Shown piece after piece: positions 1-64,000 of a stretch of DNA of 64,000 bases. The stretch spans positions 2,976,001 through 3,040,000 of the forward strand of contig NZ_JAATJK010000001.1 of the NCBI RefSeq assembly GCF_011927785.1, in the 5' to 3' direction. The position numbers were made by a program, and so were the translations under genes. The number at the start of each line of letters is the position of its first letter. Position 1 is the stretch's first letter. The stretch comes from Micromonospora profundi (lineage in GTDB: Bacteria; Actinomycetota; Actinomycetes; Mycobacteriales; Micromonosporaceae). Under the pieces are notes generated by a model. That model saw nothing but the letters and a program-made list of their open reading frames with translations. It had not been told where the DNA came from and made no database searches.

Positions 1-139
1 GGCCAACTGGTGGCTGCCGGGGTGGCTGGACCGGCTGCTGCCGACCCTCGGGCGGGGCCGGGTCATGCCCGACGCGCTGGCTACTGAGGATGCGGCGACC
101 GAGGCGAGCCGTCCACCGGAGCCGGTGAACGCCCGCTGA
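1..139 (+). CDS. C-terminal end of an MMPL-family transporter (partial)
   Basis: Only the last 45 codons are present; the frame starts at base 2 and stops with TGA at 137-139. The residues NWWLPGWLDRLLP followed by a loose polar tail are typical of the C-terminus of actinobacterial MMPL (RND-superfamily) membrane proteins, which move lipids or other hydrophobic compounds across the membrane. No complete transmembrane segment remains in the window, so substrate and exact subfamily cannot be judged. The strong hairpin that follows ends this transcription unit. Confidence 0.6.
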   Translation, partial: ANWWLPGWLDRLLPTLGRGRVMPDALATEDAATEASRPPEPVNAR

Positions 140-144
140 TCCGG

Positions 145-192
145 GGCCCTTCACCGTCCCGGGGGCAACAGCCCTCGGGACGGTGAAGGGCC
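145..192. terminator. Bidirectional hairpin terminator
   Basis: A perfect 17-bp stem (145-161 pairs with 176-192) encloses a 14-base loop whose ends can pair further. It lies between the convergent MMPL tail and the glutamate dehydrogenase gene and can serve both directions. No U-tract is needed in such high-GC hairpins. Confidence 0.8.
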
Positions 193-218
193 GCGCCGGG
201 TACGGCCGTGTCGACGCC

Positions 219-1574
<1,356 letters not shown>

Positions 1575-1847
1575 TCATGTGCGACCATGGCCCGGTTTGC
1601 CCCACGCCCGGAGACCCACGAGTCACCCACACGGCACGACCGAGACAAGAGCGCCGTTGCGTGAGCAACGACCTGCCCCGGCGCGACTGCTTCGGCGCGT
1701 TGAGCGGGAAGCCTCGGAAGGACGGGTCCACTCTCTGACCCTGCCCTGCCGGCGCTTCGTCGTCGTCAAGTCTGGCATTCCCAGTTGCTGGTAGACCGTC
1801 GGCTGCGCGGGTTGCCCAGGTGACGGGTGTGCCCCGCGACCTGCCGT

Positions 1848-2866
1848 TCAGTCGACGAGGTCCGGTGTGACTGTCGGATCGGCGAACCCGGCCAGCAGCC
1901 GCTCGGCGGCGACCGCCGGGGTGAGGGTCCCGGCGAGAACGTCGCGTTCGATCTCCGGCGTGAGGGCTCGCACCGTGGGATGGCTGCGGAGCCGGTCGAG
2001 GAGTTCGGCCCGCACCATCGCCCAGACCCAGCCGATCTGCTGACGTCGTCGCCGCTCGGCCAGCTCGCCGGACGCTGCCAAGGTGTCCTGGTGGTGGCGG
2101 ATCTGCTGCCACAGCTCGTCGAGGCCGGTCTCCTCCAGGGCGCTGCACGTGACCACCGGGGGTTGCCAGCCGCTTTCGGGCGTATGCAGCAGCCGCAACG
2201 CGCCCGCCAACTCCCGGGCGGCCCGGCGTGCGTCGGTCTGGTGCGGCCCGTCGGCCTTGTTGACGGCGATGACGTCGGCGAGTTCCAGCACGCCCTTCTT
2301 GATGCCCTGCAACTGGTCGCCGGTGCGGGCGAGGGTGAGCAGCAGGAACGAGTCGACCATCTCGGCGACAGTGGTCTCGGACTGGCCGACGCCGACGGTC
2401 TCGACCAGGACCACGTCGTAGCCGGCAGCCTCGACCACCACTATCGCCTCCCGGGTGGCCTTGGCGACGCCACCGAGCGTGCCCGCCGTCGGCGAGGGCC
2501 GTACGAACGCGGCCGGGTCGACGGCGAGACGGGCCATGCGGGTCTTGTCGCCGAGGATGCTCCCGCCGGTGCGGGTGGACGACGGGTCGACAGCGAGCAC
2601 CGCCACCCGGTGCCCGTCGCCGGTCAGCCGGCAGCCGAGCGCGTCGATGAACGTGGACTTGCCGACCCCGGGCACGCCGGTGATGCCGACCCGGCGGGCG
2701 CCCCCGGCGTACGGGGTGAGCGCGGCCAACAGCCCCTGCGCCGCCCTGCGGTGGTCGGCTCGGGTCGACTCGACAAGGGTGATGGCCCGCGCGATCCACG
2801 CCCGCGAACCCGCGCGCACCCCGTCGACGTACGCGTCGACCGGCGGGGTGCGCATCGCGGCGCCGC

Positions 2867-2870
<4 letters not shown>
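1848..2870 (-). CDS. meaB: Methylmalonyl-CoA mutase-associated GTPase MeaB
   Basis: This is a SIMIBI-class G protein (MeaB/ArgK family) that gates cobalamin loading of methylmalonyl-CoA mutase and protects it from inactivation. The P-loop GVPGVGKST is near residue 50, followed by [18 protein letters not shown] and the base-recognition motif NKAD. It is the last gene of the mutA-mutB-meaB operon. I chose the GTG at 2870, which overlaps the mutB stop as GTGA and would couple translation; an ATG at 2855 (five codons shorter) is the alternative. About 340 aa, normal for the family. Cytoplasmic. Confidence 0.93.
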
Positions 2871-5091
<2,221 letters not shown>

Positions 5092-5092
<1 letters not shown>

Positions 5093-6948
5093 CACGCCAC
5101 CTCCAGGTCGTCAAGCGTCGTCTCCAGCACCGCGACCGCGTCGCAGCCCGCGTACAGGTAGCCGTGCACGCCGGAATGGTCGGCCGGTTTGCCGGCGAGC
5201 CACACCCGGTCCGCGCCCGCGTCGATCAGCGCCTGCGCCACCGCCTCCGCCGACTGCGCGTACAGCCGGTCGGTGGAGCACAGGCAGGCCACGCGGGCGC
5301 CGCTGGCGGTGAACTCGGCGGCCAGACGGGCCGGATCGTCGGTCCCGACCGGCGGCCGGACGGTCGCGATCCCACCGGCGGCGAAGAGGTTCGCGGCGAA
5401 CCCGGCGCGGGCGTTGTGCGCGGCCTCCGGCCCCAGCGTGGCGAGGAAGACAGCGGGCCGCGTTTCCGTGGCGGTCGCGTGGGCGTCGGCGCGGTCCCGC
5501 AGCGACTCGTACGCCTGCGCGTACCGGCGTCGGGGCAACCCGCCACCCGACGGGGCCGGCGCGGGCGGGCGGGCCGGCACCCGCTCCCCCAGGTCGGGAA
5601 ACTCGCTGACCCCGGTCAGCGGGTCCCGGCGGTGCGCCAGGTTGTCGGCCCGCCGCTGCCAGGTCGCGGCCAGCCGGTCGGCGACCAGGCCGCTGTCCAG
5701 CGCCGCAGCCATCCCGCCAGCCCGCTCGATCTCGGTGAACCACGTCCAGGCTGCCCTGGCCAGTTCCTCGGTGTACCGCTCGACGTACCACGAGCCGCCG
5801 GCCGGGTCGATCACCCGACCGACGTTCGCCTCCTCCAGCAGCAGCGACTGGGTGTTGCGGGCGATCCGGCGGGCGAAGCCGTCCGGCAGTCCCAGGCAGT
5901 GGTCGAACGGCTGCACTGTCACGGCGTCCGCGCCACCCACGCCAGCGGCGAAGCAGGCAAGCGTGGTGCGCAGCATGTTCACCCACGGATCGCGGGCGGT
6001 CATCATGGCCGTGGAGGTGACGGCGTGCTGGCGTTGCGCGCCGTGCTCCGGCACGCCGCTCACCTGCGCCACCCGTGCCCACAGCCGGCGGGCCGCCCGC
6101 AGCTTCGCGATCGTGGCGAACTGGTCGGCGGTGGCCGCGTACCGGAACTCCAGCTGGCCGAACGCGGCCGGCACGCCCAGCCCGGCCGCGGTGAGATCCC
6201 GCAGGTAGGCGACGCCCGTCGCGACGGCGCAGCCGAGTTCCTGCGCGTCGGAGGCACCCGCGTCGTGGAATGCCGTCGCGTCGACAGTCAGCGCCCGCAG
6301 CCCCGGGAAATCGGCGGCGCAGGTGCGGGCCCACTCGTCCGCCGGGCCTTCCCACCGCTGCCCGGTGCGCGCCAGCCACCCGAGCGGGTCCACACCGAGG
6401 TTGCCGCGCACCTCGGCTTGCGGCACCTGCCGCTGGTTCAGCAACGCGAACCACTCCGGCACCGCCTCGACCGCGGCGGCCCCGGCGTCCAGCACGACAG
6501 CGGCCAGGTCCAGGTAGACACCGTCCAGCACGGCCGCCAACCCGGCCGGCGGCAGGCCGTCGTCGCCGAGCACCAGCCACAGGGAGGTGGCGCCGTTCTC
6601 CAGGTCCGCGACGACAGCCTCGGCGGTGACCTTCGGGTCCGGGTCGGCGTGCCGCTGCCGGAGGTCCCACCCGGCCGTCACCGCGCCGGCCGCCCGGGCG
6701 CCCCTGGTGTACGGGAACAGCCCCGGGGGCCCGGGCATCGGCGTCGGATCGTCGCCCGCGTACAGCGGCGCCAACGTCACGTCGTCGTAGCCGCTGTGGG
6801 CCAGCAGATCCTCGACCGCGTCGGCCGGGGTGTCCTCACCGGCGAGCCCGGCTTTGCGCAGCACCCCCAGCGCCAACCGTTGCCACTGCTCACGCGTGGC
6901 GGCAGGGAAATCGGAAGCGAGGGGAAGCGTCTCTGACGGCACCGTCAT
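5092..6948 (-). CDS. mutA: Methylmalonyl-CoA mutase, small subunit
   Basis: It is the non-catalytic partner of MutB in the heterodimeric actinobacterial mutase. It has the same two-domain plan (TIM barrel, then a B12-like Rossmann domain), but the C-terminal domain has lost the DxHxxG cobalamin motif; the corresponding stretch reads [12 protein letters not shown]. This is expected for small subunits. It is the first gene of the operon and overlaps mutB. I chose ATG 6948 ([10 protein letters not shown], 618 aa) over a GTG ten codons upstream, because homologous small subunits begin with this kind of sequence; this choice is inference. Confidence 0.92.
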
Positions 6949-7071
6949 GCCGGGATGGTAGAGGCAGCCGGGCGCCACCGCACCGAAGGTGTGACGACAT
7001 CAACTGAGCCGCCGGGAGGTCGTCCTTCGACGGTTGACGATGGTGTTGTGCCTGCTTACGGGCCTTCAGGC

Positions 7072-7302
7072 CTACGCGCGGTGCCGGTAGTGATGCACGA
7101 CGAGCCCGACAGCGGCGGCCAGGGTGATCAGTCCGAAACCGCCACCGACGAACACGTTCTGACCCGTGATCGACATGGTCGCGTTGATGACGGCGCTGAC
7201 GATCAGCACCAGCCACAGCACGGGACGCAGCAGCTTGCGCCGGTCGGCGCTGTCGGACGTGCTGCCGGTCGCGACAGGGGCGGTGCGGTTGTGGTCTGTC
7301 AT
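7072..7302 (-). CDS. Small membrane protein, two transmembrane segments
   Basis: A 76-residue protein with a polar, Ser/Thr/Asp-rich N-terminus of about 25 residues and two hydrophobic helices (about residues 29-45 and 51-68), ending in VHHYRHRA. No named family is recognised. The start ATG 7302 has GAGGGAG nearby. Its promoter shares an operator and spacing with that of the ABC exporter at 9524, so it is probably controlled by the response regulator at 8752 and may assist the same envelope function. It reads away from the kinase gene. Confidence 0.75.
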   Translation of the reverse strand: MTDHNRTAPVATGSTSDSADRRKLLRPVLWLVLIVSAVINATMSITGQNVFVGGGFGLITLAAAVGLVVHHYRHRA

Positions 7303-7340
7303 GACTACTCCCTCAGTGGTGGTTGACGACTGATGGCAAC

Positions 7341-7406
7341 GCTATGCCGAAGATCAATCAGCGACGATCCAGCCACCAGGCCAACCGAGGTACAGCAGGC
7401 TGTACC
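7341..7406 (-). promoter_or_regulatory. Operator plus promoter in front of the small membrane protein gene (copy 1)
   Basis: Perfect palindrome GGTACAGC-AG-GCTGTACC at 7389-7406. On the minus strand it is followed after 18 bases by GGATCG (7370-7365) and after another 18 bases by CATAGC (7346-7341), a possible -35/-10 pair. The unit is repeated with the same spacings at 9411-9475. The palindrome is also 66 bases upstream of the sensor kinase start, so it may serve that gene too. Likely site of the response regulator at 8752 (inference). Confidence 0.7.
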
Positions 7407-7471
7407 AATGCGCCCCGACGAGGCCGGATCCGCATTCGGTCGCCTATCGTCTCTGCCGGGGAGGTGCGCAC

Positions 7472-8764
7472 ATGCAGGGCGAAGACGCCGGTTCCACAGT
7501 GCGGGGGCCGGCCGGACCGGAGCGCGGGCACGCGGTGCGCCAATATCTCCGGGAGCGCGTACGGATATCTGTCGACGCTCTTGAGCACCTCGTCGGTGGC
7601 CTCGGTACGTCGATACTGGCGCTGACGGCGTTCCTGCTGTTGTCAGTGGTGGCGCTCGCGTGCGTGGTCGGCGTCGGCTTCGTGGTGGTCCCGTCGGTGT
7701 TGAAGGTCGTGCGGTCTGCCGCCGACCGGGAACGCGCCCGACTGTCGCGGTGGGCGTTCGACCTGCCCATGCCGCCGCCGGTTCCTACCGGACTGCGCGC
7801 CGCCTTGCGCGACCCGTGGGTGCGCCGCGAGTGCGCGTTCGTGGCCCTCCACGGCACGTTCGGGTTCGTACTGGGCGCTGTGGGGCTGTCGTTGCCGCTC
7901 ACCGCCGTACAGAATTTCCTGTTCCCGCTCTACTTCTGGATGCTGCCGCCGGACATGGGCGGCCCCGGCTTCATCTACTGGCGCATCGACGGGCTGCTCG
8001 ACGCGCTCGTCGTCGCGTTGATCGGCGTCGGCTGGCTCGCCGTGGCCGTCGCGCTCGGTCCGCGGATGGCCGACCTCCAGGCGCTGCCGGGGCGACGGTT
8101 GCTGGCGCCGCCGCGCGACGTCGACATGTCGCTGCGCATCGCCGAGCTGACCGCCACCCGCGCGGGAGCGCTCGACGCGCACGCGGTCGAGCTGCGCCGC
8201 ATCGAGCGGTCCCTGCACGACGGAGCGCAGAACCGGTTGGTCGCGGTCACCGTGCTGCTCGGCGCGGCACGTCGCGCGCTTGCCCGTGACCCGGCGCAGG
8301 CGGCGCAGGTGCTGGACCGGGCGCAGGACGCCGCCGAGTTGGCGCTCGCGGAACTCCGTACCGTGGTGCGCGGGATCCTGCCGCCGGTGCTCGATGATCG
8401 TGGGCTCGCCGGTGCGCTGCACGGCCTGGCTGCCGGCTCCGCCGTGCCGTGCACCGTGGAGGTGGACCTGCCGGGCCGATGCGCCGCGTCGGTCGAGGCG
8501 ACGGCGTACTTCGTGGTGGCGGAGGCGTTGACGAACGTCGCCCGGCACAGCGGTGCCAGCGCGGCGGCGGTCACCGTCGGACTTACTGCCGGCCGGCTGC
8601 ACCTGTCGGTGTCCGACGATGGCCGTGGCGGTGCCGACGAGGGCCACGGCTCGGGTATCAGCGGCATCCGCCGGCGGGTCGAGGCTCACGACGGCCGGTT
8701 CACACTGACCAGCCCACCCGGTGGGCCGACAACGATAATCGTGGAGCTGCCGTGCGGATCGTGA
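7472..8764 (+). CDS. Two-component sensor histidine kinase (HisKA_3 / NarL-partner type)
   Basis: A membrane sensor that autophosphorylates on histidine and passes the phosphate to the adjacent response regulator. Residues 1-40 are polar, then four hydrophobic segments (about 45-78, 121-143, 146-158 and 174-197) form the sensor region. The HisKA_3 dimerisation domain carries the phospho-acceptor H249 in RIERSLHDGAQNRL, and the C-terminal ATPase domain has an N-box EALTNVARHSGA and the G-box DDGRGG. 430 aa. It overlaps the regulator gene by 13 bases. The stimulus is unknown; linkage to an FtsX-type exporter suggests envelope or antimicrobial-peptide stress, which is inference. Confidence 0.9.
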   Translation: MQGEDAGSTVRGPAGPERGHAVRQYLRERVRISVDALEHLVGGLGTSILALTAFLLLSVVALACVVGVGFVVVPSVLKVVRSAADRERARLSRWAFDLPMPPPVPTGLRAALRDPWVRRECAFVALHGTFGFVLGAVGLSLPLTAVQNFLFPLYFWMLPPDMGGPGFIYWRIDGLLDALVVALIGVGWLAVAVALGPRMADLQALPGRRLLAPPRDVDMSLRIAELTATRAGALDAHAVELRRIERSLHDGAQNRLVAVTVLLGAARRALARDPAQAAQVLDRAQDAAELALAELRTVVRGILPPVLDDRGLAGALHGLAAGSAVPCTVEVDLPGRCAASVEATAYFVVAEALTNVARHSGASAAAVTVGLTAGRLHLSVSDDGRGGADEGHGSGISGIRRRVEAHDGRFTLTSPPGGPTTIIVELPCGS

Positions 8765-9411
8765 TCGCCGAGGACGACGCCCTGCTGCGGGAAGGGCTGG
8801 CCCTGCTGCTGCGGGCCGAAGGGCTCGACGTGGTCGCCACCACGGACTCACCGGACACGTTCCTGTCCGCTGTGGACGAACTCCGGCCCGACGTGGCGAT
8901 CGTCGACGTCCGGATGCCGCCCACCCACACCGACGAGGGCATCGTGGCCGCCGTCGAGGCCCGACGCCGTCACCCCGACCTCGCGGTGCTCGTCCTTTCG
9001 GCGTACGTGGAGCAGGCGTTCGCCACCGACCTGCTCGCCGAGGGTGCGGTACGGCTCGGCTATCTGCTCAAGGAGCGGGTGGGCCGGGTCGAGGAGTTCC
9101 TGGGCGCGCTGCACCGCGTCGCCGGGGGCGGCACTGCCATCGACCCGGAGGTCGTCGCCCAACTGTTCGCCCGCAGCCGCTCCGACAGCACGCTGAGCCG
9201 GCTCAGCGTACGGGAACGTGACGTGCTCACCCTGATGGCGGAAGGGCTGGGCAACACGGCGATCGCGGAGCGGCTGTTCGTCACCGAAGGGGCAGTGCAC
9301 AAGCACATCCGCAGCATTTTCGCCAAGCTCGGCCTCGCACCGGACGACCGCGCCGACCGGCGGGTGACGGCGGTCCTGCGGTATCTGAAGGACACTCAGC
9401 GCCGGATGTAG
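8752..9411 (+). CDS. LuxR/NarL-family response regulator
   Basis: Cytoplasmic DNA-binding partner of the upstream kinase. The receiver domain begins MRIVIAEDDALLREG, with the phospho-acceptor D52 in VDVRMPP; the C-terminal LuxR-type HTH is RLSVRERDVLTLMAEGLGN onward. 219 aa. The GTG start at 8752 lies inside the kinase reading frame (13-base overlap), so the pair is translationally coupled. The stop codon at 9409-9411 touches a palindrome (9411-9426) that I take to be its own binding site in front of the exporter operon. NarL-type regulators commonly bind such palindromes. Confidence 0.92.
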   Translation: MRIVIAEDDALLREGLALLLRAEGLDVVATTDSPDTFLSAVDELRPDVAIVDVRMPPTHTDEGIVAAVEARRRHPDLAVLVLSAYVEQAFATDLLAEGAVRLGYLLKERVGRVEEFLGALHRVAGGGTAIDPEVVAQLFARSRSDSTLSRLSVRERDVLTLMAEGLGNTAIAERLFVTEGAVHKHIRSIFAKLGLAPDDRADRRVTAVLRYLKDTQRRM

Positions 9412-9475
9412 TACAGCCTGCTGTACCCCGGTTGGCCCGCACGCTGGATCGCTCATTGATGGCCGCCGCCATAGC
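9411..9475 (+). promoter_or_regulatory. Operator plus promoter in front of the ABC exporter (copy 2)
   Basis: Palindrome GTACAGC-CT-GCTGTAC at 9411-9426, then GGATCG at 9446-9451 and CATAGC at 9470-9475. The spacings (18 bases each, counted from position 9427) equal those of the minus-strand unit at 7341-7406, and the intervening CGGTTGGCC and GCTGGATCG are shared. The operator starts on the last base of the response regulator stop codon. An activator site upstream of -35 is the simplest reading. Confidence 0.7.
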
Positions 9476-9523
9476 TTTTCCGTGTACTCGAAACTGTCGA
9501 GAATTACGGAAAGGCTGAGACTC

Positions 9524-10297
9524 ATGGCCGTCAACGTTGGACGATCCGCCGAGACGGCGGTCCGCGTCGGACAACTCACCCGCACCTACGGCACCGGCCC
9601 ACAGGCGGTCACCGCGCTCGCCGGCGTCGACGCGGAGTTCCACCGCGGCACGTTCACGGCGGTGATGGGACCATCCGGTTCCGGCAAGAGCACCCTGTTG
9701 CAGACCGCTGCCGGCCTGGACCGGCCCACCTCCGGGCAGGTGTGGATCGGCGCCGAGGAATTGTCGCGGCTGTCGGAGACGAAATTGACGAAGCTGCGGC
9801 GCAGCCGGATCGGTTTCGTCTTCCAGGCTTTCAATCTGATCGGTGCGTTGAACGTCGAGGAGAACATCCTGCTGCCTCTTCGGCTGTCCGGCGTCCGTCC
9901 CGATCCCGCGTGGCTCGAGCAGGTGATCGGGCGGGTCGGGTTGGCCGACCGGTTGCACCACCGTCCGGCCGAGTTGTCAGGTGGGCAGCAGCAGCGGGTG
10001 GCGATCGCCCGGGCGCTGGCGACCCGCCCCGAGGTGATCTTCTGTGACGAGCCGACGGGTGCGTTGGACACGCAGACCGCGTCGGAGGTGCTGTCCCTGT
10101 TGCGGTCGGTTGTCGACGAGACACAGCAGACGGTGATCATGGTGACCCACGATCCGGTGGCGGCCTCGTACGCCGACCGGGTGATGGTCCTCGCCGACGG
10201 CCGGATCGTGCACGACACGCCGCAGCCGGGTGCGCAGCGGATCGCCGAGCAGTTGGCGCTGCTCGGACGCCGTCAGCTCGCCACGCAGGGGAGCTGA
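9524..10297 (+). CDS. ABC transporter ATP-binding protein (MacB/LolD type)
   Basis: Energises the FtsX-like permease encoded next. Visible motifs are Walker A GPSGSGKST, the Q-loop VFQAFN, the signature LSGGQQQRVAIARAL, Walker B VIFCDEPTGALD and the H-loop VTHD. ATG 9524 (257 aa) is chosen because GGAAAGG lies nine bases upstream; an in-frame GTG at 9482 would add 14 residues and sits almost exactly at the predicted transcription start. It forms an operon with the permease (3-base gap) and is probably activated by the two-component system upstream. Exporters of this class handle antimicrobial peptides, lipoproteins or envelope stress signals. Confidence 0.92.
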   Translation: MAVNVGRSAETAVRVGQLTRTYGTGPQAVTALAGVDAEFHRGTFTAVMGPSGSGKSTLLQTAAGLDRPTSGQVWIGAEELSRLSETKLTKLRRSRIGFVFQAFNLIGALNVEENILLPLRLSGVRPDPAWLEQVIGRVGLADRLHHRPAELSGGQQQRVAIARALATRPEVIFCDEPTGALDTQTASEVLSLLRSVVDETQQTVIMVTHDPVAASYADRVMVLADGRIVHDTPQPGAQRIAEQLALLGRRQLATQGS

Positions 10298-10300
10298 ACC

Positions 10301-12823
10301 ATGCTGAGACTGGCCGCACGGATGCTGCGCCACCGGATCGGAAGCGCGGTCGCCACCCTCCTCGCGCTCACCGTCGGCGTCATGATCCTCATGTCGATGG
10401 GCCTGCTCGTCGAGTCCGGAATGCGCTACGAACCCACACCCCAGCGGTACGCCGACGCCGACATCGTGGTCGCGCAACGCGAGATCAGCATCACGGGCCG
10501 GGAACTCGACGGTCAGACCACCACTACCACTGTGCCGCTGCTGGCAGGCGGAACGGTTCCGGTCACGCTCGCCGAGCAGTTCCGGCAGGTGCCGGGGGTG
10601 CTGTCGATCGCCGTCGACCATTCGTTGCCGGTGGTCGTGCCGACTGCGGCGGGGCAGGAGACCGTCGCGCACGGCTGGAGCAGCGCCGCGCTGACGCCGT
10701 TCCGGATCCTGGCCGGAAGCCAGCCGGCCGCCGACGACGAGGTCGCCGTCGACAACCGCATCGCTACTGTCGCCGGCGCCGAGGTACGCCCTGGCGACCG
10801 GATTCCGGTGCTCGTCGCCGGTGGCATCCGCGAGTACCGGGTCAGTGGCGTCGTGGAACGAGCGGTCACCGGCGACTGGCCGTCCGCGCTCTTCTTCACC
10901 GACAACCACGCCGCAGCGCTGAGCCCGCAGCCGGGCCGCGCCGGGGCCATCGGGATCATCGTGGCCCCCGGCGCGGACTCCCCCGCCACGGTCACCGAGG
11001 TACGACGGCTGGCCGCCGAAGCCGGGGCGCACGTCTACACCGGCACCGAACGCGGGAAGCTGGAACAGTCCGAAGCCCTTGTGGCACGCGAAATGCTCAT
11101 CCAGCTCGGCAGCATCTTCGGCGGCTACGTCGCGGGGCTCGTCATGGTCGTCGTCGCCGGAACCGTCGGGCTGGCGGTCCGCCACCGCCGCCGCGACCTC
11201 GCCCTGCTGCGGGCGGTCGCGGCGACGCCCGGCCAGGTGAGGCTGATGATCCTCGCGGAGGTCGTACAGCTGAGCATCATCTCGGTGGTGCTGGGCGTGC
11301 CGGCCGGACTGCTCGTGACGAACTGGGTGCACAGGCAGTTGGTTACGCGCGGGTTCATTCCGGACGGCTTCCCGATCAGCGGCGGCGCACTCTCCGCAGT
11401 GGCGGTGACAGCGGCGACGCTCCTGGTGGCCGCAGCGGCGGCGTTGCTCGCCGCCCGCCGCACGGTGCGCATTCGCCCGACCGAGGCACTCGGCGAGGTC
11501 GCCGTGGAGTCGTCCCGCAACAGCCGGATCCGGTTCGTCGCCGGCCTGCTGACGCTCGGCGCCGGCGTCACGCTCACCATGCTCACCACGGCCGTCCGCG
11601 GCCAGGCCGCAGTGGGCGCCGCGCTCGGCATGCTGTACGTCTTCGTCCTCGCCGCCGCCCTGCTCGCACCCTGGATCAACAGGTACGCCGCGAGGGCGCT
11701 CGGCCCGGTGCTGCGGGCGGTGTGGCGCGACAGCGGATATCTGGCCGCCGCGAACCTGCGGGCGAACGCGCAGGGCATGGTGACCGTGCTGACGGCGCTG
11801 GTGCTGTCGGTGGGCTTCGGCGGTTCGGTCTGGTTCCTCCAGGACAACCTGCAACGACAGACGATCAGCCAGAGCCGGGACGGGATGCTCGCCCAACAGG
11901 CGTTGGTGTCGGCGGTCGGGCTGCCGGAGACCGCGGTGGCGGACGCCCGCAAGGTGCCCGGCGTCGTCGCCGCGACGGGCATCCGGCGTACCGAGGTCAT
12001 CACCCGCGTGCTGGGCGAGCCCCAGGCCGTCGGCGCGCAGGGCATCGACATCGAGGGCGTCGACAAGACCATGGACCTCAAGGTCACCGAGGGCAGCCTC
12101 GCCGACCTGCGCGGCGCGACAGTGGCGTTGTCGACCCTGCAGGCGTCGTCGCAGGGGGCGAAGCTCGGCGATCAGGCCACGATGTGGCTGGGCGACGGCA
12201 CCCAGTTGACGTTGCGAGTCGTCGCGCTCTACGAACGCGGGCTCGGCTTCGGCGACGTCACCCTCAACCGGGAGACTGTCAGCGGCCACACCGCGACAAA
12301 CCTCGACGACCAGGTTCTGATCCGGACCGAGGCCGACGCCGACCTCGCCGGCCTTGTCGACAGTTACCCGGGCAGCGGTCTGATCGATACGAGCGCCGTC
12401 AACGGCCAGTTGGAGAAGGACCTGGCGCTCAACGCCTGGCTGAACAAGATGCTCATCGGCGTCATGGTCGGTTATGCCGCCCTGGCAGCCGCCAACACGA
12501 TGGTGATGGCGGCGCTGGCCCGGGGCCGCGAGCTGGCTCTGCTTCGTCTGGTCGGAGTTACCACGCGCCAGGTCAAGCGGATGGTGCACGCCGAACAGGT
12601 TGGTCTGCTCGGCACGTCACTGCTCGTCGGCGGCATCATCGCCGCTGTCACGTTGATCTCGGTGGTCCGGACGCTGACCGGGCAACTGGTGCCCTACGTC
12701 CCGACGGTCGGCTGGATGTCGATCATCGGAGGCGCCGCTCTGCTCGCGCTTGCCACCACAGTCCTGCCCATCGGCGCGCTCCTGCGTACGCCTCCGGTGA
12801 ACGGCATCGGGATCAAGGAGTGA
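10301..12823 (+). CDS. FtsX-like ABC transporter permease, two FtsX domains
   Basis: An 840-residue membrane protein with an N-terminal helix (about 12-38), a large extracytoplasmic region, a first three-helix FtsX block (about 265-390), a second anchor and extracytoplasmic domain, and a second FtsX block at the C-terminus (about 700-835). This duplicated layout is typical of Gram-positive MacB/BceB-like exporters working with a separate ATPase. It follows the ATPase gene after 3 bases and is likely in the same regulon as the two-component system. Substrate not predictable from sequence. A GC-rich hairpin about 100 bases downstream ends the operon. Confidence 0.9.
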   Translation: MLRLAARMLRHRIGSAVATLLALTVGVMILMSMGLLVESGMRYEPTPQRYADADIVVAQREISITGRELDGQTTTTTVPLLAGGTVPVTLAEQFRQVPGVLSIAVDHSLPVVVPTAAGQETVAHGWSSAALTPFRILAGSQPAADDEVAVDNRIATVAGAEVRPGDRIPVLVAGGIREYRVSGVVERAVTGDWPSALFFTDNHAAALSPQPGRAGAIGIIVAPGADSPATVTEVRRLAAEAGAHVYTGTERGKLEQSEALVAREMLIQLGSIFGGYVAGLVMVVVAGTVGLAVRHRRRDLALLRAVAATPGQVRLMILAEVVQLSIISVVLGVPAGLLVTNWVHRQLVTRGFIPDGFPISGGALSAVAVTAATLLVAAAAALLAARRTVRIRPTEALGEVAVESSRNSRIRFVAGLLTLGAGVTLTMLTTAVRGQAAVGAALGMLYVFVLAAALLAPWINRYAARALGPVLRAVWRDSGYLAAANLRANAQGMVTVLTALVLSVGFGGSVWFLQDNLQRQTISQSRDGMLAQQALVSAVGLPETAVADARKVPGVVAATGIRRTEVITRVLGEPQAVGAQGIDIEGVDKTMDLKVTEGSLADLRGATVALSTLQASSQGAKLGDQATMWLGDGTQLTLRVVALYERGLGFGDVTLNRETVSGHTATNLDDQVLIRTEADADLAGLVDSYPGSGLIDTSAVNGQLEKDLALNAWLNKMLIGVMVGYAALAAANTMVMAALARGRELALLRLVGVTTRQVKRMVHAEQVGLLGTSLLVGGIIAAVTLISVVRTLTGQLVPYVPTVGWMSIIGGAALLALATTVLPIGALLRTPPVNGIGIKE

Positions 12824-12926
12824 ACGCCGGCGGCACACGGCGCTCCAATCGGGTGCGCGACGGGGGCGTCCGAATGCTCGAGGTGTTGTCCGCCGGCCGA
12901 TAGGCGTACCTGATCCGGGGGGGGAT

Positions 12927-12972
12927 CCGCCGCCCCTGCGTGCCGCGTTCAGCGTCCACGCAGGGGCGGCGG
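12927..12972 (+). terminator. Hairpin terminator after the ABC operon
   Basis: A perfect 16-bp stem (12927-12942 with 12957-12972) with a 14-base loop. The rest of the gap between the permease and the methyltransferase (12824-13141) shows only a possible -10 TACACT at 13083-13088 and no convincing gene. Confidence 0.75.
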
Positions 12973-13141
12973 AATGCCGTCCGGAGCCACCTTTCGGCGT
13001 GCCGTCCGATGAATGTCCTGGTGACGGGCGGGTTCGCTGGGAGCGGTACCAGTCGGGGCGGAAATCCAACCCTCCCTATCGCTACACTCGCCGCAACGCC
13101 GGAGTCGTCAGCAGATTCTGGCTGGCGCTGATCCGTTCTGA

Positions 13142-13981
13142 ATGGAGACGTCTGTGACCCGCGATGAGGCGGCACCGCCCGGCATCGACCCGAACATCCC
13201 CAGCGTGGCCCGGGTCTATGACTTCTTCCTGGGCGGCAAGGACAACTTCGAGGCCGACCGGAAGGTCGCCGAGCACGCTCTGCGGATCACTCCGGACGGT
13301 CCGGCGGCCGGTCAGGCGAACCGGGCCTTCCTGCGTCGGGTGATCCGCTTCCTCGTCACCGAGGCGGGCATCGACCAGTTCCTCGACATCGGATCGGGGC
13401 TGCCCACCCAGGGCAACGTCCACGAGGTCGCCATCGAGCACAACCCGAAGTCCCGGGTGGTGTATGTGGACAATGACCCGATCGTCCTGGCGCACGGTCG
13501 GGCACTGCTCGCCGCCGAGGGCACCGCGACGGTGATCCAGGCGGACGTCCGGTCGCCACAGCAGATCCTCGACGATCCCGACGTACGGCGGTTCCTCGAT
13601 TTCGACAGGCCGATCGGCTTGCTGCTCTTCGCGATCCTGCACCACATCGGCGACGACGAGGACCCGCGGGCGATCGCGGCGACGTTGATCGACGCGCTGC
13701 CCTCCGGCAGTTACGTGGCGATCTCGCACTTCCGTGACCCTGGTGAGCGCGACCCGGAAGGCTCCCGTAAGGCCCGCGAGGTCGAACGGGTCTTCAACGA
13801 GTCGCTGGGCACCGGCCGCTGGCGCACCGACGAGGAGATCCTCGCCTTCGCCGACGGGCTGACCGTGCTGGAGCCGGGGCTTGTGCCGCTGGCCGAGTGG
13901 CGTCCGGAGCCGGACGCTGCCGGACCGAACCAGACCGACACCTACCACACCTTCGTCGGCCTCCTGGCCCGCAAGCCGTAG
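13142..13981 (+). CDS. SAM-dependent methyltransferase, PF04672 (DUF574) family
   Basis: A 279-residue cytoplasmic protein with the family opening IDPNIPSVARVYDFFLGGKDNFEADR, then QANRAFLRRVIRFL, the SAM-binding glycine loop FLDIGSGLPTQGN (about residue 82) and the acidic strand VVYVDNDP. The family is very common in Streptomyces and Micromonospora, usually in many copies, and its substrates are unknown. The ATG at 13142 is used; a GTG four codons later is possible. It stands alone, with a hairpin 10 bases after its stop. Confidence 0.9.
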   Translation: METSVTRDEAAPPGIDPNIPSVARVYDFFLGGKDNFEADRKVAEHALRITPDGPAAGQANRAFLRRVIRFLVTEAGIDQFLDIGSGLPTQGNVHEVAIEHNPKSRVVYVDNDPIVLAHGRALLAAEGTATVIQADVRSPQQILDDPDVRRFLDFDRPIGLLLFAILHHIGDDEDPRAIAATLIDALPSGSYVAISHFRDPGERDPEGSRKAREVERVFNESLGTGRWRTDEEILAFADGLTVLEPGLVPLAEWRPEPDAAGPNQTDTYHTFVGLLARKP

Positions 13982-13990
13982 GACACACGC

Positions 13991-14015
13991 CGTCGGCGGG
14001 GTCACCCCGCCGACG
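13991..14015. terminator. Hairpin terminator after the methyltransferase
   Basis: Perfect 11-bp stem (13991-14001 with 14005-14015) around a TCA loop, ten bases after the methyltransferase stop and ahead of the convergent MarR gene. Confidence 0.7.
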
Positions 14016-14137
14016 TTCGGCGTACGCCGTCGCGGCGGAGGTATTCGCCGCGATCGGCCACAGCCCCCTACCGGCGGCAGCCCCGACGGGCCACAGCCGC
14101 GCCCGGCGCCAGCCACCATCGGCCGGGCGGTATGACG

Positions 14138-14668
14138 TCAGGAGGCGGGCTGCTCCGCCGGAGGTAGGACGCTGATCACCGCCACGCAGGGGTCCGTGCC
14201 CGGTGCGGCGGCGTGGATGGCCTCGGCGGCGCGCTCGGCGAAGTCGCGGAAGGCGTCCCGCTGGTCCTCGGGCAGGCCGCCCAGCACGTGGTCCTCGACG
14301 TGGGCCACCCGCCGCTCGGCATCGACGAGTGCCTGGCGTCCTCGTTCGGTGGCCACGATCCGACGGGCGCGTCGGTCGCGCGGGTCCAACTGCCGCTCGA
14401 TGAGACCAGCGTTCTCCAGGTCGTCGATGACATAGGTCAGGACGCTGCGGTCGATCACCAGGCGGGCAGCCAGAGCGCCCTGCGTGGGCACCTCTTCGTG
14501 GACGACCACGGCCAGGATGTGGTAGCCGCGGCTGCCGTGCGGCAGGTCCTTCAACGCCTCCTCGACGTGCTCATGCCAGCGGCGCAGCACCATCCCGAGG
14601 GACCAGCCGAAGTTCGAACCGCGTCGACGGTCGGCTGCCAGTTCGCAGTGGTCAACGGCGTCGGGCAT
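14138..14668 (-). CDS. MarR-family transcriptional regulator
   Basis: A 176-residue winged-helix regulator with the MarR core: GYHILAVVVHEEVPTQGALAARLVIDRSVLTYVIDDLENAGLIERQLDPRDRRARRIV spans the recognition helix and wing (described here by its two halves, residues about 50-110). It is divergent from the redox cluster that starts at 14830 and very likely controls it. The -10 TAGCAT (14680-14675) ends six bases before the ATG, so the mRNA is leaderless or nearly so. Motifs in the intergenic region (see 14682-14710) are shared with the promoter of the GMC gene at 18327. Ligand unknown; many MarR proteins sense phenolic compounds. Confidence 0.9.
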   Translation of the reverse strand: MPDAVDHCELAADRRRGSNFGWSLGMVLRRWHEHVEEALKDLPHGSRGYHILAVVVHEEVPTQGALAARLVIDRSVLTYVIDDLENAGLIERQLDPRDRRARRIVATERGRQALVDAERRVAHVEDHVLGGLPEDQRDAFRDFAERAAEAIHAAAPGTDPCVAVISVLPPAEQPAS

Positions 14669-14681
14669 CCCTCGATGCTAA

Positions 14682-14710
14682 CAGCCGATGTGTTGATCAA
14701 ACACTGTTTG
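14682..14710. promoter_or_regulatory. Candidate MarR operator, divergent promoter region
   Basis: The 17-mer CAGCCGATGTGTTGATC (14682-14698) recurs exactly at 18223-18239 before the GMC oxidoreductase. It runs into the perfect palindrome CAAACA-C-TGTTTG (14698-14710) and contains GTGTT-5-AACAC. A related GATGTGTC is at 14790-14797. The site lies just upstream of the MarR -10 (TAGCAT), fitting autorepression plus control of the divergent operon. Confidence 0.6.
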
Positions 14711-14829
14711 TCCCGTCAGACCATGCTCCGGCGAGGGGAATGCGTCGGCCCGACAATATGTTGCTGAGCATAAGATGCGTCCGACAGACGATGTGTCTGG
14801 ACAACAGTCATCGAGGATTGGATGAGGAA

Positions 14830-17133
14830 ATGCCTGATTACGGCCATGAACTTCTGTTAGGGACGTTCCTGACGCCGAGCGCCCGGGATCCCGACCAGGT
14901 GATGGCGCTGGCCGAGCTGACCGAGGCGGCAGGGCTGGATCTCGCCACCTTCCAAGACCACCCGTACAACCCGGACTTCCTCGACACCTGGACCCTGCTC
15001 AGTTGGGTGGCCGCCCGCACCGAGCGGCTCCGCGTCTCCGCGAACGTCCTGAACCTGCCGCTGCGTCCGCCCGCAGTCCTGGCCCGCGCCGCGGCGAGCC
15101 TGGACCGGCTCTCCCACGGCCGGTTCGAACTCGGCCTCGGCGCCGGCGCCTTCTGGGACGGAATCGAAGGCATGGGTGGACGCCGGCTGACCGCCGGCCA
15201 GGGCGTCGCGGCGCTGCGCGAGGCGATCGACGTCCTGCGTGGCGTATGGGAAGACACGTCGGAGCCGCTGCGCCGCGACGGGACGTACTATCCGGTCCCC
15301 GGCATGCAGCGCGGCCCGACGCCGGCGCACGACATCGGCATCTGGCTCGGCGCCTACCAGCCGAAGATGCTGAAACTGACCGGCCAGAAGGCCGACGGCT
15401 GGCTGCCGACACTGGAGTACCTCCGGTCGCCGGACCGGGTCACCGCCAACCGGCTCATCGACGAGGCGGCGGTCGAGGCGGGCCGGGACCCACGCGAGAT
15501 CCGGCGACTGCTCAACCTGTTCCAGGTCAGCGCGTCGTCGCACAACCGTGGCTTCCTCCAGGGTCCACCCGAGCAGTGGGTCGACCAACTCCTTCCGCTG
15601 GTCCTCGAAGAGGGGTTCAGCTCCTTCCTGATCGGCCGCGACGACCCACGACTCATCCAGACCTTCGGGCAGGAGATCGCCCCCGCGCTGCGCGAGGCCG
15701 TCGCCAAGGAGCGCACGGGACATCACACCGAACAGGGACCGGTCCGGTCGGCCGTCGCCCTCGCCCGACGCCAGCCCGGCGTCGACTACGACGCACTGCC
15801 CGAGTCCCTGGCCACCAAGGCCGTCGAGCCCGGCGATCCGCAGTACGAACGTGTGCGCCACAGCTACATCCGGCAGGGTGCGCCAGCCCTGGTGATCCGC
15901 CCGGCCAGCGCCGCCGACGTGGTGGATGCGGTGGCGTACGCGCGGACGCAGGACGTACCGCTGTCGGTGCGCAGCGGCGGCCACGGCATCAGCGGCCGGT
16001 CGACGAACGACGGCGGGATCGTGATCGACATGTCGGGGATGAACAAGGTGGAGGTGCTCGACCGGGCCACCCGCCGGATCCGGCTGGAGACGGGTGCCCG
16101 CTGGGGGCACGTCGCCCAGGCGCTTGCCCCGTACGGCCTGGCGATGAGCTCGGGTGACTACGGCGACGTCGGCGTCGGCGGCCTCGCGACCACCGCCGGT
16201 ATCGGATACCTCGTCCGCAGGTACGGGCTGACCATCGACCACATCGTCGCCGCCGAGATCGTCACGGCGGACGCCACACTGGTCCGGGCTGACGCCGAGC
16301 ACCACCCCGACCTGTTCTGGGCGATCCGCGGCGCCGGCGGCAACTTCGGTGTGGTCACCGCGCTGGAACTGGAGGCGTACGAGGTCGGCGATGTCGTCTT
16401 CGCACAGCTCACTGTCGACGCGAGCGACGCCGCCGGCGTGCTCCGTCGCTGGGGGCGGCTCGTCGAGGACGCGCCGCGGGAGATCAGCAGCTTCCTCAGC
16501 CTGTTTCCCGGCCGCCGGGGCAACCCGCCGATGGCCCAGGTGACCCTCGTGCACGCCGATGACGACGTCGAAGCGGCGCAGGCCGCCCTGGGTCCGTTCC
16601 TGGAGATCGGCCCGATCCTCGACCAGCACGCCCAGCTCGCGCCGTATCCGGCGATCGTCGCGCCGCCCGGCAACCAGCATCGCGGGCAGGGCCTGAGCGA
16701 CACGCACAGCGGACTGTTGCACCACATCACCCCGGAGGCGGCGGATGTCATGGCGGCAATGATCCGCTCCGGCGACGTGATGATCATGCAGTTCCGGTCC
16801 GTGGGCGGCGCCGTCAACGACGTCGACCGGGACGCGACCGCCTATCCGCACCGGGAGCAGAACTTCGCGGTGCTCGCCGCCACCGTCGCGGACCGCAGGT
16901 CCCAACTCGACAAGCTCTGGGCCGACCTGCGCCCACACCTCGACGGCATGTACCTCAGCTTCGAGTCCGACACCGCCCCGGAGCGGCTGCTCGACGCCTG
17001 GCCCGAGCCCACCCTCAGTCGGCTGCGCGCCATCAAGGCCACGTACGACCCGGACAACGTCTTCAACCGCAACTTCCCGATCCCACCGGCACCCGCACGG
17101 CAAACCAGAGAGGAGGCCGACGATGTCGTTTGA
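14830..17133 (+). CDS. Fusion: luciferase-like flavin oxidoreductase + FAD-linked (BBE-type) oxidase
   Basis: A 767-residue two-domain enzyme. Residues 1 to about 300 are an LLM-class (bacterial-luciferase-like, FMN or F420) TIM-barrel oxidoreductase: GTFLTPSARDPDQV, LGLGAGAFWDGIEGMGG, GIWLGAYQPKMLKLTG. Residues about 305-767 are a berberine-bridge-like FAD oxidase: PASAADVVDAVAYAR, then RSGGHGISG with H385 at the position of the covalent 8-alpha-histidyl FAD link, GAGGNFGVVT, and the family C-terminus YDPDNVFNRNFPIPP. The usual second (cysteinyl) FAD-linking residue seems absent. Start ATG 14830 was chosen over upstream ATGs because the family N-terminus begins here. It overlaps the next gene by 11 bases. 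Substrate unknown. Confidence 0.85.
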   Translation: MPDYGHELLLGTFLTPSARDPDQVMALAELTEAAGLDLATFQDHPYNPDFLDTWTLLSWVAARTERLRVSANVLNLPLRPPAVLARAAASLDRLSHGRFELGLGAGAFWDGIEGMGGRRLTAGQGVAALREAIDVLRGVWEDTSEPLRRDGTYYPVPGMQRGPTPAHDIGIWLGAYQPKMLKLTGQKADGWLPTLEYLRSPDRVTANRLIDEAAVEAGRDPREIRRLLNLFQVSASSHNRGFLQGPPEQWVDQLLPLVLEEGFSSFLIGRDDPRLIQTFGQEIAPALREAVAKERTGHHTEQGPVRSAVALARRQPGVDYDALPESLATKAVEPGDPQYERVRHSYIRQGAPALVIRPASAADVVDAVAYARTQDVPLSVRSGGHGISGRSTNDGGIVIDMSGMNKVEVLDRATRRIRLETGARWGHVAQALAPYGLAMSSGDYGDVGVGGLATTAGIGYLVRRYGLTIDHIVAAEIVTADATLVRADAEHHPDLFWAIRGAGGNFGVVTALELEAYEVGDVVFAQLTVDASDAAGVLRRWGRLVEDAPREISSFLSLFPGRRGNPPMAQVTLVHADDDVEAAQAALGPFLEIGPILDQHAQLAPYPAIVAPPGNQHRGQGLSDTHSGLLHHITPEAADVMAAMIRSGDVMIMQFRSVGGAVNDVDRDATAYPHREQNFAVLAATVADRRSQLDKLWADLRPHLDGMYLSFESDTAPERLLDAWPEPTLSRLRAIKATYDPDNVFNRNFPIPPAPARQTREEADDVV

Positions 17134-18205
17134 GATCGGCCTGATCACCTTCGGCGAACTCACCGCCGACCCGGCCACCGGTCAGCTTCCCGAGCCGCAC
17201 CAGCACCTGCGTCACGTCATCGAACTCGCCGAGGTCGCCGACCAGGCGGGCCTGGACGTCATCGGCGTCGGCGAGCACCACCGTTCGGACTTCGTGGCGA
17301 CAGCGCCACCGATGGTGCTGGCCGCGATGGCGCAACGCACCAGACGGATCCGTCTGACCAGCGCCGTCACGGTGCTCAGCTCCGACGACCCGGTCCGCGT
17401 CTGGGAGCAGTTCGCCACCCTCGACCTGCTCTCCAGCGGACGCGCCGAGATCATCGCCGGGCGCGGGTCGTACACCGAGTCCTTTCCGCTCTTCGGCTAC
17501 GACCTCGCCGACTACGCGGACCTGTTCCGGGAGAAGCTCGACCTGCTGTTGCGGATCCGCGAGACGAACCCGCTCACCTGGTCGGACGGGCGCTTCCGCC
17601 CACCGTTGCGCGAGGCCGACATCGCGCCCCGGTCCCTTCAGAGGGAGCTGCCGATCTGGGTCGGCGTGGGCGGCACGCCGACCTCCGCCGTCGAGACCGG
17701 TGCCCGAGGGCTGCCCGTGATGCTCGGGGTCCTGCTCGGCACCGTGGGCAGCCACTCCCGGATCGTCGACCTCTACCGGTTGGCGGCCGAGCGGGCCGGG
17801 CGCGATCCGGCCACCCTGCGGGTCGGGCTGGGCGTGCAGGGTCACGTCGGCCGGACCAGTGCGGAGGCGCGGCGGACGATGTACCCGCACTTCACCGCAG
17901 GCTTCCGGGACAACAACCACAAGCGGGGCGAGGGATTCGTACTCAGCCCGGAGAAGTTCGACGCCTTCACCGGTCCGCAGGGCGCCCTCGTCGTCGGCAG
18001 CGCCCAAGAGGTGATCGACAAGGTCGCGGCCTACCACGAGGTGTACGGGATCAGCCGGTTGCTCCTGCACGTCGGCTTCGGCGGAATGCCCCAGGCGCGG
18101 ATCCTCGAGTCCGTCGAGCGGCTCGCCACCGAGGTCGCCCCGGTGCTTCGCCGGGATCTCGCCGTTCCGACCGTCACCTACGCGGGTGCCACCGACAGGC
18201 GCTAG
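17123..18205 (+). CDS. LLM-class flavin-dependent oxidoreductase
   Basis: A 360-residue luciferase-like monooxygenase or reductase with the typical IGVGEHHRSDF motif near residue 50, a strand-helix pattern of a TIM barrel, and the C-terminal VGSAQEVIDKVAAYHEVYGISRLLLHVGFGGMP (residues about 288-320). GAGGAGG seven bases ahead of the ATG, inside the end of the upstream gene, marks the start and implies coupling. It is in an operon with the fused oxidoreductase; together they may oxidise the same compound in sequence. FMN versus F420 cannot be decided from sequence alone. Confidence 0.88.
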   Translation: MSFEIGLITFGELTADPATGQLPEPHQHLRHVIELAEVADQAGLDVIGVGEHHRSDFVATAPPMVLAAMAQRTRRIRLTSAVTVLSSDDPVRVWEQFATLDLLSSGRAEIIAGRGSYTESFPLFGYDLADYADLFREKLDLLLRIRETNPLTWSDGRFRPPLREADIAPRSLQRELPIWVGVGGTPTSAVETGARGLPVMLGVLLGTVGSHSRIVDLYRLAAERAGRDPATLRVGLGVQGHVGRTSAEARRTMYPHFTAGFRDNNHKRGEGFVLSPEKFDAFTGPQGALVVGSAQEVIDKVAAYHEVYGISRLLLHVGFGGMPQARILESVERLATEVAPVLRRDLAVPTVTYAGATDRR

Positions 18206-18222
18206 ACCAGCTGTTCCCGGTT

Positions 18223-18289
18223 CAGCCGATGTGTTGATCTAAAGATGTGTTGTCACACAGAACATTTGGCGAGCACACTAGAAGTGTGC
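18223..18289 (+). promoter_or_regulatory. Repeated MarR-type motifs upstream of the GMC oxidoreductase
   Basis: CAGCCGATGTGTTGATC at 18223-18239 is identical to 14682-14698; a second GATGTGTTGTCAC follows at 18244-18256. A perfect inverted repeat GCACAC-tagaa-GTGTGC is at 18273-18289. The same regulator probably controls both transcription units of the cluster. Confidence 0.55.
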
Positions 18290-18326
18290 CCGGCTCGACC
18301 GGCCCTGAAATTTCGGAGAGGCAAAC

Positions 18327-19850
18327 ATGACAACCATCGAAAACGCCGACGTCGTGGTCGTCGGTGCCGGAACAGCCGGCTCCGTCGTCGTACGGCGGCT
18401 CGTCGACGCGGGACACCGCGTCGCGGTCATCGAGGCTGGCCCGACGGACGGGCGGCCGGAGATCGCCAGCCCATTCGGGGCGGGGGCCCTCTTCGCCAGC
18501 GAGGTCGACTGGGCGCTGTCCACCGTGCCGCAGTCGCACGCCAACGGCCGCGTCCTCTACCAGCCGCGCGGCAGGAGCCTCGGCGGCAGCACGATTCTCA
18601 ACGGCATGCTCTACATCCGCGGCGCGCGCAGCGATTACGACGCGTGGGCCGCCGCCGGCGCCACCGGCTGGTCCTGGCCGGAGGTTGAGCCGTACTTCCG
18701 CCAGCTGGAGAACTACGACGGCGCGACCGACGGCGCCCGTGGCACCCACGGCCCGCTCCCGGTGCACCGCAACACCGACCCCGACCCCCTTGTGACATCC
18801 TTCGTCGACGCGGCGGTGCAGGCCGGGCACCCCTACAACGACGACTACAACGCCGGGGACAGCCGTGGGGTCAGCTACGCCCAGGCCACTGTCGACAATG
18901 GCGAACGGGTGACGGCGTGGCGGGCGTACGTGCAACCGGTGGTCGACTCCCCACTGCTGCGGGTCATCACCGACGCGCTGGTCACGAAGGTCGTCATCGA
19001 GGACGGCCGGGCGGTCGGAGTCGAATACCTCCAGGACGGCGCGCGTCGCGTGATCCGGGCCACGAAGGAGGTCGTGCTGTCAGCTGGCGTCTTCGGCACA
19101 CCTCAGCTCCTCATGCTGTCCGGCATCGGCGCCGCCGACGAGTTGCGCCAGCACGGCATCGAGGTGGTCCGGGATCTGCCCGGCGTCGGGCGTAACCTCC
19201 GCGACCACGTCGCCAGCCCCATCGTGTGGGAGAGCCGCCGGACAGTCCCGACACCACGTATGACCGGCATCGAGGCCCAGTTGATCACGGACTCCGGGGA
19301 TGCCGGAGGGATCCAGCCCGACAGGCAGGCGGTGTTCGTCAGCTTCGTGTACTCCACCATCACCGAGAACCTGCCCGAGCAGGGCTTCACCGCGCTCGCC
19401 ATCCTGCTGCACCCGCACAGTCAGGGCCGGGTGCGACTGCGCTCCGCGAACCCCGCCGACGCGCCCCTCATCGACCTCGGCATCCTGTCCGACCCCCGTG
19501 ACACCGAGGCTCTCGTCGACCACCTCGAATCACTGCGGAACGTGGCCCAGCAGCCCGCGCTCACCGAATGGATCAAGTCCGAGGTCTACCCCGGTCCGGA
19601 AGGCACGAGCCGCGACGGGCTTCGCGACTACGTGCGGGCCTCGGCCGACAGCGGCCATCACCAGGTGGGTACGGCGCGCATCGGCACCGACCCGCTGGCG
19701 GTCGTCGACCCGCAACTCCTCGTGCACGGCCTGGCCGGGCTGCGGATCGCTGACGCCTCGATCATGCCCACCACTCCCGCGGGCAACACCGCCGCACCAA
19801 CCCTCATGATCGGGGAGCGGGCTGCCGACCTGATCCTGGGCAACGGCTGA
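18327..19850 (+). CDS. GMC-family FAD-dependent oxidoreductase
   Basis: A 507-residue enzyme of the glucose-methanol-choline family, which oxidises alcohols to aldehydes or ketones using FAD. The N-terminal Rossmann motif is VVVGAGTAGSVVVRRL with the acidic end VIEAG; GRSLGGSTILNGMLYIRG is the GMC signature 1 region and SAGVFGTPQLLMLSGIG signature 2. The C-terminal catalytic His region is SADSGHHQVGTARIG, followed by IADASIMPTTPAGNTAAPTLM. GGAGAGG precedes the ATG by six bases. It shares promoter motifs with the MarR/flavin-oxidoreductase divergent region, so it probably acts in the same pathway. Confidence 0.9.
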   Translation: MTTIENADVVVVGAGTAGSVVVRRLVDAGHRVAVIEAGPTDGRPEIASPFGAGALFASEVDWALSTVPQSHANGRVLYQPRGRSLGGSTILNGMLYIRGARSDYDAWAAAGATGWSWPEVEPYFRQLENYDGATDGARGTHGPLPVHRNTDPDPLVTSFVDAAVQAGHPYNDDYNAGDSRGVSYAQATVDNGERVTAWRAYVQPVVDSPLLRVITDALVTKVVIEDGRAVGVEYLQDGARRVIRATKEVVLSAGVFGTPQLLMLSGIGAADELRQHGIEVVRDLPGVGRNLRDHVASPIVWESRRTVPTPRMTGIEAQLITDSGDAGGIQPDRQAVFVSFVYSTITENLPEQGFTALAILLHPHSQGRVRLRSANPADAPLIDLGILSDPRDTEALVDHLESLRNVAQQPALTEWIKSEVYPGPEGTSRDGLRDYVRASADSGHHQVGTARIGTDPLAVVDPQLLVHGLAGLRIADASIMPTTPAGNTAAPTLMIGERAADLILGNG

Positions 19851-19872
19851 CCGTTCTCGATCTGACGAGAGC

Positions 19873-19902
19873 GTGGCCGGACCGTGCCGACGGTCCGGCC
19901 AC
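19873..19902 (+). terminator. Hairpin terminator after the GMC gene
   Basis: Perfect 13-bp stem GTGGCCGGACCGT / ACGGTCCGGCCAC with a GCCG loop, 23 bases after the GMC stop. The remainder of 19903-20268 contains an iron-box-like site (20032-20050) and otherwise no credible gene. Confidence 0.8.
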
Positions 19903-20031
19903 TCGCATTCCGTGGCGTTCGCCGAGCAGCCGAAAGGCGCCGTTGCGCAATTGCGGGATCTGCCGAACTTCCTCTCCTTTCCGCGACGCGGTAATGCGGG
20001 CCGCCAAGCGCGCACAGGGCCGTCCAGCAGG

Positions 20032-20050
20032 TAAGGGAAGACTTACCTAA
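20032..20050 (+). promoter_or_regulatory. Iron-box-like site upstream of the DUF1540 gene
   Basis: TAAGGGAAGACTTACCTAA matches the actinobacterial DtxR/IdeR/DmdR consensus TTAGGTTAGGCTAACCTAA at 14 of 19 positions (counted by eye), with the right half intact. It lies about 220 bases before the DUF1540 start, farther than usual, so a long leader or an unseen small transcript would be needed. Confidence 0.5.
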
Positions 20051-20268
20051 CAATGTGGCCTGACCCCCGACGCAACCGTCAAGGACAACGAAAACGCCGG
20101 TGCGGGCAACTGTGCGCTGCTAGCGTGATGTCGTTCGACACTTTGATTCGAGGTCCCGACCGGTGGCGGGTTTGCCGCCCACCTGCGTGGCAAATACGGA
20201 CTGACATTTGAGTACGCCGGCTCGACGAGTTCTTTACCGCGCCGGCCCTTACGGTTTGGGAGAACATC

Positions 20269-20565
20269 ATGAAAACTCTGCTCCAGTCGCCCCCCGTGCG
20301 TGAATGTGCCGCCACCGCGTGCAGCTTCAACGCCAAGGGCTGTCACGCTCCAGCGATCACCGTGGCCTCGACGGGCGACGCCGCGTCCTGCGCCACGTTC
20401 GTGGAGTCGTCGATGCAGGGCGGCATCCCCGAGGTGACAGGGGCGGTGGGCGCGTGTGCGCGCTCCGAGTGCACCTACAACACCAACCTCGCCTGCACTG
20501 CCGAATCCATCACCGTCGGCCCCGGCGCCACCGTCAGCGACTGCCTCACCTACCAGCCCGCCTGA
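20269..20565 (+). CDS. DUF1540 domain protein (two Cys-rich repeats)
   Basis: A 98-residue protein built of two copies of the DUF1540 motif. Copy 1 has VRECAATACSFNAKGCHA followed by ASCATF; copy 2 has VGACARSECTYNTNLACTA followed by SDCLTY. Four cysteines per repeat suggest metal binding or a disulphide-stabilised fold; no signal peptide is visible, so metal binding in the cytoplasm is more likely (inference). GGGAGAA before the ATG acts as ribosome binding site. It sits between two iron-box-like sites and just ahead of a DUF2470 gene, pointing to an iron-related role. Confidence 0.85.
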   Translation: MKTLLQSPPVRECAATACSFNAKGCHAPAITVASTGDAASCATFVESSMQGGIPEVTGAVGACARSECTYNTNLACTAESITVGPGATVSDCLTYQPA

Positions 20566-20620
20566 CGGCCACGGGCGCGTGCCGACGTGACATCACACCC
20601 ACGGCACGCACCCGCTTGGC

Positions 20621-20639
20621 AAAGGTTAGCCTTACCTAC
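20621..20639 (+). promoter_or_regulatory. Iron box upstream of the DUF2470 gene
   Basis: AAAGGTTAGCCTTACCTAC matches TTAGGTTAGGCTAACCTAA at 14 of 19 positions, with the core AGGTTAG and CT.ACCTA intact. It is 53 bases before the start codon, where repression by a DtxR-type regulator with Fe2+ would block transcription. Confidence 0.7.
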
Positions 20640-20692
20640 TACTGTCACGATCCGAGGCCGATTCACCTTCACTACGGGCCAAGGGGACTGAC

Positions 20693-21463
20693 ATGCTGTT
20701 CCACCCAGCCGGGCGACCGACGGAGCTGGCGCATCCCGCGCACGCTGCCGTACCGGCTGATCGGGCCGCTGTGACGGCACGGTCGGCCCTGGCCGCTGCC
20801 CCGTCCCTGCGGCTCCGGTTGGGCGACGTCTGCGCCGACCTCATCGAGTCGCACGCCGTCCTGCCCGACGGCACGGTGATCCTCGCGGTGGATGCGATGA
20901 GCCGGACCGGCGGACTGCTGGTCGCGGCTCGCGGTCGGCCGGGCGCGGTACGGCTCGACGTGACGCAACTCGTCCCGGTCGCCGTACGCTCCCGCGTGCG
21001 GGCCAGGGTGTGGATGCAGGGCACCGCGCGCCGGTTCGACTCGGGCATCCTGGACTCCTGCGACTGCGACACCGTCATGTCCCTGCTCGACCTGCCCCCC
21101 GTCGCGCTGTGGGCTGTCGAACCCATCGAGATCGGCCTCACCGACGACATCGGCGACACCAGCGTGAGCGTCAGCGCCTATCGCGGCGCGCGGCCGGACC
21201 CGCTCGCCGCCGACGAAGCCGTACACCTGCAGCACCTCACCGACCGGCACGGCGATCTCCTCGACCAGCTCGCCGCACGTGTCGACCCCGCGTTGACCGC
21301 CGGGTCGACGCGGGTCGTACCGGTCGCCGTCGACGCCGACGGCATCGTGCTCCGCGCCGAGGCACCGGCCCGGCACACCGACGTCCGGCTGCCGTTCGCC
21401 CACCGGGTCACCAGGAGCGCCGACCTCGCCGAAGGGCTGCGGATGCTGCTCGCCGAGGCGTGA
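20693..21463 (+). CDS. DUF2470 domain protein, heme/iron-linked (split-barrel type)
   Basis: A 256-residue cytoplasmic protein. Residues about 170-256 form a DUF2470 domain (DEAVHLQHLTDRHGDLLDQL ... LPFAHRVTRSADLAEGLRMLL), which in other bacteria is joined to pyridoxamine-phosphate-oxidase-like heme-utilisation proteins of the HugZ kind; residues 30-150 look like the corresponding divergent barrel. AAGGGGA precedes the ATG. The iron box 53 bases upstream says it is made when iron is scarce, fitting heme degradation or iron recovery. Catalysis has not been shown for this subgroup. Its last 56 bases overlap the convergent Gfo/Idh/MocA gene. Confidence 0.8.
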   Translation: MLFHPAGRPTELAHPAHAAVPADRAAVTARSALAAAPSLRLRLGDVCADLIESHAVLPDGTVILAVDAMSRTGGLLVAARGRPGAVRLDVTQLVPVAVRSRVRARVWMQGTARRFDSGILDSCDCDTVMSLLDLPPVALWAVEPIEIGLTDDIGDTSVSVSAYRGARPDPLAADEAVHLQHLTDRHGDLLDQLAARVDPALTAGSTRVVPVAVDADGIVLRAEAPARHTDVRLPFAHRVTRSADLAEGLRMLLAEA

Positions 21464-22535
21464 GCGGCACTGGTACGGGTCGCTCCACCACCGTCGTCAG
21501 CTCCATCCGCTGGCCCTCGGCCGCCGACCGGAGCAGGGCGGTCATCGTGTCGAGTACGTGCAGCGCGACGTCGCCTCCGGCGCGCGGCGGACGCTCACCG
21601 TCGGCGGTGACAAGGTCGATCAGACCGACGCCCCGGGACGCCTCCGCGTAACCGGCCAGCGGTTCGACAACGCGCCATTCGGTGCCTCCGAGCGCGCAGA
21701 GCCGGACCGGCCCGTCGAAATTGTTCGGGTCGGGTACGGCGAGAGTGCCGGTCTCCCCGTGCACCTCGATCGGTGCGGCAGTCGTCGCGACCCCGTCGAA
21801 GCTCATGGTGATGGTGGAGAGAGCACCGTTGACGTGTTCGAGCACGCCTGTCACGTGGGTGTCCACCCCAACCGGAATCCGCTGGCCGAGACGCGGGCCC
21901 GAGCCGATGACGCGCTCGGGGCGCAGGCGGCTGACGGTTCCGCCCACCGCGTGAACCGGCCCGAGCAGGTGGATGAGCGTCGAGATGTAGTACGGCCCCA
22001 TGTCCAGCAGCGGGCCGCCGCCCGGGGCGTAGTAGAAGTCGGGGTGGGGATGCCAGCGCTCGTGCCCCGGCGTGACCATGACGGCCGACGCGGACAACGG
22101 GCGGCCGATGAGCCCGCCGTCGATCGCCGCCCGCGCCGTCTGCGTACCGGTGCCCAGAACGGTGTCCGGCGCGCACCCGACGCGGACGCCGGCCGCCGCG
22201 GCGCGTTCGACGATCGAAAGGCCGTCCTCGAACGTCACGGCGAGCGGCTTCTCGACGTACACGTTCTTGCCCGCGTCGATCGCGCCGAGCGAGATCTCGG
22301 CGTGCGCCGCGGGGATGGTCAGGTTGAGCACCGTCTGCACGTCCGGGCGGGCGAGCAGACGCTCGACGGTCAACGCCTCGGCGTCGGGGATGGTGGCCGC
22401 CGCCGCAGCAGACCGGGCAGCGTCGAGGTCGGCCAGCGCGGCGATGCTCACCGCCGGGTGGTTCGCGAGTGTGTTCAGGTACGCGCGGGAGATGACCCCG
22501 AGACCTACGACGCCGACGCGGTGCGGGTCGCCCAC
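21408..22535 (-). CDS. Gfo/Idh/MocA-family NAD(P)-dependent oxidoreductase
   Basis: A 375-residue dehydrogenase of the glucose-fructose oxidoreductase / inositol dehydrogenase family. The Rossmann motif is VGVVGLGVISRAYL, and the catalytic lysine motif is YVEKPLAVT near residue 95; the C-terminal half forms the beta-sheet domain with GGGPLLDMGPYY. The GTG at 22535 lies inside the end of the ThuA gene (31-base overlap), so the two are one operon. Family members oxidise or epimerise sugars and cyclitols, often at C3; substrate here unknown. It converges with and overlaps the DUF2470 gene by 56 bases. Confidence 0.88.
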   Translation of the reverse strand: MGDPHRVGVVGLGVISRAYLNTLANHPAVSIAALADLDAARSAAAAATIPDAEALTVERLLARPDVQTVLNLTIPAAHAEISLGAIDAGKNVYVEKPLAVTFEDGLSIVERAAAAGVRVGCAPDTVLGTGTQTARAAIDGGLIGRPLSASAVMVTPGHERWHPHPDFYYAPGGGPLLDMGPYYISTLIHLLGPVHAVGGTVSRLRPERVIGSGPRLGQRIPVGVDTHVTGVLEHVNGALSTITMSFDGVATTAAPIEVHGETGTLAVPDPNNFDGPVRLCALGGTEWRVVEPLAGYAEASRGVGLIDLVTADGERPPRAGGDVALHVLDTMTALLRSAAEGQRMELTTVVERPVPVPLTPRRAASAALRRGRRSW

Positions 22536-23215
22536 ACCATCCCCCTCTCGATGACGGTACGGACGCCCGGGTGCTCCAGCACGTCGAGGCTGTGCCCCGG
22601 GGTGGTCACGACGACGCGCCCGGCACCCCAGAGTCGGGTCCAGATCGCCGGCGAGGTGACCGGCCGGTGCCACGGATGCCACTCCTGCGTCGGGTGGGTC
22701 GTCACGGCCAGGACGTCGATGAGGTCGTCGTGCAGCACCCAGTACTGCTCGGTGACCAGGTCGAAGTCCTCGATTCCCGTGGTGATCGGGTGTTCCCGGC
22801 CGAGGTCGGTGATGCGCACGGTGTGCGGCAGGAAGTTGTCCTCCTCGCCACCGTGACGCTCGCACGGCTCCCGACCCGGGTGGGTCGCGAACTGGCCGCC
22901 CACCAGATGCAGGTACTCAGAGGACGCGCGGAACGAGTCCACGATGCCGCCGTGCCAGCCGGTGAACCCCGTACCGGCGATGACCGCCGCGCTGAGGCCC
23001 GCCGACTGCTCCGCGGTGATCTGCGACATCGTCATGCACTGCACGACGAGGTCGGTGCCGGCCATCTCGGCGGCGTCGGCGTAGATCTCCGTCGACTCCT
23101 CGACCCGTACGACATAACCACTTCGTTCGAGGAATGGGATGAACAACTCCGTCGCCTCGACCGGCCGGTGCCCCTCCCAGCCGCCCCGGACCACCAACGC
23201 TCTCCGCTGCGCCAC
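22505..23215 (-). CDS. ThuA-like domain protein
   Basis: A 236-residue protein of the ThuA family (class-I glutamine-amidotransferase-like fold), named for trehalose utilisation. Recognisable elements are RALVVRGGWEGHRPVEATELF, TGFTGWHGGIVDSFR and the C-terminal WGAGRVVVTTPGHSLDVLEHP. GTG 23215 is preceded by GGAGGGAG. It is the first gene of the ThuA-Gfo operon; this pairing is widespread in actinomycetes and is associated with disaccharide or glycoside oxidation. No transporter or sugar hydrolase lies next to it here. Confidence 0.87.
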   Translation of the reverse strand: MAQRRALVVRGGWEGHRPVEATELFIPFLERSGYVVRVEESTEIYADAAEMAGTDLVVQCMTMSQITAEQSAGLSAAVIAGTGFTGWHGGIVDSFRASSEYLHLVGGQFATHPGREPCERHGGEEDNFLPHTVRITDLGREHPITTGIEDFDLVTEQYWVLHDDLIDVLAVTTHPTQEWHPWHRPVTSPAIWTRLWGAGRVVVTTPGHSLDVLEHPGVRTVIERGMVWATRTASAS

Positions 23216-23340
23216 CCTCGCTCCCTCCGTGCCTGTCGAGAACCGACACCGTACTCGCGGTTGCCGCCTCGGACCATTGACGCGGAGTACGCTTCGGCCG
23301 TCGCAGCGGAAGACCCGCCCGGTGGGCGCCTGCTGGGTCG

Positions 23341-23365
23341 GGATACTCAGGACGGCCGAGTATCC
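23341..23365 (+). promoter_or_regulatory. Inverted repeat upstream of the four-gene operon
   Basis: GGATACTC (23341-23348) and GAGTATCC (23358-23365) form a perfect 8-bp inverted repeat with a 9-base spacer, centred about 55 bases before the start codon. It lies between the divergent ThuA gene and the operon at 23408 and is a good candidate for a regulator site. Confidence 0.5.
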
Positions 23366-23394
23366 GGCATCAGGCGCCCCACTCGAAGATCCAA

Positions 23395-23400
23395 TAGCCT
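23395..23400 (+). promoter_or_regulatory. -10 element TAGCCT of a leaderless transcript
   Basis: TANNNT hexamer whose last base is eight bases before the GTG at 23408. Transcription would begin at or next to the start codon. There is no Shine-Dalgarno sequence. Confidence 0.5.
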
Positions 23401-23407
23401 GGGGCGC

Positions 23408-24949
23408 GTGGTGACATTCCTGCGCCGATGGACGTTGCGCTTCGCGAGCTTCGCCCTGACCTGGCTCTACACGCTGTACCGGATCCATCCGGCGATGTGG
23501 CGGCTCACCGCGCGTCAGTATCGTCCGTACATGGGTCGGTTCGCCCGGCTGCACGCCTGGATGACCTGCCAGTTCGCCGCTATCGACGTGCCCGCGTACG
23601 GCGACTACCTGCGCCGCAACCATTGGCGGTTCCGGTGGTTCGACCTGTCGTCGTACCCGCCCACCGACAAGCGGTCCTACGTGCAGGCGTACCCGGAGGC
23701 GCAGCGTTGTTGGCACGGTGAGATCGAGATCGCCGGCAGCGTGGTCGACGAGTCGTCGGGCTCGTCCGGTCAGCCGTTCAACTGGATCCGCAGCCGCCGG
23801 GAGTTGCGCTCGGTCCACAAGAACCTGGCCGGCTACGCCACTATGGTGTTTCCGTCGAAGCGGCGGTTCGTCATCAATGCGTACTCGATGGGTGCCTGGG
23901 CCACCGGGACCAACACGGGCATCGCCATGTCCACGATCGCCATGGTGAAGAACACCGGACCGGACCTGCAGAAGATCGTCGACACCCTGCGGTACTTCGG
24001 GCCTGGCTTCGACTACATCGTCACCGCGTACCCGCCGTTCCTCAAGCATCTGCGCGACAAGCTCGACGCCGAGGACTTCCCGTGGGCTGAGTACCGCATC
24101 AGCGGCCTGGTCGGCGGTGAGGGGATGACCGAGGCGCTGCGCGACTATCTCCAGGAGCGGTTCGTCAAGGTGCGCTCCGGCTACGGGGCCAGCGACCTCA
24201 CCATCGGCATCGCAGGTGAGACCGACTTCAGCGTCTGGGTCCGCCGGCGTCTGCGTACCGACGTCGCGCTGCGGACCGCCCTGCTGGGGGCCGACGAGCA
24301 TCGGCTGCCGATGGTCTTCCAGTACAACCCGCTCGAGACGTACCTGGAGACCACCTCGGACCAGGAGGTGCTCTGCACGATCAACTCGACGGCGCTGCTC
24401 AGTCCCCGGGCCCGCTACAACATCGGCGACGAGGGCCGACTGGTCTCGTACCCGGACGTCGTGGCCGCCATCGCCGACCCCGAAGCGCGGGCCGAGGCGG
24501 AGCGCGCCTGGCAGGTCGACCGGATGCGGCTGCCGTTGCTGTTCCTGTACGGCCGCAAGGACAGCACGATCTCGTACATGGGCGCCAACATCTACCCGCA
24601 GGACGTCGAGTACGGCCTCTACACAGGCAATGCGCAGGCGCACCTGCTGCAGAGCTTCTGCCTGGAGTTGACCGAGCAGGCCGACCTGGAGAGCCGGCCG
24701 GTCGTCCACCTGCAACTTCGCGAGCACCTGGCGCTCGACCCCGACCAGCGTCGAAGCCTTGTGGACACCTGTCGCGCCGGGGTCCTGCGTCACCTCGCCG
24801 AGGTCAGCCGCGACTTCGCCGAGTCCCTCGCCGAGGATCCGTCCGCCGCCGACCTGCGGGTGGAGGTCCACGAGTTCGGCACCGGCCCCTTCGCCGACGC
24901 CGCCTCTAAGATCAAAAACGTGTACCTGGTGAAGGGCGTGACGGTGTGA
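23408..24949 (+). CDS. Adenylate-forming enzyme, PaaK/CapK-like (acyl-CoA or acyl-AMP ligase family)
   Basis: A 513-residue protein resembling phenylacetate-CoA ligase / coenzyme F390 synthetase-type enzymes, which activate a carboxylate as acyl-AMP. The Ser/Gly-rich ATP loop is ESSGSSGQPFNW (about residue 115). Further family-like stretches are GYGASDLTIGIAGE, the C-domain hinge region YNIGDEGRL and LPLLFLYGRKDSTISYMGANIYPQDVE. The N-terminus is basic and hydrophobic. A GTG at 23408, directly after a TANNNT box, is the likely start (GTG 23411 also possible). It heads a four-gene operon with GTGA or ATGA overlaps. The activated acid is unknown. Confidence 0.75.
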   Translation: MVTFLRRWTLRFASFALTWLYTLYRIHPAMWRLTARQYRPYMGRFARLHAWMTCQFAAIDVPAYGDYLRRNHWRFRWFDLSSYPPTDKRSYVQAYPEAQRCWHGEIEIAGSVVDESSGSSGQPFNWIRSRRELRSVHKNLAGYATMVFPSKRRFVINAYSMGAWATGTNTGIAMSTIAMVKNTGPDLQKIVDTLRYFGPGFDYIVTAYPPFLKHLRDKLDAEDFPWAEYRISGLVGGEGMTEALRDYLQERFVKVRSGYGASDLTIGIAGETDFSVWVRRRLRTDVALRTALLGADEHRLPMVFQYNPLETYLETTSDQEVLCTINSTALLSPRARYNIGDEGRLVSYPDVVAAIADPEARAEAERAWQVDRMRLPLLFLYGRKDSTISYMGANIYPQDVEYGLYTGNAQAHLLQSFCLELTEQADLESRPVVHLQLREHLALDPDQRRSLVDTCRAGVLRHLAEVSRDFAESLAEDPSAADLRVEVHEFGTGPFADAASKIKNVYLVKGVTV

Positions 24950-25392
24950 GGACCAGCGACTTCTCGGCTGCGCCTCCGGTGGGCCAGGCGACAGCGATGT
25001 TCGTCGGCGCCACCCGCTACCGCGGGCCGCGCTCGATCCTCACGCTCACCCGTGTGTGGTTCAAGATGGTGCGGCAGATGAAGCGGATGGACGGCTACCG
25101 GTGGCACACCGTGTATTACCAGTTCCCCTTCACTCTCGGCACCATCGCCTTCTTCAGCGACCGCGACGCGCTGCTGAAGTTCGCCCGCAGCCGCCACCAC
25201 CGCGACCTCATGTGCTGGGTCACCGATCACGGCACGAAGAACGCGACCGGTGGCTACATCCGCCTGTACAACGCCGAACCCGAGGGCTACAGCAACGGCG
25301 TCTGGCGGGCCGAGTCCGACGGCATGGCACACATACCGACCTTCACCCCGCTGTCCACCGAGACGTCCGGCCCGACGGTGCACCGCTCATGA
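24946..25392 (+). CDS. Small protein, possible dimeric alpha/beta-barrel monooxygenase-like fold
   Basis: 148 residues, no signal peptide or membrane helix. The middle part (SILTLTRVWFKMVRQMKRMDGYRWHTV, then GTIAFFSDRDALLKFARSRHHRDLMCWV; described in two pieces) resembles the order of elements in DUF4188/antibiotic-monooxygenase-like ferredoxin folds, where a strand reporting on a single field is followed by a helix beginning near a dimer interface. This resemblance is weak and I would not assign an activity. It starts with GTG overlapping the upstream stop (GTGA) and ends overlapping the next start (ATGA), so it belongs to the operon's function. Confidence 0.7.
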   Translation: MRTSDFSAAPPVGQATAMFVGATRYRGPRSILTLTRVWFKMVRQMKRMDGYRWHTVYYQFPFTLGTIAFFSDRDALLKFARSRHHRDLMCWVTDHGTKNATGGYIRLYNAEPEGYSNGVWRAESDGMAHIPTFTPLSTETSGPTVHRS

Positions 25393-26474
25393 GGCTGGTT
25401 CCCGTGCAGTCGAGGGCTGACCTGCGGGCGTTCCTCGACTTCCCGCTCCGGCTCCACCCCATCGACCGGTACGTGCCCCTGCTGTCATCGGTCATCGCGA
25501 ACCACCGCCGCACGGCCGAGCTGTTCCTGGTCCGCGATCGACACGGCGCCGTCGTGGGACGTACCAGCATGCACCGCAGCGCGGCCTTCGACGCCAAGGT
25601 TGGCCCCCGGCAGTTGTTCGGGCACACCGAGTTCGTCGATGACGACGACGTCTTCGCCGCCATCATGGACGGCGTCGAGGCCAGGGCCGGCGGCCGACCG
25701 ATCTTCGGCCCGGTGGCGCTGCTGCCCAACCAGACCGGCGGGGTGATCACGTCCGGCTTCGCCGACCGCGGCTTCGTGGACTCCGCGTGGAACCCCGCCT
25801 ACTACCCGACGATGTACGAGCGGCATGGCTTCCACCGTCGCTTCGAGGCGGACACCTGGCTTGTCGACCTCGACGGTACGGCCGCCGGCGACCACGACCA
25901 CGGGTTCGCCTTCGACGACGCCCGTATCGCCGCCGAACAGCTCGTCATCCGGCACGGCTCCCGGTGGCGCCTGCGCAGTCAACTGCCGATCCTGCGGCAG
26001 ATGCTCAACGCGAGCTTCGCCCAGCTCGGCTACTACACCACCATCTCCGCCGAGCAGTTGGCGGAGCAGACGGACGGCCTCGCCTTCCTGCTCGACGAGT
26101 CGCTGCTTCTCTGGTTGGAGAAGGCGGGCCGTCCCGTCGCGTTCGTCGTCACAGTGCCGGACATCTCCGAGTACCTCATGAGCATCGGCGGCCGGCTCGG
26201 CGTCACCAACCAGGTCCGCCTCCTCGCCACCCGCAACCGGTACCGTCGTGACGCCGTCCTCATCATCAAGGGCACGGTGCCCGACGAGCAGGGCAAGGGG
26301 TACCTGACGCTGCTGTCCCGGGAACTGCACCGCAACCTCGCCAGCAACGGGTACCGCACCTTGCGCAGCACCTTCGTCGAGCGGACGAACGACGCCTCGG
26401 CCGCCCAGTACCGGCGCGCGGGCGGACGGCCGCTGCACGGGTACACCTTCTACGAGAAGGTGGCGGCGGCGTGA
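25389..26474 (+). CDS. GNAT-like N-acyltransferase domain protein
   Basis: A 361-residue protein. The C-terminal part (about residues 280-358) has a GNAT-like acetyl-CoA motif, GTVPDEQGKGYLTLLSRELHRNL, followed by a late strand-helix pair ending FVERTNDASAAQYRRAGGRP; the N-terminal half resembles a second, degenerate copy. Such double-GNAT proteins transfer acyl groups to amines or act as uncharacterised peptidoglycan-type acyltransferases. It uses an ATG overlapping the preceding stop. In this operon it could transfer the acyl group made by the adenylate-forming enzyme, which is inference only. Confidence 0.7.
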   Translation: MRLVPVQSRADLRAFLDFPLRLHPIDRYVPLLSSVIANHRRTAELFLVRDRHGAVVGRTSMHRSAAFDAKVGPRQLFGHTEFVDDDDVFAAIMDGVEARAGGRPIFGPVALLPNQTGGVITSGFADRGFVDSAWNPAYYPTMYERHGFHRRFEADTWLVDLDGTAAGDHDHGFAFDDARIAAEQLVIRHGSRWRLRSQLPILRQMLNASFAQLGYYTTISAEQLAEQTDGLAFLLDESLLLWLEKAGRPVAFVVTVPDISEYLMSIGGRLGVTNQVRLLATRNRYRRDAVLIIKGTVPDEQGKGYLTLLSRELHRNLASNGYRTLRSTFVERTNDASAAQYRRAGGRPLHGYTFYEKVAAA

Positions 26475-27367
26475 GCTGGGTGCAGCAGTTGCGGGCCAAC
26501 GAGGCGATCTGCAACCGGGCACCGAGCGCGCACAACACGCAGCCGTGGCGACCGGAATACCAGGCCGACAGGATCGTCATCGATGTCGACGCGGCCCGCA
26601 GCCTGCCCGACTCCGACCCGACCGGCCGCGATCTGGCCCTCGGCATCGGCGCCTTCGTGGAGACCTGCCTCATCGTCTCCGCCGAACTCGGTCTCTCCGT
26701 CGCCGCGGCCCCCGGCCCGCAACTGATCCCCGCGGCGAACCGCTACCGGACTCCCTTCACGATCGCCGACGTCGAGGCCCGCCGGGTCGCCCGTGGTCCC
26801 TACGAGCCCGGGTACGTCGACGCTGACGTCATCGCCGACCTGGAGCCCGGCATCGCGCACGTTCCGGCCCGGGATCTCGCACCGGATCTGGAGGTCGCCG
26901 ACCGCTGGATGTTCGGCACGCCAGCCGTCGCTGTCGAGTTGCGGGACTGGCTGCGCCTCAGCCCACGCCATCCCCGGTACCACCTCGACGGGCTCACCGA
27001 CCGGGCGCTCGCCCTGTCCCGGTCCGATGCGTGGGCCCTGTCCGCCGCGCTTCGCGCGTACCCCGTCACCCGCCGGCTGGGCCTTGCGGCCCTGCTCGCC
27101 GCCAGCGGCCGCGGCCTGCTGCGTTACGACGGCAGCGTCCTGGTCCTGCTCGCCGACGGCGACGACCACATCGCCGCGGGCAGGCGCCTTCTGCGGACGT
27201 GGCTGACTCTCGCCCGGCACGGCCTGGCGGTCCATCCGCTCAGCCAGCTCATCGACTGCCCGGCGACGGTCGCTCGGCTCGCAGAGCGGGTGGGCGGCCA
27301 ACCCCTCGCGGTGTTTCGCGTCGGTCACCCTCTCGCCGAGCCGGTCCGCTCAGCACGACGCATGTAG
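26471..27367 (+). CDS. Nitroreductase-like protein (Acg subfamily)
   Basis: A 298-residue FMN-fold protein. The N-terminal APSAHNTQPWRPEY (about residue 18) is the NxQPW signature of nitroreductase-like proteins, and the layout resembles the Acg subfamily, in which the lid can bury FMN and activity is often lost; ADGDDHIAAGRRLLRTWLTLARHGLAVHPLSQ (read as two parts) is the C-terminal family helix. The GTG overlaps the upstream stop (GTGA). It ends the operon; roles could be reduction, dehydrogenation of an azoline or flavin storage, and none can be chosen from the sequence. Confidence 0.8.
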   Translation: MSWVQQLRANEAICNRAPSAHNTQPWRPEYQADRIVIDVDAARSLPDSDPTGRDLALGIGAFVETCLIVSAELGLSVAAAPGPQLIPAANRYRTPFTIADVEARRVARGPYEPGYVDADVIADLEPGIAHVPARDLAPDLEVADRWMFGTPAVAVELRDWLRLSPRHPRYHLDGLTDRALALSRSDAWALSAALRAYPVTRRLGLAALLAASGRGLLRYDGSVLVLLADGDDHIAAGRRLLRTWLTLARHGLAVHPLSQLIDCPATVARLAERVGGQPLAVFRVGHPLAEPVRSARRM

Positions 27368-27436
27368 GAATCTTTCCTGCATCAATATTTAGTGGTATCT
27401 ATTTCACACCGATCCTCCTAACCACCGGAGAGCGAC

Positions 27437-28240
27437 GTGTGGAGATCCCGCCTGGCAACTCTCGCCCTGAGCCTGGCCACCGCCACGGCTGCCACCCTCA
27501 CCCTGACAGCGCCCGCACAGGCTGCGCCCGCCGACCACTACGTCGCCCTCGGCGACTCCTACTCCTCCGGAGTGGGTGCCGGTAGCTACACCGCCGAAAG
27601 CGGTTCCTGTCAGCGCAGCACCAACGCCTACCCGGCGCTGTACGCCACCAACGTGCGACCCGCGTCGTACCGCTCGGTCGCCTGCTCCGGTGCCACCACC
27701 ACCAGCGTGATCAACACGCAGCTCAGCGCGCTCAGCGCCACCACCACACTGGTCAGCGTCACGGTCGGCGGAAACGACGTCGGCTTCGCCAACATCATGA
27801 CCACCTGCGTGCTCTACGGGACCACCGACTGCGTGGCAGCCGTGCAGGCCGCCGAGAACAAGGCCCGCGCAGACCTCCCCGCCCTGCTGCGCGCCGTCTA
27901 CAACGGAATCCGCACCCGCGCGCCCTCGGCCCGCGTGGTGGTCGTCGGCTACCCGGTCTTCTACCAACTGGGTACGACGTGTGTGGGGCTCAGCGCCACC
28001 TCCCGCGCGAAGATCAACGAGGGCATCAACCTGGTGGTTGACATCATCCGAACCGCCGCCCAGGCCGCCGGCTTCACCTTCGCCGACGTACGGTCGAAGT
28101 TCGTCGGGCACCAGTTGTGCAGCTACGGCGAGAAGTGGTTGCACGCCTTGAATTTCGCGAACATCGGCGTCTCCTACCACCCGACTGCGGCAGGCCAGTC
28201 CGGCGGCTACTACCCGGTCTTCCGCTCCGTCGCCGGCTGA
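27437..28240 (+). CDS. Secreted SGNH/GDSL lipase-esterase
   Basis: A 267-residue exported hydrolase. The signal peptide (basic start, hydrophobic 8-25, cleavage after about AQAA at 30) is followed by block I GDSYSSG with the nucleophile S41, block III GGND, and the catalytic His in SYHPT (H248). Six cysteines in the mature part allow three disulphides as in the Streptomyces SGNH lipases. GTG start with GGAGAG six bases upstream. The 70-base gap before it is unusually AT-rich and probably holds its promoter. Likely substrates are lipids or acylated plant polymers. Confidence 0.92.
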   Translation: MWRSRLATLALSLATATAATLTLTAPAQAAPADHYVALGDSYSSGVGAGSYTAESGSCQRSTNAYPALYATNVRPASYRSVACSGATTTSVINTQLSALSATTTLVSVTVGGNDVGFANIMTTCVLYGTTDCVAAVQAAENKARADLPALLRAVYNGIRTRAPSARVVVVGYPVFYQLGTTCVGLSATSRAKINEGINLVVDIIRTAAQAAGFTFADVRSKFVGHQLCSYGEKWLHALNFANIGVSYHPTAAGQSGGYYPVFRSVAG

Positions 28241-28263
28241 CGCCGAGGGCGCCTGAACGGTCG

Positions 28264-28301
28264 GGCCTGTGGGTGCGGCTGATGAACCGCACCCACAGGC
28301 C
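28264..28301. terminator. Bidirectional hairpin terminator
   Basis: Perfect 15-bp stem (28264-28278 with 28287-28301) and 8-base loop, between the convergent SGNH esterase and GH30 xylanase genes. Confidence 0.85.
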
Positions 28302-28333
28302 TGACCGGATGGCGACGAGCCCGGTGAGCTGCC

Positions 28334-30067
28334 TCAGAGGGTGAAGACGAGGGTGGAGATGCTGCGGGCACCCACGTTGATGGTGGCCTGACCCCCGTTG
28401 ACGGCTGTCGGCTGACTGGCGGCGTTGGCGTTCTGCGAGGTGAGGTAGTGCTCCGCCCGCGTGACGTTCTGCGGGGCTTGGACCACTGCGTTGTTGACCG
28501 CGCTGTTCGACCTGTTGAGGATCACCAGAGTGATCTTCCCGTCGCCCTGGTAGGCGGTCACCTCCAGCGGGGACGCCTTGGAACTCTTCGTCAGGGCGAC
28601 GCGCTGGTAGCCGGGGCGCACGTACTTCGCGTACTGCGAGAAGGCGTACCCGCGCTTGAGCGGAGCGCCCGCGACGGTCCCGTACGCGGACTCGCCGTCA
28701 CCGATGAAGGAGTAGTAGCGCTTGCCGTACCACCAGATGTAGGCGCTCCAGTTGGCCTCCATCGACTTGTGCACCGTACGCATGATGTCGTCGAGCGTCT
28801 CGTCCCAGACTGCCTGGTTGGCGGGGTTGCCCCAGATGTTGGAGCCGCTGCCGTCGGCCTCGTGGTGGTTCCACTCGGTCATCCACACCGGCTTGTTGTA
28901 CTGCTCGGCCAGGGAGTACGGCCGCAGCCGGCCCGACTCCTCGGTGCCGTACAGGTGCCCGCCGATGTAGCCGATGTTGTTGCGGGCTGTCGCGTCGTTC
29001 AGGGTCGGATCGGTGAAGTTGTAGTTCAGGTTCACCGCCTCGGCGACCATCAGCTTGGTGTTCTGCACCCTGGCGCCCTGGTCCCGGACGAAGGTGCGCA
29101 GTTCGGTGCCGCTCCAGTCCATCGAGTCGTAGTCCGGGTGCCAGTCCGGCTCGTTCTGCACCGATGTCACGTCGATTGTCACACCCTGGCCACGCATGTA
29201 CTGGACGTAGCTGTTCAGGTGATTGGCGTAGTCGTCGTAGTAGTCGGTCCTCAGCTTGCCGCCGTTGACCCGACTGTTGTTGGTCTTCCACGCCGCAGGT
29301 GCCGTCCACGGCGAGGCGAGGATCTTCACGTTCGACCCGGACGCCTTCGCCGTCTTCAACGAGTTCACGTGCGTCGCCCACTCACTGGACACCGGCGAGA
29401 GACCGGTACGCACGATCGACAGCCCCAACTGGTTGGGTCCCATCCCGACCAGAGTCTGCGTCTCGGCAGTCGACCACGCGCTACCCCAGATCGACTGGGC
29501 GGCACCGAATCCGTCGACCGTCTGGTACCTGGTGGCGCTGTTCACGGTGATGTCCGCCGGCCCGGTCGGCGGTGGGGTGGTCGGGGGCGGAGTGGTCGGC
29601 GGCGGGGTCGTCGGCGCGGGAGTCGTCGGCGCGGGAGTCGTCGGCGTCGTGCCGCCGGTGCAGGCCACCCCGTTCAGCGCGAAGCTGGTCGGAGCCGGGT
29701 TGCTGCCGGTCCACGAACCGTTGAAGCCGAACGACGCCGTCCCGTTGGTGGGGATGGCCCCGTTGTAGCTGACGTTGGTGGCCGTGACTGCCGCGCCGCT
29801 CTGGGTCACCGTCGCGTTCCACGCCTGCGTCACCGTCTGGCCGGCGCCGTAGGACCATGTCAACGTCCAACCCGACACCGCATCACCGTGATTGGTGATG
29901 ACGACGTTGGCCCCGAAGCCTCCCTGCCACTGCGACGACACGGCGTAGTCGACCGAACAGCCGGCGGCAGCGGCCCCCGCCGGTAGGGCTGCCGCCACCG
30001 CCGTCGATGCCAAAAGGACGGCACCTGCCGACATCATGGCCATCGTGGTCCTTCTCGGTCTTCTCAT
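28334..30067 (-). CDS. Secreted GH30 xylanase with N-terminal CBM2
   Basis: A 577-residue extracellular enzyme. A signal peptide ends near AGAAAA (about 35); residues about 37-136 form a CBM2 cellulose/xylan-binding domain flanked by two cysteines; a Pro/Thr linker ([20 protein letters not shown]) joins a GH30 catalytic domain (about 170-577). Acid/base E306 lies in SVQNEPDWH and the nucleophile E398 in [12 protein letters not shown]; the C-terminal strands form the side beta-domain. GH30 enzymes of this bacterial type cut glucuronoxylan at 4-O-methyl-glucuronic acid branches. ATG 30067 is preferred, seven bases after AGGAG. It is divergent from a LacI regulator, its probable repressor. Confidence 0.93.
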
Positions 30068-30273
30068 CGACAATCTCCTAGGTGTTCGGGGCCGCCCGGA
30101 TCAGAGGCGGGTACAGGTGAGGGACGGTCGTCGCCGTCAGTGACGGTGCGCCCCGATTGGTGTGGAGGCACCCAGCCGTCCAGGTCCTCGATGGAGACGT
30201 TCCGGGTGCTGCCGCCGGGTGCGTTACGCCCACCCCAGAGCTGGGTTGTGATGCTCTGCTGCGAGGAATCATC

Positions 30274-30285
30274 GTTAGCGCTAAC
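30274..30285. promoter_or_regulatory. LacI-type operator GTTAGCGCTAAC
   Basis: Perfect 12-bp palindrome with central CG, extended on one side to GTTAGCGCTAACA, in the 541-base divergent region between the GH30 gene and the LacI gene. This core is characteristic of LacI/GalR operators. The region 30068-30608 contains no credible gene; its other visible features are the inverted repeats at 30417 and 30512. Confidence 0.75.
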
Positions 30286-30416
30286 AGGGCGGCCCGTCGC
30301 ACCCGGCGCTGAAGTCGTCGATGTCTGGCGGCGTCCGTGCTCCCAGCCGGAGCGCCACCATGCCCGCATCGACTTTCGTGGATTGAAGGGCCTCTCGTCA
30401 AGATGCGGCGAGGAGG

Positions 30417-30426
30417 TTTCGCGAAA
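30417..30426. promoter_or_regulatory. Palindrome TTTCGCGAAA
   Basis: Perfect 10-bp palindrome, extended by GTGATTTC on the right, in the GH30/LacI intergenic region. Sequences of the GAAA-n-TTTC kind are known near xylanase genes in actinomycetes, so it may be a second regulator site. Confidence 0.45.
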
Positions 30427-30511
30427 GTGATTTCTTGCACCGCGCTGGCGTGGCACCGCCCGACCTCCGGCGCAGTGACAGCCGAGGGTCGCCGGCGGAG
30501 CAGCGGTGCAC

Positions 30512-30533
30512 GAAATGTTGTCGCGAACATTTC
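30512..30533. promoter_or_regulatory. Inverted repeat 8-6-8 upstream of LacI gene
   Basis: GAAATGTT and AACATTTC form a perfect 8-bp inverted repeat with spacer GTCGCG, 75 bases before the LacI start. Candidate autoregulatory operator. Confidence 0.55.
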
Positions 30534-30596
30534 AGTGGGGCTGGCTGGTAGGCGGCTGCGGCGTACCGGCTGACCGGGCGGGCCATGGTCCACCCG

Positions 30597-30602
30597 TAGA
30601 AT
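30597..30602 (+). promoter_or_regulatory. -10 element TAGAAT of a leaderless LacI transcript
   Basis: Near-consensus -10 ending seven bases before the GTG start at 30609, leaving no room for a ribosome binding site. Confidence 0.55.
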
Positions 30603-30608
30603 TCGTTC

Positions 30609-31649
30609 GTGATCGATGAAGGCCACGGACGCCAATCCCGCAAGCCCTGGCGCGGTGACCTGCCCATCGCCACGATCGCCGAACTGGCCGGGGTCTCCCC
30701 ACCGACGGTCTCCAAGGTCCTCAACGGTCGAGGTGGCGTGGGCGAGCAGACCCGACTGCGGGTGGAGGCGCTGCTACGCGACCACGGTTACCGCCGACGG
30801 CAGGCCAGCGGCGCGGCCCGCTGCATCGAGGTGGTCTTCCACCAGATGCTGCCCTCGATCGCCATGGAGATCCTTCGAGGTGTGCAGGAGGTTGCCGGCG
30901 CGAGGGACTACACGGTCGGCTTCAGCGATGTCCGGCGGCGCATACTCGCGGGCCAACAGTGGGTGGAGCCTCTGCTCATGCGCCAGCCGGCCGCCGTCAT
31001 CACTGCGTTCTCCCTCATCACCGCCGATGACGGCAAGCGGTTCGCCGCAGGCGGCATACCGCTGGTCGCCATCGATCCGACAAGCGACCTCTCCCCCACG
31101 CCCGCGGTCGGGGCGAACAACTGGAGTGGTGCTCTCGCCGCCACCCGGCATCTTCTCGACCTCGGCCACCGGCGGATCGGTGTGATCACCGGGCCGGTCA
31201 ACGACCTGTCCGCGCGGGCCCGCCTGGACGGCTTCCGCGCCGCGTTGGACTACGCAGGCGTGCCGTTCGACGAAACCCTCGAACGACGTGGCGTCTTCAG
31301 CTTCGACGACGGCAACGAACTCGGTGCTGAGCTGCTTGCCCAGGACGCACCGCCGAGCGCCGTCGTCTGCGGCAACGACCTACAGGCGTTGGGCCTCTAC
31401 ACCGCGGCCCGGGCTCGTGGCCTGCGGGTTCCGGAGGACCTCAGCGTCACCGGCTTCGACGACATCGATCACGCACCATGGCTGACCCCGCCCCTGACCA
31501 CGGTACGACAGCCCTTCGGTGAGATCGGTGCCACCGCCGCCCGGCTGGCCCTGGCCCTTGCCGAGGGCGGTCGCCTGGCCCAGGAACGGTACGAACTCGG
31601 CACGACCCTCGTCGTCCGTGGCAGCACCGCACCGCCGGCCGCCCGATGA
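30609..31649 (+). CDS. LacI-family transcriptional repressor
   Basis: A 346-residue sugar-responsive regulator. The N-terminal HTH is IATIAELAGVSPPTVSKVLN with hinge GRGGVGEQTRLRVEALLRDHGY (described in two parts), and the C-terminal periplasmic-binding-protein-like domain includes LDLGHRRIGVITG, DGFRAALDYAG and VTGFDDIDHAPWLTPPLTTVRQP. It lies divergent to the GH30 xylanase with a GTTAGCGCTAAC operator between them, so a xylan-derived oligosaccharide is the likely inducer (inference). A similar operator occurs before the GH10 gene. Translation appears leaderless from GTG 30609. Confidence 0.92.
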   Translation: MIDEGHGRQSRKPWRGDLPIATIAELAGVSPPTVSKVLNGRGGVGEQTRLRVEALLRDHGYRRRQASGAARCIEVVFHQMLPSIAMEILRGVQEVAGARDYTVGFSDVRRRILAGQQWVEPLLMRQPAAVITAFSLITADDGKRFAAGGIPLVAIDPTSDLSPTPAVGANNWSGALAATRHLLDLGHRRIGVITGPVNDLSARARLDGFRAALDYAGVPFDETLERRGVFSFDDGNELGAELLAQDAPPSAVVCGNDLQALGLYTAARARGLRVPEDLSVTGFDDIDHAPWLTPPLTTVRQPFGEIGATAARLALALAEGGRLAQERYELGTTLVVRGSTAPPAAR

Positions 31650-31658
31650 TCCTGGTGA

Positions 31659-32108
31659 TCAGTCCGGCAGGTCGGCGACCCGGGTCGACAGTTTGCGCAG
31701 CACCGCGAGTTCGTCCGGGCTCAGATGATCGAGGAAGCGCGCTCGTACGGACCGAAGGTGGTGCGGGGCGGCTTCGTCCAGCACCGTGAAGCCGTCATCG
31801 GTCAGGTGCAGGATGCAGCCTCGGGCGTCCTGTGGGTCGGGCTCCTTGTCGATGAGTCCCCGAGCCTGCATGCGGGTCGCGTGGTGGGACAGCCTGCTGC
31901 GCGACCACTCCATCTTGGCGGCGAGGTCCTTGAGCGCCCAGCGCCGGTTCGGCTTCTCCGAGAGCGTGCTCAGCACCTCGTAGTCGGCCGGCGACAGACC
32001 TGAGTCGCGGGCCAGATCCCGGCTGAGCCGTGCCGGCAGCGCTGTCAACAGTCGCCGGAAAGCGCGCCACGCGTGTTCCTCGTCCTTGCTGAGCCAGGGG
32101 GTGTCCAC
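31659..32108 (-). CDS. MarR-family transcriptional regulator
   Basis: A 149-residue winged-helix protein: LSPADYEVLSTLSEKPNRR, then KDLAAKMEWSRSRLSHHATRMQARGLI as the HTH (in two parts) and DPQDARGCILHLTDDG as the wing. Divergent from the FMN-reductase fusion at 32165, with two TGACATGTCA palindromes in the 56-base gap, so it almost surely controls that gene. The GTG start at 32108 follows TACTGT (minus strand, 32120-32115) by six bases and therefore looks leaderless. Similar regulators respond to quinones or other redox-active compounds. Confidence 0.9.
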   Translation of the reverse strand: MDTPWLSKDEEHAWRAFRRLLTALPARLSRDLARDSGLSPADYEVLSTLSEKPNRRWALKDLAAKMEWSRSRLSHHATRMQARGLIDKEPDPQDARGCILHLTDDGFTVLDEAAPHHLRSVRARFLDHLSPDELAVLRKLSTRVADLPD

Positions 32109-32114
32109 CTGGCC

Positions 32115-32120
32115 ACAGTA
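32115..32120 (-). promoter_or_regulatory. -10 element TACTGT of the leaderless MarR transcript
   Basis: TANNNT hexamer on the minus strand, followed after six bases by the GTG at 32108. Confidence 0.45.
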
Positions 32121-32127
32121 CTACTCG

Positions 32128-32170
32128 TTGACATGTCATTGAAACCTCCGCTAGCTTCTGTGACATGTCA
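32128..32170 (+). promoter_or_regulatory. Promoter with two TGACATGTCA operators
   Basis: A consensus -35 TTGACA (32128-32133), 18-base spacer and -10 TAGCTT (32152-32157) place the start of transcription at the ATG at 32165. Two perfect TGACATGTCA palindromes overlap the -35 (32129-32138) and the start codon (32161-32170). They form a larger mirrored pair, CGTTGACATGTCA and TGACATGTCAACG. Binding of the adjacent MarR protein would occlude the promoter. Confidence 0.75.
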
Positions 32171-33259
32171 ACGAATACAGCGGCCGCATCCCTGCACGTA
32201 CTGGTCATCGTCGCGAGCACCCGCCCCGGACGGCTGGGCCCGGCGATCGCCGACTGGTTCGTCCAGGCGACCCTTCCGGCAGCCTCTTCCGGCGAGGTCA
32301 CTCTCGACATCGCGGACCTGGCCGACATCGGGCTGCCGCTGCTCGACGAACCCGAGCACCCCAGCAGCGGCGTGTACGCGCACGAGCACACCCGGGCGTG
32401 GAGCCGACGGGTTGCCGCAGCCGACGCGTTCGTCGTGGTGACACCCGAATACAACTACGCAATGCCGGCGGCGTTGAAGAACGCCTTCGACTTCCTCTAC
32501 CACGAGTGGGCGTGGAAGCCTGTGGCGTTCGTCAGCTACGGCAACACCTCGGCCGGCACCCGCTCCGTGCAGATGGCCAAGCAGGTCGTCACCACTTTGA
32601 AGATGATGCCCATCGGCGCCACCGTCGCTCTGCGCATCGCCGATAGCACCAGCAACGGTCAGGTGCTGCGATCGGCAGGACTCGACGAGACCGCCCGCAG
32701 AATGCTGCTTGAACTGACCCGGGTGGCCTCAGCGATGCGGCCCCTGCGTACCGAACCCGAGAGTGAGGTCACCGGGCCTGTCGACGGGCTGAGGCTGACC
32801 ACAGCCCAGCCCGACGACCTGGCCGAACTGCTCGTGCTCCAGCGGTGCTGCTGGGTGCAGGAGGCCCTCGCGAACGACACCCTCGACCTGGCGCCGCTGC
32901 GGGAAACGCTCGACGAACTGCGCGAGTCGATGTCGACCTGGCACCTGTGGTGCGTACGGCGGCATGGGCGCCTCGTGGCAGCGGTGCGGGCGCGGGCGCG
33001 TGAGCGCGCGTGGCTGATCGGCCGCCTCATGGTCGCTCCCGACCAGGCCGGCAGCGGCATCGGCACCTGGCTCCTCTCACACATCGAGCAGCAGGCCCCC
33101 CAGGAGGCCGCGCACTACGAACTGTTCACCGGCCGCCGCAGCACCCGCAACATCCAGCTGTACGAACGCGCCGGCTATGCCCTCTCCCCCGCTGAAGGCA
33201 CCCCGCACGACGCCGTCCGCCTCACGAAACAGCGGCAACCGGTCGCCCGTCTCGGGTGA
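32165..33259 (+). CDS. Fusion: NADPH-dependent FMN reductase + GNAT acetyltransferase
   Basis: A 364-residue two-domain protein. Residues about 10-190 are a flavodoxin-like NADPH:FMN reductase (VIVASTRPGRLGPAIADW for flavin phosphate binding; TPEYNYAMPAALKNAFDFLY for the flavin ring). Residues about 205-358 are a GNAT acetyltransferase (LMVAPDQAGSGIGTWLLSHIE with the acetyl-CoA loop; NIQLYERAGYALSPAEG). No frameshift separates them; the join is continuous. It is probably repressed by the divergent MarR. The combination suggests detoxification: reduction of a quinone or nitro compound, then N-acetylation of the resulting amine. That pathway is inference. Confidence 0.85.
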   Translation: MSTNTAAASLHVLVIVASTRPGRLGPAIADWFVQATLPAASSGEVTLDIADLADIGLPLLDEPEHPSSGVYAHEHTRAWSRRVAAADAFVVVTPEYNYAMPAALKNAFDFLYHEWAWKPVAFVSYGNTSAGTRSVQMAKQVVTTLKMMPIGATVALRIADSTSNGQVLRSAGLDETARRMLLELTRVASAMRPLRTEPESEVTGPVDGLRLTTAQPDDLAELLVLQRCCWVQEALANDTLDLAPLRETLDELRESMSTWHLWCVRRHGRLVAAVRARARERAWLIGRLMVAPDQAGSGIGTWLLSHIEQQAPQEAAHYELFTGRRSTRNIQLYERAGYALSPAEGTPHDAVRLTKQRQPVARLG

Positions 33260-33379
33260 GGTGGCATCGGCGCTCCGGGCAAGGTGGGCTCTGCCCACGG
33301 CGGAATGTATTGCGGCCAGAGATGACGGTTGGAGAGGCTAAGGAGGTGCCTGAACTCATGGACATCATGGTCGGGAAAC

Positions 33380-34036
33380 GTGCGCCTCTCATTGCGGCTG
33401 TGGCCTGCCGTCGACGAGGACAAGCCGCCCACCCTGCTGCTCCACGCCATGGGCATGACCACAGGCGACTGGGATGTGATCGCCTCGGGCCTTCGTGTAG
33501 ACCGCACCGTGTACGCCGTTGACCTGCGGGGCCACGGTGCCAGTGACTGGCCCGGCACGTACACGATGGATCTGTTCGCACACGATGTCATCGGCGTCCT
33601 CGACCGGTTGGACATCGGCGCGGTGGACCTGGTCGGTCACTCCCTCGGCGGCTTGGTGGCCTGCCGGGTCACCGCCGAACGGCCGGAGCTCGTCCGCAAA
33701 CTCGTCCTTGAGGACATCGGGTTCCTCCACCCCCGGCCGCCGCGGCTTCCCGAGCGGCCCGCAGGGGATCTGCCGTTCGACTGGCACATGGTCGAGCAGA
33801 TCCGGCCGCAGATCGACGCCCCGGATCCGGGATGGGCCGACATCGTCGCCCGGATCACGGCACCAGCGCTGCTCATCGCCGGCGGAGCCACCAGCCCTGT
33901 CCCCCAGCAGCACATCGCCGAGCTCGCCGATCGCCTGGCCGACGCGCGGCTGACGACGATCGCGGCAGGCCACCTGATTCACGAGGCTGCTCCAGCCGAG
34001 TACCTCAGGACGCTGACCGCCTTCCTCACCGCCTGA
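33380..34036 (+). CDS. Alpha/beta hydrolase (probable frameshift at the N-terminus)
   Basis: A 218-residue serine hydrolase fold: HAMGMTTGDWD (oxyanion region), nucleophile elbow VGHSLGGLVA, acid loop near LIAGGATSPVP and a C-terminal GHLIHEAAP with the catalytic His. No exported signal. The GTG at 33380 lacks a convincing ribosome binding site, whereas AAGGAGG sits before ATG 33358 in another frame; removing one base from the GGGAAA run at 33373-33378 would join MDIMVG to NVRLSLRLWP and give a normal family N-terminus. It could therefore be a sequencing error, a recent frameshift or a true GTG start. Substrate unknown. Confidence 0.75.
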   Translation: MRLSLRLWPAVDEDKPPTLLLHAMGMTTGDWDVIASGLRVDRTVYAVDLRGHGASDWPGTYTMDLFAHDVIGVLDRLDIGAVDLVGHSLGGLVACRVTAERPELVRKLVLEDIGFLHPRPPRLPERPAGDLPFDWHMVEQIRPQIDAPDPGWADIVARITAPALLIAGGATSPVPQQHIAELADRLADARLTTIAAGHLIHEAAPAEYLRTLTAFLTA

Positions 34037-34151
34037 TCGACGCCATCCGCCCTTGTCGCCGGTCAGGCAAACGGCTCAAGGCCCTTTGTTCGCGCCGTTG
34101 GGATGGTAACCGCGTCCACCGAGGGCTGATGTGCGCTACATGAGCGGCGTC

Positions 34152-34157
34152 TACTCT
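34152..34157 (+). promoter_or_regulatory. -10 element TACTCT of a leaderless transcript
   Basis: TANNNT hexamer ending eight bases before the GTG at 34165, with no ribosome binding site between. Confidence 0.4.
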
Positions 34158-34164
34158 TCGTCGC

Positions 34165-34964
34165 GTGCCTGTGGGATTCGGGGTAAGCCTGGTCGTCCGT
34201 GGTCAGACCGTGGACCCAGAGGGAATGCTGGCGACCCTAACCAGGGACGTCACGCTCAACAACATCGACGTCGACCGCGTCGGTGACGTCGTGTGGTTCA
34301 CCGCCGACGAACTCGGTGATCTGTCGGTCCTCGCGGCGCCGTTGGCCGGCTGGTGGCAACAACACGGACCAAGCGTGGCTGGCGGCGTGGCACTACGGTT
34401 CGTCGGGCCGGACGGCGTTACGGAGCTGACCTACAGCAAACCGGAGCTGGCCGTCGAACAGGTCCAGCGCCACATCAATGTCGACAGCGGCCAACTCTAC
34501 GGTCCAGGTGAGGCACCCGGGCCGATACGCAGGCTCACTGCGGCGCTATTGCGCCGGACCCGGAATGGCTTCACCGCGTCGGAACTGTTGATCCGCGACG
34601 AAGGTAGCCTCCTGTGCGTTGCACTGGCCGGCCGTGACCTCGACGACCGACCCCGCAGCCTTGAGTTCCAGGCATTCAACCCCGCGCATGACGACTACGA
34701 CCCCGACGATGACGACGGATACTGCCTGGTCACCGAGCACCACGTACCGGTCGTGCAAGGGCTGGTTGCGCTCCGGCTGACTCCGCGGTCTTACGCCTAC
34801 ATCTGGCCGACGGAGCGGCCCGAACCTGGGGAGTACGCTCCGCGATCTACCCGGTCACGCTTCACATCGAAAACCACGAGATCGAACAACTTCGCCTGCA
34901 GCTACGTCGTCTCTTCTCCGTCGGCGGCGATCGACTACCCGTACCGAAACTCGAACTCGGGTAA
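34165..34964 (+). pseudogene. Hypothetical protein gene with a frameshift near its 3' end
   Basis: The frame from GTG 34165 codes sensibly up to about ERPEPGEYA (34836), then turns into Ser/Arg-rich nonsense if continued to 35058. From 34833 the neighbouring frame continues as a coherent sequence (SAIYPVTLHIENHEIEQL, then RRLFSVGGDRLPVPKLELG) to TAA 34962-34964. A single base lost near 34820-34840 explains this. The intact product would be about 266 residues, acidic in the middle (HDDYDPDDDDGY), with no signal or membrane segment. I recognise no family. Base composition is less GC-rich than the neighbours, hinting at transfer. Confidence 0.65.
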
Positions 34965-35018
34965 GACTGCGATCACACATTCACGATCATGCCGAGAGAG
35001 TTGTCGCCTCCGCAGACG

Positions 35019-35059
35019 GTCGCGGGCAACTGCCGAAACTACCGGCAGTTGCCCGTGAC
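35019..35059. terminator. Hairpin terminator between convergent genes
   Basis: A near-perfect stem (about 17 bp, one mismatch) with GGGCAACTGCCG / CGGCAGTTGCCC and an AAACTA loop lies between the frameshifted gene and the membrane-anchored protein gene. Confidence 0.75.
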
Positions 35060-35123
35060 CACGTTGTGCCATCCCGGAGCCGAGCGACGGTAGAGAGCCG
35101 CCCGTGGTGTCCGGTGCTTGTTG

Positions 35124-36362
35124 TTACGGCTGGAGCGCCTTGGCCGCAGGGGTCCAGGTCGACTCGTCATTGACGTCGGCGACCGTGATCCCCTTGGCGA
35201 TCTTCTCCAGCTCGGACTGCGACAGGCCGTTGCCGAGGCCACCGGTGCTGACCTGGACGACGACCTTTCCGTCTGCGCTCCACACGTTGCAGAAGCCGCC
35301 GACTTCGGGGCCGCCGCCGTCGCCGACAGGCCGGTTGGAGGCGTTGTGGCACTTCGTCGTACCGGGCTCCGGCGACTGGTTCGAGCTGGTGCTCGGCGTG
35401 ACGAAGATGTGGAACCCGTCCTTGATGGTGCCCTCGCCCTGGTCATACGGTGCGGTCAGGCCCGAGAGGGGCGCGGCCGGCTTGGTGTACGTCGCGCCGC
35501 CGTAGTCACCAGCGCGGGCCGTGGCGATGCCGCTGAGACCGGGCAGGGCGTGCGTGCCGATCTGCAGCGGCTTGTAGCCCCGCGGCACGTAGCCCACCGT
35601 GAACGGCACCGGGGCGGGCGTCGGACGGCTGGGCTTCAGGCCCTCGACCAGGCCGCCCAGGTCCTCGAAGCTCGGGGCGGCCTGGTCGGTGGAGACCGAC
35701 GTGACGGCGGCCCAGGCATTGTCGGCGTACTCCCAGGCGAACAGCTTGTTTCGCGGGTCCAACTCGTTCTGCGGATCGAGGCCGACCGGCAGTGTCGCCT
35801 GCACGGCCCTGCGCCCGGCCACTGTGACGTTCCTGCCGTCCTTGATCCCGGCGGGGTCGAAGGCGCCCGGCCGGTAGACGGTCAGGTACGCCCACAGGCT
35901 CGGCTTCCCCCCGGCCTTCTTCTTCTGCTCGATGGTGTCGCCCTGAGCATCGGCCTCCTCTTTCGTGAGGGGCTTGTCGTTCGAGGTGTGGCCGTCGGAG
36001 TAGACGGAGGCGATCTGGTATGCGGTGGACACCACGATCGGGTCCTGCACGTGCAGGGTGCCCGCGTCGTACCCCTTGAAGGTGAAGGTGAACGGCGCGG
36101 CATCGGACCACTCGGCCGCGCCGTTCCCGGACGCCGCCGTCCCCGCCGGGGCCGGGGCCGTGGTGCCCTGCTCGGCGCCCAGGACCGGCAGCAGGAACGC
36201 GCCGGCGACCGCGACCACGACGAGACCGGCCGCGCCGGCCGACGCGAACCCGGCGCGACGACGCCGCTCGGCCCGCCGGCCCGCCAGGATGATGTCGTCG
36301 ACGGTACGGGCCGTCGGTGGCTCGTCGCCGGTCACGGCGTCCACCAGGTCATGCAATTGCAT
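35124..36362 (-). CDS. Membrane-anchored protein, probable partner of the SigE-family sigma factor
   Basis: 412 residues: a cytoplasmic N-terminus of about 37 residues (MQLHDLVDAVTGDEPPTARTVDDIILAGRRAERRRR), one hydrophobic helix (about 38-60) and a large Ala/Gly/Thr-rich exterior domain with few cysteines. No known domain is recognised outside. Its start overlaps the sigma factor stop by 14 bases, the usual arrangement for a sigma factor and a single-pass regulator, so I infer anti-sigma or sensor function. The N-terminus lacks the HxxxCxxC zinc motif of classical ZAS anti-sigma factors. Confidence 0.75.
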   Translation of the reverse strand: MQLHDLVDAVTGDEPPTARTVDDIILAGRRAERRRRAGFASAGAAGLVVVAVAGAFLLPVLGAEQGTTAPAPAGTAASGNGAAEWSDAAPFTFTFKGYDAGTLHVQDPIVVSTAYQIASVYSDGHTSNDKPLTKEEADAQGDTIEQKKKAGGKPSLWAYLTVYRPGAFDPAGIKDGRNVTVAGRRAVQATLPVGLDPQNELDPRNKLFAWEYADNAWAAVTSVSTDQAAPSFEDLGGLVEGLKPSRPTPAPVPFTVGYVPRGYKPLQIGTHALPGLSGIATARAGDYGGATYTKPAAPLSGLTAPYDQGEGTIKDGFHIFVTPSTSSNQSPEPGTTKCHNASNRPVGDGGGPEVGGFCNVWSADGKVVVQVSTGGLGNGLSQSELEKIAKGITVADVNDESTWTPAAKALQP

Positions 36363-36882
36363 TGGTCCACTCCTCCATCGGGTTCCCGTTGAGATTGATG
36401 CGCTCGGCGGCCAGTGACTCGCGCAGCTTCGCCAGGCCCCGGGAGACCTGGCTCTTGGCCGTGCCCACAGTGCAGTTGAGGACGCCGGCCGTGTCCTCCA
36501 GGCTCAGACCCAGGTAGTGCCGCAGCACGACCGCTGCCCGCTGCCGGGCCGGCACGGCGTCGAGCGCGGCCCGCAGGCGCATCCGCTCGTCGGCCGCACT
36601 GACCGGGTCCCCTACTGTGACCTCCGGCATGGCGTCCCCTGCCGACCGCTCGCGCCGCCAGGGCCGCCGGGTCTCGTCGATCGCTGCCCGATAGACCATC
36701 GTCTTCACGTAGAGATCGGGCCGCTCCAGCTTCCGCCATCGCGGGTAGAGCTTGATGAGCGCGTTGGCCACGGCGTCCTCTGCCGTGTGCCAGTCGCCGC
36801 AGGTCACATACGCCAGCTTGCGCAGCGACGTCATCTCTGACGTCACGAACTCGCGGAATGCCTGCTCGTCTTCGGCTTTCAC
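36349..36882 (-). CDS. SigE-family RNA polymerase sigma factor (sigma-70, ECF-like)
   Basis: A 177-residue ECF-type sigma factor. Region 2 spans about 6-75 (EQAFREFVTSEMTSLRKLAYVTCGDWHTAEDAVANAL, read in two parts), and region 4 has AVPARQRAAVVLRHYLGLSLEDTAGVLNCTVGTAKSQVSRGL (read in two parts) with its HTH near residues 130-160. This SigE family is frequent in Micromonosporaceae and Streptomyces. ATG 36882 follows GGGGAGG by eight bases. The next gene overlaps it by 14 bases and encodes a membrane-anchored protein likely to control it. Target promoters unknown. Confidence 0.9.
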   Translation of the reverse strand: MKAEDEQAFREFVTSEMTSLRKLAYVTCGDWHTAEDAVANALIKLYPRWRKLERPDLYVKTMVYRAAIDETRRPWRRERSAGDAMPEVTVGDPVSAADERMRLRAALDAVPARQRAAVVLRHYLGLSLEDTAGVLNCTVGTAKSQVSRGLAKLRESLAAERINLNGNPMEEWTNAIA

Positions 36883-36988
36883 GTCGATTGCCTCCCCTGT
36901 GACGGAGGTAGAACGGAGCCACCCACCCCAGGAGTTGCACGGCCCGGAGAAGTAGTTGTGTGATCACCCCCCGGCTGCACGCACACGT

Positions 36989-38944
36989 CTATCTCGGTAC
37001 AGCCCGGAACCACGCCTCCCGGTCGTCCGGGTCGGGTCCGCGCCGGGGCAGCGTCGGCGGTTCCTCACCGGTGACGGGCGCGTAGTGGTCGAAGGTGGTG
37101 GTCAGGACCGCCTCGCCGCCGGTGAGGTCGGGAAGAGCGGCGACGACCCCCGGAACCCGTGCGGACGGCAGCGTGCCACTCACCTCCAGGTAACCGCCGG
37201 TGACGGCGGTCTCGTGGACGACCGCTCCGAGCCGGCCGAGCAGCGCCAGCACCCTTTCCACCGCGAACTGGGGAAGGTTGACGTCGAACCGTTCGATCGG
37301 CTGGCACACCCGGGTACCGGCCTGGCGCAGCGCCGCGGCGACCACCACCGGGGCGAGATTGCGGAAGTCCGCCGCCACTGTCGAGATCGACTTGTCGAAC
37401 TTCTGGTGCGGCCTGCTCTGTCGGGGCCAGTACCGGGAGGCCGTCATCGTGACCGCGCAGTCGGTGACCGGCCAGCCGTACCGACCCTGCCGCAGCGCGG
37501 CCCGCACGCCCTCCTCCGTGGCGGCGACGAACGCCGGAGGCAACCGCCCGGGCTCTACACCGGGGCGGAACTCGACGCCGTGCCCGACCGGGGCGGCCTC
37601 GATGCGCAAACCCAACCCGGCCAGGTAAGGGTTGCCGCGTTCCTGCACCCGCTCCTCGGCGGCGCCTGCGCCGACGACCCGTTCGATGCAGGCGGTCAGC
37701 GTGCCGGAGAACCGAACCCGGACGCCGTACCGGTCCTCCATGAGGGCGGCCAGCACCTCCTTCTGGACCTCGCCGTGCAGGCGGACCACCGCCTCCGCCT
37801 GCTGCTCGTCGAGGCGCAGGTCCACCAGCGGGTCCTCGTCGGCCAGTTCGGCCAGCCCGGCGAACATCGCCAGGCGCTGCTCCGGCTCCACCGGCTCGAC
37901 GACCGCCTGCCGGGTCGGCGGAGGGAACCGGTAGCCGTGCCGCCGCGGCGGCTCTCCGATGTGCTGGCCGATCCGGGCCGACACGCCGCGCACCGCAGCG
38001 ATCTGACCGGCGGACACCGAGGAGCGCACCAGCGCACCCTCGGGCTCGATGACCGCGATCTGGGTCACCGGCTGCGGGCGGCTCTCGCCGAGCCGCACCC
38101 GATCGCGTACGCGCAGACGCCCGGACCACAGCCGCAGCCAGACACGCCTGCCGTGCCCGTCCCGGTCGACGGCGAAGACCGTGCCCGCCAGGGGGCCGTC
38201 CGGTGCCTCGCCGTACGGCAGCAGGTCGGCCAGGATGTCGCACAGCTGGCGTACCCCGGCCCCGGTGATCGCCGAGCCGCACGCCGCCGGGATCAGTTCG
38301 GCGCGGCCCACCGCGCGTCGAAGCGCCCGCCGGACGTCGCGGACGCGTACCTGCTGATCGGTCAGCCACCGCGCCGCCACCGCGTCGTCGGCCTCCGCCA
38401 CCTCCGCCACGACCGGTTCGGCGTCGAGGCTCACGGCCCGCACCCGGGCCTCGCGATTGCCCTGGCCGGTGACCGTGGTGAGCAGGACCGGACGCGCCCC
38501 GAGCCGCTGGCGCACCTGGGCCATCACCCGGTCGACGTCGGCGCCCCGGCGGTCCACCTTGTTGAGGAAGATCACCGTTGGCACGCCGATACGACGCAGC
38601 GCCCGCCAGATGGCGACGGTCTGTGGCTGGACCCCCTCCACACTCGACACCACGAGCACGGCGGCGTCCAGCACTGCCAGCGAACGCTCGACCTCCGCGA
38701 TGAAATCGGGGTGGCCGGGGGTGTCCAGCAGGTTGATGCGCAGGTCACCGATCGTGATCGACGTGACGGCCGCCCGGATGGTGATGCCACGCCGACGTTC
38801 CAGCTCCATCGAGTCGGTCCGCGTCGTGCCGGCGTCGACGCTGCCGAGCTGGGACACGGCGCCCGCCTCGTAGAGCAGGCGCTCGGTCAGGCTGGTCTTT
38901 CCAGCGTCAACATGGGCGACGATTCCGAGGTTCAACAAGGCCAA
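36989..38944 (-). CDS. TetM/OtrA-like ribosomal protection GTPase (EF-G paralogue)
   Basis: A 651-residue elongation-factor-like GTPase of the tetracycline-resistance ribosomal-protection type (Tet(M)/OtrA kin). G1 is NLGIVAHVDAGKTSLTERLL, G3 is DTPGHPDF, and NKVDRR is the G4 motif; domains II to V follow with QKFDKSISTVAADFRNLAP. It removes tetracyclines or related ribosome-bound drugs. A TTG at 38944 gives the family N-terminus (ALLNLGIVAHVDAGK), with GGAG seven bases upstream. A short ORF with a stronger ribosome binding site overlaps this start in another frame, suggesting translational control. Whether this protects against a drug made by the host is unknown. Confidence 0.88.
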   Translation of the reverse strand: MALLNLGIVAHVDAGKTSLTERLLYEAGAVSQLGSVDAGTTRTDSMELERRRGITIRAAVTSITIGDLRINLLDTPGHPDFIAEVERSLAVLDAAVLVVSSVEGVQPQTVAIWRALRRIGVPTVIFLNKVDRRGADVDRVMAQVRQRLGARPVLLTTVTGQGNREARVRAVSLDAEPVVAEVAEADDAVAARWLTDQQVRVRDVRRALRRAVGRAELIPAACGSAITGAGVRQLCDILADLLPYGEAPDGPLAGTVFAVDRDGHGRRVWLRLWSGRLRVRDRVRLGESRPQPVTQIAVIEPEGALVRSSVSAGQIAAVRGVSARIGQHIGEPPRRHGYRFPPPTRQAVVEPVEPEQRLAMFAGLAELADEDPLVDLRLDEQQAEAVVRLHGEVQKEVLAALMEDRYGVRVRFSGTLTACIERVVGAGAAEERVQERGNPYLAGLGLRIEAAPVGHGVEFRPGVEPGRLPPAFVAATEEGVRAALRQGRYGWPVTDCAVTMTASRYWPRQSRPHQKFDKSISTVAADFRNLAPVVVAAALRQAGTRVCQPIERFDVNLPQFAVERVLALLGRLGAVVHETAVTGGYLEVSGTLPSARVPGVVAALPDLTGGEAVLTTTFDHYAPVTGEEPPTLPRRGPDPDDREAWFRAVPR

Positions 38945-38999
38945 GGCAGAGCTCCACGGTAGGACGGGAAAGGGTCCGAAGCGTGGAAGCTGCTCGCAT
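38907..38999 (-). CDS. Leader ORF overlapping the ribosomal protection gene (30 aa)
   Basis: ATG 38999 is preceded by GAGGAG with a five-base spacer, a better initiation site than that of the downstream gene. The 30-residue product begins MRAASTLRTLSRPTVELCLG and ends PRNRRPC, and its stop lies 38 bases past the TTG start of the ribosomal protection gene in a different frame. Drug-stalled ribosomes on the leader could alter initiation of the main gene, as leader peptides do for tet(M) and erm genes. This is inference; no counterpart is recognised. Confidence 0.5.
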   Translation of the reverse strand: MRAASTLRTLSRPTVELCLGLVEPRNRRPC

Positions 39000-39220
39000 T
39001 GGCACTCCTCGTTCTGATGGTGGTGGCGGGCGTTCGCCGCCTGGTGCAGTCCTACCTTGCACGCCCGCCGCGACCTGCACCACCGAATTCGGGCAGCTTC
39101 GAGCGACCCGGCCTCCGCTCATCCACAGTCTCGACAACCCGACCGTGTCGACCGACGCCCTGGTCGGTCCGCCGGTCGTACGCGTAGCTGAGCTGCTCGT
39201 CCCGCGGGCGCCTGCGACGC

Positions 39221-40057
39221 TCACCATCGACCTGGGCCACCGGCCCCGTCCACCGCGGTTGGTGTAAAGCGTTGCACGAACGCGTGATACACGGGTGTGC
39301 CCGGCAGGCCGTCGCGGATCGCGAACACCACGTGGTCGAACCGGTCGACCACGTGGAGCGCCTCGGCGAAGGCGTCGGCAACCGTCGCGGGATCGTTGCG
39401 GAAAACCCCGCACCCCCATGCGCCCAACACGACTGTTCGGCGCCCGTGCGCGGCCGCGACCTCCAACACCCGCCGCGCACGCCGGGCCAGCACCGCCGGC
39501 ACGTCCGCGGTGTGCTCGGGCTGGTTGCGGACGATCGCGCCGAGGTTCGGCGCCGCAGCGGTCAGAAACGACGTCGTGTACGGCTGGTCGAGCAGGTTGC
39601 CCTTGTCGTCCCGGAACACCGGCACATCCGGCGAGTAGATGACCCGGTCGCTGTACCGCAGATCCCGTTGCCCGCGGTGGAAGGCATAGAAGTCCGGCGC
39701 GGCAAGGAGACACGGGTACAGCGCCGACGCGCGGGCGACACTCTCCTCCTGCGCCTTCGCCCCGCCGAGGAACCCGCCACCCGGGTTCTTCGCCGACGCG
39801 AACACCAGACACGCCGCATCGGACCCAACCCGGTGGGCCGCCTGCAACGTCGACTCGTACGTCACCTCCACCGTGCCGGCACCGGGCTCCGCGTTTCCCA
39901 GTGCGAGCACATCGTCCGGTAGGTGATGACGGGTGCCGGCGATCGCGGCACGTACCGCCCCGCCGAGGACGACCTCGTCCCCGGCGTCATTGCGATAGCG
40001 CCCCGACTCCGCGATCGCCACCGTCTGCCGGGCGATCTCGCGTAGACGACCGCTCAC
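39221..40057 (-). CDS. PARG-like protein, TIGR02452 family
   Basis: A 278-residue macrodomain protein of the bacterial poly(ADP-ribose) glycohydrolase type. The diagnostic GGG-X7-QEE is present as GGGFLGGAKAQEE, followed by SVARASALY; GNAEPGAGTVEVTYESTLQAAH lies upstream, and VLGAWGCGVFRNDP is the second phosphate-binding loop. It likely removes ADP-ribose from proteins or nucleic acids in the cytoplasm. GTG 40057 is used, without a clear ribosome binding site. No ADP-ribosyltransferase is near; it stands between the ribosomal-protection gene and a LigD-type domain gene. Confidence 0.88.
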   Translation of the reverse strand: MSGRLREIARQTVAIAESGRYRNDAGDEVVLGGAVRAAIAGTRHHLPDDVLALGNAEPGAGTVEVTYESTLQAAHRVGSDAACLVFASAKNPGGGFLGGAKAQEESVARASALYPCLLAAPDFYAFHRGQRDLRYSDRVIYSPDVPVFRDDKGNLLDQPYTTSFLTAAAPNLGAIVRNQPEHTADVPAVLARRARRVLEVAAAHGRRTVVLGAWGCGVFRNDPATVADAFAEALHVVDRFDHVVFAIRDGLPGTPVYHAFVQRFTPTAVDGAGGPGRW

Positions 40058-40198
40058 CGGTGCACCGGGAGGACTTGAAGGTGAAAGGCACGCATAGCCA
40101 GCAGGCTAGGCAGGCAGTACGCCAGCGACAAGCAGTTTCCCCACCATGCTCCAACGCTCCGGGCCAGCAGTCCGGCCTGCGGAGTGCGGGCCGACCTT

Positions 40199-40564
40199 CT
40201 AACCGCGCTCGTCCGAGGGCTGCTCTTTCGTGAGGTGGAGCAGCCAGCCCTCACCGGTGCGGATGAGCGCGTACCGCCGACGACCGGTGCGGCCGTTCAA
40301 CGTGAACAGCATTCGACGCTCGGTGCGGTCGTGCTCCTCCCAGGTGCCGATGTCGGCGATCGACTTGTCGGCGTCCTCGTAGGTGAGGTGATCGAGGTGG
40401 TGGTCGGGCACGGCGATCGCGAGCCGGTTGTCGTCGGGGCTGTCCGGCAGGCCGCGGGGCACCGCCCAGGAGCGCAGCACACCGCCCTCCTCAAGCCGCA
40501 GGTCGAAGTGCGGGCGGGGCTTGCGGTGGTGGTGCAGGACGAACGCGGGTTCCACAGGCACCAT
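40199..40564 (-). CDS. Stand-alone LigD 3'-phosphoesterase (PE) domain
   Basis: A 121-residue protein equal to the phosphoesterase module of the non-homologous end-joining ligase LigD. It has AFVLHHHRKPRPHFDLRLEEGG with the catalytic histidines and the acidic FDLR, then LRSWAVPRGLP and DIGTWEEHD. The family trims 3'-phosphates and ribonucleotides at DNA ends. The ATG at 40564 is used; a GTG at 40573 would add three residues. No Ku, ligase or polymerase domain is nearby, so it may help end processing from a distance. About 140 bases separate it from the PARG-like gene. Confidence 0.85.
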   Translation of the reverse strand: MVPVEPAFVLHHHRKPRPHFDLRLEEGGVLRSWAVPRGLPDSPDDNRLAIAVPDHHLDHLTYEDADKSIADIGTWEEHDRTERRMLFTLNGRTGRRRYALIRTGEGWLLHLTKEQPSDERG

Positions 40565-40655
40565 TGTCCGCACCTGCCGGCCCCACCGCCCGCCGATCGA
40601 CGCGGATGCCCGAAGGGCCGGCGGATGGTTGGCCGCCGGCCCTTCGGAGAGGTCA

Positions 40656-43600
40656 TCACCGTCCGTAGAGCTCGAATTCGTAGAGCGAGAACCCGTACGA
40701 GGTGGCCCGGCTGACCCCGTACACCCGCACGTAGCGGGCGGTGACCGGGGCGAAGGTGACGTTGTCGACGCCGCCGTTGCCGGTGGTGGTGGCGAACACC
40801 GGCGTCCAGGAGCTGCCGTCGCCGGAGACCTCGATCCGATATGCGGTGCCGTAGGCGGCCTCCCACCGCAGCACGGCCCGGCTGACCGTCCGGGCCGCCC
40901 CGAGGTCCACCTGGAGCCACTGGTTGTCGTTGTAACTGCTGGCCCACCGGCTGCCGAGGCTGCCGTCGACCGCCTTGGCCGGGGTGTTGCTGGTCAGGAA
41001 CTGGGTGCTCGACGCGGTGGCCGGCCGTCCCTGCGCCAGGTTGGTGATGTTGTCGCCGCGCCGCGCCGGGAACGAGACGACCTGCTGGTAGGTGGGACGG
41101 TTCTGCCAGGCGATCACCGGGTGGGTGATGCCGCCGAGCCCGGAGTGGGCGATGGAGTCGGCGCACCACTGGTCGCCGGCTCCGCAGGACGAGTCACCCG
41201 GGTAGACAGTCGTGGCCGGCGCCGCCGCGGCGCTGCCGAGGGTGTCGAGCAGCACCTGCCGGCACGCGCCGAGGTTGCCGTTGCCGCAGTACGCGCGCCC
41301 CGGCCCGCCGGCGACGGGGTCGCCGAGCACGGTCCGCACGTCCTTGTCGACGTAGCCCCACCAGCCGTACTGGAACGCCGAGCCCTTGTGCGCCTGCCCC
41401 TGCGGCGCCCAGCTCACTGTGCCGTCGCGGCCTCCGTTCTGGCCGCCCGACGGCGCCTCGTTGATCTCGATGGCGTCGACGAGCGCGGCGTAGAGGTCCG
41501 GCCCGAGGCCGGGGCGGAACTGCGCCGAGGCCAGCAGCGGCCACCAGGCGTCGAAGATCCGGATGGCGTCGGCGTGCTGGTAGACCTTCGAGCCGGCGGA
41601 CGTCTCCACCCGGCGCGCGCCGGCCTGCTGCCACGCCCGCAGCTTGCCGATCGCGTCGGCGAGCGCCGGATCGGTGACAGGCGTGCTGTCCAGCACCCGC
41701 AGCAGGTTCCCGAGAACCTGCTGGCCGCGCAGGTCGGTCACCGCCGCGTCGGCCGTGATCTTGACGACGTCGGCGCGGCCGAGCTTGCGTTGGGCGATCG
41801 CGGCGCGCACCGGGCCGTCGAGCAACTGACCCCGGTGTACGGAGCCGAAGCTGAAGTTGCCGTCGGCCGCCCCGAAGTCCCGCGCCTGCTTGTTGTTCCA
41901 GCTGACGTAGTAGTCCTGGTTCACCGACTGCGGGTGGGCCGACGTCGGGATGTAGGTGGCGTCGTTGGTGTCCGGGTTCCAGCCTGTCCACTCGTACGCC
42001 GGTTCGGCCTTCGCCGGAAGGTTCGGGTCGAGCCCGGACGGGCGGACCGGGTTCGAGCCGGAGTTGAAGTACGCCGCCTCGGTCGAGTTGACGTAGAACC
42101 AGTTGAACGCGTACCCGACGTTGGCGGCGGAGGCCTGGAACGCCGCAGCGCTGCCCATCGCCGACGGGTCGTTGTACGCCTGGAAGCCGATCGCCGACTC
42201 GGCCTCGTGCCGGTAGGTCGAGCGCAGCTTGGTGAACGCCGTCGGCTTCCCGTCCACCATGCCCCGGTAGGCCACCAGTCCGTACTTGGTGCGCAGGGCG
42301 CGCAGCGTGTACGCGCCGGCCGGTGTGGAGTCGGCAAGCGTCGGCGACCAGGAGTTGCGCTTCTCCAGCACCTCCATCGCGAGGCACTGGCCGCGGTAGA
42401 GGTAGCGGTTGGAGCGCAGCGTCGCGGCGCTGCCGTCGGTGGTGCACAGCGGCACGGCGTACGTGTCGGTCAGGTCCTGGGACGCGGAGGTGGCGCTCCA
42501 GGCGTAGTCCTGACCACGACCGAGCAACACGTACAGGTTCAGTCCGGCGAACGCGGCGCCGCGCGCGCTGATCCCCGGCCCCTGGAGTTCCTGGAGCATG
42601 AGCAGCTGCGGGGCGAAGTAGCCGGTCTGCGGGCCGAACACGGCGACGGGGTTGCCGGTGGTGGTGTGACTTCCGGAGACCACCACCGCGTTGGACATGC
42701 CGTGCGCGCGCAGGTTGGACAGGCCGCCGAGCAGTTCGTTTGTGGCTTTGCTGGCACCGGCGCGGGCGGCGGCCCCGCCGGTGGCGTCGTACGCGAGGGG
42801 TTCGGCGACGACAGTGCCGGCGTCGGGGAGCACCGCGCTTGTCGCGCCCGGCGGTGTCGCGCCGTACGGGAAGCTCTGCCCGTTGTGCAGCGTGAGCACG
42901 GTCTCCGGGTCGTTCTGCGAGCGGAACCCCTGCCAGACCCGGTCGCCCTCGGTGGCACCGTACTTGGCCCGGGCGGCCACGCGGACCAGCGCGGACTGGA
43001 TCTCGCTGCCGCCGCCACCGCCGAAGAGCCCACCAACGACACCGGCGGTGGCGATCAGATCGGTCATTGTGAAGTGCGTCGGCTTGCCAGCCCCGGTCAG
43101 CACGTACTCGCCGGGGTAGTTGTCGTCGGCGATCGACTTGTCGATGTAGGCGTTGATGCCGGCGATGTAGTCGACCACGTCGGTGTAGAGCTGCTGACCC
43201 CTGGCGCCCTTGAGGCGCAGCGCGTCCACCTGCGCCTGGAGGTCCGCCTCCGAGTAGGGCGAGTTGGCCCAGATGCTCTGCTCCAACTCACGGTTGCCCG
43301 GCGCGCCGCCGGCGAACGAGGTGAGCGTGCCGCGACCGGCGTGGCGCAGCAGGTCCATCACCCACAGCCGGTCCTGGGCCCCGGCGTAGCCGGCGCCGAA
43401 CATGGTGCCGGCGCGGGTGGTGCCGGTGACATGCGGAACTCCTGTGGCCTTGTCTCGAACGATCGTGACGTCCGACCGCGGTGAGACGGTGCTCTCGACC
43501 TGCGCGGCGGGGACACCGAACGAGGCGTCGTTGAAGAAGTGGGCGATCTGCTCGTCGGTGAGCCCGGCGTAGTTGTAGACGAGGTTCGCGTACTCGTCGA

Positions 43601-43844
43601 GCTGGTCGCTGGAATGCGCCGGGCGGGTGCCGAGCGCCTGGTGGGCCAGGATGGCGACAAGCGTGGCGTTACCGTTCTGCCCGGGCGGCAGGATGTCGGC
43701 GCACTGGCCGAGGCAGTAGTCGTCGGGGGTGAAGGTGCTGGCGGCGAGCGCCGGTGACGGCGGGGTGGCGACCGTCAGGACGCTCGCGGTCAGGACGGCG
43801 GCGGTGAGGGCCGCGAGCCGAGCACGAAGGGCGGGTCTGAGCAT
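40656..43844 (-). CDS. Secreted penicillin-acylase-family amidohydrolase with F5/8-type C domain
   Basis: A 1062-residue exported N-terminal-nucleophile hydrolase. The signal peptide (about 1-36) precedes the A-chain region, and the new N-terminal serine expected after autocleavage lies at GMSNAVVVSG (S384). QDRLWVMDLLRHAGRGTL, ATSASQDLTDTY and SWNNKQARDFG are further family stretches. The last 135 residues (NITNLAQGRPATASSTQF to YEFELYGR) form a discoidin-like F5/8C/CBM32 domain for sugar or surface binding. ATG 43844 is preferred because GGAGGA is six bases before it. Substrates may be N-acyl-homoserine lactones, lipopeptides or beta-lactams. Confidence 0.9.
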   Translation of the reverse strand: MLRPALRARLAALTAAVLTASVLTVATPPSPALAASTFTPDDYCLGQCADILPPGQNGNATLVAILAHQALGTRPAHSSDQLDEYANLVYNYAGLTDEQIAHFFNDASFGVPAAQVESTVSPRSDVTIVRDKATGVPHVTGTTRAGTMFGAGYAGAQDRLWVMDLLRHAGRGTLTSFAGGAPGNRELEQSIWANSPYSEADLQAQVDALRLKGARGQQLYTDVVDYIAGINAYIDKSIADDNYPGEYVLTGAGKPTHFTMTDLIATAGVVGGLFGGGGGSEIQSALVRVAARAKYGATEGDRVWQGFRSQNDPETVLTLHNGQSFPYGATPPGATSAVLPDAGTVVAEPLAYDATGGAAARAGASKATNELLGGLSNLRAHGMSNAVVVSGSHTTTGNPVAVFGPQTGYFAPQLLMLQELQGPGISARGAAFAGLNLYVLLGRGQDYAWSATSASQDLTDTYAVPLCTTDGSAATLRSNRYLYRGQCLAMEVLEKRNSWSPTLADSTPAGAYTLRALRTKYGLVAYRGMVDGKPTAFTKLRSTYRHEAESAIGFQAYNDPSAMGSAAAFQASAANVGYAFNWFYVNSTEAAYFNSGSNPVRPSGLDPNLPAKAEPAYEWTGWNPDTNDATYIPTSAHPQSVNQDYYVSWNNKQARDFGAADGNFSFGSVHRGQLLDGPVRAAIAQRKLGRADVVKITADAAVTDLRGQQVLGNLLRVLDSTPVTDPALADAIGKLRAWQQAGARRVETSAGSKVYQHADAIRIFDAWWPLLASAQFRPGLGPDLYAALVDAIEINEAPSGGQNGGRDGTVSWAPQGQAHKGSAFQYGWWGYVDKDVRTVLGDPVAGGPGRAYCGNGNLGACRQVLLDTLGSAAAAPATTVYPGDSSCGAGDQWCADSIAHSGLGGITHPVIAWQNRPTYQQVVSFPARRGDNITNLAQGRPATASSTQFLTSNTPAKAVDGSLGSRWASSYNDNQWLQVDLGAARTVSRAVLRWEAAYGTAYRIEVSGDGSSWTPVFATTTGNGGVDNVTFAPVTARYVRVYGVSRATSYGFSLYEFELYGR

Positions 43845-44289
43845 GGGGTCCTCCGGGGACGCGGAGTCGGGCCGTTCGTCACGCCCGGCTGCCGGTGCCG
43901 ACCTCTCGCCCTCCGCGCCCGGGCGTTCCACCCGGAGGTGAGAATGACTCACGTCGATTCGAGCAATGATCGACGCAGGACCGCCGCCCGGGATAGCCGT
44001 CGTTCACCAGGCGCCAATGCCGACGTTTCGCCGTCTACCGCAACCGGCGTCGAGCACGACGGGAGTGGCGCAGGTGCCGCCCAGCCGCCGGGCCGGAGGC
44101 CGGAGGCCGGAGCGTTGCCGCGAGGTCCGAAGTGGTCAGGGTCAGGGGCTCTGGCCCGGTTCGGCACCAGCCACCTCGGCCACTCCGCACTCCCCCAACT
44201 TCCCGCCTTCTGTAAACAATCCTTGATATTAGCCTTCACGAACGTCAATATATGGAGGTCGCGGGACGCCGAAGCCTGGGGAGTTGGCC

Positions 44290-45645
44290 ATGAGAAGCCG
44301 TCGGATTTTCGCAGTGGCAGCCGGGGCGGCGATGACCCTCACGGCCGCCGTCGCCTTCGTCCCCAGCAGCATGGCGGCCGTGTCCTCGGCCAACGCCGTC
44401 GCGATGGTCGCCTGCACCGCCCCGGCGTGGGCCGAGGGCAACACCTACCAGACGGGCGCCCAGGTCACCTACGGCGGCCGGCTCTACCAGGCACTTGTCA
44501 CCCACACCGCGCACCCCGGCGCCGGCTGGAACCCCGCCGCGACCCCGTCGCTGTGGCGTGACCTGGGCGCATGCTCGGGAACCACACCGCCACCCACCAC
44601 GCCGCCACCGACGACCGCGCCACCGACGACTCCCCCGCCCACCACGCCGCCACCGACCACGCCTCCCCCCACCACGCCGCCACCCACGGGTGGGACCTGC
44701 GCGGTGAAGTCACGGCCCACCGGCAAGGTGTTGCAGGGCTACTGGGAGAACTGGGACGGCGCCTCCAACGGCGTCCACCCCGGCCTCGGCTGGATCCCCA
44801 TCACCGACAGCCGGCTGAACCAGCACGGCTACAACGTGATCAACGCGGCGTTCCCGGTGATCCGCTCGGATGGCACGGTCCTCTGGGAGAACGGCATGGA
44901 CGCTGGCGTGAAGGTGGCCACCCCGGCCGAGATGTGCCAGGCCAAAGCCGCCGGCGCCACCATCCTGATGTCGATCGGCGGGGCCGCCGCGGGCATCGAC
45001 CTGAGCTCCACCGCGGTCGCCGACCGGTTCATCGCGACGATCGTGCCGATCCTGACGGCCTACCACTTCGACGGCATCGACATCGACATCGAGACCGGCC
45101 TGACCGGCAGTGGCAACATCAACACCCTGTCGACGTCGCAGGCCAACCTGATCCGGATCATCGACGGCGTGTTGGCCCGGATGCCGTCGAACTTCGGCCT
45201 GACCATGGCACCGGAGACGGCCTACGTCACCGGCGGCAGCGTGGTCTACGGCTCGATTTGGGGCTCGTACCTGCCGATCATCAAGAAGTACGTGGACAAC
45301 GGCCGCCTCTGGTGGCTGAACATGCAGTACTACAACGGCAGCATGTACGGCTGCGCCGGCGACTCGTACCCGGCCGGCACCGTGCAGGGCTTCACCGTGC
45401 AGACGCAGTGCCTCAACAACGGCCTCACCATCCAGGGCACCACCATCCGCGTGCCGTACGACAAGCAGGTCCCGGGTTTGCCCGCGCAGATCGGGGCGGG
45501 CGGCGGCTACATGTCGACGTCTTTGGTCACGCAGGCATGGAACTCCGTGCCCGGCCTCAAGGGCCTGATGACCTGGTCGGCGAACTGGGACGGGTCGAAG
45601 GGGTGGACCTTCGGCGACAACGTGAAGCGCCTGCAGGGCCGCTGA
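44290..45645 (+). CDS. Secreted GH18 chitinase with N-terminal CBM5/12
   Basis: A 451-residue extracellular chitinase. Signal peptide to about residue 30; residues about 38-95 are a chitin-binding CBM5/12 module (APAWAEGNTYQTGAQVTYGG, AGWNPAATPSLWRDLG); then a long Pro/Thr linker of PPPTT repeats; then the GH18 barrel (about 145-451). The catalytic motif DGIDIDIE ends in the acid E268, and SIGG precedes it. GGGGAG six bases before ATG 44290 selects that start. The 445-base upstream region has no gene; it is locally AT-rich around 44205-44255 but shows no DasR consensus that I can recognise. Confidence 0.93.
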   Translation: MRSRRIFAVAAGAAMTLTAAVAFVPSSMAAVSSANAVAMVACTAPAWAEGNTYQTGAQVTYGGRLYQALVTHTAHPGAGWNPAATPSLWRDLGACSGTTPPPTTPPPTTAPPTTPPPTTPPPTTPPPTTPPPTGGTCAVKSRPTGKVLQGYWENWDGASNGVHPGLGWIPITDSRLNQHGYNVINAAFPVIRSDGTVLWENGMDAGVKVATPAEMCQAKAAGATILMSIGGAAAGIDLSSTAVADRFIATIVPILTAYHFDGIDIDIETGLTGSGNINTLSTSQANLIRIIDGVLARMPSNFGLTMAPETAYVTGGSVVYGSIWGSYLPIIKKYVDNGRLWWLNMQYYNGSMYGCAGDSYPAGTVQGFTVQTQCLNNGLTIQGTTIRVPYDKQVPGLPAQIGAGGGYMSTSLVTQAWNSVPGLKGLMTWSANWDGSKGWTFGDNVKRLQGR

Positions 45646-45691
45646 CGGGTGATGGTGCCGGCGTACCGGTGGCGTTCGAGCCGGCCGCCGG

Positions 45692-46015
45692 TCAGGGCGA
45701 GCCAGATCGGCCGCGCCGGGCGTGCAGCCACGCCCGCAACGCCACGCCGGCGACGATCAGGGTCAGAAGGGCCCACTCGCCGATGCCCAGTTCCCGCTCC
45801 AGATAGCGGTAGGAGGCGGCGCCCAGGTAGCCCAGCGTCGCCACGGCTGTCGCCCACACCAGCCCGCCGGCCAGGTTCGCCCGGAGGAAGACCGGCCAGC
45901 GCATCCCACCCGCGCCGGCGATCATGGGGATCACGGCCCACAGCGGCAGCGCACCACCGTGGGCCACCAGACCACCGATCAGGATCGCCGTCTCCCCCGG
46001 TACGACCAGCCCGAG
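45692..46015 (-). pseudogene. N-terminally truncated DedA-family membrane protein remnant
   Basis: The minus frame begins abruptly with LGLVVPGETAILIGGLVAHG, the first conserved DedA motif, and continues through IAGAGGMRWPVFLRAN and LAGGLVWATAVATLGYLGA to a normal end. The N-terminal helix and an initiation site before the motif are missing, since upstream codons in frame give TRITGGRC and lie over the C-terminal remnant of another gene on the plus strand. This looks like a deletion or inversion scar. DedA proteins move undecaprenyl phosphate or maintain membrane potential. Confidence 0.7.
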
Positions 46016-46028
46016 ACATCTGCCCCCC

Positions 46029-46118
46029 GTGATCCTGGTCTGCCTCGCGACGTTCTGGCTCCCGGTGCCGCCGGGCTACCTGGCCTTCCGGCTCCTGGCC
46101 CGCCGCCGGCTGCTATGA
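46029..46118 (+). pseudogene. C-terminal remnant of a YbhN/LPG-synthase-like flippase domain
   Basis: Thirty codons read VILVCLATFWLPVPPGYLAF then RLLARRRLL and stop. The stretch LATFWLPVPPG(Y)LAFR is characteristic of the last transmembrane helix of YbhN/lysylphosphatidylglycerol-synthase-like membrane proteins. The rest of the gene is absent, and a DedA fragment on the other strand begins within 14 bases. Nothing else is seen in the remaining bases up to the MFS gene at 46184. Confidence 0.6.
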
Positions 46119-46183
46119 CCACCAGGCAGGCCCCCGAACGGAGGGGGCGTCGGGGCCCTCCATTACGGTGACGACGAACGGGG

Positions 46184-47425
46184 GTGGCCACGGTGCCGGA
46201 GGTGTCGCTACGAAGGGCGAGGGCTGTGCTCGTCGCGCTCTCCCTCGCCGCGTTCGCGTTCATCACGACCGAACTGCTGCCCGTCGGCCTGCTGACGCAC
46301 ATCGCACCCGACCTCGGCCGGTCCCGCTCGCAGATCGGTCTGCTGGTCAGCGGGTACGCCGTCGTGGTCGTACTGTCGTCAATACCGCTGACCCGACTGA
46401 CCCAGCGGATCCCCCGGCGTCAACTGCTCGCCGTCACGATGCTCCTGTTCGCCGCCGCGAACGCCACCGCCGCGCTCGCGCCGACGTACACGGTGCTTGC
46501 CGGCTCCCGCGTCGTGACGGCCCTCGCTCAGGCGGTGTTCTGGTCCATCGCCACGGCGACCGTGGTCGGCCCCTTCCCGGTCGCGGTGCGCGGCCGAATG
46601 GTGGCGCTGTTCGCGACCGGCGCGACGCTCGCGCCGGTCCTCGGCGTACCCCTCGGGACCTGGCTCGGGCAGCAGGCCGGTTGGCGTGTCGCGTTCGCGG
46701 TGCTGGCCGGGGTCGGTCTGGCGATCGCCGCCGTGGTGTTCGTCCTCCTTCCCTCCTATCCCCCGGCCGCTGGCGGCGCCGCGCAGGGCACCGCACCGCA
46801 CGGGCGGCGCTTCGCCCTGTTGCTGATCGCGACCGCCCTCGGCATCGGCGGCTTCATGACCCTGCAGACCTACGTCACACCGTTCCTGCTCGACGTCAGC
46901 GGCTTCACCGACGCGGTGCTGGCGCCGCTGTTGTTCGTCTCCGGCGCGGCCGGCGTCGTCGGCACCCTTGTCGCGGCCCGCACCCTGGATGCTCGGCCGA
47001 TCACCTCCCTGCTGACGCCGCTGGGCATCGGCACTGCCTCGCTGTTCGGCCTGTACGCGCTCGGCACGCTCCAGCCCGGCACTGTCGCGCTCCTCGCCGG
47101 GATCGGCCTCGCCTACGCGGCGTTCGCCTCCGCGGTGCAGAGCCGCATGCTGCAGCTGGCTCCGGGCAGCACCGACATCGCGTCGGCAGGCGTCAGCACC
47201 GCCTTCAACGCCGGCATCGCCGGCGGATCGCTGCTCGGCGGTGGCCTCCTGCCCACCATGGGGGCACGCCCGCTGGCACTCGCCGCCGGGGTGCTGACGC
47301 TTGCCGCCCTCGCCCTGCTCGCCTTGGACGCGCGCCGCAGCACCGCGTCGCCGGGCCAGCGCCGACCCGCCGACCGTCCTCCGACCAGCCCCGCACCTAG
47401 GCGGCGGGTCACCCCGTCGACCTAG
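46184..47425 (+). CDS. MFS transporter, DHA1 drug-efflux type
   Basis: A 413-residue 12-helix major facilitator. The first helix has LAAFAFITTELLPVGLL, the loop 2-3 motif A-like LTRLTQRIPRRQLL, and helix 5 ATGATLAPVLGVPLGTWLGQ (motif C region). The N-terminal half contains six helices, a central loop (AGGAAQGTAPHGRRF) and a second set of six. This group exports drugs, sugars or arabinose-like compounds. GTG 46184 gives the best frame, with other GTGs downstream. It is monocistronic, converging on the membrane protein gene at 47502; no local regulator is visible. Confidence 0.88.
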   Translation: MATVPEVSLRRARAVLVALSLAAFAFITTELLPVGLLTHIAPDLGRSRSQIGLLVSGYAVVVVLSSIPLTRLTQRIPRRQLLAVTMLLFAAANATAALAPTYTVLAGSRVVTALAQAVFWSIATATVVGPFPVAVRGRMVALFATGATLAPVLGVPLGTWLGQQAGWRVAFAVLAGVGLAIAAVVFVLLPSYPPAAGGAAQGTAPHGRRFALLLIATALGIGGFMTLQTYVTPFLLDVSGFTDAVLAPLLFVSGAAGVVGTLVAARTLDARPITSLLTPLGIGTASLFGLYALGTLQPGTVALLAGIGLAYAAFASAVQSRMLQLAPGSTDIASAGVSTAFNAGIAGGSLLGGGLLPTMGARPLALAAGVLTLAALALLALDARRSTASPGQRRPADRPPTSPAPRRRVTPST

Positions 47426-47501
47426 CGCGCGGAGCCCGGCCGTCGGAGCGCTGGAGCAAGACATCCACGCCTGCTGGATCCGGGCTGTCCGGAGGCAGCG
47501 T

Positions 47502-47960
47502 TCAGCGGCCACACCAGGCCCGGGCCGACGAGGTACGCACCAGTAGCCCGCCGGCCAGCAGGGCAAGCAGCGCCAGCAGACCGCACGCCATCGCCGCGGC
47601 GATGCCCGGGTCGAGCTCACCCGAGCGCAGCGCCCCGGAGAGCGGCCCGACGCGCAGGAGGTTGCCGATCCCCAGCAGGAGCGCGGCGGCGACCGGCGCA
47701 GCGAACCAGTGCATCACCCGCCAGGCGGTCGGCCCGCCGCGCCAGAGCCCTCGGAGCACGGCAGCGACAGCCACTGTGCAGGCGGCCAGGGCTAGCCAGT
47801 TTCCCGCGCCACCGACGTGGGCGAGCAACGCCACGTCCACGGCGATCGTGTACGCCCACCAGAACGCCAGCAGCGACATGCTCGCGACGATGCTGGGCGG
47901 TCGCCGCAGTGGCCTCCGGACTGTCGGCAGGGACTCGCGGTGCGACGGTTCGGAGATCAT
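47502..47960 (-). CDS. Small integral membrane protein
   Basis: 152 residues with about four hydrophobic helices (about 26-47, 52-70, 82-98 and 122-142) after a basic N-terminus of 25 residues; the last 10 residues are polar with a Cys. No family recognised. ATG 47960 follows AGGA by eight bases. It is downstream of the TPP-enzyme gene (25-base gap) and may be co-transcribed with the cyclase-TPP pair, but its role there is unknown. Confidence 0.75.
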   Translation of the reverse strand: MISEPSHRESLPTVRRPLRRPPSIVASMSLLAFWWAYTIAVDVALLAHVGGAGNWLALAACTVAVAAVLRGLWRGGPTAWRVMHWFAAPVAAALLLGIGNLLRVGPLSGALRSGELDPGIAAAMACGLLALLALLAGGLLVRTSSARAWCGR

Positions 47961-47985
47961 CGACGGATCCTCGCACGGCGGTGAC

Positions 47986-49623
47986 TCAGTGGCCCCGGAA
48001 CGCCTCCTCCAGCCACCACGAGCCGCGCGAGCCGCTGACCTTGGCGTCGACCACCAGCGGCCGGGTACGCCGACCAGCGAGCCATTGCCGTACCGGCCCG
48101 AGATCGTCGACGGTCCGGACCGTCACCCCGTCGCAGCCGTAACCACTGGCGATAGCGGCCAGGTCGGTCTCGGGGAAGGTGACCGTCTCCAGCGGATGCC
48201 CGTCGGGGCCGAAATGGTGCACCTCGGCGCCGTACGCGGCGTCGTCGTAGATCACCACGAGCAGAGGTAGCGCCAGCCGGACGGCGGTGACCAGTTCGGT
48301 AGCCGACATGAGGAACCCGCCGTCACCGACCGCGGCGACGGTGAGCCTGTCCGGCCGGGCGACCGCCGCGCCGAGCGCACTTGCCAGGCCCAACCCGACC
48401 GACTGGAACGCCTGGGTGAAGCAGAACCCGGCCACGTCCGGCACGTCGAGCCACATCGACGGGTAGCCCATGAAGTTGCCGGAGTCGACCACCACCGTCC
48501 GGTCGGGCGGCAGCAGGTCGTCCAGGGCGGCGGAGAGCGTCCTCGGGTCGATTGTCGCCGGCGCGCCGCCGCCCTCATCCTGGTACGGAACCGTCCGCCA
48601 CCGGCCGTGGTCGCGGATCCGTCGGGCCAACTCCGGCGTACGCCAGCCGCCGTCCACGGACCCCGTGACGTCCTGCCCGAGCCGACCGAGCACCGCCTCG
48701 GCGACAGCGGTCACCTCGCCGGCCACTGTCAGGTCGACAGGGCGGTTCACACCGAACGCCGCAGGGTCGTGGTCCACCTGGACGACGACGGCGGAGGGCG
48801 GGATCAGTTCGCCGTGCCTGGTGGTCCACATGTTCAGCGTGCTGCCCCACGCGACGACAAGGTCCGCCGCGCCGATCAGCTCGGCGGCCAGCGGGGTGGC
48901 GAAGCCGCCGGCCACGTCGAGGTTCCACGGGTTCCCGGCGAACAGACCCTTCGCCGCCGCCGAGACCGCGAGCAGAGCGCCGCACCCGTCGGCGAGCCGG
49001 ATCAGCGGTTCCCGTGCGGCCCGGGCGCCCCGACCCGCGATGAAGACCGGTCGACGTGCTGCCTGCAGCGCTGCCAGCAGCGGCTCGACCTGCGGGGCGG
49101 TGACCGGTGTCGACTCGACCGCCGGGACCGGGCCGGACCACGGTTCGGCCATGGCGCTCTGCACCTCCAACGGGAGGCCCAGCACCACAGTCGCGCCCCG
49201 GGCGGCGGCCCGGTACGCCGCGCCCGCGTCCTGCGCCGCGTGCGTCGCGCGTACCCGATGGAAGTCGGCGCCGACCGAGGCGGCGAGTGCCGGCAGGTCG
49301 ATGAAGAAGTTCGACCGGGGCGCTGTCGCCTCCGGGGCCAGGACCACAATCGGTGTGCGGCTCTTCGCGGCCTCGGCGAGGCCGGTGAGCGCGTTGGTGA
49401 CGCCCGGCCCCTGGTGCACCGAGAGCACGCCCACCGTCCCGGAGGTGCGGGCGTACCCGTCGGCCATGCTCGCCGCACCGCCCTCGTGGGCCGCCGCCAC
49501 GAACCGGGCGCCGGCCGCCACGAGGGCATTCGTGACATGGAAGTTGCCGCTGCCGACCACCCCGAAGACGTACCGTGCGCCGTGTCCGTAGAGGACCCGG
49601 CCGACCACCTCGGCTACCCGCAT
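47986..49623 (-). CDS. Thiamine-pyrophosphate-dependent enzyme, acetolactate synthase-like
   Basis: A 545-residue three-domain TPP enzyme. The N-terminal PYR domain has VVGSGNFHVTNALVAAGARF and the glutamate of AAHEGGAASMADGYAR; the middle FAD/NAD-like domain is about 190-320; the PP domain has the GDGGF start of the TPP motif (AAVGDGGFLMSATELVTA) and ends YDDAAYG. No FAD-binding hallmark of true acetolactate synthase is obvious, so it may be a decarboxylase or benzaldehyde-lyase-like carboligase. It follows the cyclase gene after 12 bases and is probably co-transcribed, suggesting a shared catabolic pathway. Confidence 0.85.
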   Translation of the reverse strand: MRVAEVVGRVLYGHGARYVFGVVGSGNFHVTNALVAAGARFVAAAHEGGAASMADGYARTSGTVGVLSVHQGPGVTNALTGLAEAAKSRTPIVVLAPEATAPRSNFFIDLPALAASVGADFHRVRATHAAQDAGAAYRAAARGATVVLGLPLEVQSAMAEPWSGPVPAVESTPVTAPQVEPLLAALQAARRPVFIAGRGARAAREPLIRLADGCGALLAVSAAAKGLFAGNPWNLDVAGGFATPLAAELIGAADLVVAWGSTLNMWTTRHGELIPPSAVVVQVDHDPAAFGVNRPVDLTVAGEVTAVAEAVLGRLGQDVTGSVDGGWRTPELARRIRDHGRWRTVPYQDEGGGAPATIDPRTLSAALDDLLPPDRTVVVDSGNFMGYPSMWLDVPDVAGFCFTQAFQSVGLGLASALGAAVARPDRLTVAAVGDGGFLMSATELVTAVRLALPLLVVIYDDAAYGAEVHHFGPDGHPLETVTFPETDLAAIASGYGCDGVTVRTVDDLGPVRQWLAGRRTRPLVVDAKVSGSRGSWWLEEAFRGH

Positions 49624-49635
49624 CGGTTGCCGGTC

Positions 49636-50397
49636 CTACCGTTCGACGAGCGCGAGGACGCGGCACGGGCTGCCGGACCCGGAGACGATCGGCAGTGGAC
49701 CGGCGATCACCACAGCGCCGGTCGCCGGCAGCTGCGCCAGGTTACGTAGCTGGGTCAGGCCGTACTTGTCCTTGCCGAGCAGGAACGAGTGGCACGGGAA
49801 CGGTGGGTCGAACGAGTGTGCGGCACCCGCGTCGGTGCCGACCGTCTCCACGCCGACGCCCTGGATGGGCGACTCCTCGGCCAGCCAGCGGGCACAGTCG
49901 ACGGAGATGCCCGGGGTACGCCCGGCGTTCGCGTACCGTTCCGGGTCGTCGCCGTGCGCGTCCCAACCGGTGCGGTAGAGCAGCCAGCCACCGGCGGGCA
50001 GGGCACCGTGTTCCGCCTCCCACGCCTTGACGTGCGCGACTTCGAGCAGGAAGTCGGGGTTATCGGCGGCGTCGGCGGAGTGGTCGATCACCACTGCCGG
50101 GGCGATCAACTGGCTCACCGGGACCTGCGAGACGTCCGCGCCCTGTTGGCCGGTGACCCAGTGCACCGGGGCGTCGAAGTGGGTGCCGGTGTGCTCGCCT
50201 GTGGAGAAGTTGTTCCAGTACCAGGCCGGACCGCGGTCGTCGTACCTGCTGATCTCGCTGAGCTGGAACGGCCAGGTCTGGCCGAACTGCTCGGGCAGAC
50301 CCAGGATCGGCGTCTGGTCCGAGAGCGGGGCGGTGAGGTCGACAACCTGGATCCGGCCGCTGGAAAGAGCGGCGACAAACTCCTGCAGCACCGTCAT
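49636..50397 (-). CDS. Cyclase-family amidohydrolase (kynurenine-formamidase-like)
   Basis: A 253-residue protein of the PF04199 cyclase family. The metal site motif is GEHTGTHFDAPVHW (about residues 68-81), with VDLTAPLSDQTPI upstream and the partner HSF in TDAGAAHSFDPPFPCHS. Members hydrolyse formamides, isatin or polyketide-type rings with Mn2+ or Zn2+. ATG 50397 is used; longer in-frame starts exist but lie in the promoter region. It heads an operon with the TPP enzyme. The two could degrade an aromatic or keto-acid compound; no regulator is adjacent. Confidence 0.87.
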   Translation of the reverse strand: MTVLQEFVAALSSGRIQVVDLTAPLSDQTPILGLPEQFGQTWPFQLSEISRYDDRGPAWYWNNFSTGEHTGTHFDAPVHWVTGQQGADVSQVPVSQLIAPAVVIDHSADAADNPDFLLEVAHVKAWEAEHGALPAGGWLLYRTGWDAHGDDPERYANAGRTPGISVDCARWLAEESPIQGVGVETVGTDAGAAHSFDPPFPCHSFLLGKDKYGLTQLRNLAQLPATGAVVIAGPLPIVSGSGSPCRVLALVER

Positions 50398-50565
50398 GCG
50401 GCGACGGTACATCCACGCAGGCCGTCGTGCTCCTGGCCGAGTGGTCGAGGCTGTCCCACGCGGCCACGGGCAGATCACGAAGCCTGCCTCCCGACCCGTA
50501 ACAGGCCCGAAACTACCGGTTGAAAAACCTGGAACTTTCTGCCAGCCTGGTAGTCCATCGATCAG

Positions 50566-50579
50566 TGTGAACGTTAACA
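50566..50579. promoter_or_regulatory. LacI-type operator TGTGAACGTTAACA
   Basis: A 14-bp imperfect palindrome (one mismatch) with central CG in the 476-base region between the cyclase and the GH10 xylanase genes, 295 bases from the xylanase start. It resembles the GTTAGCGCTAAC operator of the GH30/LacI region. The rest of 50398-50873 shows no gene. Confidence 0.55.
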
Positions 50580-50765
50580 AGATCACTTCAGCACCGGAGG
50601 CGCCTCACGCGACGTCAGGCCCACCCACCTGCCAGGTGAGCACGTCCACCACCGAGAGCCCTGCGCCCGCACCCAATTCCCAGCGGTGATCAAACCACTC
50701 ACCGCAACCCTTCACACGCTGGTCAGGTAGCCCGAGCCGAGTCGCAACGGGGGACGGACGCCTGA

Positions 50766-54817
<4,052 letters not shown>

Positions 54818-54840
54818 CGACCAGAAGTCCGGAGTGAAAC

Positions 54841-54871
54841 GGGCGGGCTCGGCGTGATGCCGGGCCCGCCC
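54841..54871 (+). terminator. Hairpin terminator after the polyesterase gene
   Basis: 13-bp stem (54841-54853 with 54859-54871, including one G-U pair) and a GTGAT loop, 23 bases after the stop and ahead of the convergent MarR gene. Confidence 0.75.
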
Positions 54872-54931
54872 ACTCGTACAGCTGATCACCACATCGCGGC
54901 CCACACCTGCCCGACGTCACGCGACGCTGGC

Positions 54932-55432
54932 TCAGGCAGACCGCTGCGCGGTGTCGCCGCAGCGGAGGCTGTCCAGCTCGGCGTGGTACATCGCCTGCAT
55001 GCGGTCATAGTGCCGAACCAGCAGCAGGACCTCCTCGGCGCTGTAGCCCTCGATGAGCCGCGCCGCCCGCTCGGCGAACCGCTCGTACGGTCGCGTCAGC
55101 TCGGCGATCCGCTCCGGCCGCAGGGTGACGATCACCCGCCGCCGGTCCGTGGGGTCGCGCTCGGCCGTCACGTAGCCCGCCTGCTGAAGCCGGCGGAGCA
55201 TGCTGGTCACCGCCCCGGTGGTGAGGTTGGTCCGCTCGGCGACCTGCCCCGCGGTGGCGGATCCGACGTCCGCCAGGTAGTCCAGGCACTCCAGGTCGCT
55301 CACTGTGAGGCCCAGCCGCTCCGCGATGGCGTACCGGAACACCATGGACAGCCGCGACATCTCCCGCCCGGCGCGCATGAGATCGGCGATCGCGGACGTA
55401 CGGGCCGGATCGTGGGACATGGCCGCAATCAT
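54932..55432 (-). CDS. MarR-family transcriptional regulator
   Basis: A 166-residue winged-helix protein: LGLTVSDLECLDYLADVGSA, then QVAERTNLTTGAVTSMLRRLQQAGYV as HTH and ERDPTDRRRVIVTL as wing. ATG 55432 overlaps the monooxygenase stop (ATGA); a second ATG (55420) would drop four residues. It is the second gene of the FAD-monooxygenase operon and probably represses it through the palindrome at 56683-56699. Confidence 0.9.
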   Translation of the reverse strand: MIAAMSHDPARTSAIADLMRAGREMSRLSMVFRYAIAERLGLTVSDLECLDYLADVGSATAGQVAERTNLTTGAVTSMLRRLQQAGYVTAERDPTDRRRVIVTLRPERIAELTRPYERFAERAARLIEGYSAEEVLLLVRHYDRMQAMYHAELDSLRCGDTAQRSA

Positions 55433-56676
55433 GCCTCCGGCACTGTGACCCGGTGCAGTCGAGGTAACACGCGGGTCAGCACCCAGTGTGGCGCTGCCGC
55501 GTCTCCGGTGAGGCGGCGCATCAGCCGGGCGGCGGTGTCGACGGCACGGAAGGCGTACGGCACCATCTCGTCCTGGTAGCGGGCGATCGCCTCCTCCATC
55601 GGCGCGCCGCTCGTCCGGGCCTCGACAAGCTTCCTGCCGAGCAGGGTGGCGTCGCGCAGCGCCGTGTTGCCGCCGTGGGCGCCGAACGGCGGCATGACGT
55701 GCACGGCGTCGCCCATCATCGTGGCCCGGGGTACCGCCCACCGGTGCGGGCGTCGGCCGGTGGCGAAGAGGTTGAGCACCGTGGCGTCCAGCTCGGCGGT
55801 GCCGACCAGTCGCCTGACGAGCGGGTGGAAGTCCCCGCTCATCAGGCTGGCTTGTCGCCACAGCGCCAGCAGGTCGCCACGGATGCCCACGGGCACCTCC
55901 TCCTGCCGGAGCAGTAGTCCCCACATGACGTAGTCGTAGCCGGTGGGCGCATAGCTGCCCGGGGCCAGGCGCGCGAACGCTTCCTGCGGGTTCTCGCCGA
56001 ACCGCATGGAGGTGAAGAAGAAGGCGCGGCCCGGCCGGTCGCCGATGGCAAGGACCCCGCTGGTACCCAGCGCATCCGGGATGACGCTCTGACCGTTGCG
56101 ATGCAGGGGTGACCGACCGTAGATGCCCGCCATCGGGGTGTTCTCCGGGTCCGCGTCGGGCATGAGCTGCGCGCGCAGCGCCGAGCCGACGCCGTCCGCG
56201 CCCACGACGACGGTTGCCGAGGCGGCCCCGCCGTCGGCGAACCGCAGCCGCAGCCCGGCCGGGCCGCCGTTCTCCACCGCGACGGCGTCCTTGCCGTAGT
56301 GGATGCGTTGGTGCAGCCCGGACTGCAGGATCGACCGCAGGGTCAGCCTGTCGACCTGGCGGGTCGCGTACGGATCGTCCTTGAACGTGATGCTGAATGC
56401 GTCCCGCAGCCGGCTGTCGGTGAAACGGAGCTGCCCGCCGGGCTCGTCTCCGGTGGTGAGCGCGAGGTCGTACAGCGGGCGGGGCAGGCTCTCGCGCAGC
56501 GCCTCCAGCCCGTACCGGTCGAGGATGATCCGGTAGCCCTGCCGCCGGACGAAGGGGCCTGGGTCCCGCTCGTAGACGTGCACGTCGATGCCGGCGCGCA
56601 TGAGGTACTGGGCGAGGCAGAGGCCGGAGAGGCCGGCACCGGCGATCGCCACGGAGATGTCAGTCGATACGCCCAT
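55429..56676 (-). CDS. FAD-dependent monooxygenase (PHBH/TetX-like)
   Basis: A 415-residue class-A flavoprotein monooxygenase. The N-terminal dinucleotide motif is VAIAGAGLSGLCLAQYL with VYERD; the middle DG motif is VVGADGVGSALR; the C-terminal FAD motif is GDAVHVMPPFGAHGGNTALRDA. It hydroxylates aromatic or polycyclic compounds, including drugs such as tetracyclines or rifamycins in related enzymes. It precedes and overlaps its MarR regulator by four bases. A palindrome just upstream (56683-56699) is a likely operator. Substrate unknown; a resistance or detoxification role fits the MarR control. Confidence 0.9.
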   Translation of the reverse strand: MGVSTDISVAIAGAGLSGLCLAQYLMRAGIDVHVYERDPGPFVRRQGYRIILDRYGLEALRESLPRPLYDLALTTGDEPGGQLRFTDSRLRDAFSITFKDDPYATRQVDRLTLRSILQSGLHQRIHYGKDAVAVENGGPAGLRLRFADGGAASATVVVGADGVGSALRAQLMPDADPENTPMAGIYGRSPLHRNGQSVIPDALGTSGVLAIGDRPGRAFFFTSMRFGENPQEAFARLAPGSYAPTGYDYVMWGLLLRQEEVPVGIRGDLLALWRQASLMSGDFHPLVRRLVGTAELDATVLNLFATGRRPHRWAVPRATMMGDAVHVMPPFGAHGGNTALRDATLLGRKLVEARTSGAPMEEAIARYQDEMVPYAFRAVDTAARLMRRLTGDAAAPHWVLTRVLPRLHRVTVPEA

Positions 56677-56682
56677 GCAGTT

Positions 56683-56699
56683 ATCTTAATGACTAAGAT
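56683..56699. promoter_or_regulatory. Candidate MarR operator ATCTTAATGACTAAGAT
   Basis: Perfect inverted repeat ATCTTA-5-TAAGAT, seven bases before the monooxygenase ATG and in the divergent region with the LAL regulator. The core TTA-n-TAA is typical of MarR sites. Confidence 0.7.
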
Positions 56700-56794
56700 G
56701 ATTTGAGCAAGGCCACAGCACCGCGGTGAGGATCCCGCGACGCGAGTCGCCTGGTGGTCTTGTGTCCGGGCAGGGAAAAGCGAGATCATCACGC

Positions 56795-59785
56795 ATGCTC
56801 GACCCCTCGCCCGAGGACGACGGAACCTCACCTACCGTTTCCACGCCGCGTTTCGTCGGCCGTGATCGGGAGCTGGCGGCGCTTCGGGGCGCCCTGGCCC
56901 GTCCACCTGCGATCGTGCTGGTGGAGGGCGAGGCGGGCATCGGGAAGAGCCGACTGCTGCGGGAGTGGTTGGCGGCGCCGGAGCAGCACACCACCCTGGT
57001 CTCGGTGTGCCCACCACTTCGCGAGTCGCTGACGTTGGGACCGATCGTCGACGCGTTCCGTGGGATCGACCGCCCGGTGTCGCGGTTGCGGCTCACCGAA
57101 CTCGCTGGTGCGTTGCGGCCCCTGTTTCCGGAATGGTCCTCGCACCTGCCGCCCGCGTTGCAGTCCCTGGGCGATGCGAAGGCGGCACGGCATCGCCTGT
57201 TCCGCGCCCTGGACGAGCTGCTGCGGGCTCTGCGTGTCGACGTCCTCGTGCTCGAAGACGCACACTGGGCCGACGAGGTGACGTTGGAGTTCCTGCTGTT
57301 CGTCAGCTCCCGACAGCAATCGGACGGACCGAGCCTGGTGATCTCCTATCGGCCGGAGGAGGTCGACGTCGGATCGCTGTTGCTGCGGCTGACGTCCCGG
57401 TTGCCCGCCGGCGTGACCCAGCTGAGGATCGCGCTGGCGCCCATGCGACCCGACGACACGGCGGCGCTGGTGTCCTCGATGCTGGACGGCAACCCGATAT
57501 CGCAGGAGTTCACGACGTTCATGCACGAGCGGACCGGCGGCGTTCCTCTGGCTCTGGAGGAGTCGGTCCGCCTCATGTGCGACCGCGCCGACCTCGTCTT
57601 CCGCGACGGGCAGTGGGTCCGACTGAAGCTGCGTGAGCTACAGGTGCCGCCAACCGTGCGCGACTCCACCAGGGAACGGGTGGGCCGTCTGTCGCCGACG
57701 GCGCAGCAGGTGCTGCGCGCCGCAGCCACATTGGCCGAGCGGTCATCGGTGGCCACGATCGCGATGACCGCTGGCCTGTCACCGGCTGAATGCCGGGGCG
57801 CTGTCGCGGAGGCGGCCAGCGCCGGCGTCCTGGACGGAGACGACCGCGGCCGGTGGCGGTTCCGCCATGTGCTGGCCGCCACGGCTGTCTACGAAGCGAT
57901 CCCGTTGACCGACCGCAGGCACTTCCACCTGCTGGCCGGCCGGGCTCTGGAGGGCATCCGTCCGCTGCCGGTGGCACGCCTTGCCCACCACTTCCGGGAG
58001 GCGGGCGAGACGCAGTCCTGGGCACGGTACGCCGAGCAGAGCGCCGAGCTGGCCATGGCCTCGGGTGACCACACCAAGGCCGTCGACCTGCTTGTCGACC
58101 TGTTGTCATGGTCCAGACTGCCGCCGACGGACCGGGCACGGGTCGCGCGCATCGCCGGAGTAGCAGCACTGGGCCGTCGTGAACCAGTCGACGAGGTCTA
58201 CCACCGTGTGATCCGTACCCTGCGCTCGGTGCTGGAGACCCCCGGCCTCTCCCCCCGCCAGCAGGCCGAGATCCGCAACCCCCTGGGCCGGCTCCTGATC
58301 ACCGGAGGCGAGGCGCAGGCGGCGCTCAGCGAACTGGAGCAGGCGGTGGCGAACCTCGACCATGACCCGGTCGAGGCGGCCCGGGCGATGACCTACCTCG
58401 GGTGGGCGTACGCGGGGCCGTGGCCGGCAGCGACCCATCGGCGTTGGCTGGATCGCGCCGCCGAACTCACCGCCGCATTCGATTCGCCCGCGGAACGGCT
58501 GAACCTGGCCGGCAACCGGGCCGCCGCGTTGCTCATGCTGGGCGAAGAGGAAGCCTGGGACGTCGTCGCCGGCCTGCCCGTCGACGGCGCGACCTCGGCG
58601 GAGCGTCTCGACGTGGCCCGCATCCATGCGAATGTCGGGACCGGCGCGCTGATCTGGGGTCGGTACGCCGACGCGGAGGAACACCTCGCCGTGGCCCTGC
58701 GCCTCGCCGACGTCGAGCGGGCGTCCCGGTTGCAGCACAACGTCCGACTCGAACAGGCCAACCTGGCGTGGCTCACCGGCCGGTGGGAGGGTCTCGCGGA
58801 CGAGAGCACGGCACTCGCCGATGCCGACCGGGACCGGCCTGCGCACTACCTCGGCAGCGTCCGCCTCGCGGCCCGGCTGGCGGCGGCGGCCGGACGGCGG
58901 CGCGCGGCGGAGGAGCAGTTCCGGCTGGTGCTTGAGGAGTCCGCCCGTCTCGGCGCAGCCGACGACACGATGGAGGCCGCCGCCGCGCTCGCCCGACTGT
59001 GGTTGACGGACGGGAACAGCGGCCGGGCGCTGCAGATCACGAACGAGCCGATCGACACCGTCCGGAGAAAGGGCATCTGGGTCTGGGCGACGGACCTCGT
59101 CCCCGCCCGGATCGAGGCGTACCTCGCCGCTGGCGACCTGCGGGCCGCGGCACGCCTGGGCGACCAGTTCGCCAGAGGACTGCGTGGCCGTACGGCGCCC
59201 GCGCCTCGCGCCGCGCTCGCCACGTGCCGTGCCCTGCTGCTCGCCGCAGCCGGAGACCACGCCCGCGCGGCGACTGCGTACGCCCGGGCGGCGCGTGCCT
59301 GGGACGCGCTGCCGCGTCCCTACGACGCCATGCTCGCCCGCGAACGTCAAGCCGAGGCGCTCATCGCGCAGGGCCAGCTCGAAGCGCAGGGCCAGATCGA
59401 AGCGCACGGCCAGGTCGAACAGGGCCGTGAGCTGCTGGCGGCACAGTACGAGCAGCTGTTCAGGCTGGGGGCCCGCGGCGATGCCGACCGTGTGGCGCAG
59501 CGGCTTCGCGAGCACGGCGCAGAGGTCCCGCGGCTGTGGCGCGGTGGCCGACGCGGGTACGGCGACCAGCTCTCACCTCGCGAACTCGACGTGGTCCAAC
59601 TGGTCGTGGCCGGCAAGACGAACCGGGAGATCAGCCGGATCCTGGCCAAGTCGCCGGCCACTGTGGATCAGCAGCTGCGGGCGGCGATGCGCAAGTTGAA
59701 GGTGACCTCCCGGACCGCGCTGGCGGTCAAGGCGGTGGAGGCCGGAGTGTTCGCAGAAGACGAATCCCTCGACAACATTTCGTGA
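56795..59785 (+). CDS. LAL-type (large ATP-binding LuxR) transcriptional regulator
   Basis: About 996 residues: an AAA/NB-ARC-like ATPase module near the N-terminus (RFVGRDRELAALRGAL, Walker A GEAGIGKSRLL, Walker B VDVLVLEDAHWAD), a long helical TPR-like middle, and a C-terminal LuxR HTH (LSPRELDVVQLVVAGKTNREISRILAKSPATVDQQL, read in two parts). LAL proteins are pathway or maltose-type activators in actinomycetes. The ATG at 56795 is used; a GTG at 56726 could add 23 residues, and neither has a good ribosome binding site. An 18-bp triplicated repeat lies in the linker (59366-59419). Divergent from the monooxygenase gene. Confidence 0.88.
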   Translation: MLDPSPEDDGTSPTVSTPRFVGRDRELAALRGALARPPAIVLVEGEAGIGKSRLLREWLAAPEQHTTLVSVCPPLRESLTLGPIVDAFRGIDRPVSRLRLTELAGALRPLFPEWSSHLPPALQSLGDAKAARHRLFRALDELLRALRVDVLVLEDAHWADEVTLEFLLFVSSRQQSDGPSLVISYRPEEVDVGSLLLRLTSRLPAGVTQLRIALAPMRPDDTAALVSSMLDGNPISQEFTTFMHERTGGVPLALEESVRLMCDRADLVFRDGQWVRLKLRELQVPPTVRDSTRERVGRLSPTAQQVLRAAATLAERSSVATIAMTAGLSPAECRGAVAEAASAGVLDGDDRGRWRFRHVLAATAVYEAIPLTDRRHFHLLAGRALEGIRPLPVARLAHHFREAGETQSWARYAEQSAELAMASGDHTKAVDLLVDLLSWSRLPPTDRARVARIAGVAALGRREPVDEVYHRVIRTLRSVLETPGLSPRQQAEIRNPLGRLLITGGEAQAALSELEQAVANLDHDPVEAARAMTYLGWAYAGPWPAATHRRWLDRAAELTAAFDSPAERLNLAGNRAAALLMLGEEEAWDVVAGLPVDGATSAERLDVARIHANVGTGALIWGRYADAEEHLAVALRLADVERASRLQHNVRLEQANLAWLTGRWEGLADESTALADADRDRPAHYLGSVRLAARLAAAAGRRRAAEEQFRLVLEESARLGAADDTMEAAAALARLWLTDGNSGRALQITNEPIDTVRRKGIWVWATDLVPARIEAYLAAGDLRAAARLGDQFARGLRGRTAPAPRAALATCRALLLAAAGDHARAATAYARAARAWDALPRPYDAMLARERQAEALIAQGQLEAQGQIEAHGQVEQGRELLAAQYEQLFRLGARGDADRVAQRLREHGAEVPRLWRGGRRGYGDQLSPRELDVVQLVVAGKTNREISRILAKSPATVDQQLRAAMRKLKVTSRTALAVKAVEAGVFAEDESLDNIS
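59366..59419 (+). repeat. 18-bp tandem repeat, three copies, in the LAL linker
   Basis: Three consecutive 18-mers (GCGCAGGGCCAGCTCGAA and two variants with one or two changes) encode AQGQLE-type hexapeptides ahead of the HTH. Copy number could vary between strains without breaking the frame. Confidence 0.85.
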
Positions 59786-59866
59786 AAATTGACGTATCCG
59801 CTGGATAGCTAAGGTCACTCGTCCGCACCGAGCATGGCTGCATGATCCATAGCCATTGGGCGATGC

Positions 59867-60019
59867 ATGCCTGAGCGACCTGCCGCACGTGACGGCTCCG
59901 CCAGCGAGCACGAGCCACCTCTCGATCTGTCGCGGGAGCCGCACGACAGCGCCCGCGACGACTCCGACGCCGACGGTGCCGACGGCCACGAGAGCCACGA
60001 CCCCTACCAACCCCTGTAG
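59867..60019 (+). CDS. Short acidic ORF upstream of the protease (50 aa, doubtful)
   Basis: ATG 59867 opens 50 codons with strong third-position GC and an acidic, His/Asp-rich product (EPHDSARDDSDADGADGHES); its stop is 14 bases before the protease ATG, so coupling is possible. No ribosome binding site or family is apparent, and it may simply be non-coding. Positions 59786-59866 hold no other feature that I can support. Confidence 0.3.
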   Translation: MPERPAARDGSASEHEPPLDLSREPHDSARDDSDADGADGHESHDPYQPL

Positions 60020-60033
60020 GCCGAAGGACCCCC

Positions 60034-63000
60034 ATGAGATTCAAAGCCCTCGCGGCAACGCTGGCCGTTGTGGTCGGCCTGAGCATCATCCAGCCACTAC
60101 CGGCGTCCGCCGCTGAGCCCGATCCCGGCGCGGCCGACAAGAAGATCGAGTCGAGCCTGAAGGACCGCTTCCGTACGGAACCGACTTCCGACTTCTGGAT
60201 CAGGTTCGACACCCCGGCAGACCTCGCCCCGGCGAAGAAGATCACCGACTGGGCCGCCCGTGGTCGGTTCGTCTACGACGCGCTGAACGCGGCGGCGAAG
60301 ACCTCCCTGGCATCCGTCTCCACCGAGCTCGACCGGGCAGGCGTCACATACACCTCCTACCCGGTCGCCAACGTCGTGCTCGTCAAGGGAGGCACGGAGA
60401 AGCTCGCCCTCGACGTGGCCTCGATGACGCAGGTCGCCGAGATCCACGCGACGCCGCAGGTCGCGCTGGTCAAGCCCGTGGACGAGAAGAGCCCGGCTGA
60501 GCAGGCTGCCCGCTCCGCCGCCCCGAACGACGGCACGATCCCCTGGGGCCTGGAGGCCATCCACGCGCCCGAGGCATGGGCCATGGGCGCCACCGGTGCG
60601 GGCATCACCGTGTCCAATCTCGACTCGGGCGTCGAGTTCGACCACCCCGCCCTGGTGCACCAGTACCGCGGCACGAAGCCCGACGGCACCGTCGACCACA
60701 ACTACAACTGGATGGCCGGCCGGGGCACGTGCACGGGCGTCCCGTGCGACGACAACGGACACGGCACGCACACCATGGGCACCATGGTCGGCGACGACGG
60801 CACCAACCACGTCGGCGTCGCCCCGGACGCGCAGTGGATCGCGACGAACGGCTGCTGCGACAGCACTGGCGTCGAGTCGTTGCTGCGCTCCGGCTGGTGG
60901 CTGCTCGCCCCGACCGACACCCAGGGCAACAACCCCGATCCGTCCAAGCGCCCGCACGTCGTCAACAACTCGTGGGGCCAGACCGTCGAGCACAGCTTCG
61001 ACGACTTCTTCAAGGCCATCGACGAGGCGTGGACCGCCGCGGGCATCTTCAGCGTCTGGTCGTCGGGCAACACCACGCCGTACGCGGCCTGCGACACCGT
61101 CTCCTCGCCCGGCTCCGCCGAGAGCGCCTACTCCGTGGGCGCCTACTCATCGGACGGCAGACTCGCGTTGTTCTCCCGCAAGGGCGAAGGTGAGGGCGAC
61201 CGGATCAAGCCCGAGATCTCCGCTCCGGGCGACGGCGTCCTGTCGTCGTACCCGGGCAACAGCTACGTCGAGATGTCCGGCACCTCGATGGCGGCACCCC
61301 ACGTCGCCGGCGCCGTCGCGGCGCTGTGGAGCTACGACCCGACCCTTATCGGGCGGGTCGAGGAGACCCGCCGCCTGCTCGGCGAGTCGGCCGTCGACGT
61401 CGACGACACCGAGTGCGGTGGCACCGCCAAGGTCAACAACAAGTACGGCGAAGGCCGGCTCGACCTCGTCCGCCTGCTCGAACTCGCGCCCCGCGAGGGC
61501 GGCACACTGACCGGTGTCGTCACCGCCAACGGCGCCCCGGTCCCCGCGGCCGAGGTGACGATCAGCGGGCCGTTCAGCCGGTCGATCGGCACCGACAAGG
61601 ACGGCCGGTTCACCACGAACCTCCCGGTCGGCGACTACCAGCTCAGCACCAAGGTCTTCGGCTACCTGACCGCGACCACCAACGTCACGATCACCCTCGG
61701 CCAGGACACCTCCGTCAAGCTGCCGCTCACGGCCGCCACGAAGCACGACATCGGCGGCCGGGTCGTCGACGACAAGAAGCGGCCCGTCCCGAACGCCGAC
61801 GTCTCCGTCAAGGACACGCCGCTGAAGCCGGTACGCACTGACGCCAACGGCGCGTTCACGATCACCGGCGTCCCCGAGGGCGGGTACGCGCTGACGGTCA
61901 AGCCCAACGCCTGCTTCTCGCCCACGACGGTCCCGCTTACCGTCGGCGCGCAGAACGAGTCGCGCGAGATCCCCGTCGGGCTCGTCGTCGACAAGGGCGG
62001 CTACAGCTGCGCCGTCTCCGAGGGCGAGTACCTGCGCGGTACCGACCCGGTCGCGTTCACCAGCGGAGTGTGGGCCACGGTGAAGCTGCCGTTCCCGGTC
62101 GCGCTCTACAACGGCAGCCACGACAGCCTCGGTATCGGCCTGCGGGGCGTGATCTCCCCGGACACCACCACCGGGCCCGGCACCGGCGGCGCGGGCATCT
62201 TCCCGTTCTACGTGCAGAGCCCGGTCGAGTTCGCCTCCGGCGGCGGAGTCTTCACGGCGGCCACAAAGGTCGGCGGCGAGGACGCGTTCGTCATCGAGTA
62301 CCGCAAGGCCAAGCTCTGGGCCTATCCGATCCGGTCGGAGTACACGGAGCCGGTCAGCTTCTCGGCCACGCTCACCCGCTCCGGCACGGTGATCTTCGGG
62401 TACGGCGACGGCGTCGGGTCCGACGACCCGGTGACCGCTGGCGGGCACGCCATCACGGGCATCCAGGGCTGGGCCGGCGTCGACGGCATCCGGTTCTCCG
62501 AAAGCGCCCCGGTGCTGCGCGACGGGATGGTCGTCACCTACGACATGCCTGACTTCGGGTACCTCGACGCGACAGTCGTCGACCAGAACGACGGGCTGCC
62601 GGTGGCCGGTGCCAAGGTCTCGTTCACGAACAAGCTCGGGCTCGTGGAGACCGTCACGACAAACGCGACGGGTCTCGTGCATCGCCAGCTTCCGGTCGGC
62701 GACTACACCATGACCGTCGACGCGCCGAACTACACGACCGCGGCGTACCCCTTCTCCCTCGACAAGCTCTACGCGAAGGCGAAGATCGACGCGCGTCTCG
62801 CCACCGGTGTCGCCGGCCTGAAGGCCGACGGCCTCGACGCGCTGTTGGGCACCGACCAGAACGGTGTGGGCTCACTGACACTGACGAACAACGGTTCCGC
62901 CCCCCTCACGTACAACCTGGGCGAGGCCGCGCGTCACCCCGACCTGGACGCCTCCGGCGCCACCACGCGCACCGGGAAGGGCGCGGCCAGCACGATCGAC

Positions 63001-64000
63001 CTCGCCGCCTGGAAGGCCGGTGCGAGCGGCATGAAGCCGTCGAACGTCGACGGCAAGGCGGCGACGTCGAGCGCCGCGGAGGCACAGGCGGCCGGCAAGG
63101 TCGGCGCGACCTCCGGCGGAGACGTCATCACCCGGATCCCCATCCCCGGCAGGATCGAGGACAAGGAGCCCACCGGCATCGGGTACGACGGCGACGTCTG
63201 GGTCCACGACTACAACAAGCGGACCAACACCGCCTACACGGTGACGGGCAAGCCGACCGGGAAGGTCTTCGACGCGTCGTGGAACCCCGCGTACCGGGCG
63301 TTCGACATGGCGCTGGACACCAAGACCGGTGACATGTGCCAGATGGAGGACAGCCCGGCCAGCTTCATCCACTGCTTCAACCGGGAGACCGGCAAGGAAA
63401 CGCGGCAGATCACTGGCGACTGGTCGACGCTGCAGCTGACCGGCCTCGCCTACAACCCGATGCGGGACGTGTTCTACGTCGGTGGTCGGGCGAACGGCAT
63501 GATCGGAACCGTCGCCGGCACGTCGCACGACAAGCCGGGTGCGCTGCTGTCCTTCTGCGCCCCGCCGCTGCCCGAGGTGATGGGCCTGGCGTACAACCAG
63601 GCGTCCGACACCATCTGGTACACCGACCTCACCTTCAACAGACCAACCCGCCTGCTGCAGGTCGACCCCGACGACTGCTCGCTGGTCAACGCGTGGTGGT
63701 TCCCGGGCCAGAAGGCGACCCAGGGCGGCGGCCTCGAAACCGACTCGACCGGCGCGCTGTGGGCGGCCGACCAGGTCGCCGACGACGTCGTGCTTGTCGA
63801 CGTCGAGGACGACCTGCTCACCGACCTGCCGTGGCTGTCGCTCTCGTCGAACGGCGGCACCCTCGCCCCGGGTCAGTCGACGACCGTCAAGGTCTCCCTC
63901 TCCTCGAAGGGCGCCAAGCCGGGGACTCTCGGCGCGAACATCGTGGTGAGGTCCGACTCCGGACGCCAGTCCAAGACCTACGTGCCTGTGACGCTCACGA
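60034..64000 (+). CDS. Secreted subtilisin-like (S8) serine protease with carboxypeptidase-regulatory-like domains (partial)
   Basis: Runs off the window end (at least 1322 codons). Signal peptide ends near PASAA (27), followed by a pro-region (about 30-160). The S8 catalytic triad is D197 in SNLDSGV, H243 in NGHGTHTMG and S418 in GTSMAAP. After the protease domain (to about 470) come CarboxypepD_reg-like beta-sandwich domains (starting GGTLTGVVTANGAPVPAAEV), a Cys-containing mid region and further Ig-like repeats. The ATG at 60034 follows AAGGA. Likely acts outside the cell on proteins in plant or microbial debris. Confidence 0.88.
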   Translation, partial: MRFKALAATLAVVVGLSIIQPLPASAAEPDPGAADKKIESSLKDRFRTEPTSDFWIRFDTPADLAPAKKITDWAARGRFVYDALNAAAKTSLASVSTELDRAGVTYTSYPVANVVLVKGGTEKLALDVASMTQVAEIHATPQVALVKPVDEKSPAEQAARSAAPNDGTIPWGLEAIHAPEAWAMGATGAGITVSNLDSGVEFDHPALVHQYRGTKPDGTVDHNYNWMAGRGTCTGVPCDDNGHGTHTMGTMVGDDGTNHVGVAPDAQWIATNGCCDSTGVESLLRSGWWLLAPTDTQGNNPDPSKRPHVVNNSWGQTVEHSFDDFFKAIDEAWTAAGIFSVWSSGNTTPYAACDTVSSPGSAESAYSVGAYSSDGRLALFSRKGEGEGDRIKPEISAPGDGVLSSYPGNSYVEMSGTSMAAPHVAGAVAALWSYDPTLIGRVEETRRLLGESAVDVDDTECGGTAKVNNKYGEGRLDLVRLLELAPREGGTLTGVVTANGAPVPAAEVTISGPFSRSIGTDKDGRFTTNLPVGDYQLSTKVFGYLTATTNVTITLGQDTSVKLPLTAATKHDIGGRVVDDKKRPVPNADVSVKDTPLKPVRTDANGAFTITGVPEGGYALTVKPNACFSPTTVPLTVGAQNESREIPVGLVVDKGGYSCAVSEGEYLRGTDPVAFTSGVWATVKLPFPVALYNGSHDSLGIGLRGVISPDTTTGPGTGGAGIFPFYVQSPVEFASGGGVFTAATKVGGEDAFVIEYRKAKLWAYPIRSEYTEPVSFSATLTRSGTVIFGYGDGVGSDDPVTAGGHAITGIQGWAGVDGIRFSESAPVLRDGMVVTYDMPDFGYLDATVVDQNDGLPVAGAKVSFTNKLGLVETVTTNATGLVHRQLPVGDYTMTVDAPNYTTAAYPFSLDKLYAKAKIDARLATGVAGLKADGLDALLGTDQNGVGSLTLTNNGSAPLTYNLGEAARHPDLDASGATTRTGKGAASTIDLAAWKAGASGMKPSNVDGKAATSSAAEAQAAGKVGATSGGDVITRIPIPGRIEDKEPTGIGYDGDVWVHDYNKRTNTAYTVTGKPTGKVFDASWNPAYRAFDMALDTKTGDMCQMEDSPASFIHCFNRETGKETRQITGDWSTLQLTGLAYNPMRDVFYVGGRANGMIGTVAGTSHDKPGALLSFCAPPLPEVMGLAYNQASDTIWYTDLTFNRPTRLLQVDPDDCSLVNAWWFPGQKATQGGGLETDSTGALWAADQVADDVVLVDVEDDLLTDLPWLSLSSNGGTLAPGQSTTVKVSLSSKGAKPGTLGANIVVRSDSGRQSKTYVPVTLT

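Follow-up and report, generated by a model that had tools for sequence, protein, structure and literature searches.

The locus raises the question of what four genes that overlap at every junction might make together. They lie on the forward strand of the window, as we call the whole 64,000-nucleotide stretch analysed here, and an earlier note, made from the DNA letters, had proposed that they form one functional unit around an acyl-activating enzyme, a possible acyltransferase and a nitroreductase-like flavin protein.

A four-gene cassette in the window

Gene A (23408..24949, 513 aa) encodes a putative PaaK-fold AMP-forming (adenylating) ligase, for which an N-terminal helix (residues 4-24) is predicted; an alternative start of the gene is possible at the second GTG (23411). 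Gene B (24946..25392, 148 aa) encodes an af470/ABM-type barrel protein and possible monooxygenase, and gene C (25389..26474, 361 aa) a predicted tandem-GNAT acyltransferase related to proteins of the bacterial ceramide-synthase type, which are linked to serine palmitoyltransferase (SPT). The product of gene D (26471..27367, 298 aa) is an Acg-type FMN oxidoreductase-like protein carrying the motif RAPSAHNTQPW. The coordinates confirm the four-base overlap claimed for each junction: GTGA at 24946..24949 (B starts with GTG at 24946, A stops at 24949), ATGA at 25389..25392 (C starts with ATG at 25389, B stops at 25392) and GTGA at 26471..26474 (D starts with GTG at 26471, C stops at 26474). From this packing we infer that A-D are read as a single transcript; a scan of 22900-27700 returned no sigma-70-type promoters or terminators. 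All four genes are under purifying selection, with dN/dS values of 0.13-0.23 for each of them against two orthologous loci.

The upstream neighbour is a ThuA-like gene on the opposite strand (22505-23230). Downstream, a GDSL-type lipase/esterase (acylhydrolase) gene on the same strand (27437-28240) starts 70 bp after D, and its product has an apparent signal peptide as judged by eye. No tRNA genes were found within the 64-kb window. Two further multidomain proteins are encoded in the window: a 364-aa protein that combines an NADPH-dependent FMN reductase domain with a GNAT domain (32165-33259), and a 797-aa protein composed of a luciferase-like monooxygenase domain and an FAD-binding (BBE-type) oxidase domain (14740-17133).

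Gene order, fusions and flanks across Actinomycetota

Among 41 genomes (the window genome and 40 relatives), A had matches in 13 and B in 11; within the same genus, both were present in the window genome and in 8 of 24 relatives. Ten relatives with close A and B were fetched, of which nine carry A-B-C-D in this order on one strand, the contig of the tenth ending after B. In a wider draw of 396 Actinomycetota genomes A was found in 12, the window genome and one congener included, and the cassette is therefore patchy in its distribution.

The contigs of public species genomes were then scanned with a profile built from the A alignment, giving 275 pattern stretches and 240 confirmed relatives, of which the best 80 were kept. 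All 80 are titled Actinomycetota; being the closest to A among the 240, they say little by the absence of other phyla. In these best 80 of 240 loci, tblastn located B after A in 80, C in 78 and D in 79, always in the same order and on the same strand, the exceptions being L053 and L054 for C and L102 for D. L053 and L054 are Streptacidiphilus loci that keep A, B and D without C, a natural experiment on whether the cassette can do without it. Families that share the gene order include Micromonosporaceae, Streptomycetaceae, Microbacteriaceae, Brevibacteriaceae and Cellulomonadaceae. The earlier note had staked its proposal on a gene order reaching past close relatives, and in other genomes it is conserved well beyond them. 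A start codon for a four-base overlap is available at 31 of 80 A-B junctions, 55 of 68 B-C junctions and 62 of 67 C-D junctions counted, such overlaps being commoner at the latter two than at the A-B junction.

Fusions that place at least two of B, C and D in one frame occur in 18 of the best 80 of 240 loci. B and C share a reading frame in 10 of the 80 (Pseudoclavibacter, Microbacterium, Serinicoccus), C and D in 11 (Brevibacterium, Nesterenkonia, Auritidibacter, Serinicoccus) and all three in three Serinicoccus loci; in one of the fused loci (L099) C is split over two frames, and this sequence may contain an error. These fusions suggest a fixed multistep assembly. Together with the conserved order and the overlaps, they back the earlier view of a single functional unit.

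The flanks of the cassette differ between the best 80 of 240 loci, and any given family besides A-D is found in at most 14 of them; no recurrent transporter, regulator or carrier stands beside the cassette, and a carrier protein could be encoded elsewhere. In our reading of protein starts, ribosomal-protein genes lie beside some Streptomycetaceae copies and other housekeeping genes beside some Brevibacterium copies. Eleven loci with titles of Microbacteriaceae or of genera in that family (L068:12769-13785, L071, L083, L089 and seven further) have an alpha/beta-hydrolase family gene within about 420 bp after D; it lies on the opposite strand in five of the 11 and starts at the D stop in four, and the one such protein that was scanned is hormone-sensitive-lipase-like. 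The cassette of the window also has an esterase gene after D, but of another family than the hydrolase of Microbacteriaceae.

Three mobile or defensive origins were considered and set aside. None of 50,697 phage records matched A; broad carriage on plasmids was rejected, the plasmid records numbering three, one of them a Nonomuraea record of 11.85 Mb labelled as a plasmid; and none of the four proteins hit a PADLOC profile of known anti-phage defence systems at E<=0.01.

Family relations of the four proteins

A tests as a PaaK-type fold at the superfamily level, which bears out the acyl-activating enzyme proposed before in the form of a putative PaaK-fold AMP-forming ligase. Its score against the NCBIfam PaaK equivalog TIGR02155 is 27.3 bits, below the curated cut-off of 646.3, placing A outside the PaaK family proper, and Pfam AMP-binding (PF00501) matches one of 50 A proteins at E<=0.01. 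The motifs DESSGSSG, YGASD, YNIGDE and GRxDS and the C-terminal Lys503 reach at least 90% conservation across 50 rows or come close to it, and presumably have the roles familiar from such ligases. The nearest known systems are PaaK and the PaaK-type AMP-ligases NatL2, AjiA1 and ClxA; A differs from PaaK in its 513-aa length with an added N-terminal helix, and in a genomic setting unlike that of phenylacetate degradation. An F390-synthetase-type role is remote, TIGR03335 matching 7 of 50 A proteins and more weakly than PaaK, and a match to MTP_lip_bd in Pfam (E 0.0044, one of 50 proteins) was taken as chance.

C tests as two GNAT domains in one chain, so that the possible acyltransferase of the earlier reading is now a predicted tandem-GNAT acyltransferase. 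P298, G302 and G304 are invariant in 46 rows and form what we take to be the acyl-CoA loop. The C profile aligns with SPT-linked relatives from end to end (profile positions 2-367; E as low as 6.3e-50), at 23-29% identity and with 21 conserved positions in common, these relatives being SPT-linked by gene context and none of them an experimentally proven ceramide synthase. Twelve C relatives outside the cassette were fetched, picked among the better profile matches and not at random; a serine-palmitoyltransferase-like gene adjoins the C relative in eight of the 12, and also on a Rubrobacter plasmid, as expected of bacterial ceramide-synthase-type enzymes, and is missing in the other four. An NAD-epimerase-like gene stands beside SPT in three of the C-relative loci. 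SPT-linked tandem-GNAT N-acyltransferases go by the name of bacterial ceramide synthase type, a name with a literature on Caulobacter. Unlike these enzymes, C always comes with A, B and D in the cassette. No relative of SPT or of the epimerase was found in the best 80 of 240 cassette loci (0/80 at E<=1e-20); therefore C need not act on a sphingoid base, and ceramide synthesis proper was rejected. The best SPT-like match in the window genome is 35% identical.

The flavin-type fold proposed for D was retained, at least as a prediction; the label of a generic nitroreductase was not, D resembling Acg-type proteins instead. The D family profile matches the solved Acg structure 2ymv (E 5.9e-14), and D scores 136.2 bits (E 1.7e-39) against NCBIfam NF047509 (Acg/Rv3131), below the cut-off of 199, which leaves it outside the curated Acg family; the motif RAPSAHNTQPW is invariant in 10 of 10. 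The function of Acg-type flavoproteins is poorly understood. D also matches NF005901 (Rv1355c family, 6.9e-11), and two fetched proteins of that family (L145, L151) have only ThiF and nitroreductase domains in Pfam. The Rv1355c family and the cassette are thus alike in giving an Acg-like protein an adenylating partner, which in the cassette is a PaaK-fold protein and not ThiF. An N-terminal FeeM-like GNAT was also considered for Rv1355c-type proteins and was found in neither L145 nor L151, a piece from L149 having no Pfam match.

The earlier note gave no name to B, whose family lies close to the af470-like monooxygenases, which are linked to fumagillin, and to the ABM monooxygenases: 42 of 51 B proteins match Pfam PF13826 (af470-like) at E<=0.1, the best at 3.5e-6, and 14 of 51 match ABM (PF03992) at the same threshold. 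The window protein scores 21.1 bits against PF13826, below the Pfam gathering cut-off of 25, and is not an af470 family member by that measure; a profile search of the PDB gave no solved structure for B. Compared with af470-like and ABM monooxygenases, B has added conserved N- and C-terminal arms, and these separate from the core where the gene is duplicated. Of the best 80 of 240 loci, 25 carry two copies of B in tandem within a single frame (for example L067:9584-10495, L081:9581-10378 and L069:9540-11552). We scored these 25 loci at the 38 positions for which 50 single B proteins show at least 85% conservation, leaving out L094, a single B with a tail. On average, copy 1 keeps conserved positions at fractions of 0.85 (N-terminal), 0.37 (core) and 0.98 (C-terminal), against 0.13, 0.90 and 0.30 in copy 2. 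Because a core motif set where copy 2 was cut, core positions 19-25 are favoured in it and its N-terminus is put at a disadvantage; the N-terminal contrast is therefore partly built in, and the C-terminal contrast is independent of the cut. The two copies thus show reciprocal decay, copy 1 retaining the termini and copy 2 the core. In the three Serinicoccus loci each part has a gene of its own, the core-like one coming first. The simplest reading is that B would be a dimer in which the arms and the core of different chains meet in one site, and the split copies are a direct means of testing how an active site is assembled in this barrel family.

A candidate pathway and its alternatives

Taken together, the family relations suggest that A-D may be a self-contained cassette for acid activation, N-acylation and redox tailoring, leading to an amide-type product; we give this reading a probability of roughly 45%, somewhat below even odds. 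A would convert a carboxylic acid to an acyl-AMP and then, in the manner of PaaK, to a thioester, with CoA as the probable acyl carrier. The CoA-dependent tandem-GNAT protein C would pass the acyl group on to an amine substrate that is probably hydrophobic or membrane-borne, and the oxidation state of the acid or of the product would be adjusted by B as an ABM-type oxygenase and D as an Acg-type flavoprotein. B, C and D would work close together or as a complex, B acting as a dimer with a site composed of one chain's terminal arms and another chain's core. The two Streptacidiphilus loci without C count against an N-acylation pathway. None of the findings points to the azoline-like product or cofactor adduct that the earlier note had also raised.

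A bolder version, to which we give somewhat less credence and which we put forward tentatively, is that the cassette makes a lipid-like or aryl amide of an unknown actinobacterial class. Here a ceramide-synthase-type N-acyltransferase would have been recruited from sphingolipid synthesis to an older PaaK-Acg pair and an ABM oxygenase, giving a B-C-D enzyme complex within a self-sufficient unit in dozens of genera, with the split B marking an active site shared between subunits. The protein families themselves are known; their combination, the fusions and the split B look new.

The strongest alternative takes A and D as the working core, A adenylating a carboxylate and D acting on the activated acid, for example by reduction or ring oxidation; B and C would be later tailoring enzymes, with C an acetyl- or acyltransferase for the finished product. 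Ten distant A loci were fetched. One (L113) has A-B-C-D; in six (L114-L119), from distant Actinomycetota, D adjoins A without B and C, as it does on a plasmid of Gemmatirosa (Gemmatimonadota, L156), where D precedes A; and in three (L120-L122, of which L121 and L122 are fragmentary) A occurs and D was not found, which speaks against a D-dependent core. Given these A-D pairs that lack B and C, something other than N-acylation may be the core reaction. A tree of A points the same way: A-B-C-D rows fall on one side of a branch with support of 99, six of the seven A-D rows group together outside the A-B-C-D clade and the seventh sits next to it. This was a quick tree, with long-branch warnings for L113, L114 and others, built from 51 of the 80 loci (29 were omitted as near-duplicates or to save size) and without L121 and L122. 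The core would also parallel the Rv1355c-family fusion of an E1-type adenylating domain with an Acg-like domain, for which the NF005901 match and the two ThiF-nitroreductase proteins argue, but the ThiF and PaaK folds are unrelated and the parallel is one of domain logic only. We regard this alternative as unlikely, though it is the best placed of the rivals.

GH3- and NatL2-type enzymes pass an acyl-AMP directly to an amine. If A were an amide ligase of this kind, C would only acetylate, an arrangement that we find decidedly improbable. Least probable of all is a set of genes that degrades or detoxifies an aromatic acid or nitro compound, working through ligase, oxygenase, reductase and N-acetylation: the PaaK similarity, the ABM-type and nitroreductase-type families and the patchy presence in 8 of 24 same-genus relatives besides the window fit it, but with no added family in more than 14 of the flanks of the best 80 of 240 loci no ring-cleavage or beta-oxidation genes travel along, and the fusions suggest a fixed multistep assembly.

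For the preferred reading of an amide-making cassette, a conserved and repeatedly fused four-gene unit suggests a short pathway, complete in itself, whose expression and readout could take a single step. Such a pathway would give a product to an Acg-type flavoprotein, and would show the role of a ceramide-synthase-type enzyme away from sphingolipids.

Some of the A-D pairs have features of their own. In L117 and L118, where D matches at E 1e-23 to 1e-28, the gene ahead of D and A is acyltransferase-3-like, as called by its Pfam domain in L117 and by position and protein start in L118. The Gemmatirosa D relative (L156:6649-7830) has an N-terminus that, by eye, resembles a twin-arginine signal followed by a cysteine, and it may be exported.

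The tree of A further separates two distant versions of the cassette within the same genus, that of the window lying near Dactylosporangium roseum and the other near Pseudonocardiales and Nonomuraea, which suggests at least one transfer between lineages. A LacI-type regulator is encoded near the cassette of the window (30609-31649), and its 78% identical relative (L029:13076-14113) sits right after the distant version in another congener, as if both versions occupied the same neighbourhood.
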